DNA from: an uncultured Paracoccaceae bacterium
GTDB lineage: Bacteria; Pseudomonadota; Alphaproteobacteria; Rhodobacterales; Rhodobacteraceae
Direction: 5' to 3'
DNA length: 64,000 nucleotides
Assembly: GCA_947501355.1 (NCBI GenBank)
Contig: CANMVA010000001.1
Location: 1,310,001-1,374,000 of the forward strand
Shown: positions 1-64,000 of the stretch, in pieces
Numbering within the stretch: the first letter of the stretch is position 1
Layout of the letters: each line of letters begins with the position of its first letter
The notes under the pieces: generated by a model
Told to the model about the DNA's origin: nothing
Database searches by the model: none
What the model saw: only the letters and a program-made list of their open reading frames with translations
Program-made: the position numbers and the translations under genes

Positions 1-169
1 AGGCCCGCGTATGGGCAGTGTCCTGAATCTTGTCGCTCGACAGATCAGGCTGACTTGCTTCGGCTTGCGTGGCACTAGTGGCGGCCACAATAGCAACCGC
101 AGGGGCTGCGGTGCCTGCGAGCTTCAGGAAGTCGCGGCGGCTTGCGCCATCGTCAGTCTTCTTGCTCAT
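1..169 (-). CDS. Formate-dehydrogenase-region TAT signal peptide protein (partial, runs off left edge)
   Basis: Reverse complement reads MSKKTDDGASRRDFLKLAGTAAPAVAIVAATSATQAEASQPDLSSDKIQDTAHTRA; twin-arginine RRDFLK motif, short protein beside TorD/DUF3305/DUF3306 genes. Confidence 0.7.
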   Translation of the reverse strand, partial: MSKKTDDGASRRDFLKLAGTAAPAVAIVAATSATQAEASQPDLSSDKIQDTAHTRA

Positions 170-223
170 GGGATGTCTCCTCCCGTTTAAGTTAAGGTCG
201 GTTGCCCGACCCGTTGAAGCGGA

Positions 224-844
224 TCACTCCGCGATCATCCGAAAAGCCTCGCGCTCGATCTCCATGAACGACTTGCCGACAGCGCCGACAGCCGCGTAGA
301 GAACCGAGTTCTTCGCGCCTTCCAAATCCGAATAGAAATGCCCGGCCCAAGGGCCGATATGCTTGTTAAAGAACGTCTTTTGCGCCTCAAGGCTGGCCGG
401 CTCGCCAAAGCGCCCCGTGATCAGCCCGGCCATCATCTCCATCAGAGAGGCGATGTTGTCCTCAGGCTCATAGACGTTGTCCGCCCGCGTGATCCGCTGG
501 GCTGACATATCGTTGCGCAGGGTCGCCAAAGGCTTCTCGTTCAGGAAGCCGGTGAGGTAGAAACTGGCATAGGGCAGCAATTCCCCGCGCCCCAACCCGA
601 TGAAGAGCGCATTGAACTCGCTCTCGACCGCGCGCGGTTTGACTGCACGGGCCACACGGCTCAACGCACCAATCGCCTGACCCAGATCACTGTCATCGCC
701 TGACAAGGCTGCGCATTGCTTCAACAAATCCTCATCCGCAGGGCGTGCCAGCAAGGCGGCCAGAAAATCATAAAGATCAGCGCGCAGCTGGTCTTCTTCG
801 GCGATCTTGGTCTCTGCCATAGCGTTCGTCATGGTCCCTTCCAT
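224..844 (-). CDS. TorD/DmsD-family molybdoenzyme chaperone
   Basis: 206 aa; ...LLPYASFYLTGFLNEKPLATLRNDM... and EDNIASLMEMMAGLI resemble the TorD family; located in the fdh accessory cluster. Confidence 0.85.
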   Translation of the reverse strand: MEGTMTNAMAETKIAEEDQLRADLYDFLAALLARPADEDLLKQCAALSGDDSDLGQAIGALSRVARAVKPRAVESEFNALFIGLGRGELLPYASFYLTGFLNEKPLATLRNDMSAQRITRADNVYEPEDNIASLMEMMAGLITGRFGEPASLEAQKTFFNKHIGPWAGHFYSDLEGAKNSVLYAAVGAVGKSFMEIEREAFRMIAE

Positions 845-865
845 CCCGCTTGCACGGGTGCTGGC

Positions 866-1483
866 TTAGCTTTCGTCAAACGCGAACCGCATCCGGCGCT
901 TGGCCGGGGCAGGGGTCGCATCCTCGTCTGTTTCTTCAAACTCATACGCCGGAGCAGGATCGACATCGTCCGTCTCCGCATCCGCCTCAGCCATTACCGC
1001 GATCTCCACATCGGGTGCCTGCTCAGGCGTTACGTCAATCTCATCTTCTTCGCGCGCAGCCTCGGCCTCTTTCTCGGCCGCTTGCCGCGCCATTTCCTCG
1101 ACATGCTTCATCATGCCTTTGCCGACCTGATAGGCGGTCTGCATATTCTCGATGACCTTCGCGCCATCGGTGAAATCCTCGCCGTAATCGACCAGCATAT
1201 CCACATTGGCCAACACCGGGTTCGAGCGCCATAGCACCCGCAGCGCCCGCCGCCGGATACGGTCCGGCACGGCCTTGGCCATGAAGGCGCTGAAATCGGA
1301 ACCGGGCTCAAGGCTCTCGGGGGCGGGCAAGTCCAGCTCCGCCAAAATCTCGTCATCTGACTTCTCGTCCAGCGCGCGGGCTTCCTCGGCCTCCACGGCG
1401 GCAACCTTCGCGGCCTCTTCGGCCTCCGCCTCAGCTTGCACCGACTGACGGCGGGCGGACCAGAAATTACGCTCGCGGGTCAA
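866..1483 (-). CDS. DUF3306 domain protein
   Basis: 205 aa, FWSARRQ... start and ALRVLWRSNPVLANVDMLVDYGEDF motif typical of DUF3306; overlaps the DUF3305 gene by 4 nt. Confidence 0.8.
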   Translation of the reverse strand: MTRERNFWSARRQSVQAEAEAEEAAKVAAVEAEEARALDEKSDDEILAELDLPAPESLEPGSDFSAFMAKAVPDRIRRRALRVLWRSNPVLANVDMLVDYGEDFTDGAKVIENMQTAYQVGKGMMKHVEEMARQAAEKEAEAAREEDEIDVTPEQAPDVEIAVMAEADAETDDVDPAPAYEFEETDEDATPAPAKRRMRFAFDES

Positions 1484-2037
1484 TGCATCTGCTCCCGACG
1501 GCTGGCAGGCGAGCGATAGACATCCGCCACCTGACGGATACGCGCATCGCCCTTGCCATCTTCGGCCAGATCAATCCGCTTCTTGTCGCGCCTCCGCTTC
1601 ACGAACTCTTCCTCTTCGTGATGCGCGTTGCAGAAATCTCGGATCCACGCCACGAGCCCGGCGGGCATCGGAACCTTCTCGACCAGTTCCTCGCCGCTGT
1701 CCTGATAATCCTGCGCCTCATAAGGCGAGGCCGTCACCAGCAGCGCCTCCAGCCCATCCCCCTCGTCGCGCATCACCACGTAAATCGCAGGGACGCCATC
1801 GGCGAGGCCGGTCAGATAGGCTTCGGTCTGGGTATGATGCAGCTCAAGGGGGCAGGTGGCGGCATGATATTCGACAACGTCGCCCTCACGCCGCAGCTCG
1901 GCCCATTCCGCAGGCCCGGCCCCCGGCAACACCGCAACCGCCTTCCACGACCACGCAGCCCAGCGGGTCACCCCGGGGCTTTTGCGGATAACGATCCCAA
2001 GCGGCATCGTGACGACTTTTTCGGCGAGCGTTCCCAA
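1480..2037 (-). CDS. DUF3305 domain protein
   Basis: 185 aa; MPLGIVIRKSPGVTRWAAWSWKAVAVLPGA pattern; pairs with DUF3306. Confidence 0.8.
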   Translation of the reverse strand: MGTLAEKVVTMPLGIVIRKSPGVTRWAAWSWKAVAVLPGAGPAEWAELRREGDVVEYHAATCPLELHHTQTEAYLTGLADGVPAIYVVMRDEGDGLEALLVTASPYEAQDYQDSGEELVEKVPMPAGLVAWIRDFCNAHHEEEEFVKRRRDKKRIDLAEDGKGDARIRQVADVYRSPASRREQMH

Positions 2038-2375
2038 GCTCTCCTCCCAATTGGCGAGCGCGGCGGCTAGTCCGGCTGGCTGATCACATTTGTTACAAAC
2101 AGCGGGTCATGTGCCAAGGCTTGCAGGTATACTACGGCGCACAACGGCGGTTTTGTCGCGGTTTTGGACCGCTCTGGAGGCTGGATTGCGACCGCCTGCC
2201 GCAGGCATCAGAAAAACCCATAGAATCAGTCAGATATAATGCTGCGCCTGCACCATATCTGCTGCGTCGCAGCAATCGCCTTTCGCCTTGTGGTCTGGCG
2301 GGATCGGACCTACCTCTTGTGTCAAGCCAAACGAAATACCGCATCAATGCGGAGCCGTAGCCAATAGGGGGCGTC

Positions 2376-4328
2376 ATGCCCAAGCATTTGATTTTATGCG
2401 ATTGTCTGGGAAGTCAGTCGCTCGATAAAGACGCGTTGGAGGCCGCCACGGGTCTGTCCTGTTCTCGTGTTCATACCGGGCTCTGCACCACCCAGATCGA
2501 GGCCGCGAGTGCGGCGATTGAGGCGGGCGACGCGCTGATCGCCTGCCAGCAAGAGCGCACCACCTTCGAGGAACTCGCCGCCGATCTTGAGATCGAAACA
2601 CCCGCCTTTGTCGACCTGCGCGACCGTGCCGGATGGTCTGCCGACACCGCGTCCAAGACCCCGAAAATGGCCGCGCTGATCGCCGAAGCCACGATGGAGG
2701 CTCCGGTTACACCAGCGGTCGATGTCGCCTCCGAAGGGATGTGCCTGATCGTGGGGCAGTCCGACGTGGCACTGCCGGCTGCTGCGAAACTAGCCGACGC
2801 GCTGTCCGTCACGGTGTTGCTGACCGACACCGATGCAGAGCCGCCCCTTGATCGCCGCTTTGATCCGATCAAAGGCCGCATCCGCCGCGCCTCTGGCGCG
2901 TTTGGCGGCTTCAACCTGACCATCGACGCGCTGCAAATGCTCAACCCCGGTGGTCGCGAGCTGACCTGGACCGACCCCCGCGATCGGGCCGCCTCCCAAT
3001 GCGACATTATCCTTGATCTGACCGGCGATACGGCGCTGTTCCCGGCCCCCGAAAAACGCGAAGGCTATCTGCGCGCCGACCCCGGACGTCCGGAAGCCGT
3101 GCAAGGGGCACTCCTCGCCGCATCTCAGCTCATCGGCACGTTCGAAAAGCCGCTTTACGTCCGGCTCGAAGCATCGCTCTGCGCCCATTCCCGCGCGGGT
3201 CAAACCGCCTGCACCAATTGCCTCGACATCTGCCCCACGGGTGCCATCACGTCCGCCGGGGACCATGTCGCCATCGACCCGATGGTCTGCGCAGGATGTG
3301 GCGCGTGTTCCGCGCTCTGCCCGTCCGGTGCTATCACGTATGAGGACCCGCCGACGAACTTCACTTTCCGCCGCATGGAAACGCTCGCCTCCGCTTACGT
3401 TCAAGCGGGCGGTCAAAACCCCCGCTTGCTTGTCCATGACGCCAAGTTCGGCGCGGAACTGATCCAGCTTTCGGCCCGCTACGCCAAGGGCCTCCCCGCC
3501 AACGTCATCCCCATGTCGCTCGACACGATCGCGGGCTTCGGCCACTCCGAAATGCTCGCCGCCCTCGCCGTCGGTTTTGCAGACGTTCAGGTCCTGCTGG
3601 CCCCCACGACCGAGCGCGACGCGCTGGATCGTGAATTAACCTTAACGCGGGCAATCACTGGCAAGGATAACGCCCGCCTGATCGACATCACCGACCCCGA
3701 AGCGCTTTGGGAGGCGCTGGGCGAGGCGGAGGCCCCTCTGGCCGAGCCGATCCTGCCCATGGGCACCCGCCGTCAGGTTGCGCGCACCGCCGCCAAGGCT
3801 TTGCGCCCCGACGCCGACCAGCCGATCCCGCTGCCCGACACCGCCCCCTACGGCGCGGTTCTGGTGGACACAGACGCCTGCACGCTCTGCCTGTCCTGCG
3901 TCTCTCTTTGTCCCTCTGGAGCCTTGGCGGATAACCCCGACAAACCCGAGCTGCGCTTTCAGGAAGACGCCTGCCTGCAATGTGGCCTCTGCGCCAATGT
4001 CTGCCCCGAAGACGCCATCACCTACGAGGCCCGCTTCGACCTCTCGGACGCGGCCCTCAGCCAGTCCACGCTGCATGAAGAGGAGCCTGCCGCCTGCATC
4101 GAATGCGGTGCGCTTTTCGGCGTGAAATCCACCATCGACAAGATCACCGAAAAGCTTGCGGGCAAGCATTCCATGTTCGCTTCAAGCGACGCCGCGCGCA
4201 TGATCCAGATGTGTGACAACTGCCGGGTGCAAGCGCAATATCACAGCGAAAACAATCCCTTCGCCGGAGGTGAACGGCCCAAGCCGCGCACCACTGATGA
4301 CTACTACGTCAAACGCAAGGATCACTGA
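2376..4328 (+). CDS. Multi-[4Fe-4S] ferredoxin-domain protein of fdh cluster
   Basis: 650 aa with CTNCLDICPTGAI, CAGCGACSALCPSGAI, CTLCLSCVSLCPSGAL, CLQCGLCANVCPEDAI plus CIECG and CDNCR. Confidence 0.9.
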   Translation: MPKHLILCDCLGSQSLDKDALEAATGLSCSRVHTGLCTTQIEAASAAIEAGDALIACQQERTTFEELAADLEIETPAFVDLRDRAGWSADTASKTPKMAALIAEATMEAPVTPAVDVASEGMCLIVGQSDVALPAAAKLADALSVTVLLTDTDAEPPLDRRFDPIKGRIRRASGAFGGFNLTIDALQMLNPGGRELTWTDPRDRAASQCDIILDLTGDTALFPAPEKREGYLRADPGRPEAVQGALLAASQLIGTFEKPLYVRLEASLCAHSRAGQTACTNCLDICPTGAITSAGDHVAIDPMVCAGCGACSALCPSGAITYEDPPTNFTFRRMETLASAYVQAGGQNPRLLVHDAKFGAELIQLSARYAKGLPANVIPMSLDTIAGFGHSEMLAALAVGFADVQVLLAPTTERDALDRELTLTRAITGKDNARLIDITDPEALWEALGEAEAPLAEPILPMGTRRQVARTAAKALRPDADQPIPLPDTAPYGAVLVDTDACTLCLSCVSLCPSGALADNPDKPELRFQEDACLQCGLCANVCPEDAITYEARFDLSDAALSQSTLHEEEPAACIECGALFGVKSTIDKITEKLAGKHSMFASSDAARMIQMCDNCRVQAQYHSENNPFAGGERPKPRTTDDYYVKRKDH

Positions 4329-5062
4329 GATTGGATCGGCGCGCCCAAATCCGCAGGTGTGATGCTGGCCACATAGGCCACAATCGCGCTGACCTCATCG
4401 GCGGTCATTACGACCGGCGCAATGGGCGAGGGGCGCTGAGGGTCGAACGGGTCCGTGACGCCTTCGATCTGGGTGAACGCACCATGGGGTTTCAGCTCCC
4501 AGAAGGTCGCGAACCGCACGTCCCAGTCGCTGAAATTGCGCATCATTCCGAAAGACGGGGTCGAGCCGATCGCGTTCATCCGGTTGCTCTCATTGACCAC
4601 ATGACAGCGCCCGCAATGCAGCAGAGCGGCCTTTTCCCCGGCGACGAGATCACCGGTGATCGCAACTTCTTCGCGCGCGGCCACCGAAACTTCGGCGGGA
4701 CCAAAGCCGTTCCCGAAACTCTCCAGCGTGCGCACGCCCACATCAGACAAAAGCCAGTCGGAAAACCGCACCGCATCCGGGTCGCTGGCCTCCGACAGGC
4801 CCCAAACACTGTCGCCCCGCGCCACCGCGGGCGCGCCGCCGTCACCCAGCACCAGATCGGCGTTTCCCTCTGCGATATTAACCTGAATGCCCGTTTTCAG
4901 CGAAAAGCGCGGCAGCAGATGCTGGATCAATCCGGCCTCGACCAAAGCGGGGTCCACATCCAGGGTGAATTGCTTGTCGTCGGCCATCACAGGGCCTGCC
5001 AACACGCTCAAAATCAAAACGCAGGTCCGTTGCATGGCGGTTCCTGTCCTTATGGCTCCCAA
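4322..5062 (-). CDS. Secreted protein: short periplasmic-binding-protein-like region fused to monohaem cytochrome c
   Basis: Signal peptide; haem motif CGRCH; N-terminal half LIQHLLPRFSLKTGIQVNI...FSDWLLSDVGVRTLESF recalls tungstate/molybdate binding proteins. Confidence 0.7.
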   Translation of the reverse strand: MGAIRTGTAMQRTCVLILSVLAGPVMADDKQFTLDVDPALVEAGLIQHLLPRFSLKTGIQVNIAEGNADLVLGDGGAPAVARGDSVWGLSEASDPDAVRFSDWLLSDVGVRTLESFGNGFGPAEVSVAAREEVAITGDLVAGEKAALLHCGRCHVVNESNRMNAIGSTPSFGMMRNFSDWDVRFATFWELKPHGAFTQIEGVTDPFDPQRPSPIAPVVMTADEVSAIVAYVASITPADLGAPIQSQ

Positions 5063-5118
5063 GCGCTAGGGTAGGGGTCAGGCCGCGATCCGGTCAACAA
5101 AAACAAGGGGAAAGAAAA

Positions 5119-5313
5119 ATGGACGAAGATTTCAACATGTCGATGCGCAAGTTCCTCAAGCAGGTCGGCGTGACCTCGCAACAGGCTATCGAGGAAGGCA
5201 TGCGCAGCACCGATGGCACCGCGGGCAAGACGTTTGAGGCCAAGGTCGTGCTGACCATCGACGGGTTGGATGTTGAACACACCGTCACCGGGACGATCAA
5301 AGGGGCCGAATAA
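5119..5313 (+). CDS. DUF6494-like small protein
   Basis: 64 aa MDEDFNMSMRKFLKQVGVTSQQAIEEGMR...; just upstream of Mrp gene. Confidence 0.7.
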   Translation: MDEDFNMSMRKFLKQVGVTSQQAIEEGMRSTDGTAGKTFEAKVVLTIDGLDVEHTVTGTIKGAE

Positions 5314-5314
5314 C

Positions 5315-6394
5315 GTGCCAAACGACACGACTGCCACCCGCGACGCCGTCCTTGAGACGCTCAAGACCATCACCGACCCGATCAGCGGAGACGACATGGT
5401 CGCCGCTGGCCTTGTCCGCGCGCTGAACGTGGAAGGCGGCACCGTCCGCTTCGTGATGGAGATTGACCCCGCCAAGGCCGAGCTGCTGACGCCCGTCCAG
5501 AAGGAAGCCGAGGATAAACTCAAGGCGCTCGACGGCGTAGACAGTGTCTCCGTCGTGATGACCGCGCATTCCAAACCCGCCGCGCCGCCAGATCTCAAAC
5601 CGGGTCGCAAGGCCGAACCCAAAGGCCCCCAGAAGATCCCCGGCATCGACCGCATCGTCGCCATTGCCTCCGGCAAGGGCGGGGTAGGAAAATCCACGGT
5701 GTCCGCGAACCTCGCCTGCGCGCTTGCCGCCGAAGGCCGCCGCGTCGGCCTGCTCGACGCCGATGTATACGGACCGTCCCAGCCGCGCATGCTCGGTGTT
5801 TCGGGCCGTCCTGCCAGCCCCGATGGCAAGACGATTCTGCCCATGCGCAACCACGGCGTCACCATGATGTCCCTCGGCCTCATGCAGAACGAGGATCAGG
5901 CCGTTGTCTGGCGTGGCCCGATGCTGATGGGTGCGCTCCAACAGATGCTCACGCAGGTGCAATGGGGTGCCCTCGATGTGCTGCTCGTCGACCTGCCCCC
6001 CGGCACGGGCGACGTGCAGATGACCCTTGCGCAAAAGTCCGAAGTGACCGGGGCCGTCATCGTCTCCACCCCGCAAGACGTGGCCTTGATCGACGCCCGC
6101 AAAGGCATTGATATGTTTAACCAATTGCATGTCCCGATCCTTGGGATGATCGAAAACATGAGCACCCATATCTGCTCAAGCTGCGGGCATGAGGAACACG
6201 TTTTCGGCCATGGCGGCGTGAAGGCGGAGGCCGAAAAAATCGGCGCGCCGCTGCTCGCTGAAATCCCGCTCCACCTCGACATCCGCATGGCCGCCGATGG
6301 CGGCGCGCCCATCGTCGTCTCCAAGCCGCAAAGTGCGCAGGCTCAGGCCTTCCGCACCGTGGCTAGGCAGCTGATCGCTGACGGGAACGCATGA
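5315..6394 (+). CDS. Mrp/ApbC family Fe-S carrier P-loop ATPase
   Basis: GTG start at 5315; ASGKGGVGKSTVSANLA deviant Walker A, VLLVDLPPGTGDVQMTL, CSSCG. Confidence 0.92.
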   Translation: MPNDTTATRDAVLETLKTITDPISGDDMVAAGLVRALNVEGGTVRFVMEIDPAKAELLTPVQKEAEDKLKALDGVDSVSVVMTAHSKPAAPPDLKPGRKAEPKGPQKIPGIDRIVAIASGKGGVGKSTVSANLACALAAEGRRVGLLDADVYGPSQPRMLGVSGRPASPDGKTILPMRNHGVTMMSLGLMQNEDQAVVWRGPMLMGALQQMLTQVQWGALDVLLVDLPPGTGDVQMTLAQKSEVTGAVIVSTPQDVALIDARKGIDMFNQLHVPILGMIENMSTHICSSCGHEEHVFGHGGVKAEAEKIGAPLLAEIPLHLDIRMAADGGAPIVVSKPQSAQAQAFRTVARQLIADGNA

Positions 6395-7095
6395 CCGAAC
6401 CGACCTTTCCCCCCCTCTTGAAAGGCGAGCGTGTCGATGGTGCGCTTGACCCGTTCACCAAGGCCTGCGCGCAAGCCGCGCTTGGCTGTGACGCAGGCCT
6501 GATCTTCTACAAGATCACCGACAGCCACCTGCGCGCCGCCATCGTTTTCGCCCCCGAAGTTCCGCTGGAAGAGGCGATGGCAATGCTGCCGCTCTGCGGT
6601 GTCGGCTATCAGAACGCCCTCGGCGCGCTGGCCCCTCCCGAAGTTGCCGTGCATCTGGACTGGGCGGGGGGCATCACGGTGAATGGCGCATTCTGCGGTC
6701 ACATGCAGGCCGCCGCCAACACCACCGACCCGCGTGAGGATCCCGAATGGCTCGTCGTCGGCCTTGAAATCCCGCTGACGCCCGAGGATGACAACCCCGG
6801 CCTCACCCCCGACCGCACGTCCCTGTTTGACGAAGGCTGTGTTGAGGTTGAGCCCGTCCGCCTTCTGGAAAGCTGGTCGCGCCACACCCTTGTCTGGATC
6901 AACCGCTGGACCGAGGACGGCGTGCAACCGCTGCATGACGAATGGCGCGGCCTTGCGCGCAATATCGGGGAAGATATTGAAATGGATGGTAAAAAAGGCA
7001 CCTTCCTTGGTGTCGATGAACGCTTCGGGATGCTGCTGCGCCACGGCGACACCACCGATCTGATCCCCCTCTCAACCCGGTTGAAGGACGCCTGA
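6391..7095 (+). CDS. Biotin/lipoate A/B protein ligase family (DUF4444-type) protein
   Basis: 234 aa; FPPLLKGERVDGALDPFTKACAQAALGCDAGLI and C-terminal TDLIPLSTRL; overlaps Mrp gene by 4 nt. Confidence 0.75.
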   Translation: MTEPTFPPLLKGERVDGALDPFTKACAQAALGCDAGLIFYKITDSHLRAAIVFAPEVPLEEAMAMLPLCGVGYQNALGALAPPEVAVHLDWAGGITVNGAFCGHMQAAANTTDPREDPEWLVVGLEIPLTPEDDNPGLTPDRTSLFDEGCVEVEPVRLLESWSRHTLVWINRWTEDGVQPLHDEWRGLARNIGEDIEMDGKKGTFLGVDERFGMLLRHGDTTDLIPLSTRLKDA

Positions 7096-7098
7096 GCC

Positions 7099-7629
7099 AT
7101 GAAGTTTGAGACCAAGACCGAGATGAAACTCGCCCGCGCGATCCACTTCGATGAAAGCGACCAACGCGTCTTTCACAACCCCGCCCGCACCGGCGAATGG
7201 TGCATTTCCGGCGGGTTCGAGTTCTCCAACTGGTCCGAGGCCGACCTGACCGGCAAGGCCCGCCAAGCGTTTTCAAACGGCTGGCTAGGGGTCGAAACCT
7301 TCGGTCGCGTCACCTTCGTCGCCGTGACCGTGGTCGAGGAAAACGAGGTCGAAATCCTCACCGCCGCGCTCGCCGATCACTTCGTCGCCATGTATGGCGC
7401 CCCCTCCGTCGACGCCGCCATGCCCGCCGCCCGCGAGGAAATCGCCCATATGATGGAGCTCTGCGAGGACCAGGACCCCAATACGCTTCTGACCGTCGCT
7501 CGTGAACTCACCGAGTCCGGCGTCAAAGAGAGCTTCCGTATGATTGAGGCGCAAGAGGCCGGGCTGGATCAGTTTGCCATCCATGGCGATATCGAGGGGA
7601 TGAACCCGACAGGCGGTCACTCGCATTAA
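7099..7629 (+). CDS. DUF6505-like protein
   Basis: 176 aa, MKFETKTEMKLARAIHFDESDQRVF...; directly follows ligase gene. Confidence 0.65.
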   Translation: MKFETKTEMKLARAIHFDESDQRVFHNPARTGEWCISGGFEFSNWSEADLTGKARQAFSNGWLGVETFGRVTFVAVTVVEENEVEILTAALADHFVAMYGAPSVDAAMPAAREEIAHMMELCEDQDPNTLLTVARELTESGVKESFRMIEAQEAGLDQFAIHGDIEGMNPTGGHSH

Positions 7630-7956
7630 CCCCGATCCGGGCCCCAGTGCCAATCCGAGCCGCTCCGTAGGACGGGTCGCAGATACCCGGCGCCTCCGGT
7701 TTGAGTCCAGGTTTTAAGTGATTGCAGCGAGGGACGGATGCGAGCCCGTCCTAAGCATTCCTCAGCCTGTAGCGAATGACCGAAACTCGATTGAGTATTC
7801 CAAAGGATCGCAGTAACTTCTGATCATGGCCTTGCTCGGGCCTCCCCCCTCCATTGGGGCAGCATTTGACATGCGGAGCGATACCATTTCGAGCCCAACC
7901 TGTTCGAGCACGCGCATAAGGAGGGATTGCGGAGACCGCTCGGAAGGAGGTTCAGG

Positions 7957-8604
7957 ATGAGACTATCATCGCCAGTCTACACACTTAAGCGTCACGCAAA
8001 ATTGCTGGCACGCGACAAAGGCATCAGGCTTCACGAGGCACTCAACCAGATTGCGACCAAAGAGGGTTTCAGCGATTGGAGCCACTTGGCGTCCCGCTGC
8101 TTCAAGGCGACACCAGCCAAGGAGATCATGCGCCGGCTCGATCCAGGTGACACAGTGCTCATCGGTGCGCGCCCAGGCCAGGGCAAAACCCTTCTTGGGT
8201 TGGAGTTGGCCGTATTGTCAGCGAAAAACAACGGCACAGGGTATATTTTCTCATTGGATTACAATGAGACAGAGGTTTGGGATCGGTTTGAAAGACTTGG
8301 TTTTGATCCGAAGGACTACGACGGTCCAATCGTTGTTGATACCTCGGACGACATCTGCGCGGCTCACATCATTGAACGCCTTGGAAATGCGACGGATCGT
8401 GCGGTTGTTGTTGTCGATTACCTGCAACTTTTGGATCAAAAGCGAAGCAACCCACCGCTTCAGGAACAAGTCCGGTCGCTCAAGAAATTTGCGATCGAAA
8501 GTGGCTCCATTGTGGCTCTGATCTCACAGATTGACCGCGCATTTGAGTTATCGTCCAGTAGCATGCCAAGTATTGACGACAGGCCCATATGGGCCGCGCT
8601 GTGA
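7957..8604 (+). CDS. DnaB-like helicase/RecA-fold ATPase, apparently C-terminally truncated
   Basis: GARPGQGKT Walker A, VVVVDYLQLLDQK Walker B, ISQIDR; the sequence becomes unlike the family after SMPSIDD and stops. Confidence 0.75.
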   Translation: MRLSSPVYTLKRHAKLLARDKGIRLHEALNQIATKEGFSDWSHLASRCFKATPAKEIMRRLDPGDTVLIGARPGQGKTLLGLELAVLSAKNNGTGYIFSLDYNETEVWDRFERLGFDPKDYDGPIVVDTSDDICAAHIIERLGNATDRAVVVVDYLQLLDQKRSNPPLQEQVRSLKKFAIESGSIVALISQIDRAFELSSSSMPSIDDRPIWAAL

Positions 8605-8804
8605 AACGTGCGCCCCGGGGTTCTGCGCTTTGCTTTGCAGGACCGATGCTCGTTTTTTGATCTGCCCGGACGCCATTGCGTCGACGAATTCATCTTCAAC
8701 AGATCGCAATCGCGCAGTTTCAAGCCCACAAAACCGGGCCCCATTTAGATGACTTAGGCTGAGGTCGGACTGTCTGCCGGCTTTCTTCCAGTCGCCGCTC
8801 GTGA

Positions 8805-9689
8805 TCAAAACAGTGTCGACATGAACTTGTCTTCGATCGGATTAGGGGACGTCCCCTTTCTGGTGATCGACCCCAGCGGTCGATGAAACTGTGGGTGGTC
8901 GAAATCAAGGAAGACCAATCCTTCTTCTAAGTAGGGCGTCGTGGTGGCGACCGGCATCGTCGTAATTAAATCTGTATCGGCCACGATTTCCAGCACCGAC
9001 CGGATCGAATCCGTTTCGCAGACAATATGCATCGACGTCACACCGGATGCCTGCATCGCGGCTTCGGTCTGTTGACGCAGCAGACTTCCCCTTGAATGGG
9101 CGAGCCAGACCTGAGCTTCGAGATCCGATCCCGTGACATGATCAAGCAAAGTGAGCCGGTGATTGGCTCGACATAAAATGCCGATACGATCTTCAATGAT
9201 TGGCATGAAATCCAAACTTGCCGATTGTTCGGCCAGGCTTTGCGGCCCAAGAACAACGTCGACCTGACGCCTTTCGAGCATCGCCTGAAGCTCATAGACC
9301 AATCCAGTGCGCAACTCGACGACGCAATTTGGGTTCTCCCGGATGAAGCGTGCAATTGCGCTGCTCAAAAACCGGCCAGCGACAATCGGTGTCGCGCCGA
9401 TCCGGAGTTCACCGACAGCACCTTGAGCTGATTGGTCGGCAAGTATACTCGCCTGTTCTTCGGCCTGACGAATGGCCTGACCGTTGCGTGCAAGTCTTTG
9501 CGCAAGCGCATTGGGCACCGACCTGCGCCCGTCGCGGATAAAGAGTGCGCTGCCTAACCGATTTTCGAGTGTTTTCATGTTTCGACTGAGCGCTGGTTGC
9601 GTCAGTCCCAGCCGATCCGCCGCACTTTGGAATGCCCCCGATTCCACAATGACGGAAAGCTGTGCCAGATGTTTGGGATCAAGTTTCAT
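8805..9689 (-). CDS. LysR-family transcriptional regulator
   Basis: 294 aa; LAQLSVIVESGAFQSAADRLGLTQPALSRNMKTLENRLGSALF HTH; divergent from the TAXI gene. Confidence 0.93.
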   Translation of the reverse strand: MKLDPKHLAQLSVIVESGAFQSAADRLGLTQPALSRNMKTLENRLGSALFIRDGRRSVPNALAQRLARNGQAIRQAEEQASILADQSAQGAVGELRIGATPIVAGRFLSSAIARFIRENPNCVVELRTGLVYELQAMLERRQVDVVLGPQSLAEQSASLDFMPIIEDRIGILCRANHRLTLLDHVTGSDLEAQVWLAHSRGSLLRQQTEAAMQASGVTSMHIVCETDSIRSVLEIVADTDLITTMPVATTTPYLEEGLVFLDFDHPQFHRPLGSITRKGTSPNPIEDKFMSTLF

Positions 9690-9776
9690 ATCATATGCTT
9701 ATGTAATAGATTAAATCTTTGATTATATGAAATGCAATTGTGTTGCTAGCCTGCAATCAGATCTAGGGAGGATTCT

Positions 9777-10835
9777 ATGTTTAGCTTCACAAAACTCGCA
9801 GCTGCTGCTGCGATTGCGTCTGCCGTTGCGCTCTTACCAGCGGTTGGCTCAGCTGAGATTTTCAAAGGGGAGATAGCTGGTGTTGGTGATCCAGTTCACA
9901 CGATGTTCGTCACCTTTGCCAACCAGGCGAGAACCGCTGACGTCGAAATTCAAGTCAATGCAGGTCAGACGCTGACGCGTTCCATGCTGAGCGGTGCACG
10001 TGGAGAGATCGAGTTTTTCTCGTCTGTCCCGTCGCTTGTCGGTTTGATGGCAAACGGCCAACGCATGTATGAAAGCGTCGAGGACGCGACCGAGGTTGCT
10101 GGCAACATTCGGTCGATCCTCGGGTTTGAAGCAGGCGCATAACATCCGGTCACGCTCGATGGTTCCAGCATCACGAGCTGGGACGACATCAAAGGTAAAT
10201 CGGTCTTCACCGGGCCACCTGCAGGGTCCGCATCTGCCACGTCAGAGGCGATTATTCGCATCATCACCGGTCTGGAAGCAGGTGAGGATTATGAGGCCGT
10301 TCGCCTGAGTTGGGGTGAAGGCTATGCCGCCCTCTCTGATGGAAAGATCGACATGATGGTCCGCCTTGCCGAGATTGGGTCAGCCAATATCGAAAGGTTC
10401 GGTCTGTCTGGTGAATTTCGTGTTCTGTCCATCCCTGAAGAGGTTTTGGGCAGTGAAGAAATGCAAGCCCTGTTTGGCCGTCCCGGCCGTGGCATGATCC
10501 AGTTCGAGGGTGACGTTTATCAGGGTCAGCAAACCGAAGGGACGATCACGGCACTTAGCTTTACCCAGTTCATTGGCACCCATGCCGGCGTCTCAGACGA
10601 CGTTGTTTACGCAGCAACGAAAGCCTTTTGGGAAAATCTGGACGACGTCCATTCGACGGCGTTTTTCCTGCAAGCCGTTACACCGGAAACGGCGTTCACA
10701 TCGGTAAACGTTCCGCTGCACCCCGGTGCCATCCGGTACTATGAAGAAGCAGGCTTTGACATTCCCGACGCGCTGCAAGGCAAGACTGCGCCAGGCGTTC
10801 GCGCCTGCGCAACGCACCCTGAGTGGAAAGCCTGA
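9777..10835 (+). pseudogene. TAXI-family TRAP transporter solute-binding subunit, interrupted by in-frame TAA at 10140-10142
   Basis: ORFs 9777-10142 and 10353-10835 are in the same frame. Reading through the TAA gives ...GFEAGA*HPVTLDGSSITSWDDIKGKSVFTGPPAGSASATSEAI..., a continuous TAXI protein. Confidence 0.85.
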
Positions 10836-10839
10836 AACT

Positions 10840-12759
10840 ATGACTGATGCAGCACATCCTACAAAGAATTTGACCCGCGTATTTGCATGGCTATCGAGCG
10901 CGGCATGCCTCGTTCTTGGCCTCATCGCGCTTTACAGTTCGGGCATCGATCTCATTGATCCCAAAATGCACCGGGCCTTGGGTTTTGCACTCGCTTTGTT
11001 TGTCGGGATCGCGGCCTCTCGAAAAAGATGGCTGGCGACAGACAGGCCAGTCACGCCATATCATGTGGCTCTCGACACGCTGCTACTTGTTGCGGGGCTT
11101 TGGGCGATCTGGTCGTTCTATTCGGTTCAATCCCAGATGGAGACATCGCTTTATGACGTGACCACACGTGACGCTTGGCCTGCTATCGCAGGATTGGTTG
11201 TGTTCCTGGAATTGTGCCGACGCTTGTGGGGCTGGGGCTTGTTCGGGGTCGGTGCCTTTGGGGTGCTTTACCTTCTGTATGGGCAAGACCTGCCAGGGCT
11301 GCTGTCACACTCCGGATTTACCCTGAAAGAGGTTGCAACGGCCCTTTGGTATAACACCAACAAAGGTGTCTTTGGCTCGATCACAAATATCGTCCTGAGT
11401 ACCGTCTTCATTTTCATCATTTTCGGTGTCTTGCTGGAAGGAACGGGTGCCGGCGACACGCTTCTGAAATTTGCGTTCCTTGCAACCCGGCGCACCCGTG
11501 GCGGGCCTGCTCATGCGGCCATCCTCGCCTCGTCCATGTTCGGCACGATGTCGGGGTCCACCGTGGCCAATATCGTGGGTACCGGCACCTTCACAATTCC
11601 CATGATCAAGAAACGCGGTTTCTCTCCGACCTTCGCGGCGGGCATTGAGGCGACAGCGTCTTCAGGTGGGCAGATCATGCCGCCGATCATGGGTGCGGCA
11701 GCTCTCGTCATGGCCGACCTGACGGGAGTTGGGTATCTCAGCATTATCATCGCCGCCCTTTTCCCGGCGCTTTTCTACTACTTCAGCTTGTTTTTTGCCG
11801 TGACCGTTGAAGCACGCCGTCAGGGCATCGAAGTGCAGGAAATGACCGTGGACGACAAAATCACGCGAGTTGACATGATCAACGCGGTGCTTTTTGTCGG
11901 GCCGATTGCCGTTGTTATTGGATCGCTGATGATGGGGCTTTCTACGTCTGCAGCTGGTTTCTATGCGGTTGTGGTCTTGGTGGTGCTTTCCGCAATTAAC
12001 CCCGAAGTGCGTCGTGACCCGATGCGGGTCTGGCGCTCGTTCCTCAAGGGCGCGCAGTCGGGGGCAACGCTGCTGATCGCTATTGCTGCAATTGGCATTC
12101 TGGTTGGGTCATTGGACTCAACCGGTCTTGGGCTGAAGCTGGCGAATGTCATCGCCGAAATTCGGGGAGAGAGCCTGTTTTCAGCGTTGCTGGTGGCGAT
12201 GTGTGGTGCGCTGATCCTTGGAATGGGGATGCCGACACTACCCGCTTATCTGATCATCATTCTGGTCATGGGGCCTGCCATTCAGGCACTTGGTATATCA
12301 ATGCTGACGGCGCATATGTTCGTCTTCTACTACGGGGTTGCCTCCTCCCTGACGCCGCCGGTGGCCATCGCGGCCTATGCAGCGGCGCCGATTGCGGGCG
12401 CAAATCCCTTGATCACGGCCTTTATGTCGTTCCGTCTCGGCATGGCGAAATTCATCATTCCGTTCATCTTTGCGTTCTACCCAACAATCCTCATTATCGA
12501 AGAGTTCAGCCTCTTGCCCTTCCTCTGGATCGTTGCGCGGACATGTTTTTGCATTTGGCTGTTCTCCTCTGCGTTATCCGGATTTGATCGCCGCAAACTG
12601 ACTGTCCCGGAAATCGTGTTGCGGTTCGGGATCGCCTTCACCTGTCTGGCCGTCAGCCCAACCATCCATCTGCCTGCAATAGCCATCGGGATCATGCTGA
12701 TTGTATATGATCTGCGTGCAAGCCGCTCCAACCACCCCACACCAGAGGCGTCATCATGA
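10840..12759 (+). CDS. TRAP transporter, fused small/large permease (DctQM-type)
   Basis: ATG at 10840; GTMSGSTVANIVGTGTFTIPMIKKRGF, ASSGGQIMPPIMGAAA, GMGMPTLPAYLI motifs. Confidence 0.93.
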   Translation: MTDAAHPTKNLTRVFAWLSSAACLVLGLIALYSSGIDLIDPKMHRALGFALALFVGIAASRKRWLATDRPVTPYHVALDTLLLVAGLWAIWSFYSVQSQMETSLYDVTTRDAWPAIAGLVVFLELCRRLWGWGLFGVGAFGVLYLLYGQDLPGLLSHSGFTLKEVATALWYNTNKGVFGSITNIVLSTVFIFIIFGVLLEGTGAGDTLLKFAFLATRRTRGGPAHAAILASSMFGTMSGSTVANIVGTGTFTIPMIKKRGFSPTFAAGIEATASSGGQIMPPIMGAAALVMADLTGVGYLSIIIAALFPALFYYFSLFFAVTVEARRQGIEVQEMTVDDKITRVDMINAVLFVGPIAVVIGSLMMGLSTSAAGFYAVVVLVVLSAINPEVRRDPMRVWRSFLKGAQSGATLLIAIAAIGILVGSLDSTGLGLKLANVIAEIRGESLFSALLVAMCGALILGMGMPTLPAYLIIILVMGPAIQALGISMLTAHMFVFYYGVASSLTPPVAIAAYAAAPIAGANPLITAFMSFRLGMAKFIIPFIFAFYPTILIIEEFSLLPFLWIVARTCFCIWLFSSALSGFDRRKLTVPEIVLRFGIAFTCLAVSPTIHLPAIAIGIMLIVYDLRASRSNHPTPEASS

Positions 12760-14327
12760 CCAAGCGCCCGAACTTTCTTTTCATCGTCACCGACCAACAT
12801 CGCGCCGATCATCTGGGATGCTATGGCAATGGCGTTGTCAAAACGCCCAATATCGACGGGATCGCGGCAGAAGGCACCCGTTGGAACAGGTTTTACGTCG
12901 CGAACCCTATTTGCATGCCCAACCGAGCGTCCATCATGACGGGTCGCATGTGTTCGGTGCATGGTGCGCGGCACAACTGGATACCGCTATCGAAGGACCA
13001 CACGACATTTGTCGAACTGCTGCGCGATGCCGGTTACACCACGGGCCTGATCGGCAAGTCACATCTGCAAAGCTTTACGGGGCTGCCAGCGACCAACAAA
13101 TTTGAAGAGAAAGACGGGTTGCGCGCCCCATCGGCGCACTTGCGCGACGCTTATAAGAACAACCGCCACACGCCAGACTATGATCTTGAGGACATCACGC
13201 GCTGGGACAGGCCACTGGCTGACCGGTTGCAGGGCGACTTTTACGGCTTCCAGCACGTCGAAATCGTGGCAGATCATGCCGACAAGGCCTCTGGCGATTA
13301 CCTCTTATGGGCGCGCGAACAACATGCGGATTTCGATAGCCTCGTTGGCCCGGAAAACGCGCTTCCTGATAACCGTGTCAAGGCCCCGCAAGCGTGGCGG
13401 ACTGCCGTTCCGGAAGAACTTTACTCCACAAGCTGGATCGCTGACCGGTCTGCCGACTGGATCGGTGAGCGGGCACAAGATGATGCCCCGTTTTTTCTGC
13501 AGATTTCCTTCCCGGACCCGCACCATCCGTTTACGCCACCCGGCAAATACTGGGACATGTATGACCCACTTGATATCGCGTTGCCGGAATCCTTCGGGAA
13601 AGGGAACCTGCCACCGATCAAAGCCATGCAGGACGCGATGGAAAAAGGCACTGACCCCCGGGACAATCAAAGCCCCTTCGCCGTGACGGAAGACGAAGCC
13701 CGCGCGATCATTGCTCTGACATATGGCATGATCACGATGATCGACGATGCGATCGGACGGGTCCTGCAGCAATTGGAAGATACGGGGCTGGCCGACAATA
13801 CAGTCGTCATCTTCACCACGGATCACGGCGACTACATGGGCGACCATGGCCTCATGCTCAAACTGCTGCTCCATTATCAAGGCGTTATTCGGGTGCCATT
13901 CATTTGGCATGATCCGACACATCCAACTGACGGGGTGGCTGTCGATGACTTGGCCTCCTCCATCGACATCTCAGCCACGATCCTGGCGCGGGCAGGGATC
14001 CAGCCGTTCAATGGGCTGCAAGGGCGCGACCTTTTTGCGTCTGATCCCGCCGAAGCGGTCATTGTTGAGGAAGACAGCCAACGCCTGATGACCGGCTTTG
14101 ACAAACCCCAACGGGTGCGGACGGTGGTAACTGATCAATACCGCATGTCTCTCAGGCAGGGTGAAAATTGGGGGGAACTCTACGACCTCCACGCGGACCC
14201 CGCCGAAGTGGAGAACCTGTTTGATGATCCAAGCTCTGCCCAGATCAGAGCGACTTTAACGGAAACGATGCTGCGCCGGATGATCGAGTTGCAAGACCGC
14301 GCGCCGCTGCCCGCCTATCGCGCTTGA
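12756..14327 (+). CDS. Sulfatase-family hydrolase (type I sulfatase/phosphonate monoesterase superfamily), cytoplasmic
   Basis: [19 protein letters not shown], formylglycine motif [12 protein letters not shown] (CxPxR), [13 protein letters not shown]; no signal peptide; overlaps TRAP stop (ATGA). Confidence 0.92.
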
Positions 14328-14346
14328 TGCCCACCGGAGGCCTGAG

Positions 14347-15699
14347 ATGACACCCAAGTCCAATCGCCCAATGACCCAACAAATGGCCACAAATGGCACG
14401 ACACCGGGCTTTATGCCCGGATTTGGCAACGATCACGAGACCGAAGCCTTAGCGGGTGCCTTGCCCCAAGGCATGAACAGCCCGCAGAAATGCGAATATG
14501 GCCTCTATGCTGAGCAGCTGTCCGGCACGGCCTTCACAAAGCACCCGCCAGAGCGGACGTGGTGCTATCGCATTCGCCCATCTGTCAAACATTCCACCCG
14601 CTATACTAAAATCGATATGCCCTACTGGAAAAGCGCGCCCCTCGTGGACCCGGATGTGACCAGCCTTGGACAATATCGCTGGAACCCCATTGATGTCCCA
14701 GATGAAGGTCTCACTTGGGTCACTGGCATGCGCACGATGACTACGGCAGGCGATGTGAACACGCAGGTTGGCATGGCGACCCATGTTTATCTGGTCACGG
14801 AAAGCATGGTTGATGACTACTTCTTTTCAGCCGACAGTGAGCTGTTGGTTGTGCCCCAGCAAGGGCGCATCCGGTTCTATACAGAACTTGGCATCATCGA
14901 CCTTGAGCCAAAAGAAATCGCGATAATCCCGCGTGGTCTTGTCTACCGTGTGGACCTTCTTGACGGCCCTGCGCGCGGATTCGTTTGCGAGAACTACGGC
15001 GAGAAATTTGAATTGCCGGGGCGCGGTCCGATTGGGGCCAACTGTTTGGCCAATCCACGGGATTTCAAAGCACCGGTCGCCGCGTTTGAAGATCGCGAAG
15101 TGCCCTCAACCATCACGATCAAATGGTGTGGTCAGTTCCATGTCACCAAGATTGACCAAAGCCCTCTCGACGTCGTCGCATGGCACGGCAATTACACGCC
15201 CTACAAATATGACCTGCGCACGTATTGCCCTGTGGGATCTGTTCTGTTTGACCATCCTGATCCTTCGATCTTTACCGTTCTCACGGCGCCATCCGGCAGC
15301 CCTGGCACCGCGAATATCGACTTTGTGTTGTTCCGCGAACGCTGGATGGTGGCAGAAGATACATTCCGTCCGCCTTGGTATCACAAGAACATCATGTCCG
15401 AGTTGATGGGCAACATCTATGGCATCTATGACGCCAAGCCTGAAGGGTTCGTTCCAGGCGGCATCAGTCTGCACAACATGATGCTGCCCCATGGGCCGGA
15501 TCGTGATGCATTTGAAGGCGCATCCAATGCCGATCTGAAGGCCGAAAAACTCGACAACACAATGTCGTTCATGTTCGAGACACGGTTCCCGCAGCACCTG
15601 ACGCCATTCGCAGCAAACGAGGCCCCAATCCAGGACAATTATATCGACTGCTGGTCCGACCTGGAAAAACACTTCGATGGGAAACCGGGACGCAAATGA
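14347..15699 (+). CDS. hmgA: Homogentisate 1,2-dioxygenase
   Basis: 450 aa; [64 protein letters not shown]. Confidence 0.96.
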
Positions 15700-16325
15700 A
15701 GCTCTATAGCTACTGGCGCTCCACCACATCATACCGCGTCCGGATTGCGCTGAACCTCAAGGGTCTGTCCTATGAAACGATCCCTGTGGATTTGATAGCT
15801 GGGGATCATCGCCGAAGCGATTACCTAGAAGTGAATCCGATCGGGGGCGTACCCAGCCTTGTCCTCGAAGACGGCGCCGTAGTGACCCAATCGATGGCGA
15901 TCCTTGAGTATCTCGACGCGGTGTATCCTACATGCCCATTGCTCCCGCAGCCCCCTTTGGATGCCGCGAGGGTCCGCGCCGCTGCGAACATCATTGCGTG
16001 CGACATCCATCCCGTGAACAACCTCAAGGTCGTCACCGCGATCAAAGAGATGGGTCATACCCAGGATGAGGCCGTCACGTGGATGAACGATTGGATGCAG
16101 CGTGGCTTGACCGCCTACCAAGCGCTGTTGCCCGCAGACACTGACTACAGTTTTGGAGACGCACCATCCCTTGCGGATATCTGTCTTATCCCGCAGCTCT
16201 ATAATGCCCATCGCTGGGGCGCCGATCTTTCCTCCCTCAAGCGTCTCACAGACATTGAAACACGCTGCCTTGCGCTTCCCACCTGTGCGGCGGCCCAGCC
16301 CGACAATCAGCCAGATGCAACCTAA
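15696..16325 (+). CDS. maiA: Maleylacetoacetate isomerase
   Basis: [25 protein letters not shown] zeta-class GST signature; overlaps hmgA stop. Confidence 0.95.
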
Positions 16326-16334
16326 GGAGTTCAC

Positions 16335-17573
16335 ATGAGTGATTTGATGATCAGCTGGGTGACCAGTGCCAATTCCGACCACACCCAATTCCCGTTGAAC
16401 AACCTGCCATATGGCGTGTTTTCCGTAGGTGATGCTGCGCCGCGGTGTGGTGTCGCCATTGGTAAAATGATCCTCGACGTCGCCGCACTGGAAAACGCTG
16501 GCGTCTTGTCCTTCGAAGGAACCTTGCAAACAGCAAGCTGGAACGCCTTCATGGCCCTTGGGCAGGACGCATGGGCGAGGTTGCGTCGCGACTTGACCAA
16601 GCTGTTGGAAGAAGGATCATCCCAACAATCCGCGCTGGAGCCGCATTTGGTTGCAATGGCAGATGCACAGCTGCACATGCCATTCGTTGTTGCGGAATTC
16701 ACCGATTTCTACGCAGGCAAGCATCATGCCACCAATGTGGGCACCATGTTTCGGGGTGCCGAGAATGCCCTGCCGCCGAACTGGCTCCATATCCCGATCG
16801 GCTATAATGGCCGCGCTTCGTCGGTGGTGGTGTCGGGCACAGATATCGTCCGACCGCATGGTCAGCTCAAGAGTCCCAACGACGACGTGCCACGCTTTGC
16901 ACCTTCCGCGCGCTTCGACATCGAACTGGAGATGGGGGCCATCGTCGGTCAGCCGTCAAACGGGCCGATAACTGTCATGGACGCGTTCGCGAATATCTTT
17001 GGATACGTCCTGCTCAACGATTGGTCCGCGCGCGATATTCAGGCATGGGAGTATCAACCGCTTGGGCCGTTTCAAGCCAAAGCTACCGCGACGACAATCA
17101 GCCCATGGATCGTGACCGCTGCAGCACTGGAGCCATTCCGAACATCGACAACGGAACGTGAAAAGCCGCTCCTGCCCTACCTGCAGGAACCTGGCCCGAT
17201 GCTTTATGATATTGAGCTGGAGGTTGGTCTGACGCCGGACCGCGGCGAAGAGAGCATTATCGCAAGAACCAATTACACCGAAATGTACTACTCCGCGCCG
17301 CAACAACTGGCCCATCACACGACCTCGGGATGCCCAATGCGGGTGGGTGATCTGATCGGCTCGGGCACAATTTCTGGCCCTCAAAAAGATAACCGAGGTT
17401 CATTGCTTGAGCTGAGCTGGGGTGGAAAGGAGCCGTTTGAGCTTTCGGACGGAACATCGCGTAGCTTCATCGAAGACGGTGATACTCTGACGCTCAGAGG
17501 TGCCGCAAACGGCGACGGCTATAGGATTGGGTTTGGAAGTTGTTCGGGTCGCGTCCTGCCTGCGAGAAAATAG
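16335..17573 (+). CDS. fahA: Fumarylacetoacetase
   Basis: 412 aa; FTDFYAGKHHATNVGTMFRG, LNDWSARDIQAWEYQPLGPFQAK. Confidence 0.95.
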   Translation: MSDLMISWVTSANSDHTQFPLNNLPYGVFSVGDAAPRCGVAIGKMILDVAALENAGVLSFEGTLQTASWNAFMALGQDAWARLRRDLTKLLEEGSSQQSALEPHLVAMADAQLHMPFVVAEFTDFYAGKHHATNVGTMFRGAENALPPNWLHIPIGYNGRASSVVVSGTDIVRPHGQLKSPNDDVPRFAPSARFDIELEMGAIVGQPSNGPITVMDAFANIFGYVLLNDWSARDIQAWEYQPLGPFQAKATATTISPWIVTAAALEPFRTSTTEREKPLLPYLQEPGPMLYDIELEVGLTPDRGEESIIARTNYTEMYYSAPQQLAHHTTSGCPMRVGDLIGSGTISGPQKDNRGSLLELSWGGKEPFELSDGTSRSFIEDGDTLTLRGAANGDGYRIGFGSCSGRVLPARK

Positions 17574-17575
17574 AC

Positions 17576-17927
17576 GTCGTCGGAAGAAACCTCACACTGA
17601 AAGTGTTTGAGGCGAACGTCCGCTTGACGGATCGCATCCCGGATCACTCGACCTTTTCCCAGAACCGTCATGGTCGGTTCCGGGAAAGCGATCTGCTGCG
17701 CCATGTATTCGAGATGACACTCGCGCACCGCATCGAGGAAACCAACGGCCCAGAAGCGGCTCAAAAAGACTGATCTGCTCCTTGCCCACCTCAAAGGCAT
17801 TCTCGGCTTGGGTTGGCTCCGATTGCGCGGCCGATGCGGCGTTCAAGACGGATTTACCCTCGCAGCCATTGCCCAGAACCTTCGGAAACTGGCCAAGTTA
17901 AAGCCCATGGTCCCCGTAATAGGATGA
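17576..17927 (+). pseudogene. Decayed, internally deleted IS transposase (IS1182/IS5-like)
   Basis: VFEANVRLTDRIPDHSTFSQNRHGRFRESDLLRHVFE (N-terminal block) followed in another frame by LLLAHLKGILGLGWLRLRGRCGVQDGFTLAAIAQNLRKLAKLKPMVPVIG* (C-terminal block); the catalytic middle is absent. Confidence 0.75.
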
Positions 17928-18713
17928 AGGGCGATCAGGACTTCCACATCCAAAAGAAGTCAACGCGAGAGCTTGAACTGAAGCGCCAAAATAAGAGATT
18001 TTTTCAGCAGAGTAAGCCCAAACCTACAGAACTTCCGCAATGCAGCGAACGGCGGATATCCGTGTGAACAAGTCTTTATGACTCTTAACGGGAGCGCCAT
18101 AGGGATGGACGCTCTTCAAGTCATTGTCCCGTTTGTACCTTCCTGACCGAGTCGCAGTATGTCCGCGCGACACCAGGGATCTTTGTTATCAACTAATTTC
18201 GGCAAAGGCTGTCGAAAGTGATCTCGTTGGCAACATTCGATGACGTCATCTTCCCAAGATGACCAACGTCGTTATGCTTCCGGATCCATGTCGTCTGAGT
18301 GCAAAATAGTAAAAGCTTTCTCAAACAACGAAAGAAGCATTCTGTATATGGTTTTAATATGCTCGTATGGCTCTTGAGACATTGGCTTGGGCAACTGTGA
18401 TTGGCCATGAGCAGAAGGTCAGCGTTGTCTATGACCATCCTAAGAAATTTGTTATATTCTTGAGACAGACTGCAATACAGTTCGCTTACTTCATTTACAG
18501 TCTCAACCTATCTTCGCGAACGATACCAAAATTGCCGGCGGGAAGCCAAGTGTGATAGCAAGATAGACCAGTCCTTCTAGCCAGATCATTCGGCCTCTGC
18601 TTGCATTGTTTGACGGACAGTAGCCTAGATTGCCCAAGCCGTCTAAACGCAGAATGCGGACATCGCAAAACCTGATCTGTTCGTCCTGCCGAACGGCTCT
18701 TCCTCAGAAGAAC

Positions 18714-19160
18714 CTACCCCTCCATCTCCTTAATCATATCCACCCGGACCCCATGCCGTCCTCCTTCAAACTCCGCCCCCAAAAACGCATCCACGATCTC
18801 CAGTGCCAGCCCTTCGCCCAGCACCCGCGCGCCCAAAGCCAGCATATTCGCATCATTATGCGCCCGTATCATCTTTGCCGAGAACGTGTCCGCACACACC
18901 CCGCACCGAATACCCTTCACCTTATTCGCCGCCATCATGATCCCCTGACCGGTTCCGCAAACCAAGATCCCCAGATCAGCCTCGCCCGCTGCCACAAGCC
19001 GCGCTGCGGCTTCGCCATGCTTGGGATAATGCGTGCTCTCAGGGCTCACCGGTCCGATATCGTTCACGTCAAACCCGCGCTTTGCGATATGCGCCGCAAT
19101 CGCCTGCCGCAGCTCAATCGCCGCGTGGTCGCTGGAAAGCACGATCCGTTTGCTGCTCAT
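18714..19160 (-). CDS. rpiB: Ribose-5-phosphate isomerase B
   Basis: VLSSDHAAIELRQAI, GILVCGTGQGIMMAANKVKGIRCGVC. Confidence 0.95.
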   Translation of the reverse strand: MSSKRIVLSSDHAAIELRQAIAAHIAKRGFDVNDIGPVSPESTHYPKHGEAAARLVAAGEADLGILVCGTGQGIMMAANKVKGIRCGVCADTFSAKMIRAHNDANMLALGARVLGEGLALEIVDAFLGAEFEGGRHGVRVDMIKEMEG

Positions 19161-19447
19161 GGTAAATCCCCCGTCTGTCAGTTCGCGCGGACCCTAGAGC
19201 CAAACACACCCGGGCGCCACCCAACATCCTGAAAACAAGCCTATTTCTTAACGGACCGCACGCTCGAAACATAACATAATATCGACGTGAAGGCGAAATT
19301 CTCCAAGCATTTCAAGCCGATCCCGCCCCGCGTTTCGCATGCGAAACCCAAGCTGGAAAAGGGGTCCTTAACGGGCAATTTTCCCGGTCCCATTCCCGTG
19401 AAAGCTGTATAAGATCGGCGTTAATCAAAGGGGCAGGGGTAACAAGT

Positions 19448-20716
19448 ATGGTCGTTCCGTTTCACGTTACCGAGATGCTGAAACGCGTCCGCGCGCGGTT
19501 TTTCGAACAGGGGAGCGAGACGCGCATGCTGCCCAAGGACGACGATTTCACGACGCTGCGCCCCGTCCGCTCCGCGTCTGAAACCTCAATCAACCGCTAT
19601 TGGTCCCGCCTGATGGACGGTCCCGCGTCCGAGGCCGACAAAGCCGCCATTGCTGATGCAGAGACGGTTTCGCATGCGAACGCCTATTCCGCGAACATCG
19701 AAAACATGATCGGCACCGTCAAAATCCCCGTCGGCATCGCAGGCCCCCTGCGCATCAACGGGCTTTATGCCGACGGCGATTACCACATCCCCATGGCCAC
19801 GTCCGAAGCCGCCCTCGTCGCCTCCTACGCCCGCGGCGCTTACGTGGCGACCAAAGCAGGCGGCATCTCCACCGCCGTCCTTTACGAAGGCGTCCTACGC
19901 ACCCCCGCATTCACCTTCGACACCCTGCTGGAAGCGGGCATGTTCATCGACTGGGTCGTCGCCAACACCGACCTGCTGAAACAAGCGGCTGAGGCCACGA
20001 CAAACCACGGCAAGCTCACCTCGCTTGAGCCGGTCATCGACAACAACGTCGCCTTCCTGCTCTGCCGCTACACCACCGGCGACGCCGCAGGGCAAAACAT
20101 GGTCACAATCGCCACCAACGCGCTGTGTGAGACCATCGCCGAACACTGCCCCGTCCCCATCAAGCGCTGGTACGTCGAAGGCAACTTCTCCGGCGACAAG
20201 AAAGCCTCCTCCCTCGGCACGATCACGGGGCGGGGGCGCAAGGTTTCCGCCGCCGTCACGCTGCCTGACGCGCTGATCGAAAAGGCGCTCCACACCACCA
20301 CGGACGAAATGCTGGACTACGCCCGCGTCGCCAATCTCGGTGCGCTTCTGTCGGGCCAACTCGGCGCCCAAGCCCACTATGCCAACGGCCTCGCCGCCTT
20401 CTACATCGCCACCGGCCAAGACGCCGCTTGCGTCGCTGAATCGGCCGTCGGCTTCACCCGGATGGAGCGGCGCGACGGCGGCCTTTTCTGCTCCGTCACC
20501 ATGCCCAATATCCTTGTTGGCTCCGTCGGCGGCGGCACGTCGCTCCCGTCCCAAACCGCAGGCCTCAACATCCTCGGCCTGAAAGGCGCAGGCCATGGTG
20601 CCGCCCTTGCCGAGGTCACAGCTGCCCTCTGCCTGTGCGGAGAAATCTCCATCGTCGCCGCCATGGCCGCGGGCCATTTCACCCGCGCGCATGACAGCTT
20701 GGCCCGCCAACGATGA
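19448..20716 (+). CDS. Hydroxymethylglutaryl-CoA reductase family protein (class I-like)
   Basis: ENMIGTVKIPVGIAGPLRING, SGDKKASSLGTITGRGRKV, GSVGGGTSLPSQ, GAGHGAALAEVTAALCLCGEISIVAAMAAGHFTRAH. Confidence 0.92.
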   Translation: MVVPFHVTEMLKRVRARFFEQGSETRMLPKDDDFTTLRPVRSASETSINRYWSRLMDGPASEADKAAIADAETVSHANAYSANIENMIGTVKIPVGIAGPLRINGLYADGDYHIPMATSEAALVASYARGAYVATKAGGISTAVLYEGVLRTPAFTFDTLLEAGMFIDWVVANTDLLKQAAEATTNHGKLTSLEPVIDNNVAFLLCRYTTGDAAGQNMVTIATNALCETIAEHCPVPIKRWYVEGNFSGDKKASSLGTITGRGRKVSAAVTLPDALIEKALHTTTDEMLDYARVANLGALLSGQLGAQAHYANGLAAFYIATGQDAACVAESAVGFTRMERRDGGLFCSVTMPNILVGSVGGGTSLPSQTAGLNILGLKGAGHGAALAEVTAALCLCGEISIVAAMAAGHFTRAHDSLARQR

Positions 20717-21609
20717 GCCTCGCAAAAACACTCTGGATCTACCAGTCCGAGCGTTTCCCGCTTGCCAAAACCGTGCCTTTGCTCACGGTCTTTTCCGCCG
20801 CCTCGATCAACGTCTCCGCCTTCCTCGCAGGCCGCGATCTGCCCGGCCCCACAGCCTACCTGACAGGCTTCGCCTTAGCTCTGATCCTTTTCTTCCAAAT
20901 GCGCGTCGCGGATGAGGTCAAAGACGCCGAAGACGACGACAAGTACCGCCCCGAACGCCCGATCCCGCGCGGTTTGGTTTCGCTGCGAACCATCGTTTTA
21001 TGCGGCCTCGCCACGATCCCCATCGCTGCGCTCATCGCACTCCCCGCAAACGTCCTGACCTTGCTCCTGCTCACATGGGCCTGGCTCGCCGCGATGACCT
21101 TCGAGTTCGGCGTCCCTGAATGGCTCAAAGCGCGCCCCGTCCTCTACCTGCTCAGCCACATGGCGATCATGCCGCTCATCGACCTGTTGCTCACCGGCAT
21201 CGAATGGCGCCCCGGCGGCGGCCCCGCGACCGCCCTCTGGCTCTTCCTCGCCCTCTCTTTCGTCAACGGAGTTGTCCTCGAACTCGGCCGCAAACTTTGG
21301 GCGCCGGAAAGCGAGCGGGAAGGGGTCGAAACCTACTCCAAACTCTGGGGCCCCAAACGCGCCGCAACCGTCTGGGCAAGCTTCATCCTCATCGCCTACG
21401 CCCTCCTTCTCGGTGTCGGCTACGCGCTGGGCCTGCTCCTCCCCATGGCCTTCATCGGGGGAGCCGCCGCCGCGATCACGCTTTACACGGCGGTTTCGTA
21501 CGCGAAACGCCCCACCGTCAAAGCCGAGAAACGGGCCGACACGATGGCGGGCCTCTGGGTACTGATCTGCTACGGCGCCGCAGGCTTTCTTCCACTGGTA
21601 CTGACATGA
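20713..21609 (+). CDS. UbiA-family prenyltransferase-like membrane protein
   Basis: 298 aa, multiple hydrophobic segments; MRVADEVKDAEDDDKYRPERPIPRGLVS Asp-rich motif; overlaps upstream stop (ATGA). Confidence 0.85.
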   Translation: MSLAKTLWIYQSERFPLAKTVPLLTVFSAASINVSAFLAGRDLPGPTAYLTGFALALILFFQMRVADEVKDAEDDDKYRPERPIPRGLVSLRTIVLCGLATIPIAALIALPANVLTLLLLTWAWLAAMTFEFGVPEWLKARPVLYLLSHMAIMPLIDLLLTGIEWRPGGGPATALWLFLALSFVNGVVLELGRKLWAPESEREGVETYSKLWGPKRAATVWASFILIAYALLLGVGYALGLLLPMAFIGGAAAAITLYTAVSYAKRPTVKAEKRADTMAGLWVLICYGAAGFLPLVLT

Positions 21610-24026
21610 TCCTGACCGCCGTCCAAGCCACCGATCCCGCCACCGCAGGCGGCAAAGGCGCCTCCCTCGCAGCGCTCACCAAAGCTGGCTTCCACGTCCC
21701 ATCCTTCTGCGTGCTAGAGGCCTCAGCCTTCTCCGGCGACCCCGCTAATCCGACCCCAAAACGCGGCCTGAAAACCGCGCTCACAAAAGCCGCCACGGCC
21801 CTCGGCCCTGGCCCCTACGCCGTTCGCTCCTCCGCCCGCGCCGAGGACGGGGCCGAACACTCCCATGCAGGCCAGTTCGACACCGTCCTGAACGTCCCCA
21901 AATCCGGCCTTCTGGACGCCGCCGCCCAAGTCTGGTCCTCCGGTTTCGCTGCGACTGTGACCACCTACCGCGACCTCAAAACCGGCGACGTGGCAGAGCC
22001 GCCTGCCATCGTCATCCAGCAAATGATCCCCGCCGAGGCTGCAGGCGTCGCCTTCTCCGCCGACCCTGTCACCGGCCTGCGCGATCATGTCGTGATCTCG
22101 GCCATCAAAGGGCTGGGCGAGGCGCTGGTGAGTGGCGAAGAAGACGGCGAAGACTGGCTTCTCGACGCTGCCGCCACACCTCTCACCGCACCCGAAACGC
22201 CAGAGGTGTTAACCATCGAACAAGCGCACGAAATCGCCGCTCTCGCGCGCCAGGCAGAGGCCGCTTTCGGTGCGCCCCAAGACATCGAATGGGCCATCGC
22301 CGACGGCACGCTCCATATGCTGCAGTCCCGCCCGATCACCACTGATCTCAAGGCCCCCGCACATCCTGACACCAACCTCGTCATCCTCGACAATTCCAAC
22401 ATCGTCGAAAGCTATCCCGGCCTTGTCAGCCCCCTGACTTACAGTTTTGCAACTTACGTCTACGCCCGCGTCTACCGCGCTTTCGTCCGTCTATTGGGCG
22501 TGTCCGAGACGCAAATCGCCACCAACGCCGCCGTCTTCGACAACATGCTCGCCCGCCTTGATGGCCGCGTTTATTACAACCTCGGCAACTGGTATCGCGC
22601 CCTTGCTTTGCTGCCCGGGTTCACCCTGAACCGCGCCTTCATGGAAACCATGATGGGCGTCGATGAACCTCTGCCAGAGGAACTCACCAACGCCATCGCG
22701 CCCCCCGACTTAGAAGGCTGGGCCAAATGGCGCGATTACGGACGGGTCGCCCGCGTCGGAGGCGGCCTGATCTGGCAAGCCCTTCGCCTCCCACACACCC
22801 GCGCGCGTTTCTACGCACGCCTCAACACGGCGCTCTCCCGAGGCGACGCGCACAAGACAGCAAACCTCACCGAGCTCGCGTCCGAATACCGCGCGATTGA
22901 AAGCGAATTGCTCGACCAATGGGACGCCCCTCTGGTCAATGATTTCCTCTGCATGATCGGCTTCGGTCTGTCGCGCAATCTGCTTGAGAAATGGGCTGGT
23001 CCGAAGGGTTTGAGCTTCCATAACGACGTCATGATCGGGCAGGGGGACATCGTCTCCGCCGAGCCCGCTCAACGCATCGCCAAAATCGGCGCGATGGTCG
23101 CAGCCAAAGGCGAAACCGACGCGGAATGCGCAGCGAAACAGCACCCGGAAATCTCCGCGGAGATCGACAGTTACCTCGCCAAGTTCGGCGATCGCTGCAC
23201 GCAGGAACTTAAACTGGAGTCGATCCCCCTGTCCGACGACCCCGCCCAGCTTTACGCCGCCATCAGCGCTCAAGCGGCGCGCCCTGTCGCGGCTCACGAG
23301 CATGCCGATCCCGACTGGTCCGCGCTGATCTCAAACCCCGTCAAACGCACCGTCGCCAAAGCGGTCACCAACTGGGCCAAAGCTCGCGTCCGCGACCGTG
23401 AAAACCTGCGCTTTGAGCGGACGCGCATCTTCGGTCATGCTCGCCGGATTTTCCTTGCGATGGGCCGCGAGTTAACCGCGTTAGGCAAGCTAAGCGATCC
23501 CCGCGACGTCTTCTTTTTGACCGTCGATGAGGTGCTGGGGGCCATTGAAGGATCAGGGTTACCACAAGACCTCAGCGCCTTGGTTTCGCTGCGAAAAGCC
23601 GAAGAGGTCTCCTCCGCCAGCCGCCCTGATCCAGAGGAACGCCTAATGATCCGCGGGGCCGCAATCACCGCGCCCGTCGCCACCGCCGCGCCGCCCCCGC
23701 CAACGGGCGATCTGCAACACGCCACCGGCTGTTCGGCGGGCGTGGTCACGGCGAAGGCCCGTGTGATCCTTGATCCGCGCACGGAAAGCTTGACGCCGGG
23801 CGAAATCCTGGTCGCGCGCAACACCGATCCGGGTTGGATTGCGGTCTTCTCCAACGCCTCCGCCATTGTCGTCGAACGCGGCTCGCTGCTGTCGCATTCA
23901 GCCATTGTCGCGCGCGAATTGGGCATCCCCTGCGTCGTAGGCTTGAAAGGGGCGACGAAGTGGGTAACTTCCGGCGAAGCCATTGAAGTGAATGGAGAAA
24001 CCGGCACCGTGAGGAAGCTGAAATGA
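21606..24026 (+). CDS. PEP synthase-like/PEP-utilising phosphotransferase (ATP-grasp plus swivelling His domain)
   Basis: GGKGASLAALTKAGFHVP, AVRSSARAEDGAEHSHAGQFDT, IEWAIADGTLHMLQSRPIT, C-terminal RGSLLSHSAIVARELGIPCVVG. Confidence 0.9.
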   Translation: MILTAVQATDPATAGGKGASLAALTKAGFHVPSFCVLEASAFSGDPANPTPKRGLKTALTKAATALGPGPYAVRSSARAEDGAEHSHAGQFDTVLNVPKSGLLDAAAQVWSSGFAATVTTYRDLKTGDVAEPPAIVIQQMIPAEAAGVAFSADPVTGLRDHVVISAIKGLGEALVSGEEDGEDWLLDAAATPLTAPETPEVLTIEQAHEIAALARQAEAAFGAPQDIEWAIADGTLHMLQSRPITTDLKAPAHPDTNLVILDNSNIVESYPGLVSPLTYSFATYVYARVYRAFVRLLGVSETQIATNAAVFDNMLARLDGRVYYNLGNWYRALALLPGFTLNRAFMETMMGVDEPLPEELTNAIAPPDLEGWAKWRDYGRVARVGGGLIWQALRLPHTRARFYARLNTALSRGDAHKTANLTELASEYRAIESELLDQWDAPLVNDFLCMIGFGLSRNLLEKWAGPKGLSFHNDVMIGQGDIVSAEPAQRIAKIGAMVAAKGETDAECAAKQHPEISAEIDSYLAKFGDRCTQELKLESIPLSDDPAQLYAAISAQAARPVAAHEHADPDWSALISNPVKRTVAKAVTNWAKARVRDRENLRFERTRIFGHARRIFLAMGRELTALGKLSDPRDVFFLTVDEVLGAIEGSGLPQDLSALVSLRKAEEVSSASRPDPEERLMIRGAAITAPVATAAPPPPTGDLQHATGCSAGVVTAKARVILDPRTESLTPGEILVARNTDPGWIAVFSNASAIVVERGSLLSHSAIVARELGIPCVVGLKGATKWVTSGEAIEVNGETGTVRKLK

Positions 24027-25123
24027 GTCAAGCCGACATCGCCAAACGCGCTCAGTTCGACATCATCCGCTACGCCCAGCTATGGGAGGATGCGGACGTG
24101 CTAACCAAGGCGATGGGCGACGTTGCAGGGGGCACTTTGGTGTCCATCTGCTCTGCTGGCGACAATGCACTAAGCCTGCTGACGCTGGACCCTGCCAAGG
24201 TCGTCGTGCTGGACCTGTCGCCGGCGCAAATCGCCTGTCTCAAGCTGCGGATCGGCGCGCTTCAGACGCTCCATCATAATGAATTTCTGGCGCTGATGGG
24301 GGCGCGGCCAGCCAAAAATCGAGCGGCCCTTTTGGATCGGGCCCTTGTCCCGCTCGATGTCGAAACGCAGGCGTTTTGGGCCGATAAAGTTGCGGATGTG
24401 CAAGCCTATGGGGCGGGTGGTGTCGGCAAGTTCGAGCGGTATTTCAGGCTGTTTCGTCAGGTGGTGCTGCCGCTGGCCCATAATCGCACAACGGTAGATG
24501 AGATATTTGTCTCGAAGCCGAAGGAGGCGCGTCAGGATTTCCTCGAAAACCGTTTTGAGACATGGCGTTGGAACACGCTTTTGAAGCTCTTTTTCTCGCG
24601 CTTCATGATGGGTCGGATGGGCCGCGACAAAGCGTTTTTCGACCATGTGGACGGCTCCGTTTCGGACCATGTGGCGCGCCGTATCCGCCATGCAGCGATT
24701 GATTTGGACCCTGTGGATAACCCTTACCTACATTGGATTTTGAAGGGGGGGCACAGCGATGCGCTGCCCATGCCTTGGCGTGAAGAACACTACCAGACGA
24801 TCCAGGATCGGCTGGACAGGCTCGATATCCGTTTGGGCGCGTTGGAGGCGTTTGTCGAAAGCGGCGAAAAGGCGGATGGCTATAATCTGTCAGACATCTT
24901 TGAATACATGTCCCCCGAAATTGCATCGCAGGTGTATGAGAGCCTCTTGAAGGCGTCCAACCCCGGGGCGCGGCTCGTCTATTGGAACATGATGGCTCCG
25001 CGGCGGGTGCCGGAAACGCTCTCAAACAAGGTTAAAACGCTTTCATCTCTTGAAAACGAATTGAAGGCGCAGGACAAGGCATTCTTCTACTCGGACTTCG
25101 TCATTGAAGAGGTCTTGGGGTGA
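24023..25123 (+). CDS. DUF3419 family protein (BtaA-like 3-amino-3-carboxypropyl transferase relative)
   Basis: IRYAQLWEDADVLTKAM, LVSICSAGDNALSLLTLDPAKVVVLDLSPAQIACLKLRI (SAM-binding-like). Confidence 0.85.
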   Translation: MSQADIAKRAQFDIIRYAQLWEDADVLTKAMGDVAGGTLVSICSAGDNALSLLTLDPAKVVVLDLSPAQIACLKLRIGALQTLHHNEFLALMGARPAKNRAALLDRALVPLDVETQAFWADKVADVQAYGAGGVGKFERYFRLFRQVVLPLAHNRTTVDEIFVSKPKEARQDFLENRFETWRWNTLLKLFFSRFMMGRMGRDKAFFDHVDGSVSDHVARRIRHAAIDLDPVDNPYLHWILKGGHSDALPMPWREEHYQTIQDRLDRLDIRLGALEAFVESGEKADGYNLSDIFEYMSPEIASQVYESLLKASNPGARLVYWNMMAPRRVPETLSNKVKTLSSLENELKAQDKAFFYSDFVIEEVLG

Positions 25124-26400
25124 GTTTGGGGCTGCAAATCGGACTTGCTCTGGCCTCGGTCGGCATCCTGATAGGATTGATCGCTGCGGTCAGGGTCGTA
25201 GCGCAAAGGCAAGGCTGGTCGGCCGAGCTTCAACGCAAGTTGGTGCATATCGGAACGGGGCTCTACGCGCTCGTGCTTCCCTGGCTTTTTGCCGAGGATT
25301 GGCCGATCTATTTGCTCCTTGGGTTGGCGCTGATCGTGATGACCGGATTGCGCTTTGCCAAAGGGGGGCTGGGCGGAACACTGCACGGCGTAGAGCGCAA
25401 CAGCTACGGAGACTACCTGCTGGCCGTCGCCATCGGCGCGGTCCTGCTTTTGTCAGAGCGGGATATGCTGCTTTACAGCTTGCCGTTGGCCGTGCTGGCG
25501 CTGTCTGACGCTGCGGCAGCGCTTGCCGGATCGACCTATGGAAAACGCTTTTATGCCGTTGAAGATGGACGAAAGTCCTTCGAGGGAAGCGCTATCTTCT
25601 TTCTCGTGACGCTTGTCATTGCGATGAGTGTTTTGATCCTGACGCAAGCGCAAACAGGGCCCGAGACGCTTCTTTTGGCGCTGTTGGTCGCAGTGTTCGG
25701 CACTCAGTTTGAAGCGGATAGTTGGCGCGGATTTGATAATCTTTTCCTGCCGTTAGGTTTGTTGATTATCTTGGCGGTGCATCGTGACAGCCCTGTTGAA
25801 ACCCTACTCGCTTTGGCACTTGTCTACCTTGCGGCGCTCGCGATGGTGCCGTTGATTTCAGGCGCACTTGGGGTCTCAAAGCATGTCACGCGGGTCTATC
25901 TGGTGGCGTTTTTCCTGATCCTGTCGGTCACCGAATGGAGCAACGCGGTGCTGCCCGCTTGTGTCCTCGCGGCGCATTTGATGATCCGGCGGATCGCGCC
26001 CAGCGAGGATCCGTTTCCAGAGCTGGATGTGGTCGCCGGATTGGCTTTGATCAGCTTTGGATGGTTGGCTTTGGGCTTTGCAATGGGTCCGAATGCATTG
26101 GGCTTTTACGCGATGACCTGCGCGGGGTTGGCAGCGGCGTTGGTCGCTTTGGGAACACCTCTTTGGGGGGCTGTCGCTGGTGTTTTCCTGGTCGGTTTCT
26201 GCGCGGTCTTTGTGCCTTTGAGCGGCGAGGCTGTCGGAGCATTTCTGGTTCCGCTCAGCGCCGTTTCTGTCGCGATCATGGTGGCCATATCCGCGCTTCG
26301 TCCGACGCTGTTTGCCCGGCTTCGGGTGCTGAAACTTGCGCTATTGGCGCTGGCCGTTCCGCTGGGGGCGTATGGGGTTCAATTCGGAGGGGGCGGATGA
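25120..26400 (+). CDS. Phytol/dolichol (polyprenol) kinase-like membrane protein
   Basis: ELQRKLVHIGTGLYAL, LALSDAAAALAGSTYGKRFYAVEDGRKSFEGSAIFF; many TM segments; GTG start overlaps upstream TGA. Confidence 0.82.
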   Translation: MSLGLQIGLALASVGILIGLIAAVRVVAQRQGWSAELQRKLVHIGTGLYALVLPWLFAEDWPIYLLLGLALIVMTGLRFAKGGLGGTLHGVERNSYGDYLLAVAIGAVLLLSERDMLLYSLPLAVLALSDAAAALAGSTYGKRFYAVEDGRKSFEGSAIFFLVTLVIAMSVLILTQAQTGPETLLLALLVAVFGTQFEADSWRGFDNLFLPLGLLIILAVHRDSPVETLLALALVYLAALAMVPLISGALGVSKHVTRVYLVAFFLILSVTEWSNAVLPACVLAAHLMIRRIAPSEDPFPELDVVAGLALISFGWLALGFAMGPNALGFYAMTCAGLAAALVALGTPLWGAVAGVFLVGFCAVFVPLSGEAVGAFLVPLSAVSVAIMVAISALRPTLFARLRVLKLALLALAVPLGAYGVQFGGGG

Positions 26401-27236
26401 CGGAAGAAACGTTAACATCCGGTAAGACATCTTTAACGATTTACCGGGATGCGCCGGTTTGGAGTGGGCGCACCGCTGCGTTGGGAAAGTTCAAATGCGC
26501 GGACGTCGCGGCGGGTGCCGATATGCTGCTTTCCGCTTGCGACAGGTTAAAATCGGAAGGCTTTCAAAGCATCATCGGGCCGATGGATGGCTCCACTTGG
26601 CACGCCTATCGTTTGGTTTTGGAAAGCGACGGATCGGCTCCGTTCTTGATGGAGCCGCAGTCGAAACCCCACGACTTCGCGGCGTTCGAGGCGGGTGGCT
26701 TCGAGGTAATTGAGCGATACTTTTCCGCTCGCGTTGCGATTGAAAGCCAAGCGCATGATATGCCAGAGCCGACGGACGCCTTGAGCGTCGAGACCTGGGA
26801 TGGCACTGATCCGGAAGGGTTTTTTCGGGATGTGCATGCGCTGTCCCTCAAGGCGTTTGCGGGAAATGTGCTCTATAAGCCAATCTCTGAAGCCGATTTT
26901 CTGGCGATGTATTTGCCTTATGTGCCGATGCTTGTGCCGGACTTGATCCTTTTTGCACGCGGCGCACAGAACGAGTTGGCGGGGTTTTTGTTTGGCCTGC
27001 CGAATTATGCGGAGGGGCGGACGCCATCGTCGGTGATCTTGAAAACCTACGCCAGCCTGCAGAAAGGGGCGGGCGGAATGTTGGCCCAGCAGTTTCACGC
27101 GACGGCCCATCGCCTTGGGTTTTCCCATGCAATTCATGCGCTTATCCATGAAGACAACCTGTCGGCGACGCGGTCGCGGCAGGAAGGCGCGGGCGTGATC
27201 CGGCGCTACGGCCTGATGGGGCGACGCCTTGGCTGA
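26397..27236 (+). CDS. GNAT-fold-like N-acyltransferase (uncharacterised)
   Basis: 279 aa; SEGFQSIIGPMDGSTWHAYRLVLESDG...FLMEPQSKPHDFAAFEAGGFEVIERYFSARV; ATG overlaps TGA. Confidence 0.65.
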   Translation: MTEETLTSGKTSLTIYRDAPVWSGRTAALGKFKCADVAAGADMLLSACDRLKSEGFQSIIGPMDGSTWHAYRLVLESDGSAPFLMEPQSKPHDFAAFEAGGFEVIERYFSARVAIESQAHDMPEPTDALSVETWDGTDPEGFFRDVHALSLKAFAGNVLYKPISEADFLAMYLPYVPMLVPDLILFARGAQNELAGFLFGLPNYAEGRTPSSVILKTYASLQKGAGGMLAQQFHATAHRLGFSHAIHALIHEDNLSATRSRQEGAGVIRRYGLMGRRLG

Positions 27237-28614
27237 TTTGGTTAACGCCTTTCGGGACGCGGTGGCGGTGCGCAGGGATGAGCCGGCGCTGATCGAAGGC
27301 GACGGGCGGGTCGTGTCCTTTGCAGGCCTCTTGGCGCGGGCGGAGAGGTTTGCAGCGGATTTGCAGCGGCGCGGTGTGCAAAAAGGAGACCGCGCGTTGA
27401 TTGCAATGCCGGTTGGTGCCGATCTCTACGCAGCCCTCGCGGGCCTGTGGATGGTCGGCGCGGTAGCGGTCTTTCCAGAGCCTGCTCTGGGATTGAAAGG
27501 CTTGCGCCATGCCGTGCACGTGGCCCGGCCAAAGCTGTTGGTCGCGACGGGGGCTTACCGTTTTTTACACTTATTGCCAGAGCTTTGGCGGGCGAGGGGG
27601 GTGCGATCCGGCCGTTCAGGCGTCCCTGACTCCGTTGCGCTGGGTGCAGACGATCCCGCGTTGATGTCGTTCACGTCGGGCTCGACCGGCGCGCCGAAAT
27701 CTATCGTCCGCAGCCATGGATTTTTGATGGCACAGCGGGCCGCGGTGGCCCCGGTGTTGGAGACCGCCGATGGGCGTGATCTGGTGGCCTTTCCTGTCTT
27801 CGTGCTGGTGGGATTGGTCGCTGGACGGTGTTCGATCCTGCCGAACTGGAAATTGTCGCGGCAAGAGGACGTGACAGGCGCGGATTTGGTTAACTGGGTT
27901 AACCTTTCCGGGGCGACGCGTCTGTTATTGCCGCCCGCGCTGTGCGAGCGACTGGTCGCGGTTGGCGTGCCTGATGGGGTCACGGACGTGTTCACAGGAG
28001 GCGGGCCGGTCTTTCCGGATGTGATGCGGAAACTCGCAACACAATGTCGCGTCACTGCGGTTTATGGGTCTACCGAGGCAGAACCCATCGCAGAGATCGC
28101 GGCGAATGAGATTTCACAGGCGGACTGGGCTGCGATGGCTGCGGGGGATGGCTTGCTGGTGGGCGCTCCTGTCTCAGTGGTTGATTTGCGGCTGCAGGAT
28201 GATGAGGTTTGGGTTGCTGGGGCGCATGTGAACGAGGGGTATCTGAACCCTGCGGATGATGCGGCCAACAAGGTTAAGGACGGCGGTCGGATTTGGCACC
28301 GCACGGGCGATGCAGGGCGCTTGGATGCCGCCGGACGGTTATGGTTGCTGGGGCGTCATTCCGCTCGGGTGACATGGCGGGACGGTTGGCTTTACCCGTT
28401 CCAGATCGAAGTTGCGGCGCGACTTTGGGATGGGGTGCGCCGCGCGGCTTTGGTGGAGATTTCGGGTATACCGGTATTGGCGGTTGAGGCCGATAGGCAA
28501 GGGGATTGGCCCGTTCCGGAGGGCTTGGACATTCGGCTTGTCGACGCCATTCCAATGGATGCACGCCATGGCAGCAAGGTGGATTTGGCAGCACTGAAGG
28601 CAAAGTTGGGATGA
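27229..28614 (+). CDS. AMP-dependent synthetase/ligase
   Basis: LMSFTSGSTGAPKSIVRSHG P-loop, VYGSTEAEPIAEI, WHRTGDAGRLDAAGRLWLLGR; probable TTG start overlapping the GNAT gene by 8 nt. Confidence 0.9.
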   Translation: MADLVNAFRDAVAVRRDEPALIEGDGRVVSFAGLLARAERFAADLQRRGVQKGDRALIAMPVGADLYAALAGLWMVGAVAVFPEPALGLKGLRHAVHVARPKLLVATGAYRFLHLLPELWRARGVRSGRSGVPDSVALGADDPALMSFTSGSTGAPKSIVRSHGFLMAQRAAVAPVLETADGRDLVAFPVFVLVGLVAGRCSILPNWKLSRQEDVTGADLVNWVNLSGATRLLLPPALCERLVAVGVPDGVTDVFTGGGPVFPDVMRKLATQCRVTAVYGSTEAEPIAEIAANEISQADWAAMAAGDGLLVGAPVSVVDLRLQDDEVWVAGAHVNEGYLNPADDAANKVKDGGRIWHRTGDAGRLDAAGRLWLLGRHSARVTWRDGWLYPFQIEVAARLWDGVRRAALVEISGIPVLAVEADRQGDWPVPEGLDIRLVDAIPMDARHGSKVDLAALKAKLG

Positions 28615-28660
28615 GTCTTTGGTAAAGGTGAAATGGATATTTCGACCTGATTGAAAGGGT

Positions 28661-29209
28661 TTAGGGGGCAATCCACTGCCCGTTCCAATCGGGGGTGGCG
28701 AAGCGCGCGCGGCGATGCAATTCAGGTCCAAGATGGAGCGTTTCGATCTCAATCACGTGGAGGGTGATGACCGTGAAATCTTCTTGGCTTGGTTTGGAGA
28801 TGTGGTCCTCAGGTTGCGCGATTTCGTGACCGGGGGCGGGCGTGCCACCGTAGACGCGCTGTGCATCCTTGGGGATTTGCACCCATTTTGTTTCTTCCGC
28901 GTGAGAGAGGTTCGCCCTGCAGCGCAGGCGGATCTGCAGCTTGGACTTTGCATCCCAGATATGGAGCAGTGCGTTGGGGTTCTTGGTTAATTCGCCGATC
29001 TTGGCGGAGCGGCGATCGGTGTGAATTTCGAGGGTCTTTGCCTCCGGATCGACAGCGCGCAGGACAACGGTGCGGGCTTCGGGGCCGGTATCTCCGACGG
29101 TGGCGAGGGTTGGATTGCGGGTTGCCGCGCGTCGGTCTTTGGTGCCGCGGGCGAGGCGTTGCCAGACCTGGGCGAGCGTGCTGTCCAGCCTGTGGAACGG
29201 GTCATTCAT
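28661..29209 (-). CDS. Pyridoxamine 5'-phosphate oxidase-family flavin-binding protein
   Basis: 182 aa; ARTVVLRAVDPEAKTLEIHTDRRSAKIGELTKNPNALLHIWD. Confidence 0.85.
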   Translation of the reverse strand: MNDPFHRLDSTLAQVWQRLARGTKDRRAATRNPTLATVGDTGPEARTVVLRAVDPEAKTLEIHTDRRSAKIGELTKNPNALLHIWDAKSKLQIRLRCRANLSHAEETKWVQIPKDAQRVYGGTPAPGHEIAQPEDHISKPSQEDFTVITLHVIEIETLHLGPELHRRARFATPDWNGQWIAP

Positions 29210-30257
29210 AGCCGGTCATCTCCAGATAGCCGACGCCAGCGTGCGAGCCAGTAAAGCGCAGCGGGCCCTCCCAATAGGGAAAAAGCGTGTCCATCCAGCT
29301 TTGCGGATTGGTCGGCTGTGTCGTGATATCAATGCCGCGCGCGGGGAGTTCGACCCGCCATTCCGTGGGGACCTGGCGGCCGGCAACCGCCGTTAAGGTT
29401 AACGGTGTTAAGGTTAATGCGCCGTCGCCGTAAGGCGTGGGGGTACCGTCTGCGTCAATGTAGGTGGCGGATGTGAACACCCCCGTCGCACCGCGCAAGC
29501 CGAAGCCCATGAGTTTTGCCCCATCGTTGAAATGGAGCGAGAACCAGTCCCAGCCGGTTTGATCCGCGGCCAAGGGTTGGGAGGACCATTCACGGTCGAG
29601 CCATGCCTTGCCGGTGACGGGGACCGGGCCATCCGGGAGGGTCAGCTCGCCTGACACCTCATAGAAGGGTTGCGAGTAGTAGTAGCTGGCTTGCCCGGAC
29701 GCGGATTTGACTGAATAGCCGCGGTCGCCCTGAAAGACGAGGGGGCCAGTGGCGGTCAGGTCGAGGGTATAGGCGGCCTCCATCCCGCGGGCGGTTATGG
29801 TTAACGCATCGAGTTGGTCGTCAGTGGCGGCGGTACTGGTCATGGACCAGTCGTCGATCCAGGCCTCGAACGGGTCTGCGACGACACCGGCCTGGCCGAT
29901 GCTGCCGCGTGCGAGGCGTTCGGCGACGAAATGCCGGTCGGGCGTGGTGATGCCCGCGTGGCCCATCCAAAGCTGGGACGTGTCCCAGCCCGCGCTGGAT
30001 TCGGGCGCAAGGGCTGAGCGGAAAAGGGTCCATTGCACGCCGTAGTCGCGGCCGTCTTCCCCTTCGAGAACAGCCGTCAGATACCACCATTCGATGCGGT
30101 AGTCGGGATGGGCGCCGTGGTCGTTAGGGAAGGTTAATTCGGTACCCCGTTGTGGGATCGCAAAGCCTTCAGCATCTGTGCCGAGGCCCGCGAAACCCTG
30201 AGCGAAAAGCGCGGTCGCCCAGAGCCAAAAGAGAAATGCGAGGGCTCTAACGCTCAT
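29202..30257 (-). CDS. Lipocalin-like AttH/CrtC-family protein
   Basis: PNDHGAHPDYRIEWWYLTAVLEGEDGRDYGVQWTLFRSAL and WLDREWSSQPLAADQTGWDWFSLHF. Confidence 0.85.
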   Translation of the reverse strand: MSVRALAFLFWLWATALFAQGFAGLGTDAEGFAIPQRGTELTFPNDHGAHPDYRIEWWYLTAVLEGEDGRDYGVQWTLFRSALAPESSAGWDTSQLWMGHAGITTPDRHFVAERLARGSIGQAGVVADPFEAWIDDWSMTSTAATDDQLDALTITARGMEAAYTLDLTATGPLVFQGDRGYSVKSASGQASYYYSQPFYEVSGELTLPDGPVPVTGKAWLDREWSSQPLAADQTGWDWFSLHFNDGAKLMGFGLRGATGVFTSATYIDADGTPTPYGDGALTLTPLTLTAVAGRQVPTEWRVELPARGIDITTQPTNPQSWMDTLFPYWEGPLRFTGSHAGVGYLEMTGYE

Positions 30258-32637
30258 GGGCGAACACCTTGATGAGATCAGCGGCGGGGCGGGTCGCCAG
30301 ACGTCGGGCTGGCCATGCGGCAGAGAGGGCCGCGGCGATAAGGGCGGCGATAAAGAGGCCGATCCAGTCGCGGGGGAAAAGCGTCATCGGGAGGCGCCAG
30401 CCGAAGGCCTCGACATTGACGATAGCCAGCAAGACCCATGCGAGCGCGAGGCCCACTGGGAGCGCGATCAGGGCGGTGAGCGCCGCGAGGATAACAGCAC
30501 GGAGCAGCTCGAGACGGGCGAGTTTGGCGCGGGTCAAGCCCATCGCCCAGACAGGGGCAAGCTGGGGCAGGCGCATGGTCGATAAGGTTAACAGGCTGGT
30601 CAAAAGGGCAAGAGCCGCGACGCCAAGTGTTAACGCATTCAGGGCGCCTGTGACCGTGAATGTCCGCTCGAACACATCAAGGGAGAAGGCTTTGATGGCG
30701 GCTTGATCGCGGATATTTCGGGCGGGCAGGCCAGCGCTTGTAAGCAGATCTGTGACCTCGTTGACGCGGGCTTCAGGAAGGCGAAGGGCGAAGTTGAGAC
30801 CTTGGACAGGCGCGCCTTGAGCGCGAAGTTGGGCGAGGGACAGGATCGCCTCGCCGCGCGGATTTCCGTAGTCGGAATAGACACCAAGCACGGTAAATTC
30901 TGCGCGTCCGAGGGTGACGGGATCGCCGGGGGCGAGGTTTTCCCGCAGGCTGAGTTGCTCGTTGATGAGCGCGCCTTCGCCTGCAGCAAGCAGGTCCCAG
31001 ACGTCGGGATCGGCGGCAATAAGGGGCCAGTTTTCGCGGTATGTGACGTCGTCGATGATGCCGTAAATCTGGCCGGGCGCGCTTTCGATTGATGCCTCGA
31101 TATAGCGGATTGGCAGGATTGCATCGACCTGACCGTCCAACAGGTTTGCCAGGTCCGCGGCCTCGGTTTCGTCGCGCGCTGTGACATAGAGTTGCGCGGC
31201 TAGTCGCTGGTCGAGCCAGCCGGTGAAGGTCACGCGAAAGGAGCTGACCATCGTGCCGACGCCGATATTTGCGGCCATCGCCAGCAGAAGCGCCATAAGG
31301 GCGAGTGACAGCCCGGGGACCTGTTGACGGGTGTCCGCGAGGGTCCAGTCGGAGAGGGCTGTGCGGCTGAATTTGGAGGCGAGATTGAGAGCGAAATGGA
31401 GGAAAAGCGGGAGCGTGAGGGCGGCCCCGACCAGCAGGCAACCGAGGAGGATAAAGCCGGTCGTGAGGCCAGAGCCGTAGATTGCGAGGAGGGTGGCGAG
31501 GGCGATTAAACCAGCCCCGCCAAGGGCTTGGCGCTTGAGCGACTTGAGTGATGCGATGGCCCATGCGCGGGGTTGCGCAGGCGCAAGGATCGGCAGATGC
31601 GCTGTCCGCCACAGGCTTTGCGCGCCCGCGACTGCTGTGCCCAGAAGGGCGATGGCGAGGCCAGACAGCCACCACGCGGGGTTGAGCGTCAGCGCGCCAG
31701 AGACCTGGGCGCCGTAGAGGCCGCGCAGGGTCGCGGCGACATCCGGCAGCAGCGCTGCGGCGACCAAATAGCCAAGCGCCACACCCAACGTGCCTGCGAT
31801 CAGGGCGAGGGCGAAAAGCTCGGTTGCCAGAAGCCCGAGCAGTGTCGATTTGCGCAAGCCCAGGGCGCGTAACGTGCGAAACAGGGGGCGGCGTTGCTCG
31901 AACGCGAGGCCGATGGCGGCATGGACGATGAAGAGGCCAACGCCGAAAGACAGCAGGCCAAAAGCGGTCAGATTCAGGTGGAAGCTGTCGGTGAGCCGGG
32001 CGATGTCATTGCCCTCTTCCGGCGCGACGAGCAGCAGATCGGGGGCCACATCCGAGAGAGGTGGCAGGTTGATCGGTTGCTCGGGCGCGAGGATCAACCG
32101 CGCGAAGCTGTCGGTCTGCAGCAAATCGGCGGCGGTGCTGAGATCGGCGATGATAATGCCGGGGGTCAACGTCTCGGTGGTGCGCACGGGGGGCAGCGTT
32201 GAGGGGATTTGCGCGGCGGTATCGGGATGAGCAAAAAACAGGCCATTGCGCACGAAACTTTGCAGGTCACCATCGCCCGACAGATCAACGGGCGCGCTTT
32301 GGGGCGGCGTCGTCAGCGGGTCAATTCCGATCAGGCGCACGCGGCTGCCGTTAAGGTTAATGAAGCCGTCCATAACGGGGGAAACCAGCCAGCCCGCGCG
32401 CCGGATCGCGATGTAGTCGGCCAGCGGAATCGTTCCCGTGCGCGGCTCCAGCCGTTGGAGCTCGTCCTGGCCAAGGATGCCTGCCGCGCGGTCATAGCTT
32501 GCGCGCGCCTCTGCATTGATCGCTTGCACGCCGGACCAGAGCGCGGTGGCAAGCGCAAGGCCGAGCAAAAGGCTGACCAGTTGGATCGGATGTTTGCGCC
32601 AATGCGAGATCAGGGCGCTGAACGCAGCGCGCTTCAT
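30247..32637 (-). CDS. FtsX-like ABC transporter permease (Att/Lol-type)
   Basis: 796 aa with two sets of hydrophobic segments; adjacent ATPase and AttH-like protein. Confidence 0.87.
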   Translation of the reverse strand: MKRAAFSALISHWRKHPIQLVSLLLGLALATALWSGVQAINAEARASYDRAAGILGQDELQRLEPRTGTIPLADYIAIRRAGWLVSPVMDGFINLNGSRVRLIGIDPLTTPPQSAPVDLSGDGDLQSFVRNGLFFAHPDTAAQIPSTLPPVRTTETLTPGIIIADLSTAADLLQTDSFARLILAPEQPINLPPLSDVAPDLLLVAPEEGNDIARLTDSFHLNLTAFGLLSFGVGLFIVHAAIGLAFEQRRPLFRTLRALGLRKSTLLGLLATELFALALIAGTLGVALGYLVAAALLPDVAATLRGLYGAQVSGALTLNPAWWLSGLAIALLGTAVAGAQSLWRTAHLPILAPAQPRAWAIASLKSLKRQALGGAGLIALATLLAIYGSGLTTGFILLGCLLVGAALTLPLFLHFALNLASKFSRTALSDWTLADTRQQVPGLSLALMALLLAMAANIGVGTMVSSFRVTFTGWLDQRLAAQLYVTARDETEAADLANLLDGQVDAILPIRYIEASIESAPGQIYGIIDDVTYRENWPLIAADPDVWDLLAAGEGALINEQLSLRENLAPGDPVTLGRAEFTVLGVYSDYGNPRGEAILSLAQLRAQGAPVQGLNFALRLPEARVNEVTDLLTSAGLPARNIRDQAAIKAFSLDVFERTFTVTGALNALTLGVAALALLTSLLTLSTMRLPQLAPVWAMGLTRAKLARLELLRAVILAALTALIALPVGLALAWVLLAIVNVEAFGWRLPMTLFPRDWIGLFIAALIAAALSAAWPARRLATRPAADLIKVFAHER

Positions 32638-33290
32638 GGGCTGACCTGACCGTGAGACAGATGCAGGCGGCGATCGAGTTTTTTGGCCTGGCGCAGGGAA
32701 TGGGTGACCATCAGCAGCGCAGCACCCGTGTCACGAACCCCGCTCATCAGCAGATCAAGGACGGTGTCAGAGCTGTCTTCATCAAGGTTACCGGTGGGCT
32801 CATCCGCCAGCACCAGTTTCGGGCGTGCCGCCAGGGTCCGCGCAATGGCGACGCGCTGTTGCTGACCGCCGGACAGCTGTTCTGGGTAGCGCGTCAGATG
32901 ATCGGCAAGTCCCAGATGGTGCGCCAATTCCGAGCACCACTCACCATCAGCGCGTCCTGCCAGACGGGCGTGAAAAGCGATATTAGCGGCGACGTCCAGA
33001 GAGGGGATCAGGTTGAATTGCTGGAAGATTACCCCAATCTCACCCCGACGCAGATCGGCGCGGGCGGCATCATCCATCTGCGTCAGATCGTGGTTTTGAA
33101 ACCGGATGGCCCCGCTATCGGGCGCGTCCAGACCGGCCACTAAGGTTAACAAGGTGCTCTTGCCCGACCCACTTTCACCAGTCAGCGCAAGGCTCTTACC
33201 CGCCTCAAGTGACAGGGACACGTCGCGCAAAACGGTCTGCACAGCGTCCTCGGACGGATAAGTTTTGGTTAGATTTTCGACCTGTAACAC
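32634..33290 (-). CDS. ABC transporter ATP-binding protein (LolD/AttE-like)
   Basis: GESGSGKSTLL, LSGGQQQRVAIARTL, LVLADEPTGNLD. Confidence 0.93.
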   Translation of the reverse strand: MLQVENLTKTYPSEDAVQTVLRDVSLSLEAGKSLALTGESGSGKSTLLTLVAGLDAPDSGAIRFQNHDLTQMDDAARADLRRGEIGVIFQQFNLIPSLDVAANIAFHARLAGRADGEWCSELAHHLGLADHLTRYPEQLSGGQQQRVAIARTLAARPKLVLADEPTGNLDEDSSDTVLDLLMSGVRDTGAALLMVTHSLRQAKKLDRRLHLSHGQVSP

Positions 33291-33352
33291 GGCTTTTCGC
33301 GCCCTTTTTACCCTGTGCCACCATTTAGGCCGGGTTGAGGCGGGGTGAAGCC

Positions 33353-34480
33353 CTAGTCTTCTTTTGTGTCCAAATACTCAACTGGCAAGACAGGGGCAGC
33401 GCGCGTCAGGGTCAGTTCAGCGTCGGAGAACTGCCACGGGCCGCGCACACCTGGGACGCCGTCTGGAGAGATCTTCAGGCCGCGATGCTGCACCTGCGGA
33501 TCGTGAAACACCTGCGCAATGTCATTGATTGGACCGGCGGGGACTGTGGCGGCGTCGCATGCCGCCAGAAGTTTGGCCGCTGGCCATTTGCGGGTCTCCG
33601 CTTCAAGCGCCTCGGTCAGGGCATCGCGGTTCTCCACGCGCAACTGATTGCTGAGAAACCGCGCATCCTCGGCCAGCTCCGAGCGTCCCAGCAGTGCGCA
33701 AAAGCGCTGAAATTGCCCATCATTGCCCACGGCAGCGATGATATGACCGTCGGCGGTCGGCAAGACCTGATAGGGCGCGATGTTGGGGTGCGCGTTGCCT
33801 TTGCGTGCCGGAGCCGCCCCTGTCGCCAGATAATTCATCGCCTGATTGGCGAGCAGGGCTGTCGCGCAATCCATCAGCGCCATGTCGATATGCTGACCCT
33901 TGCCGGTCCGGTGGCGTTGCTCGAGAGCGGCGAGAATGCCGGTCGTGGCGTAAAGCCCCGTGACAATATCGGTGACGGCGACGCCAACCTTCTGGGGCTG
34001 TTGATCGGGCTCCCCGGTGATCGACATCAGGCCGGAAAGGCCTTGGATCATGAAGTCATAGCCCGCGCGGTCGGCATAGGGGCCGTCCTGACCGAACCCG
34101 GTGATCGAGCAGTAGATCAGGCGCGGATTCAGGGCGCTGAGCGAGGCATAATCGAGGCCATATTTGGCAAGGCCGCCGACTTTGAAATTCTCGATCAGAA
34201 TATCGGCATCTTCGACGAGATCGCGCAACTGGGCCTGGCCTTCCGTGGTCGAAAAGTCGATGACAAGGGAGGTCTTGCCGCGGTTACAGGCGTAGAAATA
34301 AGCCGCACTTTTATCGCCATCGCGCTCGATGAAAGGAGGACCCCAGCGGCGGGTATCGTCTCCGGCGGGGGCTTCGATCTTGAGGACCTCGGCCCCCAGA
34401 TCAGCCAGTGCCTGACCCGCCCAGGGACCGGCCAGAATACGGGCAATTTCGATGACTTTGAGACCAGCGAGAGGGGACAT
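33353..34480 (-). CDS. CaiB/BaiF family (class III) CoA-transferase
   Basis: Start taken at MSPLAGLKVIEIARILAGPWAGQALADLGAEVLKIE; KTSLVIDFSTTEGQ; ORF extension upstream judged untranslated. Confidence 0.92.
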   Translation of the reverse strand: MSPLAGLKVIEIARILAGPWAGQALADLGAEVLKIEAPAGDDTRRWGPPFIERDGDKSAAYFYACNRGKTSLVIDFSTTEGQAQLRDLVEDADILIENFKVGGLAKYGLDYASLSALNPRLIYCSITGFGQDGPYADRAGYDFMIQGLSGLMSITGEPDQQPQKVGVAVTDIVTGLYATTGILAALEQRHRTGKGQHIDMALMDCATALLANQAMNYLATGAAPARKGNAHPNIAPYQVLPTADGHIIAAVGNDGQFQRFCALLGRSELAEDARFLSNQLRVENRDALTEALEAETRKWPAAKLLAACDAATVPAGPINDIAQVFHDPQVQHRGLKISPDGVPGVRGPWQFSDAELTLTRAAPVLPVEYLDTKED

Positions 34481-34723
34481 AGGCGTGCCTTTCCTGTGAT
34501 GGGCTGACCTGATCACAGGGGCGCTGGCAAGGGAAGGTGCAAAAAAGGACCGTTTGGTTGGCGGTACGGACGCGGGACAGGTCCGGTTTTCTGCGGTGCA
34601 GAAGGTGTAGAACGCTGTCTTCCTAGGGGTCGATTTGGCGGAACGATGTTCTGTTTCGCTCGTTTGCACCCCATAGAAAGATGTGGTGAAAGGCGACCCT
34701 GTTGCCCGTTTAGGAGACATCTG

Positions 34724-35776
34724 ATGTTTGCCGATCTCAACCTTGGAGACATGACCCCGCTGACCGCCTCGATCCTGTTGGGCGCGGTGTTGGGACTGCT
34801 GTTTGGCGTGCTTGGACAACGCTCGCGCTTTTGTATCCGGCGCGGTCTTGTATCGGAAAGCTCGGATCGCCGTCAGGCCTTTGGTACATGGATCATGGCG
34901 CTTGCGACAGCTCTTTTGGGAACCCAGGCGGCTGTGGCTGCCGGGCTGATTTCCTTTGCGGATCATCGGTTTATGGCTGATGCGCTGCCTTTGGCCTCTA
35001 TCGCGCTGGGCGGGCTGGTCTTTGGCGCGGGCATGGTGCTGACGCGGGGCTGCATCTCGCGCCAGACAGTGCTTTTGGGCACGGGCAACACCCGTTCGCT
35101 AATCGTGATTGCGGCCTTTGCGTTGATTGCCCATGCGACGCTGAAAGGCGTCCTGGCGCCTGTGCGCACCGGCGTTGGATCGCTGACGGTGGACCTTGGA
35201 ATCACGTCTTTCGCAGGGCTTCCGGGCGGTGTCGCGCTTTGGACGGCTGTTCTGGCGATTGTCGCCTTGGTGGTCGCTGTACGCTCTGGCGCGGGCTGGC
35301 AGCAGCTGGCTTTGGGCGGTGCGATTGGCCTGCTCATCCCGGCAGGCTGGGTTGGCACGGGCTACGTGCTTTTTGATGATTTCGACCCGATCGCGATGCA
35401 ATCGCTGTCTTTCACGCTGCCTTGGGCCGATACGCTGTTCTGGACCATCGCAAGCAGCGCCATTCCGGCAGGCTTCGGCGTCGGTCTGACGGGGGGTGTG
35501 GTCGGCGGCAGCCTTATCGCGGCATTGATCGCGCGGGAGTTTGCGTGGCAGGGCTTTGAGACCCCGCGCCAGACCGGGCGCTATCTGCTGGGTGCCTCGC
35601 TGATGGGCTTTGGCGGCGTTCTGGCGGGCGGCTGCACCGTGGGCGCGGGCCTGTCTGGCACGGCAACGCTGAGCTTTGCGGCCACGCTGGTGCTGATCTT
35701 CGTGATAGTCGGTGCCTTGCTGACCGACCGCTTGCTGACCGGTGCGCGGGGCGGCGTTGCAGTGCCTGCCGAGTAA
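34724..35776 (+). CDS. YeeE/YedE-family (thiosulfate/sulfur) transporter
   Basis: GQRSRFCIRRGLVSESSDRR, GAGMVLTRGCISRQTVLLGTGNTRSL, GGVLAGGCTVGAGLSGTATLS. Confidence 0.88.
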   Translation: MFADLNLGDMTPLTASILLGAVLGLLFGVLGQRSRFCIRRGLVSESSDRRQAFGTWIMALATALLGTQAAVAAGLISFADHRFMADALPLASIALGGLVFGAGMVLTRGCISRQTVLLGTGNTRSLIVIAAFALIAHATLKGVLAPVRTGVGSLTVDLGITSFAGLPGGVALWTAVLAIVALVVAVRSGAGWQQLALGGAIGLLIPAGWVGTGYVLFDDFDPIAMQSLSFTLPWADTLFWTIASSAIPAGFGVGLTGGVVGGSLIAALIAREFAWQGFETPRQTGRYLLGASLMGFGGVLAGGCTVGAGLSGTATLSFAATLVLIFVIVGALLTDRLLTGARGGVAVPAE

Positions 35777-35839
35777 GCCTTTTCATTGACTTGATCCCGC
35801 AATTCGCATCTTATTCAAGAAATTGAATGGGAGAGAAAG

Positions 35840-36790
35840 ATGCGTAGTTTTCTAGGCGCTATTGCGCTTTGCTGGGTTGGGGCGACGGGCTTTGCAAGCG
35901 AGGATATCGCGGATCAATATCCCGGCTCTTTGCTCTATCAGAAGCCTGTGGAAGTCATCCCGCATGTATTCTCGGCCATCGGGGCCACGGCCCCGCCGAC
36001 CTATGAAAACTCGGGCCATAACAACAATCTGTCCTTCATTGTCACGGGCGAGGGTGTCGTCGTCGTCAATGGCAGCGCGGCTTACGGGCTGGCGCAGGCC
36101 CTGCATGACGAGATCAAGGTGATCACCGATCAGCACGTGGTGCTTGTCATCAACGAGAACGGGCAGGGCCATGCCATGCTGGGCAACAACTACTGGGCCG
36201 AGCAAGGCGTGCCGATTGTCGCCCATGTGGACGCGGCGACGGAGTTTGCTGAATACGGACCGCAGATCCTTGAGAACATGAAGCGCTATAATCGCGACAA
36301 GGCCGAAGGGACCGACCTGCAGGGGCCGACCGAGACGTTCGAGGATGTCTACACGGTCGAGCTGGGCGATTTCGTCATCGAAGCGCGCTATCTTGGGCCG
36401 GCCCATTCGCCGGGGGATATCGTCGTCTGGTTGCCCCGCCAAAGCATGGTGATCGCAGGCGATGTGGCGTTTCACGAACGAATGCTGCCCATCTTTGAGC
36501 ATACCTATACCGCCGATTGGATTGACACATGGGACAGCGCGTTTGAGCCGCTGGGGGCCACCTATGTGATACCCGGACATGGGCACCCGACCAACATGGA
36601 TCAGGTGCGCCGCTATACGAAGGATTACCTTGTCTATCTGCGCGAGAAGGTTGGAGCGCATCTTGAGGCAGGCGGCGGGTTGGAAGACGCCTATTACGTC
36701 GATCAGACTCCTTACACCCATCTCGACACGTTTGAAGAACTGGCCACAAAGAACGCCGGTCGGGTCTATGAGCAGATGGAGTTCGAGTAG
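35840..36790 (+). CDS. Periplasmic MBL-fold metallo-hydrolase (SoxH-like)
   Basis: Signal peptide; variant MBL metal motifs (NENGQGHAMLGN), GPAHSPGDIVVWLP, VIPGHGHPT; next to sox genes. Confidence 0.8.
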   Translation: MRSFLGAIALCWVGATGFASEDIADQYPGSLLYQKPVEVIPHVFSAIGATAPPTYENSGHNNNLSFIVTGEGVVVVNGSAAYGLAQALHDEIKVITDQHVVLVINENGQGHAMLGNNYWAEQGVPIVAHVDAATEFAEYGPQILENMKRYNRDKAEGTDLQGPTETFEDVYTVELGDFVIEARYLGPAHSPGDIVVWLPRQSMVIAGDVAFHERMLPIFEHTYTADWIDTWDSAFEPLGATYVIPGHGHPTNMDQVRRYTKDYLVYLREKVGAHLEAGGGLEDAYYVDQTPYTHLDTFEELATKNAGRVYEQMEFE

Positions 36791-36797
36791 GCGCGGG

Positions 36798-36843
36798 CAG
36801 ACTTTTGAGAAAAGTCTGGGCAAAAGTTTTGTGAAAACTTTTG
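36798..36843. terminator. Two tandem perfect hairpins with 3-nt loops between convergent genes
   Basis: CAGACTTTT-GAG-AAAAGTCTG (36798-36818) and CAAAAGTTTT-GTG-AAAACTTTTG (36821-36843). Confidence 0.65.
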
Positions 36844-36853
36844 GGCGGGGCGG

Positions 36854-37279
36854 CTACTCGATGGCCTCTTGAACAATGGTATCGAGCAGCGCTTGGACCT
36901 CTTGCATCGGGCCGTCGGGATAGTGGCGATAGCCGATCTCAACCGCGCCGTCCTTATCGGTGACAAAGATCCCGTAAGGACAATGAGCGATATTGGCGGG
37001 GTCGGCCTCCATCACTTTGCGCGACAGTGTTGCTGAGCAGAACAGGAAGATGTCTGCCGCAGTGAAAAGCTGCACATCGCTGCCCACATCTGCGCCGGTT
37101 CGGTTCAGCATGTCTCCGGTATGGGAGACGTAGTCAATCACCAGACCTTGCCCCACGATGGCGCTTTCCACGGCGAAGGTGGCGTCCTCGAAACTGCCCT
37201 CGAACGGGTAGGTCGTCAGGCCATCGGCAAGGGCGGGGGCGGCGGCCAGGCAAAAGGCGGCGGCGAGATAGTTTTTCAT
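36854..37279 (-). CDS. DUF302 domain periplasmic protein
   Basis: 141 aa, signal peptide, FAVESAIVGQGLVIDYVSHTGDML, FCSATLSRKVMEADPANIAHCPYGIFV. Confidence 0.85.
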   Translation of the reverse strand: MKNYLAAAFCLAAAPALADGLTTYPFEGSFEDATFAVESAIVGQGLVIDYVSHTGDMLNRTGADVGSDVQLFTAADIFLFCSATLSRKVMEADPANIAHCPYGIFVTDKDGAVEIGYRHYPDGPMQEVQALLDTIVQEAIE

Positions 37280-37327
37280 GGGTCATCCTCCTGAGTTGCA
37301 CCTTGGCGGTTGCGGGCGGATGGGACC

Positions 37328-37341
37328 TTGACGCAGGTCAA
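37328..37341. promoter_or_regulatory. Candidate FNR/Dnr-type site TTGACGCAGGTCAA
   Basis: Perfect TTGAC-N4-GTCAA dyad between divergent DUF302 and universal stress protein genes. Confidence 0.6.
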
Positions 37342-37402
37342 GTCGCCGCGCGGGCTTTGGCGCTACCTTAGGTGCCACATTTCACATGAGGGAGGAGAGA
37401 CG

Positions 37403-37849
37403 ATGTTTGGAAAGATAGTCATCGGGCTGGATGGGTCGGAACAGTCAGAGCGCGCCTTGCGGTTGGCGTGTGATCTGGCGGGCAAATACAGCTCGGAACT
37501 GCATCTGGTGCACACGCCCCAGCCGCACACCGTTGCCTTCGCGATGGGGGCCGTGGCGGGGTATCACATGGCCACGACCATGCCATCGCCCGATGAGGTC
37601 AAGGAGGCGGCAGAGAAGATATTCGACGGCGCGCGGGCAATCGCAAAGGAGATGGGGCAAAGCGTGACCGAAACCCATATGGAGATGGGCGATCCAGGCG
37701 ATCATATCATCGCCACCGCGAAAGAGACCGGGGCCGATCTGATCGTGACCGGGCGGCGGGGGCTTGGCTCTGTGGGGTCTCTGTTGCAAGGCAGCACAAC
37801 GCAGCGGGTGAACCATCTGGCGGAATGTGCGTGCCTGTCCGTGATCTAG
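37403..37849 (+). CDS. Universal stress protein family
   Basis: KIVIGLDGSEQSERALRLACDLA; GADLIVTGRRGLGSVGSLLQGSTTQRVNHLAECACLSV. Confidence 0.93.
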   Translation: MFGKIVIGLDGSEQSERALRLACDLAGKYSSELHLVHTPQPHTVAFAMGAVAGYHMATTMPSPDEVKEAAEKIFDGARAIAKEMGQSVTETHMEMGDPGDHIIATAKETGADLIVTGRRGLGSVGSLLQGSTTQRVNHLAECACLSVI

Positions 37850-37852
37850 CGA

Positions 37853-37891
37853 CGGGGCGCGCGTTCGCATCGCGCCCCGCCTTTTGCTTTT
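37853..37891 (+). terminator. Intrinsic terminator after usp
   Basis: CGGGGCGCG-N9-CGCGCCCCG stem followed by ccTTTTGCTTTT. Confidence 0.75.
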
Positions 37892-37896
37892 AGCCT

Positions 37897-39177
37897 TTAG
37901 CCAAACATGTCCGACGTGATGCCCGCATACCAGCCGAGGCTTTCCTCATAGGTGGCTTTGCGCAGCTCGTCGCTTTCGCCGGTCTCCGAGATGAAGCCGT
38001 CGACTTTGGCGATTTTTTCCTCGGTGGCCTCATAGGTCGCGCCGACTTTGACACCGTCATTGGTGTCGATCAGCGACCAGCAGGTGTTGGAGAACTTCGC
38101 CGGGAAGACACGGGCATCCGTCAGCGCACCGCGCACGGCCATGGCCGCAACCTTGGCCTGCGAGTTGGCCGAGTAGCCCGATTTCGGCATGTCGCCCTGG
38201 CTGGACGCATCGCCAAGGATGTGGATGTTCTCATCCATGCGGCTTTGCATCGTGGCCGGCACGACAGGCGCCCAGTTGCCTTCGGTGAGGCCCGCGCGTT
38301 CGACGATCAAGCCCGCTTTCATTGCGGGGATCACGTTGGCGGCGTCCACCTTGGTGGCCTCCCCGTCGATCACAACTTCCATCGTGCCGGGGCGCACTTC
38401 GACATCCGCGCCGCCGAAATCCGGGCCAATCCAGTCGATCATGCCCGCGTAGTGATCGTTCCAGCCTTCCTGGAACAGTGCCATTTTCGAGAACTTTTCC
38501 TTGGGGTCCGCGACGATGATCTTGGCGGTGGGGTTCACCTCTTTCAGCAGATGCGCAACCATCGAAATCCGTTCATAGGGTCCCGGTGGGCAGCGGTAAG
38601 GGTTGGGCGGGGCGACCATTGCAAATGTGCCGCCTTCGGGCATCGCCATGATCTGCGCTTTGAGGAGCTCGGCTTGCGTGCCGCCCTTATAGGCATGGGG
38701 CATGACGCCTTGCGCCGACTGGTCCCAGCCCGCGACAGAGCCGTCGATGAAGTCGATGCCCGGTGACAGGATCAGCCTGTCATAAGGCACCGAGCCGCCA
38801 CCGGCGAGCGCCACGGTTTTCGCATCCCGGTCCACGCCCGTGGCCCAGTCATGCACGACATTGATGCCGTAATCAGCGGCCAGCGTGCCATAGCCGTGGC
38901 CCAGATCGTCCATCTCTTGGAAGCCACCGATATAAAGGTTCGAGAAGAAGCAGGTGTAATAGGCGCGGCTGGGTTCGATCAGCGTGACGTCAATCGCGCC
39001 TTCGCTGTCTTTCGCGATGTAGCGCGCGGCTGTGGCACCACCGGCCCCGCCGCCCACGACGACGACGCGCGGTTTGCCTTGGGCTGTCGCCAAAAGTGGG
39101 GCGGATAAAGCCGCCGTGCCCACTGCGGCGGTCCCGATAAAGGTCCGTCTGTTGAAAGTCATTTCAAGTCCTCCCAT
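37897..39177 (-). CDS. soxF: Sulfide dehydrogenase flavoprotein SoxF (FCSD-like)
   Basis: TAT signal FNRRTFIGTAAVGTAAL, VVVVGGGAGGATAARYI; FCSD C-terminal domain; downstream of soxE. Confidence 0.9.
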   Translation of the reverse strand: MGGLEMTFNRRTFIGTAAVGTAALSAPLLATAQGKPRVVVVGGGAGGATAARYIAKDSEGAIDVTLIEPSRAYYTCFFSNLYIGGFQEMDDLGHGYGTLAADYGINVVHDWATGVDRDAKTVALAGGGSVPYDRLILSPGIDFIDGSVAGWDQSAQGVMPHAYKGGTQAELLKAQIMAMPEGGTFAMVAPPNPYRCPPGPYERISMVAHLLKEVNPTAKIIVADPKEKFSKMALFQEGWNDHYAGMIDWIGPDFGGADVEVRPGTMEVVIDGEATKVDAANVIPAMKAGLIVERAGLTEGNWAPVVPATMQSRMDENIHILGDASSQGDMPKSGYSANSQAKVAAMAVRGALTDARVFPAKFSNTCWSLIDTNDGVKVGATYEATEEKIAKVDGFISETGESDELRKATYEESLGWYAGITSDMFG

Positions 39178-39193
39178 TGAAAATAAAGCCTCG

Positions 39194-39898
39194 TTAATCG
39201 AGGTCTTTGAAATAGGCGGCCAGCGCCGCGATCTCTTCGTCGGACAGGCGTCCGGCCTGCATCTGCATCACAGGGTGTGGCCTGAGTTTACGCTTGTAAG
39301 CGTGCATGGCTACAACAAAATCGTCCACGGGCCACCGGGTGATCGAGGGGATGCCTTCGTCTGAGCCGTCCTGCTGATGGCAGGTCTTGCAGTCACTGGC
39401 GAGGTATTCGCCGTAGGCCACATCGCCCTGAATGGCGAGCACTTCGGGCGGCAGCTCTACTTCGGAGGGGCGGGCGGTTGGCTCTGCCTCGGGGATGTTG
39501 GCGGGATTGTCGGAATAGGCGCGCAGATAGGCCAGCACATCCGCGCGTTCCTGCGCATCCTCCCAGCCGTCAAAGCTCATCCGTGTGCCGGAGACGAGGG
39601 CGCGGGGGTTTTCGATATAGGCGTCCAGGGTTGTCAGATCCCAGATCAGACCGTCAGCCCCCATCCGGTTCAGCCCGTCGGAGTAGAAATAGCCGTCGAT
39701 GCTGCCAGCTGCGCGTCCGAAGATACCGTTCAGATGCGGCCCGATCCCGTTTTCGGCATCCGCGCCGACCTCGTGACAGCCTGAGCAATAGCCAAAAAGA
39801 TCGGCTCCGTTTTCCACGTCACCGATCTCGTCTGCGCAAAGGGCACTGGCCGCGAAGATCACGGCCAGTGCGAGGGAGGATCGGGTCGCGTTGCGCAT
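39194..39898 (-). CDS. soxE: Dihaem cytochrome c SoxE
   Basis: Haem motifs CSGCH and CKTCH; position between soxD and soxF. Confidence 0.85.
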   Translation of the reverse strand: MRNATRSSLALAVIFAASALCADEIGDVENGADLFGYCSGCHEVGADAENGIGPHLNGIFGRAAGSIDGYFYSDGLNRMGADGLIWDLTTLDAYIENPRALVSGTRMSFDGWEDAQERADVLAYLRAYSDNPANIPEAEPTARPSEVELPPEVLAIQGDVAYGEYLASDCKTCHQQDGSDEGIPSITRWPVDDFVVAMHAYKRKLRPHPVMQMQAGRLSDEEIAALAAYFKDLD

Positions 39899-39900
39899 TG

Positions 39901-40947
39901 CTACTCCGCGTGGCTTTTCAGATATTCGATCACGGCCTCCAGATCGCTTTCCTTGCGGAAGCCTGCAAAGGACATCTTGGTGCCTTTCATAAAGTCGCGC
40001 GGCTTGGTGAGGAAAGCGGCCATGTTGGCTTCGTCCCAGACCAGACCGTCATCGGCCATGGCTTGCAGCGCTTTGGAGTATTTAAAGCCTTCGGCCTGAC
40101 CAGCTGCCGCGCCCATGATCCCGTTCAGCGCAGGGCCGGTGCGGTTCTTGGCGTCAGCGCCGACCTGATGGCAGGCAGAGCATTTCTTGAACGCCTTTTC
40201 GCCTGCCGCGACCAGTTCGGGATCAAGAGCAGCGACCACAGGGGCCTCCTCGGCGGGCGCTTCCTCCGCCACAGCGGCGACTTGCGTCGTCTCTTCGACC
40301 TTCGCTGCGGCTTCTTCTTCCGCGGTCTCTTTGGGCGTCACATCCACGACAGAGGCGCGCATCGTGATCTCAACACTGTCCTTGCAGTTCTCCATGCAGG
40401 GCTCACCAGACCAGATCGTGTATTCCGTCTCGGCGCGGTCATCCACAATGAAGCCGCCCTCGTTATACATCTCGAACTCGGCGAAATTCTCGTGGCTGAG
40501 CACGAAATCATCATCCACCTTGTCGTTGGAATAAAGGATGTAGGCGGTGATGGCGTAGACCTCATCCGGGGTGAGTGTCTGCGCGCCACCGAACGGCATG
40601 GAGCGGTTGATATAGTCCCAGACGGTCGACAAATGCGGCCAGTAGGAGCCCACGGTTTTTACCGGATCCTTGTCGGCCAGCGTGTCAAAACCCCCGGCCA
40701 GAACGGGCCAGTTATCAACACCTTCGGCAAAGTCGCCATGGCAGACCGCGCAGTAGTCTGCGAATACTTCCTCGCCGGTCCAGACATCGCCGGAGCCTTC
40801 GGGCAGGCCCGCGCCACCGGGGCGGATATCAACGTCCCAGGCCTGAATTTCTTCGGGCAGCGCTTCGCGGCCCAGACCGTAGCCTTCTGCGAAAACCGGG
40901 GTCGCCAGAACACAAGCGGCGACGGTTGCTTTAAGAAACTTCGACAT
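39901..40947 (-). CDS. soxD: Cytochrome c SoxD
   Basis: Start at MSKFLKATVAACVLATPVFA; haem motifs CAVCH and CSACH; follows soxC. Confidence 0.92.
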   Translation of the reverse strand: MSKFLKATVAACVLATPVFAEGYGLGREALPEEIQAWDVDIRPGGAGLPEGSGDVWTGEEVFADYCAVCHGDFAEGVDNWPVLAGGFDTLADKDPVKTVGSYWPHLSTVWDYINRSMPFGGAQTLTPDEVYAITAYILYSNDKVDDDFVLSHENFAEFEMYNEGGFIVDDRAETEYTIWSGEPCMENCKDSVEITMRASVVDVTPKETAEEEAAAKVEETTQVAAVAEEAPAEEAPVVAALDPELVAAGEKAFKKCSACHQVGADAKNRTGPALNGIMGAAAGQAEGFKYSKALQAMADDGLVWDEANMAAFLTKPRDFMKGTKMSFAGFRKESDLEAVIEYLKSHAE

Positions 40948-42205
40948 TTTCAGCCTCCCCTTCGGGTGTGATGTGCCATGTCTGGATGCAGTTGTTGTGA
41001 TAGATCGAGTTCTCGCCACGCACTTCGCGCAGCTGATCTTTGGTGGGCTGGATATAGCCGGTCTCGTCCATCGCGCGGGCTTGCAGAAGCCAGTCCTCGC
41101 CGTTCCATTCGGTGTCCAGATAGAAGCGGGTGAGGGCTTTGCTGTCTTCCTCGGCCTTGCCAAGGCGGGCGGTTTCCCAGGTGATGCCGCCGTCTTTGGA
41201 GATATCGACGCGGGTGATCTTGCCATGGCCGGACCAGGCCAGACCTGTGATGACCAGCGGGCCGGGGCCGTGCTTGATGGGGGCTTGCGGGCTGGGCGAT
41301 GTGATGACGGATTTCGCGTCCATCACCCAGGTCCATTTGCGCGCGGTGCCATCAGCCAGAACGTCGGTGTATTTCGACGTCTCTTCGCGGCTTTCCACGG
41401 GGCCATCCATGACCTCGATCCGGCGCAGCCACTTGACCCACATGTTGCCTTCCCAACCGGGAACGACAAGGCGGACCGGATAGCCGTGTTCCTTGCGCAG
41501 CGCCTCGCCGTTGGCTTTGAAGGCGACCAGAACATCGTCCAGCGCCTTTTCCATCGGGATGGAGCGGCCGTTGGAGGAGGCATCGGCCCCTTCGACATAG
41601 ACCCATTTGTCGGCCAGATCGCCTGCCGCGTCCATGCCTGCTTCTTCGAGCAGAGTGCGCAGGGAGACGCCGGAATATTCCATGTTGTGGATCATACCGT
41701 GGGTGAACTGCACGCCGTTGAGCTGTGCGCCCGCCCATTCCATGCCGGTGTTCGCTGCGCATTCACAGAAATAGACGTGGTTTTCGCGCGGGAAGCGTTC
41801 GAGATCGGCATAGGTGAAGACCAGCGGGCGGTCGACCAGACCGTTGATCATCAGCCGGTAGTCTTCCTTGCGCAGCTCAATCGCGCCGGAATGGTGGCGC
41901 TCAAACGCGCAGCCTTGGGGCGTGATCGTGCCGTCCAGCGCGTGGATCGGCGTGAAGTTGATCGAAGAGATTGGGTCGGCGGTCAGCCACGGCACATTGC
42001 GGCGCACCACATCGCTTTCAAACTCGATGGGCAGGCCGTAAGGCGTTTCGTCCACGCCTTCGCCAAGGCCGGAGGCCCAGCTTTGTACCTCGGTGATCAG
42101 CGGGTCAGGGGTGCCTGCGCTTGCAGCCGTTGCGGCCCCGCCAGCGAGGGCGGCGGCGCTACCGCGCAGGAACGCGCGGCGGGAGGTTTGTGTCGGATCG
42201 CTCAT
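40931..42205 (-). CDS. soxC: Sulfane dehydrogenase molybdoprotein subunit SoxC
   Basis: Sulfite-oxidase fold: VYFCECAANTGMEW, RLVVPGWEGNMWVKWLRRIEV; TAT signal. Confidence 0.95.
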   Translation of the reverse strand: MSDPTQTSRRAFLRGSAAALAGGAATAASAGTPDPLITEVQSWASGLGEGVDETPYGLPIEFESDVVRRNVPWLTADPISSINFTPIHALDGTITPQGCAFERHHSGAIELRKEDYRLMINGLVDRPLVFTYADLERFPRENHVYFCECAANTGMEWAGAQLNGVQFTHGMIHNMEYSGVSLRTLLEEAGMDAAGDLADKWVYVEGADASSNGRSIPMEKALDDVLVAFKANGEALRKEHGYPVRLVVPGWEGNMWVKWLRRIEVMDGPVESREETSKYTDVLADGTARKWTWVMDAKSVITSPSPQAPIKHGPGPLVITGLAWSGHGKITRVDISKDGGITWETARLGKAEEDSKALTRFYLDTEWNGEDWLLQARAMDETGYIQPTKDQLREVRGENSIYHNNCIQTWHITPEGEAENVEVS

Positions 42206-42222
42206 GAGGGGTCCTCCGGGGG

Positions 42223-43917
42223 TTAGGTGCCGACAACTTTGACTGACTGGTTCGGGTCAATGTTGATCGTGTCTTGTTTGCGGATGTGGGATTCGACGAC
42301 ATCCCAGATGGGCGGGCCTTCGGTGCCCTCGTTCACGGACGCCCAGCCGGAGACGACATAGGTCTTGGCCGGGTCGATCTTTTCGCCCGTCTTGAGGAGG
42401 GTCATATCGGTGATCCGCTCCCCTTGTTTCTTTGAGATATCAATGCGGTAGCCCATGCCGCCAACCCGCACCATATCGCCGCCCTGCTGGTAGTAAGGGT
42501 CGGGATTGAAGAGGTTGTCGGCCACGTCTTCGAGGATGACATGGAGGAATTCGCCGGTCATTTCGCTGCGGTAGGCGTTGGGATAGCTCATCGCGGTCGC
42601 GTTGAAGATATCCTCGCGGGTGATGTCTTGGCCGGGCAGCACAGACGCGCCCCAGCGGAAGCCGGGGGAGAGCGCGATATCGGCCTCGCGCTCTTCGATG
42701 AGGGCGTTGCAGATCAGGTCGTCCCACGTGCCGTTGAAGTTGCCGCGGCGGTAGAGCAGGCTTTCGGTCTTGCCGATCACCTCGGTCAGCTCGGCCTCAT
42801 GGGGTGCGCGTTCGGCGTTCACGAGAGCGGTCATTTCGGGATCGGGGGCGATCACGTCCGAGAAGATCGGGATCAGCTTGTGATTGATGCCTTTGAGTTC
42901 GCCATCGCGGACATCGAGATCCAGACGGGAGACGAACTTGCCGTGGCTGCCCGAGGCAATGAGGAACGTGTTGTTTACCTGCAAAGGCTCGGGCAGGGCG
43001 TCGTGGGTGTGGCCTGTCAGGATGATGTCGATCCCGTCCACATCCATGGCCAGCTTGCGGTCCACGTCAAAGCCATTGTGGCTGAGCAAGACGACCAGTT
43101 CAGCGCCTGCATCGCGGGCTTCCTGCACGACCTCGGCCATGTTGTCCTGACGGACCCCAAACGAAAGACCGGGGAACATCCAGCCGGGATTGGCGATGGG
43201 CATGTAGGGGAAGGCTTGCCCGATCACGGCGATCTGCACGCCGCCGCGCTCGAACATCTTGAACGGCTCATAGGCGCGTTCGTCCCATTCGGTGTCGAAG
43301 ATGTTGGCCCCAAGGAAGGGGAAATTCAGTTCGTTTTCAACGATCTCGGTGACGCGGTCGATGCCGAGGGTAAACTCCCAGTGGCTGGTCATGGCGTCGA
43401 CCCCCAGCGCATTCATGGCGTTGACCATGTCCTGACCGTTGGTTTTCAGCGCGGTGTAGCTGCCCTGCCATGTGTCGCCGCCATCCAGCAGCAACGCATC
43501 AGGGCGGTCGGCGCGGATCGCTTTGACGACCGTGGCGATGCGGTCCATGCCACCGACACGGCCATAGGTCTGGGCCAGCGCGGTGAAGTCGTTATAGGTC
43601 AGCGCGTAATCGGCGGGGGAGCCGGTTTCGATATTGTAGCGCTTGAGGAAATCCTGCCCCGTCAGATGCGGCGGCTGGCCTTCGGCAATGCCGACGCCCA
43701 GGTTGATCTCAGGCTCGCGGAACCAGACGGGTTTCAACTGCGCGTGAATGTCGGTGATGTGGATCAGCGTCACGTTGCCGGAGGTGTCAAACTCAAGAAG
43801 CTGGTCCTGGGTCAGCGCCTGTTGCGCGGCCAGACGGGACCAGTTGCCAAAGCCAGACAGGCCCACAATGGCCGAGCTTGCCATGGCCACCTGCATGAAA
43901 TCGCGCCGTGAGATCAT
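42223..43917 (-). CDS. soxB: Thiosulfohydrolase SoxB
   Basis: NVTLIHITDIHAQLKPVWFREPEIN, LLDGGDTWQGSYTALKTNGQDMVNAMNALGVDAMTSHWEF. Confidence 0.97.
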   Translation of the reverse strand: MISRRDFMQVAMASSAIVGLSGFGNWSRLAAQQALTQDQLLEFDTSGNVTLIHITDIHAQLKPVWFREPEINLGVGIAEGQPPHLTGQDFLKRYNIETGSPADYALTYNDFTALAQTYGRVGGMDRIATVVKAIRADRPDALLLDGGDTWQGSYTALKTNGQDMVNAMNALGVDAMTSHWEFTLGIDRVTEIVENELNFPFLGANIFDTEWDERAYEPFKMFERGGVQIAVIGQAFPYMPIANPGWMFPGLSFGVRQDNMAEVVQEARDAGAELVVLLSHNGFDVDRKLAMDVDGIDIILTGHTHDALPEPLQVNNTFLIASGSHGKFVSRLDLDVRDGELKGINHKLIPIFSDVIAPDPEMTALVNAERAPHEAELTEVIGKTESLLYRRGNFNGTWDDLICNALIEEREADIALSPGFRWGASVLPGQDITREDIFNATAMSYPNAYRSEMTGEFLHVILEDVADNLFNPDPYYQQGGDMVRVGGMGYRIDISKKQGERITDMTLLKTGEKIDPAKTYVVSGWASVNEGTEGPPIWDVVESHIRKQDTINIDPNQSVKVVGT

Positions 43918-43967
43918 CGTGTCGTTCCTTGCTGCGCCTTATATGCGCGTTCGTGAATATTTCAGCG

Positions 43968-44002
43968 TAAAGAAAACCCGCGCAAAGAGGACCTTGCGCG
44001 GG
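43968..44002 (-). terminator. Intrinsic terminator/attenuator between soxA and soxB
   Basis: On - strand CCCGCGCAA-ggtcctct-TTGCGCGGG then TTTTCTTTA. Confidence 0.75.
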
Positions 44003-44013
44003 CTCAGATGTGT

Positions 44014-44871
44014 TTAGTTTCGCACCGACGGGGCTTCGACCGACAGGCCGTTGCCACGGGAGGCGACATAAAGCTCAAGGGCCACAAACTCGGCAGAGCC
44101 GGGCTTGTAGGTCTCGGCGCGGGTATCGCGCACGCAGCCTTTGAAACGCGCATGGGCCGTGTTCAGCTTGGCGTTTTTCAGACGGTAGACCGGGAAGCCG
44201 TTGATCTGACCCTGAGACAGGTGGTCTGCGCGGATCATGTTGCCGTAGTTGTCTTCATGGCAATTGGCGCAGCTGAGTTCCAACTGACCGGTGCGGGTGT
44301 AGTAGAGTTCCTTGCCCGCTTCCCATGTGGCCTGAACGGGGCCGTCAATGGCGACATTCACCGGAAGACCACGGGACTGCACGGAAATCAGCGCCTCCAT
44401 ATTGGCCATCTGGCCGGAGGTGTAGCCGTATTTCTCGGCCCCCATTTGGTTCTCGCGGCAATCGTTGATCTGCATCGCAAGGGTGCGGACCTCACCAGCC
44501 TCTTCGTTCCACTTGGGGTAGACCGCACGGACACCGGCCATGCTCTCTTCGACATCCTCGTGGCAGGTGGCGCAGGAATTGCCTGCCGTGCCTGCAACTT
44601 CGTTCCACTGGTCCATCCCTTGATCCACGAAGATCATGCCGGGATTGTCGAAATCATCCATCTGCAACGTCTGCGTCTCGTCCGAGCGGAACACCCAGCC
44701 CGAGATAATCTCGTCCAGGTTTTCGGTATGCTCTGGCGCGGCCGTGCGGGTGACCATTTCGATCTCGCCATTGACCACCAGATCGGCGGCTTCGTCGGCG
44801 GTGGCTGCAAACGCCAGACCGGTTGCCAGGGCAAAGGCGGTCGTGGCGCGTGTGGCTGTTTTTATTGTCAT
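44014..44871 (-). CDS. soxA: Dihaem cytochrome SoxA
   Basis: Start MTIKTATRATTAFALATGLAFA; haem motifs CATCH and CANCH; active-site FKGCVRDTRAE. Confidence 0.96.
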   Translation of the reverse strand: MTIKTATRATTAFALATGLAFAATADEAADLVVNGEIEMVTRTAAPEHTENLDEIISGWVFRSDETQTLQMDDFDNPGMIFVDQGMDQWNEVAGTAGNSCATCHEDVEESMAGVRAVYPKWNEEAGEVRTLAMQINDCRENQMGAEKYGYTSGQMANMEALISVQSRGLPVNVAIDGPVQATWEAGKELYYTRTGQLELSCANCHEDNYGNMIRADHLSQGQINGFPVYRLKNAKLNTAHARFKGCVRDTRAETYKPGSAEFVALELYVASRGNGLSVEAPSVRN

Positions 44872-44899
44872 TTTTTCTCCTCCCTTGGTGGTGCCAGCT

Positions 44900-45229
44900 T
44901 TAGCTGACTTCCACCGACTTTGCCTCTTCGTAGACAGAGCCATCATCATCATACCAAGTGAACTTGAACTCACCGGTCTCGGGCACAACCGCTTCAAACT
45001 CGAAGAACGGGTTGGTCGAGATTGCGGGCTCAAGCACCACGTCGATCACGTTTTCACCGTTAAAGTCACAGGTGAAGCGGTTGATGATCGAGCGCGGGAT
45101 GGGGTTGCCGTCGCCGTCTTTGCGCTGGCCGCTTTCCATCTTGTGGCTGATGAGGGTCTTGATCGTGATCGTCTCACCGGCAGAGGCCGTTTTGGGGACT
45201 TTCACGCGAGGTTTAACACCGGATGCCAT
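44900..45229 (-). CDS. soxZ: SoxZ
   Basis: VPKTASAGETITIKTLISHKMESGQRKDGDGNPIPRSIINRF. Confidence 0.97.
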   Translation of the reverse strand: MASGVKPRVKVPKTASAGETITIKTLISHKMESGQRKDGDGNPIPRSIINRFTCDFNGENVIDVVLEPAISTNPFFEFEAVVPETGEFKFTWYDDDGSVYEEAKSVEVS

Positions 45230-45253
45230 TGTTCTGGTCTCCTTCTTTCGCTT

Positions 45254-45676
45254 TTAGCCGCCGCAGCCGCCGATTGTGACTTTCACCTCTTGCGAGGCCT
45301 GAATGAAGCTGCCGTCGGCCAATTGCGCCACGGCGATCACGTCTTGCGTGCCTGCCAGACGAATGCGGGTGGAGGCGGCGTGGGAGCCTGCCAGCTTGCC
45401 GAACTTGAACGTAGCGACAGCCGGGGTGGGGTTGCCAGCGGCATAAACCGCGATGGCAACGGCACCGGGCGCGTTCACCTCGATCGGAACGGTATTGCCG
45501 TTCTCGGCAATTTCCGGCGCGGTGAGCGTGATGTCACCGGAGCCTGCTTCGGCCCCGCCGGTGAACTCGGCAATCGCTGCGGTGGCATCACCGGCAGCAA
45601 AGGCCGCTTTCGGCAAGGTCAGGAACGCAGCGGCGCCAAGGCCCAGGGCCAGGGTATCGCGTCTTGAGAGCGTCAT
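45254..45676 (-). CDS. soxY: SoxY sulfur carrier
   Basis: TAT-type N terminus and C-terminal VTIGGCGG carrier arm. Confidence 0.97.
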   Translation of the reverse strand: MTLSRRDTLALGLGAAAFLTLPKAAFAAGDATAAIAEFTGGAEAGSGDITLTAPEIAENGNTVPIEVNAPGAVAIAVYAAGNPTPAVATFKFGKLAGSHAASTRIRLAGTQDVIAVAQLADGSFIQASQEVKVTIGGCGG

Positions 45677-45702
45677 TTTGATCTCCTCTTGATCGGTGTG
45701 AT

Positions 45703-46194
45703 CTATTCTTCCTTGAGCGTCATCAGATAGGCGACAACGTCTTCAACTTCTTGCGCGGTCAGGATCGGGGGAAGCTCCCCCTCTGCCGCTTTGCCGGTAT
45801 AGCCGTCACCGGGACGGATATAGCCGGAGCCCTTGTAGAAGGCGGGCATGATCGTGCCTTCAAAGGTCATCTTGGCGTTGGCGACGAGGCCGCGCAGATC
45901 GGCTTCGGTCCAGCGATCACCAGCCCCATCCAGCGTGGGGCCGACCTCACCGTGGAACGGCACATCTGCCAGTGCCGAGACCGCGTGGCATGCAACGCAA
46001 TTGCCCTTGGACCGGGTAATCATCACGTTGCGACCATTTTCAGCGTCTCCAGCCGCCCCTGTCAGGGACGCCGGGATGGCACCATATTCATCATATTGCA
46101 CGTCGGTTGGTTTGACCGGGTTGGCCAGGGCCGCTCCCGCGACCAAAACGACGGCGGCGAGCGTTGTTGTTGTAAGCCGCATATTTCCTCCCAT
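45703..46194 (-). CDS. soxX: Cytochrome c SoxX
   Basis: ENGRNVMITRSKGNCVACHAVSALADVPFHGEVGPTLDG; first gene of soxXYZA. Confidence 0.95.
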   Translation of the reverse strand: MGGNMRLTTTTLAAVVLVAGAALANPVKPTDVQYDEYGAIPASLTGAAGDAENGRNVMITRSKGNCVACHAVSALADVPFHGEVGPTLDGAGDRWTEADLRGLVANAKMTFEGTIMPAFYKGSGYIRPGDGYTGKAAEGELPPILTAQEVEDVVAYLMTLKEE

Positions 46195-46266
46195 GTGGCT
46201 GCAGGGTCTGAGCCCTCTTAGCTTTGTATACCGTAGCGCACGATTTTGTGAGCGATCAACAATAAT

Positions 46267-46282
46267 ATTCGCTTCCTTGAAT
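46267..46282. promoter_or_regulatory. Candidate SoxR operator in soxX-soxW intergenic region
   Basis: ATTCGCTTCCTTGAAT, ATTC-N8-GAAT dyad shared with 35813-35828. Confidence 0.5.
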
Positions 46283-46304
46283 AAGTGCGCGGTTGCGTCG
46301 CGAT

Positions 46305-46883
46305 TTAGTCAAAGGAGCCGTTGTTGCGTTCCTGAATGCGGCGGGCGTGGTAACGCTGGAAATCTTCCCCGTTATCAAGATCGTAGCGCTTCTCGTTTAC
46401 CCACGTGAACATATCGAGCGTGGTGCCGACGCCGAACGCGCCCGGCATCATCGCGACCGAGGCCGATTGAGCGGTCGCATCCTCAGGCACCTCTTCCGGC
46501 ATGAAGAGAATCGTTGGCGTGAAGAGCATCCCCCATTTGCGGGCCATGTTCTTCTCAGACAGCGTCTCTCCATCGAAATCGGTCACTTCAATGTCGCCAT
46601 GCAGGTTGAGCTGCACCACGAAGAAATTATCGGTGATGTAGGAGGCCAGCTCTTCTTTCGGGAACACCTCGTTGTGCATCTTGGTGCAGTAGATGCAGCC
46701 GCGCTGCTCGAAGATCAGCGCAAGGCGCTTTCCTTCGGCATTGGCATCCGCCAGGTCTTCGCGCAGGTCTTTGAACGTGTCGCGCATCCAGGCGGTTTTG
46801 TGCAGGCCGTCGTCGCCAAGCTCCGCTGCCGTGGCGGGCAGGGCGAGGGCAATCAGGGTGGCAAGGGTGGTGAGCAGTTTCAT
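46305..46883 (-). CDS. soxW: Periplasmic thioredoxin SoxW
   Basis: CIYCTKMH redox motif, signal peptide, between soxX and soxV. Confidence 0.85.
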   Translation of the reverse strand: MKLLTTLATLIALALPATAAELGDDGLHKTAWMRDTFKDLREDLADANAEGKRLALIFEQRGCIYCTKMHNEVFPKEELASYITDNFFVVQLNLHGDIEVTDFDGETLSEKNMARKWGMLFTPTILFMPEEVPEDATAQSASVAMMPGAFGVGTTLDMFTWVNEKRYDLDNGEDFQRYHARRIQERNNGSFD

Positions 46884-46901
46884 GGTGGTCCTCCCAATTT
46901 G

Positions 46902-47666
46902 TTAGCCGACGGCGCCGAAGACCGGAAAGGTCTCCAGCATCCAGAAGGCGACGCGGTTGATGGTTTCGGTGCCGATCATGATCCCGAAAATGATCAGCAA
47001 GACGCCCATGATCTTTTCCATCACGCCAAGGTAGCGACGGAAACGCGCCATGAAGCGCATGAAAGGGCCGACGAACATTGCGGCCAGCACAAATGGCGCG
47101 GTCATGCCGACGCCATAGACGAAGAGGAGCCAGGCGCCCGTGGCGGCGGTGTCGGCCCCGGCTGCCGTAAACAGGATCGCGGCAAGCACCGGACCGACGC
47201 AGGGGGTCCAGCCAAAGGCGAAGGCGAGGCCGATCACGAAAGCGCCTAAATATGAGGCATTTTTCGTGTCTCCCGCGTCGGCCCGGAACTGACGGTAGAG
47301 AAGGCCTATTTTTAACGCGCCCAAAAAGTGCAGCCCCATGGCGATGATGATTGCCGCCGCAATCCAGCGCAGGATATGAAACCAGTCGCGAACCAGTTGG
47401 CCGACGGCGTTTGCCGTGGCCCCCATGGCGACGAAAATCGCGATCACTCCGGCGGCGAAAAAGAGCGATGAGATCACGGCTCGACGCTTCACAGCGCCCG
47501 TGATCGGGGCGTCCGCGCTGATCTGGTTCATGCCGACACCAGCCAGATAAGACAGGTAGAACGGCACGATCGGCAGGATGCAGGGCGACAGGAACGACAG
47601 CAGCCCTGCGATCAGGGCACCGGCAGCGGAGATATCCATCATTTTCTTGCGCTGCCCCCCGTTCAA
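46902..47666 (-). CDS. soxV: CcdA-family membrane protein SoxV
   Basis: AGLLSFLSPCILPIVPFYLSYLAG, FAFGWTPCVGPVLAAIL. Confidence 0.92.
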   Translation of the reverse strand: MNGGQRKKMMDISAAGALIAGLLSFLSPCILPIVPFYLSYLAGVGMNQISADAPITGAVKRRAVISSLFFAAGVIAIFVAMGATANAVGQLVRDWFHILRWIAAAIIIAMGLHFLGALKIGLLYRQFRADAGDTKNASYLGAFVIGLAFAFGWTPCVGPVLAAILFTAAGADTAATGAWLLFVYGVGMTAPFVLAAMFVGPFMRFMARFRRYLGVMEKIMGVLLIIFGIMIGTETINRVAFWMLETFPVFGAVG

Positions 47667-47681
47667 TTCATATATTCAAAT
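47666..47681. promoter_or_regulatory. Candidate SoxR operator in soxS-soxV intergenic region
   Basis: ATTCATATATTCAAAT, close to the ATTC-N8-GAAT pattern, between divergent soxV and soxS. Confidence 0.5.
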
Positions 47682-47707
47682 TAAGTTGTATAAAGGCGGC
47701 GCGTCAA

Positions 47708-48082
47708 ATGGCACGTAAATTCTTGATTTCATGTGTGTTTGCGCTGGCTGCTTTGGTGTCGCCCACTTTTGCAGAGCCATTTAAACTGGTCATGGTCGAA
47801 CAGGTCGGCTGCCATTGGTGCGCGAAATGGGACGCCGAGGTTGCCCCGGAATACCCCAAAACCGCCGAGGGTCAGGCGGCCCCGTTGGAGCGCGTGATGA
47901 TCCGCACATTGCCCTTGGACGGGCTGGAGACGACGTCTCGCGTGATCTACACGCCGACATTTTTGCTTGTGCGCGACGGGGTCGAACTCGCGCGTATCGA
48001 AGGCTACCCGGGAGAGGATTTCTTCTGGGGGCTGCTGACCCGCATGATTGACGAAAATACCGAGGAGGCTCCCCAAGGATGA
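47708..48082 (+). CDS. soxS: Thioredoxin-like SoxS
   Basis: 124 aa, signal peptide, VEQVGCHWCAKWDAEVAPEYPKTAEG. Confidence 0.88.
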   Translation: MARKFLISCVFALAALVSPTFAEPFKLVMVEQVGCHWCAKWDAEVAPEYPKTAEGQAAPLERVMIRTLPLDGLETTSRVIYTPTFLLVRDGVELARIEGYPGEDFFWGLLTRMIDENTEEAPQG

Positions 48083-48570
48083 AAAAGCTGATTTTGGCCG
48101 CCTTGCTGGCCGCCTCTCCGGCGTTGGCCCAAGACGACAGTGCGTTTGTCGAATTCAAGGTGATGAAACCCGAAGTCGCGATACGCGCCGCGGTCGCCGC
48201 GATGGAGTTCTGCAGGGGCGAAGGCTATCAGGTCGGCGTCTCGATCGTGGATCGTTTCGGCATCCCGCAGGTTTTTGTGCGAGACCGGTTCGCCGGTCTA
48301 CATGTCTATGAAACGGCCGAGCGTAAGGCGTGGACGGCGGTGAGCTTTCGCACCTCGACCACGGCACTGGCCGAGGAAACCCAGCCTGAAAAGGCCCCTT
48401 ACGGCATCCGCTTTCTCGACAAGGCCCTGCCTCTGGGGGGCGGTTTGCTGATTGAAGGTGATGGGACTATCCTTGGGGCCATCGGGGTCTCTGGCGCGCC
48501 GGGGCCGGATCTGGACGACGACTGCGCCGAGGCCGGCATCGCCGCCATCGAAGACGAGATCGCATTTTAA
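48079..48570 (+). CDS. GlcG/HbpS-family secreted haem-binding-like protein
   Basis: 163 aa; FCRGEGYQVGVSIVDRFGIPQVFVRDRFAGLHVYETAERKAWTAVSFR, GGGLLIEGDGTILGAIGVSGAPG. Confidence 0.85.
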   Translation: MKKLILAALLAASPALAQDDSAFVEFKVMKPEVAIRAAVAAMEFCRGEGYQVGVSIVDRFGIPQVFVRDRFAGLHVYETAERKAWTAVSFRTSTTALAEETQPEKAPYGIRFLDKALPLGGGLLIEGDGTILGAIGVSGAPGPDLDDDCAEAGIAAIEDEIAF

Positions 48571-48581
48571 GGAACTGCGCC

Positions 48582-48920
48582 ATGGGCCTGCCTGTATTTG
48601 ACGAGACGCTTCCCAAGGAAGAAATGGACCGCATGGCGCAAAGCGCGCAGAACGCGGCCAATTTCCTCAAAGCGATCAGCCATGAAGGCCGGTTGATGAT
48701 CCTGTGCCATCTGGTCAGCGGGGAAAAGTCGGTCACCGAGTTGGAGGAGTTGCTGAGCGCACGTCAAGCCGCCGTGTCGCAACAGCTGTCGCGATTGCGT
48801 CTGGAGGGGTTGGTGACACCCCGGCGCGATGGTAAGACGATTTACTATTCGCTGGCGGATGACCGCCCCCGTCAGGTGCTTGAGGTGGTCTACGACCTGT
48901 TCTGCAAAGACTGCCCCTGA
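48582..48920 (+). CDS. soxR: ArsR-family regulator SoxR
   Basis: NFLKAISHEGRLMILCHLVSGEKSVTELEELLSARQAAVSQQLSRLRLEGLV winged HTH in sox locus. Confidence 0.9.
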   Translation: MGLPVFDETLPKEEMDRMAQSAQNAANFLKAISHEGRLMILCHLVSGEKSVTELEELLSARQAAVSQQLSRLRLEGLVTPRRDGKTIYYSLADDRPRQVLEVVYDLFCKDCP

Positions 48921-48954
48921 TCCCTGACACGCGACCGGAGTGGAGGACGGGCGC

Positions 48955-50010
48955 ATGATTGATCTTTTTTCGGAACCGCTTTGGGTGGCCCTGATCGGCC
49001 TTGCTGGCGGTATCATGCTGGGCCTCGCCGCGCGGCTGGGGCGATTTTGCACGCTAGGCTCGATTGAGGATTTTCTTTACGGAGGCTCCGATATCCGGCT
49101 GCGGATGTGGCTTGTCGCCATCGGCGTCGCGATGATCGGCGTACATCTTCTGATGGCGCTTGGGCTGGTGCCGGTCGCGGCGATCTTTCAGCTGACGGCC
49201 GCGCCGCCCTTGATCGGGGCTGTGATCGGCGGGCTGATGTTTGGCTATGGCATGGCGTTGTGCGGCAACTGCGGCTACGGCGCTTTGGCGCGATTGGGCG
49301 GCGGTGATCTGCGGTCTTTCGTGATCGTCGTGGTGATGGGCATCGCGGCCTATGTCACCTTGTCTGGCCCGCTGGCCCATCTGCGCATCTGGGCCTTCCC
49401 GCCCGTGATCAGCGCGCCGCGCGGCTATGCTTTTGCGCTGGGCGATCTGTTGGGGCTGGGCGCGGCCCTTGTGGGCATGGCGCTGGGCGTCGGCATTCTG
49501 GGAGCCGCGCTGGTCAGCCGCGCGTTTCGCGCCGCCAAAGCGAGCATCGCTTGGGGCGTCGTGGTCGGGCTTGCGGTTGTCTTGGGCTGGGCTGGAACAT
49601 CGTGGGTCGCGACCCAAGGGTTCAATGGCATCCCGGTCGTCTCGCACAGTTTTGCCGCCCCCGTGGGGGAGACGATCCTGTTTGCCATGACCGCGTCGGG
49701 CTCGGCTTTGTCCTTTGGCGTCGGCTCGGTCGCGGGGGTCTGGATTGGCGCGTTTATGGGATCTCTGATCAAAGGGCATTTCCGCTGGGAGGCCTGCGAG
49801 GACCCGCGCGAATTGCGCCGCCAGATCATCGGCGCTGCGATTATGGGCAGTGGTGCGGTCATCGCCGGAGGCTGTTCGGTCGGGCAGGGCATCACCGGGT
49901 TTTCGGTGCTATCTTTGGGCGCGCCGTTGACCTTTCTGGCGATCTTTGCAGGGGCGGCTTTGGGCCTCAAGCAGTTGATCACCGGCTTTGCCTTTGGCCA
50001 GAACGGATAA
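48955..50010 (+). CDS. YeeE/YedE-family (thiosulfate/sulfur) transporter, second paralogue (SoxT-like)
   Basis: RLGRFCTLGSIEDFLYGG, FGYGMALCGNCGYGALARLGGGDLRSF, GSGAVIAGGCSVGQGITGFS. Confidence 0.9.
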   Translation: MIDLFSEPLWVALIGLAGGIMLGLAARLGRFCTLGSIEDFLYGGSDIRLRMWLVAIGVAMIGVHLLMALGLVPVAAIFQLTAAPPLIGAVIGGLMFGYGMALCGNCGYGALARLGGGDLRSFVIVVVMGIAAYVTLSGPLAHLRIWAFPPVISAPRGYAFALGDLLGLGAALVGMALGVGILGAALVSRAFRAAKASIAWGVVVGLAVVLGWAGTSWVATQGFNGIPVVSHSFAAPVGETILFAMTASGSALSFGVGSVAGVWIGAFMGSLIKGHFRWEACEDPRELRRQIIGAAIMGSGAVIAGGCSVGQGITGFSVLSLGAPLTFLAIFAGAALGLKQLITGFAFGQNG

Positions 50011-50187
50011 GCATCGCCGCCTAATCGTAGGGAATCCCACTCTATTTTGCGTCTTGCCGTCAAAAAAACGCTAGAGATTTGAAGCAAAACCGGGCATAAC
50101 TGACCTCAAGACATCCCCATAAGCGAAAAATCGCAGGGGCAAAGCGGCAGCATAAGCCGTGATATATTGAGGCTAGGCGGTACGAGT

Positions 50188-51552
50188 ATGACCCTCAAGA
50201 AGACAGTCCACACACGGACTCCGCGCGCAGTTTTGCGGGGCGGGGTCGCGATGGTTTTGGCCCTCTCGGTTGCGGGATGTATGGGGGAAACAGGGTTAGC
50301 GGGGGCCGGTGAAACGGTGTCGCGGATGGCGGCGAAGCCGATGGCCGCGGTCAAGAACCTGACCGCCCCGGATGACGCTGCCATGAGCGCTGAAGAAGCG
50401 CAATCCGAGACGATCCTGACCTTGCAAGCGCGCCGGTCGATCTTGCCTGCGGGAAGCTCCTATGCGCGGATTTCGGATGCGGTTCTGGCCGCTAATTCCC
50501 GCGCAGCGGAGGCCGAGTTGCGCAGCGCGCGGTTGCGCGCGCGGGCGGCGAGCAAGAACTGGTTGCCAAGCATTGGGCCGTCGATTTCGCTGACCTCTCT
50601 GGGGGATGTGGTCACGCAGCTTTTGCTGGAGCAAGTGCTGTTTGATCACGGTCGCAAGAAAGCTGAGCGGGAGTTCGCGGCACACGACGTTGAGGTCGCG
50701 GCAGCCGATCTATCGATTGACACAAACGCGCGCGTTTTCAGTGCCTTGTCGCTTTATCTTGATGCGCAGACGGCGCGAGCGCGCGAGCAGGTGATGGTGC
50801 GCCGTCAGGCCCAATTGCTGCGGTTTGAAGACATCGTGCTCCAGCGTGTCGAAGGGGGTGTTTCGGACCTGTCGGACCTGCGTGTGATGCAGCAAAAGCT
50901 GGCGGAACTGGACGCCGAGATCAAGAACGAGCGCGAGCGCCAGGTCACGGCTTTGGCCGAACTGAACGCCATGAGCGCGCGGGATGTGCAAGGGGTGGAC
51001 GGTGTGACCTCGCTCAGCATTCCGCGCGGCGAACAGCCTTTGGCGGTGGTCAAAGCGCAAGCCGAGGCGGACCGCGAGGTGGCGCAGGCAAAGATCGACC
51101 GCGCAGGCATTTTGCCCGGTCTGACCGCGCGTGCGACAGTCGATGATAGCGGCACGAGTGGGGAGTTAACGGCGGCCAATGACGGGCTGCTGAACATCGG
51201 CATGGGCGCGAACCTGAAAGCGCTCGAAGCCAAGCGCGAAGCAGCCCAGCGAGAGGTGAGCCAGGCCGAAGAAGATTCCAACCGGCAATTGCGCCGGTTT
51301 GAGGCGCAACTGGCCTCCCTTGAGCGACAGCAATCCGATGCGGCGGGCCTGACAGCGCCTGCGCGGGCCAATTTCCAGCTCTTTCAAGAGCAGTTCCAGG
51401 CCGGGCAGCGTACGATCATGGATGTGGTAAACACCTACGAAGCGATGATGCGACTGGAGCAGGATCAGGCGAGCCTGCCTTATGACATCGCCCGCGTGAA
51501 GTTGGAGATCGCCCGCGATCGCGGCGTTCTGGCCGATGGGGATGACGTATGA
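50188..51552 (+). CDS. TolC-family outer membrane efflux/secretion protein (lipobox-containing)
   Basis: ALSVAGCMGE lipobox; repeated coiled-coil TolC-like halves (LEQVLFDHGRKKAEREFAAHDVEVA). Confidence 0.85.
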   Translation: MTLKKTVHTRTPRAVLRGGVAMVLALSVAGCMGETGLAGAGETVSRMAAKPMAAVKNLTAPDDAAMSAEEAQSETILTLQARRSILPAGSSYARISDAVLAANSRAAEAELRSARLRARAASKNWLPSIGPSISLTSLGDVVTQLLLEQVLFDHGRKKAEREFAAHDVEVAAADLSIDTNARVFSALSLYLDAQTARAREQVMVRRQAQLLRFEDIVLQRVEGGVSDLSDLRVMQQKLAELDAEIKNERERQVTALAELNAMSARDVQGVDGVTSLSIPRGEQPLAVVKAQAEADREVAQAKIDRAGILPGLTARATVDDSGTSGELTAANDGLLNIGMGANLKALEAKREAAQREVSQAEEDSNRQLRRFEAQLASLERQQSDAAGLTAPARANFQLFQEQFQAGQRTIMDVVNTYEAMMRLEQDQASLPYDIARVKLEIARDRGVLADGDDV

Positions 51553-53801
51553 CCGACGCACCGCACGGCAAGATGATCCCGTTCCCCGGCGCGCGTGCTG
51601 CCGGGGCCGCGCTTTTGGAGCGGTTGTCGGATGCGAAAGCAGCGCTGATGCACGAGCCCGCGCAGGCGGTGGCGCGCGATATCAGCGAAAGCGCAAAGCG
51701 TCGCGCGGATCTGGCTGTTGTCTATGCAGGCGTTCTGGGCCGCGAGGTTTTGGCCGTCGATCTGATCGAGGCTCTGGCCGCGCAAAACCCCGATCAGGTG
51801 CAGCGCGGTGCTAAGGTTTCGCTTGGTGCTTTGGCGGATGCGCTTGGGCAGCAGGGGATTTCGGCGCGCGCGGTGCAAGAGCCACGAATAGGGCCAGATC
51901 TGTGGCCTGCGATGGTCCAGATGCAGCATGGATCACTGGTTCTGGTGCTGGGTCAAACAGGCGATGCGCTGACGATTTATGACGCCACCCGGTCCGATAA
52001 TCGGGCCGAGGTCCCGCTGACGGAATTTGTGCCGCATTACGCAGGGTTGGTGCTGCGCGCGGAGGTTTCTGTTGCGCAGCTGACGGAAAAACACAGCCAG
52101 ATCAAAGGGAAAGCCCATTGGTTCTGGTCGGAGTTTGCCGCCCACCGTCGCCATATCGCCGAGATTATGGTGGGCTCGTTCACAGCGAATATGCTGGCGG
52201 TCGCCGTCGCGCTGTTCTCCTTGCAGGTCTATGACCGGGTGATCCCGCACCAATCCACGGCCACGCTTTGGGTGCTGGCCTTTGGCGCGGTTCTGGCGAT
52301 TTCGTTTGAAACGCTCATCAAGATCGCGCGGGCGCGGCTGATGGATGGGGCGGGTCGGTCGATTGAATTGTCGGTCCAAACACGGCTGATACAACGCTTG
52401 CTGGGACGCGCACCGACGGCTGCGCACTCCAGCCCGTCGGAGACGTTTTCGGCGATGCGGGAATTTGGCTCGGTGCGGGAGTTTTTCACCGCGTCGACCA
52501 TCGGAACGCTGGCCGATGTGCCGTTCATCTTTCTGTTCCTGCTACTGGTCAGCTCGATCGCGGGCAACGTGGTTTGGGTGCTGGTTATCGGCGGTATCCT
52601 CATGATTTTGCCGGGATTTTTCCTGCAAAGGAAGATGCTGGCGCTGACCGAAGAAACCCAAGGCGCGTCGATCAAATCGAGCCGCCTGCTGCATGAGACG
52701 ATCTATGACTTTGAAACAGTGAAGACTCAGCGCGCGGATGAAAAGATCGCGCGGACATGGGCGGAGCTGACCACGCTGACAGCGCTGAAAACCTCTGAGC
52801 AGCGCAAGCTGGCCTCGGCTCTGACGTTCTGGAGCCAAGGGGTGCAGCAGGCGACCTATATTGGCGCGGTTATTGCGGGCACGTTTCTGGTGTTTGCAGG
52901 TGAGTTCACGGTTGGCTCGATCATCGCCGTGGGCATTTTGTGCTCGCGCACGCTCGCACCGCTCACGCAACTGGCGGGCACCATGGCGCGGTGGAGTAAT
53001 GTGAAAACGGCGCTGACAGCGCTGGACGCGATTGCAGAGGCCCCGCAGGATTATGCAGAGGACCGCACGCATTTGCGCCGCGAGACGCTGGAAGGTGCAT
53101 TTGAGCTGCGTGGCGTGTCTTTTCGCTATGAAGAGGACGGCCCTCTGACGCTGGATATTCCGGGCGTTGCGATCAAGCCGGGGCAGCGGGTGGCTGTGCT
53201 GGGCGCGAACGGGTCGGGGAAGACCTCTCTGCTGAAATTGCTGACCGGGCTGACGGTGCCATCCTCGGGCCATGTGCTGGTGGACGGCGTTGATCTGGCG
53301 CAGATTGATCCGCGCGATTTGCGACGCAATATCGGATACCTGGGGCAAGAAGTGCGTTTGTTTGCGGGCACTTTGCGCGACAATCTTAACCTGACGCAGT
53401 TGGAGCGCGATGATGACCGGCTGTTCGCAGCGCTCGATTTTGCGGGGCTTGGGCCGTTTGTGCGCGGGCATCACAAAGGCCTCGATCTGGATATTCGCGA
53501 CGGCGGTGCGGGCCTGTCTGTTGGGCAGCGGCAGTCCTTGGGCTGGGCGCGGCTGTGGTTGCAGGACCCGCGCATTTGCTTGCTCGATGAACCGACGGCG
53601 GCACTGGATCAGACGCTAGAGGCAACTTTGGTGAGCCGGTTGGAGACATGGCTACAAGGCCGCACGGTGATTATCGCGACGCACCGCGTGCCAATCCTGG
53701 CGCTGACCGAACGCACGCTGATCATGCAGAATGGGCGTCTCGCGATTGACGGCCCGCGCGAGCAGGTCATGGCGCATTTGCGCAAGGGGGAAGCGGTCTG
53801 A
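51549..53801 (+). CDS. Type I secretion system permease/ATPase with degenerate C39-like domain (LapB-like)
   Basis: GANGSGKTSLLKLLTGL, LSVGQRQSLGWARLWLQDPRICLLDEPTAALD; N-terminal domain without the catalytic Cys motif. Confidence 0.93.
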   Translation: MTDAPHGKMIPFPGARAAGAALLERLSDAKAALMHEPAQAVARDISESAKRRADLAVVYAGVLGREVLAVDLIEALAAQNPDQVQRGAKVSLGALADALGQQGISARAVQEPRIGPDLWPAMVQMQHGSLVLVLGQTGDALTIYDATRSDNRAEVPLTEFVPHYAGLVLRAEVSVAQLTEKHSQIKGKAHWFWSEFAAHRRHIAEIMVGSFTANMLAVAVALFSLQVYDRVIPHQSTATLWVLAFGAVLAISFETLIKIARARLMDGAGRSIELSVQTRLIQRLLGRAPTAAHSSPSETFSAMREFGSVREFFTASTIGTLADVPFIFLFLLLVSSIAGNVVWVLVIGGILMILPGFFLQRKMLALTEETQGASIKSSRLLHETIYDFETVKTQRADEKIARTWAELTTLTALKTSEQRKLASALTFWSQGVQQATYIGAVIAGTFLVFAGEFTVGSIIAVGILCSRTLAPLTQLAGTMARWSNVKTALTALDAIAEAPQDYAEDRTHLRRETLEGAFELRGVSFRYEEDGPLTLDIPGVAIKPGQRVAVLGANGSGKTSLLKLLTGLTVPSSGHVLVDGVDLAQIDPRDLRRNIGYLGQEVRLFAGTLRDNLNLTQLERDDDRLFAALDFAGLGPFVRGHHKGLDLDIRDGGAGLSVGQRQSLGWARLWLQDPRICLLDEPTAALDQTLEATLVSRLETWLQGRTVIIATHRVPILALTERTLIMQNGRLAIDGPREQVMAHLRKGEAV

Positions 53802-54970
53802 TGGCGACGCTGGACGCGCATATCACCCGCGAGATGCGCGGGCCGAGCCTGACAATCTGGATGTCTGCGGCGGCTTTGCTGGTGTTCATCCTCTGGGCGG
53901 CGTTTGCCTGGGTGGATGAGATCGTGCGCGCGGATGGGGAGATCATCAGCTCCTCCCGCCCGCAGATTATTCAGAACCTTGAGGGCGGTATTCTTGCGGA
54001 ATTGCTGGTGCGCGAGGGCGATATCGTTGAGCAGGGCGATGTCTTGGCGCGGCTTTACGGCACGCAATTTCAAAGCTCGGTCGAGGATATTGGCGATCAG
54101 ATTGACGCGCTAGAGATCCGCCGGATGCGGCTTGAGGCCGAGATGGCGGGCAAATCCAGCTTTCAGGTGACGCGCAGTATGTTTGAGCGCAACCCGGAGA
54201 TGGTGCGATCCGAAGCGGCCTTGCTGACAGCACGTCAGTCGGATTTTGAGAGCCGTAAGCGCGGCGCGCAGAAGGTGCTGGATCAGGCCGCGAAAGAACG
54301 CGCGCTGATGGAGAATATGCTGGAGCGCAAGGTCGTCGCCCTGATCGAAGTCACGCGGGCGCGCAAGGCCCATGGCGATGCGGAGATCAAGTATAACGAG
54401 ATCGTCACGCAGACGGAGCTGGAGCGCGCTCAGGAGTATTCGGACACGTTGAAGGAACTGGGGTCGTTGCGGGCGGCGTTGAAAGCGTCTCAGGATCAGT
54501 TGAACCGGACGGTGCTGGAAGCGCCGATGCGCGGCGTGGTGAACAATCTGTCAGTGACCACGATTGGTGGGGTTGTGAAGCCCGGTGAAGAGATTGCTCA
54601 GATTACACCGCTCGACGATGAACTGTATCTGGAGGCGCGGGTTTTGCCGAAGGATATTGCGAATATTCAGCCGGGGCAGGCGGCGTCGGTGAAGCTGTCG
54701 GCGTATGATTACACGATTTACGGCACGTTGCAGGCGCGGGTTGAGGTTATCTCGGCCGATACGTTCAAGGACGAGCGGCAGGTCGAAGAAAATGCGCATT
54801 ACAAGGTGACATTGAAGATTGATAAGACGGCGTTGTCGGATCGGCAAAAGGGGTTGGATTTGCGGCCCGGTATGCAGGCGACGGTGGAGTTGCACACGGG
54901 GCAGAAGACGTTTTTGCAGTATCTGATGAAGCCGCTCTATAAGTCGCGTGAGGCGTTTCGGGAGCCTTAG
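53801..54970 (+). CDS. HlyD-family membrane fusion protein
   Basis: VDEIVRADGEIISSSRPQIIQNLEGGILAELLVREGDIVEQGD; PGMQATVELHTGQKTFLQYLMKPL. Confidence 0.94.
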   Translation: MATLDAHITREMRGPSLTIWMSAAALLVFILWAAFAWVDEIVRADGEIISSSRPQIIQNLEGGILAELLVREGDIVEQGDVLARLYGTQFQSSVEDIGDQIDALEIRRMRLEAEMAGKSSFQVTRSMFERNPEMVRSEAALLTARQSDFESRKRGAQKVLDQAAKERALMENMLERKVVALIEVTRARKAHGDAEIKYNEIVTQTELERAQEYSDTLKELGSLRAALKASQDQLNRTVLEAPMRGVVNNLSVTTIGGVVKPGEEIAQITPLDDELYLEARVLPKDIANIQPGQAASVKLSAYDYTIYGTLQARVEVISADTFKDERQVEENAHYKVTLKIDKTALSDRQKGLDLRPGMQATVELHTGQKTFLQYLMKPLYKSREAFREP

Positions 54971-55003
54971 AGCGACGCCTTGAACGGGTATGCCCGGCGG
55001 CAC

Positions 55004-55139
55004 GCCGGGCCGCGCCCGACCCTCCCCCCGGGAGGGCGCATGGTTGATGACAAGCACCGATCTTTGGGTCTGCGTGCTGTGCGGGTTCACCTAAGAACGA
55101 GCGGTCCAAGCGCCCACCCAGGGTCGGGCGCGGCCCGGC
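55004..55139. repeat. Intergenic element with 20-bp inverted repeats
   Basis: GCCGGGCCGCGCCCGACCCT (55004-55023) and its exact reverse complement at 55120-55139. Confidence 0.85.
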
Positions 55140-55149
55140 TTGTGGTGCG

Positions 55150-56250
55150 CTATTGGTTGATGGCGATGGCGTAGCCGATGGCTCCGGCGACGATGGCGCC
55201 GAGGATCACAGCGAAGGAGATTTTCCAGGCGGAGTAGGGGCGTTCGCCCTGCACGCGGCCGGTTTGGCCGTTGACCACGAAGCGGTAGGTTTCACCGCGG
55301 TATTTGTAAGCGGCAAGCCACACCGGCAGCAGGATATGCTTGAAGGTGACGTCTGACACACGCGTGTCGAGGCTGTGGATGCGCTGGCGGTCGCCGCCGA
55401 TATCAAAGCGCACGTCGCGTTCGATCACGCGGTCCATCTGCTGGCGCGCCTCGGTATAGCCGTCTTTGAGCTCGACCGTGTAGCCTTCGGCGCGGAAGCC
55501 GGCGAGGAACTCGGGAAGGTAGGGTTCCAGATAGCTCAGATCCCACGGCTGCAGCGCATCGGTGAAGCGTTTGGGCAGGGACTTGGAGGCGAGGATCAGC
55601 ACATCGTCAAAGAAGCGCGAGACGCGGCCCGAAGCGGCGGACCAGCGCGTGCGGCGCTCTTGCCGCGTGCGCATCTCACCGTCGATCCTCACCTTGCGGG
55701 TGACGTAGTAATCATCGCCGCGCTGGCCGGAATAGCGCGTGGCGGTTTGCGCGTCATAGGTCCAGTAAGGGACATAAATGCCCTGCATTTTGCGGCCCTT
55801 GCGGGCGTAGTCTTTGAGACCGTTCGGGGCAAACCAGAGGCTGCCGAGCCAGTCATTCATTGCTCCTTTCGCGGCGCGTTCATCCAGTTGAAAGGGCAGC
55901 ACGGCCTTGGGTTTGATATGGCGGTGCGTGCCTGTATCGGTCACGACGGGCGTGGCGCAGAAGGGGCATTCCTTGGCGTGGGTGTCCGCGTCAAACTCCG
56001 TCTGCGCACCGCAATTGGAGCAGGTGAGGACGCGGGTTTCTTCGATTTCGGCTTCGGGGAGTCGGGCTTCAAGCGCGGTGCGGAAATCAAGTTCCTTGAT
56101 GGCGGTTGTGCCGGAGGGCTCCACGATCTGCTGGGTGTTGCCGCAATGATCGCAGATCAGGGCGTTTTCCCCGGCGGCAAAGCGGAAGTCGGCCCCGCAT
56201 TGGTCGCAGGGAAAGCGGTGATCCTGAACGGGTTGCGGGACAAGTTCCAT
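55150..56250 (-). CDS. Zinc-ribbon membrane protein (TFIIB-type zinc finger)
   Basis: CDQCGADFRFAAGENALICDHCG, CSNCGAQTEFDADTHAKECPFC, C-terminal TM. Confidence 0.82.
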   Translation of the reverse strand: MELVPQPVQDHRFPCDQCGADFRFAAGENALICDHCGNTQQIVEPSGTTAIKELDFRTALEARLPEAEIEETRVLTCSNCGAQTEFDADTHAKECPFCATPVVTDTGTHRHIKPKAVLPFQLDERAAKGAMNDWLGSLWFAPNGLKDYARKGRKMQGIYVPYWTYDAQTATRYSGQRGDDYYVTRKVRIDGEMRTRQERRTRWSAASGRVSRFFDDVLILASKSLPKRFTDALQPWDLSYLEPYLPEFLAGFRAEGYTVELKDGYTEARQQMDRVIERDVRFDIGGDRQRIHSLDTRVSDVTFKHILLPVWLAAYKYRGETYRFVVNGQTGRVQGERPYSAWKISFAVILGAIVAGAIGYAIAINQ

Positions 56251-56255
56251 CAGAT

Positions 56256-56290
56256 GCCTTCGGCGAGGATATTTGGACCAGAATGAAAGC
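56256..56290. repeat. Copy of GCCTTCGGCGAG..TATTT intergenic repeat
   Basis: GCCTTCGGCGAGGATATTTGGACCAGAATGAAAGC between two minus-strand genes; matches units at 61902-61991. Confidence 0.75.
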
Positions 56291-56291
56291 C

Positions 56292-57371
56292 CTACGCGCC
56301 CGGAGGCGGTGGCGGCAGGATCGTGAAGAGCTGTGCGAGTTCAGCGACTTCGTCGGCGGTTTTCCAGCCGTCCTGACCGGCGGTCCAGACATAGCTGTCG
56401 CGAGTGAGCGTGCCGTCTTGCGCCATCTGCCCCATGCGCGCCTTGGAGAACGGGCCTTTGGTCTGGCCGTTCTCGGCGATGTGCCAGACATGCTCGACCG
56501 GCGGCGGGGGGGGCGCCATTTGCGGCTGCATCTGGGTGGCCATGGCCATGCCCATTCCCATGCCAAGCCCGGCACCCATGCCGCCTCCGCCACTGGGGTT
56601 CTTGGCGGCTTCGGTCATGGCCTCAGCCGCGGAATATTGGGTGAAACGGCCGAGGTCTCCGGCGATGCCAGCAGAGGTGCGTTTGTCGAGGGCGGCTTCG
56701 ACGGAAGCGGGCAGCGAGATGTTTTCGATGTAAAGCTCAGGCAGCGAGAGGCCGTAGGCGGCAATCTGTTCTGAGATCTTCTCGGCCAGGGCTTTGCCCA
56801 GCTCGCCCGTGTTGGCCGCCATGTCGAGCACGGGGATGCCGGAGCCTGCGATAAGGCGTGAGAAAGCCTGAACGATGATGTTGCGGATCTGGTAGCTGAT
56901 CTCGTCCATCGTGAATTCGCCGTCGGTGCCGACGATTTCGACAAGGAATTTCGCGGGATCGGTGACGCGCACGGAATAGGTGCCGAAGGCCCGCAGGCGG
57001 ACGGGGCCGAACTCAGGGTCCCGGCACATGATCGGGTTCTTGGTGCCCCATTTCAGATCGTTGAAGCGCGTCGTGTTGACGTAGTAAATCTCGGATTTGA
57101 AGGGGCTGCGGAAGCCGTGATCCCAGTGGTTCAGCGTGGTCAGGATCGGCATGTTGTTGGTCTCAAGCATATAAAGACCGGGGGTGAAGACATCTGCCAG
57201 TTGGCCTTCATGGACAAAGACCGCCGCCTGTCCTTCGCGCACGGTCAGCTTGGCACCGTATTTGATTTCGTGGCCTTCCCGCTCGAACCGCCAGACCATC
57301 GTGTCGCGGCTGTCATCGGTCCAGTGAATGACGTCGATGAACTCGCCGCTGAGGAAATCGAAAATGCCCAT
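56292..57371 (-). CDS. SPFH-domain protein (YdjI/virion-core-like)
   Basis: FIDVIHWTDDSRDTMVWRFEREGHEIKYGAKLTVREGQAAVFVHEGQLADVFTPGLYML. Confidence 0.9.
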   Translation of the reverse strand: MGIFDFLSGEFIDVIHWTDDSRDTMVWRFEREGHEIKYGAKLTVREGQAAVFVHEGQLADVFTPGLYMLETNNMPILTTLNHWDHGFRSPFKSEIYYVNTTRFNDLKWGTKNPIMCRDPEFGPVRLRAFGTYSVRVTDPAKFLVEIVGTDGEFTMDEISYQIRNIIVQAFSRLIAGSGIPVLDMAANTGELGKALAEKISEQIAAYGLSLPELYIENISLPASVEAALDKRTSAGIAGDLGRFTQYSAAEAMTEAAKNPSGGGGMGAGLGMGMGMAMATQMQPQMAPPPPPVEHVWHIAENGQTKGPFSKARMGQMAQDGTLTRDSYVWTAGQDGWKTADEVAELAQLFTILPPPPPGA

Positions 57372-57386
57372 GAATGGTCTCCTTGA

Positions 57387-58337
57387 TTATGCGGGGCCGC
57401 CGAGCAGTTCGGCGGCGATGACTTCGGCTGTGGGGCGCGCTTGCTGGATGCGCATCCCGGTTTTCATGCGCGGATCATAGAGGATCTGCAGCAGCAATTC
57501 GTCATGGGTCGTGAGGCGGCCAAACTCTTCGTCGTCGTTGAAGATCGACGGGCGGGCGGCGGCGCTGTCATTGGCCAGACCAAGGGCCTGAGCGATTTCC
57601 TCGTGCAGGCAGGCGGTGCGCAGGATGTCGGGATGCTCGGCCCGGATGACTGCGATGGCGCGGTCGTAGCTGGCATTGCCCGCGCCCTCAGATTGGCTCA
57701 GGGCCACGCAGAAGGTGGAGCGGGGCAGGTTCACGATCCGGTCGAGGGCGGAGGCGGTGATGCCGGGGGCGAGTTGCTGAAGACGGGGGCCGTAAGCGCG
57801 GCGTTCGTCCTCATGCAGGATCAGGACGTGGAAGTTCGCACCGCGTTTGGCGAGCCGGATGGGGACATCTGTCAGACGCGAGAGGCGCTGGGTGAAGCGG
57901 GCAATCTCGGCCCGGTCGGCCTGCTGTTTGGCTTGCGGGACAGAGGCGCCGAATTCGACAGAAAGCACAATCGGCTTGTCCCAGCGCCGCAGGACAGAGG
58001 CGCTTTCCACCCGGGTCAGCGCATTGGCGCGTTCGGTATATTCGTTGAACATCGCGATGCGGGTGAAGTTTTCGACCAGTTGGCGTTTGTTGAAGGGTGT
58101 GTCGGCCCCGCCGCCATCCTGACGCAGAAGGCCCTGGACCAGAAGGTCGTTTTCGACGCGTGCGTAGTAGCGCTCCAGCTCAAGGCTCTCGGCCGAGCGT
58201 TCAGGCGCAGGTTTGGGTGCGGGGGCGGCGAGCCCCGGAGGGCGGACTTGTGGTTTCGGAGAGGGTGGCACAGGCTCGCAGGCGACAAGCGCGATCAGCG
58301 CTGCCGTCCCTGCAAGCCATTTGAGTGCCGATCTCAT
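57387..58337 (-). CDS. DUF2927 lipoprotein-like protein
   Basis: LIALVACEP lipobox; CLHEEIAQALGLANDSAAARPSIFNDDEEFGRLTTHDELLLQILYD. Confidence 0.88.
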   Translation of the reverse strand: MRSALKWLAGTAALIALVACEPVPPSPKPQVRPPGLAAPAPKPAPERSAESLELERYYARVENDLLVQGLLRQDGGGADTPFNKRQLVENFTRIAMFNEYTERANALTRVESASVLRRWDKPIVLSVEFGASVPQAKQQADRAEIARFTQRLSRLTDVPIRLAKRGANFHVLILHEDERRAYGPRLQQLAPGITASALDRIVNLPRSTFCVALSQSEGAGNASYDRAIAVIRAEHPDILRTACLHEEIAQALGLANDSAAARPSIFNDDEEFGRLTTHDELLLQILYDPRMKTGMRIQQARPTAEVIAAELLGGPA

Positions 58338-58340
58338 ACG

Positions 58341-59534
58341 TTAGCCAGCCGCCGTTCCGATGGTGTCGCCGGTGCCGGTCTTGCGAGATTTGGCGGCGGC
58401 GAGGGTGTCGCGCAGCTCTGTCTCCATCTTTTGCAATTCGACTTCGGCGGCGGCGCGCTTGGCTTTGCCTTCATCGGCGATCTGGAGCGATTCCTCGATC
58501 GTGGCGACCAGTTCGGCATTCGCGGTCTTGACGGCTTCGATATCGAAGACGCCGCGCTCCATTTCTTCGCGGACGACCTTGTTTGCCTCGCGCAGGTTCT
58601 TTGCGTTGGCGGTCAGAAGCTCGTTGGTCAGATCGTTGGCGCCGCGCACGGCCTCTGCGGCTTCGCGGGAACGCTGGATCGTGACGGCCTGTGCCAGCTG
58701 GGTTTCCCAGAGGGGCACGGTGTTGACAAGCGTCGAGTTGATCTTGGTCACCAGCGACTTGTCGTTTTCCTGAACCAGACGGATTGAGGGGAGCGACTGC
58801 ATCGTCACCTGACGGGTCAGTTTCAGGTCATGCACCCGGCGTTCCAGATCATCGCGGGCGGCGCGCAGGTCGCGCAGTTCCTGCGCTTTCATGACCTGAT
58901 TTTCTTCGGATGCAGCCTCAACCTCGCGTTCCTTGTTTGGGATCGCGGTTGCATCCAGCTCTTTGATTTTCTCTTCGCCTGCCGCGATGTAAAGCGCCAG
59001 TTCATCGTAGAAGGTCAGCGTCTTTTCATAGAGCACATCCAGGGATTTGATGTCCTTGAGAAGCGTATGTTCATGCTTGAGCAAATTGTCCGTGATCCGG
59101 TCGATCTGGTCCTGCACATCCTCGAACTTGGCGACAAATTTCGCCATGGGCGCGGCGCGGCCCAGCAGTTTTTCCCACCAGCTGCGTTCGCGGCGCACGT
59201 CGAGTTCTGAGATCGAAAAGCCGCGGATCGTGGTGACGATGTTGCGCAGGCTGTCACCAGCGGGGCCGACATCCTTGTTGCGCACGTCCGACAGCATGGA
59301 TTGGCTGATCTGCTGCAATTCGGCTTGCGCGGCGGAGCCGAAAGAGATGATCGACTGGGTGTTTTCCATGTCGATCTCGTCCATGCGCTTCTTGATGGCG
59401 GCGGTCTGGGTCTTGTTGGCCTTCTCCATCGGCACGATCTCGTTGGCCGGTGTCGGTTCGGGCAAGACGACCGCGTTCAGCTCTTCCACGGCAGCGAGGG
59501 TTTTCTCGGCCTCTTTGCGCACATTTTCATCCAT
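58341..59534 (-). CDS. TelA/toxic anion resistance family protein
   Basis: SMLSDVRNKDVGPAGDSLRNIVTTIRGF, ALYIAAGEEKIKELDA, QSLPSIRLVQENDKSLVTKINSTLVNTVPLWE. Confidence 0.92.
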   Translation of the reverse strand: MDENVRKEAEKTLAAVEELNAVVLPEPTPANEIVPMEKANKTQTAAIKKRMDEIDMENTQSIISFGSAAQAELQQISQSMLSDVRNKDVGPAGDSLRNIVTTIRGFSISELDVRRERSWWEKLLGRAAPMAKFVAKFEDVQDQIDRITDNLLKHEHTLLKDIKSLDVLYEKTLTFYDELALYIAAGEEKIKELDATAIPNKEREVEAASEENQVMKAQELRDLRAARDDLERRVHDLKLTRQVTMQSLPSIRLVQENDKSLVTKINSTLVNTVPLWETQLAQAVTIQRSREAAEAVRGANDLTNELLTANAKNLREANKVVREEMERGVFDIEAVKTANAELVATIEESLQIADEGKAKRAAAEVELQKMETELRDTLAAAKSRKTGTGDTIGTAAG

Positions 59535-59549
59535 TTTGGGGCTCCCTGG

Positions 59550-60419
59550 TTACTCTGTTCTGACACCTTCGCGGGCAAGGCGCTCGCGAAGGACGTCGAT
59601 TTCAATGTCCAGATCGCTGCGGTCGGCCAGCAACATGGTCTTGTTTCGGGCGGCGAAGTTCTGCTCAAGATCGGTGAGCAGGGCCTCGTAATCGGCTCTG
59701 GCCTGCGCGTCGCGGGTACGCGCATAGATGTCGGCGAACTTGGCGGTCGCGTCGCGCGCGCCCAGCAGGTAGACGCCCAGATATTTCCGCGCGGCGGCCA
59801 GATCGCGGGGGTCTTCCTCGACCGTGCGGGCCAGATCGCGAACGGTGTTGGCGAAGCGGTCGACGCGGGATTCCATCTGACGGTCCTGCGCGCGCAGGAT
59901 CGCGTCTTTCATGGCTTTGAGGTGCTCTTCGGCCTCGTCCACGGCGCGGGCGACACGGGATTGTTGGTAGGCGTCGATACCTTCAACCCCTTTGTCTTGT
60001 AGCGGGTCGAGACCGAAGGCGAACCCATGCAGGAGCGTGCCTGCGACGGCGAAAACAATCGGGGCGAGGCCAACGCCGCTGGAGGCGAACCCAGCCACGA
60101 AAAGGGCCGCACCAGTCAGCAGGGAGGCGGCCATTTTCCTTGGAAATGAGGGGCGTTTGGCGACTTTGCGGGCGTTATAGGCTTCTTCGGCTTTCAAGCC
60201 TTCGCGGGTCAACCAAGCAGCCAGAAGCAACGTGCCGAACGCAATCAGGTTCAGGGCAAGTTGGCTGGCGTCCCCGGTAAAGGCGCGCACGGCCAGCGGA
60301 AGCGGGACGAAGAACAGCAGGTTCGCCCGCCCACCGACGCGGGTGCGGGTCTTGCCGCGGAACTCCGACGGGGTGTCGGGCGCGTCGGGGCTATACTTGC
60401 CGCCAAAGCGTTGCGCCAT
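59550..60419 (-). CDS. XpaC-like (5-bromo-4-chloroindolyl phosphate hydrolysis family) membrane protein
   Basis: 289 aa; RVGGRANLLFFVPLPLAVRAF, YLGVYLLGARDATAKFADIYARTRDAQARADYEALLTDLEQNF; upstream partner of TelA. Confidence 0.8.
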   Translation of the reverse strand: MAQRFGGKYSPDAPDTPSEFRGKTRTRVGGRANLLFFVPLPLAVRAFTGDASQLALNLIAFGTLLLAAWLTREGLKAEEAYNARKVAKRPSFPRKMAASLLTGAALFVAGFASSGVGLAPIVFAVAGTLLHGFAFGLDPLQDKGVEGIDAYQQSRVARAVDEAEEHLKAMKDAILRAQDRQMESRVDRFANTVRDLARTVEEDPRDLAAARKYLGVYLLGARDATAKFADIYARTRDAQARADYEALLTDLEQNFAARNKTMLLADRSDLDIEIDVLRERLAREGVRTE

Positions 60420-60421
60420 GC

Positions 60422-60505
60422 CTAGAGCCCTCCGCCAACGGAGACATAGACGATCAACGCCAAGAGCAGGCCAAAGGCCAATTTTTGCAATCCGGTTGCT
60501 GACAT
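60422..60505 (-). CDS. 27-aa single-TM microprotein
   Basis: MSATGLQKLAFGLLLALIVYVSVGGGL, immediately upstream of the XpaC-like gene; below the length cutoff of the supplied ORF track. Confidence 0.5.
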   Translation of the reverse strand: MSATGLQKLAFGLLLALIVYVSVGGGL

Positions 60506-60584
60506 GACGGCCCCCTCGGCCCCACTAACCCACGAACATCAAAACTATATGTAAGCGCTTGGAAGAATACCAGAAGGGGGAATT

Positions 60585-61373
60585 TTAGCGCGGATCGTTC
60601 CGTCGGCGTTGCGGTTTGCGCTTGCGCTGCGGCTTGGGCTTGTCGTTCCAGCCCATCTGGTCGGCAAGGACGCGGGCTTTGACCTCTTCGACCGCTCCCG
60701 CTTTCAGATCACCCAAGCGGAATGGGCCGTAGCTGATGCGCAAGAGGCGGTTGACGGGCAGGCCGACAACCTCCATCGCGCGGCGGATCTCGCGGTTCTT
60801 GCCCTCGCGCAGGCCGATGGTGAGCCAGGCGTTGGCGCCTTGCTGGCGGTCGAGGGTCACTTGCATGCCCTGGAATTTTTCACCGTCGATGGTGATGCCT
60901 TTGCTCAGCGGCTCAAGCGTGGCGTCATCGGGGCGGCCGTTTACACGCACGCGGTACTTTCTGAGCCATCCGGTTGAGGGCAGTTCCAACGTGCGTTTGA
61001 GGCCGCCATCATTGGTGAGGAGCAGAAGCCCTTCGGAGTTGATGTCGAGCCGCCCGACACTCATCACGCGCGGCATATCCTCTGGGAGCGCATCGAACAC
61101 CGTCTCCCGGCCCTTTTCATCGCGCGCTGTCGTCACGAGGCCTGTGGGCTTGTGATAGAGCCAAAGCCGCGCGGGTTCAGCCTCGGCAATCGGTTTGCCG
61201 TCCACCGTGATGACCGCCTTTTCGGTGACGTTTAGGGCGGGGCTGGTGATCGGCTTGCCGTCAACGGTGACGCGGCCTGCTTCGATCATGCGCTCGGCTT
61301 CCCGGCGCGAGGCAACGCCTGCGCGTGCGAGGACTTTGGCGATACGATCACCTTTTGGGGTCTCAGTGCTCAT
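60585..61373 (-). CDS. rluB: 23S rRNA pseudouridine synthase (RluB/RsuA family)
   Basis: S4 domain RIAKVLARAGVASRREAERMIEAGRVTVDGKPI, SVGRLDINSEGLLLLTNDG. Confidence 0.93.
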   Translation of the reverse strand: MSTETPKGDRIAKVLARAGVASRREAERMIEAGRVTVDGKPITSPALNVTEKAVITVDGKPIAEAEPARLWLYHKPTGLVTTARDEKGRETVFDALPEDMPRVMSVGRLDINSEGLLLLTNDGGLKRTLELPSTGWLRKYRVRVNGRPDDATLEPLSKGITIDGEKFQGMQVTLDRQQGANAWLTIGLREGKNREIRRAMEVVGLPVNRLLRISYGPFRLGDLKAGAVEEVKARVLADQMGWNDKPKPQRKRKPQRRRNDPR

Positions 61374-61438
61374 GCCGCAGGCCTTAGCGGGTTTTCTGCG
61401 GGCTTGCCAGAGCGCGCGGGCTGGGGCAGGGACGGGGC

Positions 61439-61891
61439 ATGGAGTTCAAGAGCCACATGAACATCGCGCTGGACGAGGCGCACGCGGCGGCGGCACGGGG
61501 GGAGGTTCCCGTGGGCGCTGTGGTGGTGGGCCCGGATGGTGCGGTCGTGGCCCAAGCGGGCAACCGAACGCGGGAGCTCAGCGACCCGACCGCCCATGCC
61601 GAAGTGCTGGCCATCCGTGCCGCTTGTGCGGCGGCTGGGTCGGACCGGCTGCCGGGGCATGACCTCTACGTCACGCTCGAGCCGTGTCCGATGTGTGCTG
61701 CCACCATTTCCTTCGCGCGGATCGGACGGCTCTACTACGGCACAAGCGATCCGAAGTCGGGCGGTGTCGCCCACGGCGCGCGGGTGTTCAGCCATGCGCA
61801 ATGCCATCACGCGCCGGAGGTCTATGACGGCATCGCGGCAGAAGAGGCGGAACGCTTGTTGAAAACCTTCTTCAGCGATCTGCGCGGCTAG
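61439..61891 (+). CDS. tadA: tRNA-specific adenosine deaminase
   Basis: DPTAHAEVLAIRAA and LEPCPMCAATISFARIGRLYYGTSDPKSGGVAHG. Confidence 0.92.
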   Translation: MEFKSHMNIALDEAHAAAARGEVPVGAVVVGPDGAVVAQAGNRTRELSDPTAHAEVLAIRAACAAAGSDRLPGHDLYVTLEPCPMCAATISFARIGRLYYGTSDPKSGGVAHGARVFSHAQCHHAPEVYDGIAAEEAERLLKTFFSDLRG

Positions 61892-61901
61892 AGCCGCTTG
61901 A

Positions 61902-61991
61902 GCCTTCGGCGAGAGTATTTGGTCACAAAAGAAGCCGATATTTTAGTCAAATTGTCGGCTTCGCTTTGGCTTAAATATCCTCGCCGAAGGC
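61902..61991. repeat. Head-to-head inverted pair of the GCCTTCGGCGAG repeat, probable bidirectional terminator
   Basis: GCCTTCGGCGAGAGTATTTGGTCACAAAAGAAGCCGA facing (opposite strand) GCCTTCGGCGAGGATATTTAAGCCAAAGCGAAGCCGACAA between convergent genes. Confidence 0.8.
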
Positions 61992-61995
61992 ATCC

Positions 61996-62688
61996 TCACA
62001 TCTCAATTGCGACCATCGGTTCGGGCTCAATGACCTGAACGTCGGGCAAGTGCTTTATCATCTCTTCGGCGGATTGTTCGAGCAGCGGGAAGGACTTGTA
62101 GTGATAGGGGATTACCGTTTTGAAGTTGAAGAAGGTGCGCGCGGCAAAAGCGGCGCGGTGCATGTCCATGGTGAAATGCCCGCCTGCGCAAAGGATCCCG
62201 ATATCGGGGGCGTGGAGCGCGTTGAAAACCTGCATGTCGGCCATCACATCCGTATCGCCGGAGATGTAGATCGTGTGGCCCTCGCCCGACACCATGTAAC
62301 CCGCCTCGGAGCCTGCATAGACCAGCTTGTCGGTCAGCGGCAGGGAGCTGGAATGGGTCGCGTTGACCATGGTGACCTTTACCTCGCCCAGTGTGATGGT
62401 CCCGCCCTTGTTGAAGCCTGTCGCTTCGACGCCGATGCTTTCGCTGAGCCAGCTGGCGAGCTCCACAATCGCGTAGATATGTGCGCCCGTGTCTTTGGCG
62501 ATGGCCTCAATCTCGGCAGCGTGGTCGAAATGGCCGTGGGTCAGGAAAATGGAAGTGGTGCCTGCAATCGCCTCGGCGCGGCGGTCATCGGGGAAGGCGG
62601 GGTTACCTTCCAGCCACGGGTCGATCAGCAGGATCTGGTCTTTGATTTCGATGCGCAGGCTGGCATGGCCGAGGGGGATGATTTTCAT
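61996..62688 (-). CDS. MBL-fold metal-dependent hydrolase (UPF0173-like)
   Basis: MKIIPLGHASLRIEI start; FLTHGHFDHAAEIEAI; GDTDVMADMQVF; VIPYHYKSFP. Confidence 0.9.
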   Translation of the reverse strand: MKIIPLGHASLRIEIKDQILLIDPWLEGNPAFPDDRRAEAIAGTTSIFLTHGHFDHAAEIEAIAKDTGAHIYAIVELASWLSESIGVEATGFNKGGTITLGEVKVTMVNATHSSSLPLTDKLVYAGSEAGYMVSGEGHTIYISGDTDVMADMQVFNALHAPDIGILCAGGHFTMDMHRAAFAARTFFNFKTVIPYHYKSFPLLEQSAEEMIKHLPDVQVIEPEPMVAIEM

Positions 62689-62754
62689 GGGGTTGGTCTC
62701 CGGGCTGGGGTCTCTTATCTGGAAGGGTAACGGCAAAGCGGGGAAAGCCAAACC

Positions 62755-63411
62755 ATGAACTGGACCGAGCAGATTGACGCCTATTGCGAGCGGATGGATG
62801 CGTCGTTCTGGGCCGAGCCGATCAATGCGGTGACGAATATCGCCTTCATTCTGGCGGCTTTAGTCATGTGGCGGCGCAGCGCGGGTTTGCCACTGGCGCG
62901 GGCGCTGTGTGTGGTTCTTTTTGCCATCGGGGTGGGGTCGTTTCTGTTCCATACCTACGCGACATCCTGGGCCGCGACGGCGGATTTTGTTCCGATCTTG
63001 CTTTACATTCTGCTCTATATCTATGTGGCCAATCGGGCGTTTCTCGGCCTTGGCCTGTGGGGCGCCTTGGGCGGGGTTGCGTTGTTTTTCCCCTATGCGG
63101 GGATGATGGTGCCGGCGTTCTCGCTGATCCCGGGGCTGGGATCGTCGGCAGGCTATGCGCCGGTCCCGTTGCTGATCTATTTCTATGCGCTCTGGCTGCG
63201 AGCGCGCGCACCAGACACGGCGAAAGGCTTGGCGATCGGGGCCACGATATTGGTCGTCTCGCTGACCTTCCGCACCGTTGACTTGCCTCTTTGTGACGGC
63301 TTCCCGATGGGCACGCATTTCATGTGGCATATTCTGAACGGGATCATGCTGGCCTGGATGATCGAGGTTTACCGCAGACACGTGCTTGGCATCGCTCAAG
63401 AGGCGCGCTAA
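62755..63411 (+). CDS. Ceramidase-family integral membrane protein
   Basis: DAYCERMDASFWAEPINAVTNIAFILAA, GSFLFHTYATSWAATADFVPI, GTHFMWHILNGIMLAWMIEVY. Confidence 0.88.
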   Translation: MNWTEQIDAYCERMDASFWAEPINAVTNIAFILAALVMWRRSAGLPLARALCVVLFAIGVGSFLFHTYATSWAATADFVPILLYILLYIYVANRAFLGLGLWGALGGVALFFPYAGMMVPAFSLIPGLGSSAGYAPVPLLIYFYALWLRARAPDTAKGLAIGATILVVSLTFRTVDLPLCDGFPMGTHFMWHILNGIMLAWMIEVYRRHVLGIAQEAR

Positions 63412-63443
63412 ACCGCCTCTCGTTCTTACGAGGGAAAGCCCCA

Positions 63444-63731
63444 ATGTCCATCGACATCACCACCGCTGCCAAAGTGGCGAAACTGGCCCGGATCAAAGTG
63501 GAAGACGACGCGCTTCCCAGCTTGGCCGAAGAGTTCAACGCGATCCTTGGGTTCATTGAGCAGCTTGAGGAAGTGGATGTGGACGGCGTGGAGCCGATGA
63601 CCTCGGTCACGCCGCAGCGTCTGAAGCGGCGCGAGGATGTGGTGACGGATGGCGATCAGCAGGAGAAGGTTCTGTCGAATGCGCCTGATGCGCGCGAGGG
63701 CTTTTTCGCGGTGCCGAAGGTGGTGGAATAA
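63444..63731 (+). CDS. gatC: Asp/Glu-tRNA amidotransferase subunit C
   Basis: VAKLARIKVEDDALPSLAEEFNAILGFIEQLEEVDVDGVEPMTSV. Confidence 0.96.
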   Translation: MSIDITTAAKVAKLARIKVEDDALPSLAEEFNAILGFIEQLEEVDVDGVEPMTSVTPQRLKRREDVVTDGDQQEKVLSNAPDAREGFFAVPKVVE

Positions 63732-64000
63732 TGTCTGATCTGAACAAACTCACGCTGGCTGACGCGCGCGACAATCTGCGCGACAAAGAGATCACCTCGG
63801 TCGAGCTGACGGAGGCCTGTCTGAGCGCTGTGGATAGGGCCAAGGCGCTGAATGCGTTTGTGCATGACACGCCCGATCTGGCGCTTGAGCAAGCCAAGGC
63901 GGCGGATGCTCGACTGGCCGAGGGCGATGCGCCGTCGATGTGTGGTTTGCCGATTGGCATCAAGGACTTGTTCTGCACCAAGGGTGTGGCGTCGCAGGCG
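63731..64000 (+). CDS. gatA: Asp/Glu-tRNA amidotransferase subunit A (partial at right edge)
   Basis: MSDLNKLTLADARDNLRDKEITSVELTEACLSAVDRAKALNAFV...CGLPIGIKDLF. Confidence 0.95.
   Translation, partial: MSDLNKLTLADARDNLRDKEITSVELTEACLSAVDRAKALNAFVHDTPDLALEQAKAADARLAEGDAPSMCGLPIGIKDLFCTKGVASQA

Follow-up and report, generated by a model that had tools for sequence, protein, structure and literature searches.

The window analysed here, a 64-kb stretch of DNA from a Paracoccaceae bacterium, contains seven overlapping open reading frames between positions 19448 and 28614 of the forward strand (Table 1). Successive genes are joined by ATGA junctions at 20713, 21606, 24023 and 26397 and by a GTGA junction at 25120, and genes 6 and 7 overlap by 8 nt, with gene 7 beginning at a TTG codon at 27229. 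These overlaps had been described in a first-pass annotation of the same DNA, and both the reading frames and all six junctions were found again. Scanning for promoters and terminators gave none above chance. A role as a defence system was rejected, because PADLOC matches none of the seven genes.

Table 1. Genes of the operon, with predicted products and the match behind each assignment
Gene	Position	Strand	Predicted product	Length (aa)	Basis
1	19448..20716	+	class I HMGR-family reductase	422	Pfam PF00368, E 4e-107
2	20713..21609	+	UbiA-superfamily membrane prenyltransferase	298	Pfam PF01040, E 9e-16
3	21606..24026	+	ATP-grasp and phosphohistidine dikinase-like protein	806	Pfam PPDK_N and PEP-utilizers
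4	24023..25123	+	DUF3419 protein (BtaA-related), predicted SAM aminocarboxypropyl transferase	366	Pfam PF11899, E 1e-56
5	25120..26400	+	polytopic membrane protein	426	prenol/dolichol-kinase-like motifs
6	26397..27236	+	tandem-GNAT acyltransferase	279	Foldseek on AlphaFold model
7	27229..28614	+	AMP-forming acyl ligase	461	Pfam PF00501, E 3e-38

The linkage of these genes is far beyond chance. A search with gene 4 as the sole query returned at least 80 loci, and among these all 73 that carry seven full-length genes share an identical, compact gene order, with four-base overlaps at most junctions. The gene-4 loci listed belong to Rhodobacterales, Hyphomicrobiales, Halomonas and other Proteobacteria; the genera include the marine Ruegeria, Roseovarius, Sulfitobacter and Yoonia as well as Halomonas, Bosea and Devosia, and in one listed case the operon is plasmid-borne. 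In the reverse direction, we searched 298 Rhodobacteraceae genomes for an operon-type HMGR, defined as at least 66% identical. All 16 genomes with such a gene carry the operon (in one, the contig ends early and genes 1-4 are visible), and the operon is absent from the three genomes with a divergent HMGR. Furthermore, pairwise protein distances taken for each of the seven genes correlate with one another at 0.79-0.92. The phylogenomic co-occurrence check suggested by the first-pass annotation thus shows co-conservation far outside this strain. The seven genes are inherited together, and the operon is a genuine, patchily distributed biosynthetic unit that has probably moved horizontally. The window also shows a strong GC3-skew break between genes 1-3 and genes 4-7, which among the loci printed recurs only in Cognatishimia (L023). 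Separate origins for the two halves were rejected, as the mean over the 73 loci has no such break, and are also disfavoured by the good correlation between the protein distances of both halves.

Two of the proteins resemble kinases. Gene 3 had been described as PEP-synthase-like, and the dikinase part of that description stands: the ATP-grasp residues and the swivelling His are present, the latter as His764 in SHSAIVARE, with the His motif kept in 72/74 copies. However, Pfam shows only PPDK_N and PEP-utilizers domains, and a C-terminal PEP/pyruvate-binding domain is absent. The NCBIfam neighbours of gene 3 include RedH, PigC and RPH, and its nearest full-length solved chains are 5fbs and 5hv2, which we take to be rifampin phosphotransferases. 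Like RPH, PigC, RedH and PRK06241, it combines an ATP-grasp and a swivelling His domain without the PEP/pyruvate barrel, in the same size class of about 800-880 aa. Identity to its closest plasmid-borne homologues that do not belong to the operon family is about 27-33%, and its middle region is distinct. Judged from its domains, gene 3 is a dikinase closer to the RPH/PigC type and not a PEP synthase. In Streptomyces, relatives of gene 3 adjoin AfsA-type and isoprenylcysteine-methyltransferase-like genes.

Gene 5 contains the motifs RKxxH (R39, K40, H43), SD..A..G..YG, KSxEGS and E..DN; R39, K40 and H43 are conserved in 74/74 copies and the other motif columns are invariant or nearly so. A published model of a prenol kinase features an Arg-Lys-His triad (PMC10849223). 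The AlphaFold model of gene 5 (pLDDT 86) is helical almost throughout. With the plant phytol/prenol kinases (VTE5, FolK) and PfPolK the protein shares the RKxxH clamp and membrane helices, and presumably also the KSxEGS and E..DN motifs, but it has a long extra C-terminal membrane half and no statistical match to them in sequence or structure. It has no match in Pfam, as is also the case for gene 6, or in NCBIfam; fold searches with Foldseek (PDB, viral folds) gave nothing significant, and hhalign against CdsA returned a probability of 0.3%. The motifs and helical model agree with the phytol/dolichol-kinase-like label previously given to gene 5, the databases of families and folds gave no significant match, and the protein may be called prenol-kinase-like by its motifs only. 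For gene 6, the AlphaFold model (pLDDT 91.8) best matches the tandem GNAT 7q3a (E 8.9e-12); 2wpw and 1ozp, and MshD and MprF-type folds, are also among the matches. The model therefore supports the GNAT fold proposed earlier, and corrects it to a predicted tandem GNAT with two GNAT folds per chain. Gene 7, whose nearest NCBIfam models are PRK09274 and OleC-type, retains the TEA (72/74), TGD (73/74) and C-terminal Lys (72/74) motifs, in keeping with its original annotation as an AMP ligase.

These assignments bring to mind the salvage of prenols or phytol, in which acids and alcohols from the chlorophyll side chain would be activated by gene 7, reduced by gene 1, phosphorylated twice by genes 5 and 3 and transferred by the UbiA protein, as in the plant VTE5-VTE6 route. 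The single reductase, the UbiA protein and both kinase-like enzymes would form a linear chain, the prenol-kinase motifs of gene 5 fit, and plants use the same two-step logic of a prenol kinase followed by a prenyl-phosphate kinase (PMC10849223). However, salvage leaves the DUF3419 and GNAT proteins unexplained, the operon occurs in Halomonas and soil bacteria too, and gene 5 is assigned at motif level. Gene 3, moreover, is presumably not a VTE6-type enzyme, and we consider salvage unlikely.

Gene 4 was compared with 19 BtaA-type proteins. It shares with BtaA the SAM-binding core and the YxQxWED, SxGxN and DL motifs, and 38 conserved positions are common to both groups, which bears out its earlier description as a BtaA-type DUF3419 relative. 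A further 53 positions are subgroup-specific, and identity to BtaA-type proteins is about 24-29% over the full length. By these measures gene 4 forms its own subfamily, with a BtaA SAM core. The operon could accordingly be read as a variant betaine/homoserine-lipid pathway, in which gene 4 acts as BtaA on diacylglycerol and the other enzymes modify the homoserine head group; the common SAM core and the lipid-like context would agree with this. However, the low identity and the differently conserved positions make it rather improbable, as does the absence of a BtaB N-methyltransferase among the seven genes, whereas several BtaA comparators have a methyltransferase downstream. It would also leave an obligate HMGR, a UbiA and two kinase-like enzymes without a role.

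The nearest PDB chain to gene 1 is 6hr7 (E 2.5e-80), and the protein has the fold of class I HMGR (PF00368, e.g. 6hr7, 1dq8). The equivalents of the catalytic Glu559, Lys691, Asp767 and His866 (human numbering for these and the pocket residues) are kept in 75/75 operon copies, and gene 1 also keeps those of Arg590, Asp690, Lys692 and Asn755 in the HMG pocket. However, two other residues of the HMG pocket, Ser684 and Lys735 (PMC7503714), are replaced in 75/75 copies by Glu and Ala, respectively (Glu244 and Ala295 in the gene 1 protein of the window); both are present in 7/7 alphaproteobacterial HMGRs of the mevalonate (MVA) type. Because of these replacements gene 1 is unlikely to make mevalonate, so that the first-pass label of HMGR holds for the family and the catalytic residues and not for the product. 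The mevalonate-pathway partners are also missing: the operon has no mevalonate kinase or decarboxylase gene and HMG-CoA synthase (PF08540) was found in 0/12 operon genomes, in agreement with the earlier remark that no other mevalonate gene is visible here. A mevalonate operon was rejected on the absence of HMG-CoA synthase. All 12 operon genomes carry ispG, a gene of the MEP pathway, as expected from the MEP background that had been assumed. Together, the pocket changes and these two genome counts suggest that gene 1 probably reduces a non-HMG acyl-CoA to an alcohol; the changes predict, and do not prove, a new substrate.

In a tree, the sister group of gene 1 consists of orphan HMGR genes of Vibrio and Photobacterium, which have Asp and Asn/Thr, respectively, at the two changed pocket sites and stand alone, without the operon. 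Laterally transferred Vibrio HMGR is reportedly the subject of older work. At five HMGR loci in relatives (L129, L130, L131, L146 and L147) none of genes 2-7 was found, except that L147 has a weak match to the AMP ligase; L131 is a mevalonate-type operon. Alphaproteobacteria can obtain HMG-CoA through leucine catabolism, and gene 1 might then be a true HMGR making mevalonate from leucine-derived HMG-CoA, either as a free building block or as a partial route feeding the UbiA protein. The class I fold and complete catalytic set would allow this, but the two invariant replacements, the HMG-CoA synthase and IspG counts, and an operon without the kinase and decarboxylase, unlike that of L131, make it quite improbable.

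In gene 2 the first Asp motif of the UbiA superfamily (R64..D67..D71..D75..RPxRPxP) is intact, with D67, D71 and D75 in 74/74 copies, in line with the UbiA assignment. As in digeranylgeranylglyceryl phosphate (DGGGP) synthase and chlorophyll synthase, this motif is accompanied by RPxRPxPxG, but the second Asp motif is replaced by a non-canonical E190-x-G-R-K..E201-x-x-G-V-x-x-Y, again in 74/74. A prenyl-ether lipid pathway like archaeal DGGGP synthesis, with an aminocarboxypropyl head group, is very unlikely: DGGGP synthase and chlorophyll synthase are the best PDB profile matches of gene 2, and 6hr7 is presumably archaeal, but the match to DGGGP synthase (6m31) is weak (E 5e-4) and restricted to the region of the first Asp motif, and glycerol-1-phosphate enzymes are absent from the operon.

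Genes 1, 3, 4 and 7 keep the residues required by their chemistry. We give about even chances to the view that the seven genes make a specialised amphiphile of the isoprenoid type, by a pathway that is self-contained and horizontally mobile. The first-pass reading, a modified and perhaps prenyl-linked, aminocarboxypropylated or phosphorylated amphiphile, is supported in part. More tentatively, and with the odds against this exact version, the product could be a new class of bacterial amino-isoprenoid lipid, in which an alcohol made by the repurposed gene 1 is phosphorylated, prenylated by the atypical UbiA, capped with aminocarboxypropyl from SAM and variably oxidised and sulfated. In such a pathway gene 7 would activate a carboxylic acid, whose identity is a guess, to an acyl-AMP or acyl-CoA, and gene 1 would use two NADPH to reduce a non-HMG acyl-CoA to a primary alcohol. 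Phosphorylation of the alcohol or alcohols would fall to gene 5 (as a CTP-dependent, prenol-kinase-like enzyme) and gene 3 (as an ATP dikinase acting via His764); gene 2 would join a prenyl group to the product, with the MEP pathway of the host supplying the allylic diphosphate; gene 4 would take 3-amino-3-carboxypropyl from SAM and attach it to a hydroxyl, and gene 6 would acylate an amine. The order of steps is also a guess, as two kinase-like enzymes, two acyl-activating or acyl-transferring enzymes and a reductase permit several orders.

Our literature search of open PubMed Central papers found neither a description of the operon nor a published function for it. Well-studied marine bacteria, as well as Halomonas, Bosea and Devosia, carry these seven genes as a rigidly conserved unit. 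Furthermore, the results for gene 1 suggest that a set of proteobacterial genes annotated as HMG-CoA reductase, including the Vibrio and Photobacterium sisters, may be misannotated and act on another substrate. Finally, a P450 and a sulfotransferase, not seen in the 64-kb window, flank the operon in 17 of the 80 gene-4 loci listed; across these 80, no further family of neighbouring genes recurs generally. In these lineages the P450 may oxidise the product and the sulfotransferase sulfate it. The sulfomenaquinone locus of Mycobacterium (CYP128, Stf3) likewise has an adjacent P450 and sulfotransferase, which tailor a prenylated lipid (here, a predicted prenylated product), but in the operon the pair is accessory and the core pathway is unrelated.

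The seven genes are inherited together well beyond this strain, and the overlapping layout that the first-pass annotation had described, with its ATGA, GTGA and 8-nt junctions, was found in full (see table). With gene 4 alone as the query against 84,980 species genomes, we recovered 137 relatives and kept 80 loci; every sufficiently long locus carried the other operon genes on the same strand. In each of the 73 loci where all seven genes are full length, gene order was identical and the block spanned <9.5 kb; four-base overlaps made up the majority of junctions. The hosts belong to the Rhodobacterales (Ruegeria, Roseovarius, Yoonia, Sulfitobacter and Paracoccus), the Hyphomicrobiales (Bosea, Devosia and Rhizobium), Parvularculaceae, Halomonas and Granulosicoccaceae; a single plasmid copy, in Roseinatronobacter sp. 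S2 (L136), crosses the start point of the circular record NZ_CP121116.1. In the reverse search, an HMGR of any kind was present in 19 of 298 Rhodobacteraceae genomes. The operon accompanied it in all 16 where the HMGR was ≥66% identical (one being split by an apparent frameshift, and one contig stopping after gene 4) and was absent from the three with a divergent HMGR. No additional copy of the operon-type HMGR was found in a spread of 385 alphaproteobacterial genomes, and pairwise protein distances among the seven genes correlated at 0.79–0.92. Thus, the distribution is patchy and the genes travel en bloc. In L132, the operon HMGR occupies two overlapping frames in an otherwise intact operon, through either a frameshift or a sequencing error.

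Gene 1 is a class I HMGR-family protein (closest solved chain 6hr7, E 2.5e-80). In human numbering, the equivalents of Glu559, Asp690, Lys691, Lys692, Asn755, Asp767 and His866 are retained in 75/75 cluster copies, and in the same 75 Ser684 is replaced by Glu and Lys735 by Ala. Both replaced positions belong to the HMG-binding pocket (PMC7503714), and a bacterial HMGR structure shows a salt bridge between a basic residue and the carboxyl of HMG (PMC13370337). All seven mevalonate-type alphaproteobacterial HMGRs retain Ser684 and Lys735. Rhodobacteraceae normally rely on the MEP route. The annotation had seen no other mevalonate-pathway gene; HMG-CoA synthase was missing from all 12 operon genomes checked, and IspG was found in every one of them. 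A relative that does carry a mevalonate-type operon (L131) has a distant HMGR. For these reasons gene 1, although its family is known for making mevalonate, most likely reduces an acyl-CoA other than HMG-CoA to an alcohol; with its net positive charge lowered, the pocket would be expected to favour a substrate that is neutral or cationic at the position of the HMG carboxylate. The sister clade, orphan HMGRs of Vibrio and Photobacterium (L183, L184, L186 and L187), has Asp at Ser684 and Asn/Thr at Lys735; these genes, which are labelled as hydroxymethylglutaryl-CoA reductases or can be recognised as such, may not encode that enzyme. Further orphans from Alphaproteobacteria and Alteromonas (L139, L140, L146, L147; L129, L185) also have altered pockets (at Ser684/Lys735, Pro/Asn together with Arg590 to Ser, or else Ser/Ser or Ala/Ser).

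The UbiA protein (gene 2) keeps the first Asp motif, has E190-x-G-R-K..E201 in place of the second (74/74) and weakly matches a DGGGP synthase profile. Gene 3 is a dikinase that combines ATP-grasp and swivelling-His domains, with catalytic His764 in 72/74 copies; the missing PEP/pyruvate domain argues against a PEP synthase, and the closest curated models are PRK06241, RedH, PigC and RPH. Among its closest plasmid relatives, two from Streptomyces (L137, L138) cluster with AfsA-like and isoprenylcysteine-methyltransferase-like genes. Gene 4 and 19 BtaA-type proteins, several of which have a methyltransferase downstream, agree at 38 conserved positions, the SAM core among them; because 53 positions are conserved differently, its acceptor is likely to differ from that of BtaA. 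Gene 5 is a helical membrane protein whose invariant RKxxH triad, accompanied by KSxEGS/E..DN motifs, resembles a charged clamp in the model of a prenol kinase that has been characterised (PMC10849223); library, fold and profile searches gave no match supporting that assignment. Gene 6 gave a confident tandem-GNAT structure model, and gene 7 is an AMP-forming ligase whose relatives are of the OleC/PRK09274 kind.

A P450 and a sulfotransferase adjoin the block in 17/80 loci (divergent upstream in 16, downstream in one), and weaker P450 homologues do so in seven more; neither was seen adjoining the operon in the window, and no other flanking family was generally shared. Mycobacteria have a similar P450 and sulfotransferase pair for the hydroxylation and sulfation of menaquinone-9 (PMC7404182), a resemblance that points to a lipophilic product whose tailoring is optional.

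What the data show is co-inheritance, intact catalytic residues, the altered HMGR pocket and the absence of HMG-CoA synthase; the enzymatic steps are inferred. Gene 7 would activate an acid, gene 1 reduce to the alcohol, genes 5 and 3 phosphorylate, gene 2 transfer a prenyl group, gene 4 aminocarboxypropylate and gene 6 N-acylate; allylic diphosphates would come from the host's own polyprenyl diphosphate synthases, which it encodes. The general class, in which an HMGR homologue that does not form mevalonate helps to build a specialised amphiphile of isoprenoid type, has an even chance of being correct; any exact order of steps is far less probable. Each family is already known individually, as are biosynthetic operons as such, and the open literature searched, with most subscription journals outside its scope, held no description of the seven-gene combination. 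That it represents a new lipid pathway is possible, though we lean against it.

Coordinates and domain matches of the operon and related features
Feature	Position	Strand	Detail
Operon	window (G000:C1:1310001-1374000) 19448-28614	+	seven ORFs
Junction	20713	+	ATGA
Junction	21606	+	ATGA
Junction	24023	+	ATGA
Junction	25120	+	GTGA
Junction	26397	+	ATGA
Junction	27229	+	8-nt overlap, TTG start
Gene 1		+	Pfam HMG-CoA_red
Gene 2		+	Pfam UbiA
Gene 3		+	Pfam PPDK_N + PEP-utilizers
Gene 4		+	Pfam DUF3419
Genes 5, 6		+	no match in Pfam search
Gene 7		+	Pfam AMP-binding
Skew region	window 19448-33000		switch near 24 kb
Split operon HMGR	L132 7297-8558 (G013)		two frames
Orphan HMGR	L183 13893-15155		sister to operon HMGR
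Mevalonate-type operon	L131 5100-10410 (Rhodobacteraceae)		HMGR, HMG-CoA synthase-like, three GHMP-kinase-like genes

The GC skew of the region switches abruptly from negative on the left to positive on the right, with an origin-like local minimum of cumulative skew. Genes 1-3 have GC3 skews between -0.46 and -0.39, and genes 4-7 between +0.13 and +0.28; the break is absent from the mean of the other loci, and a similar one is seen in Cognatishimia (L023).
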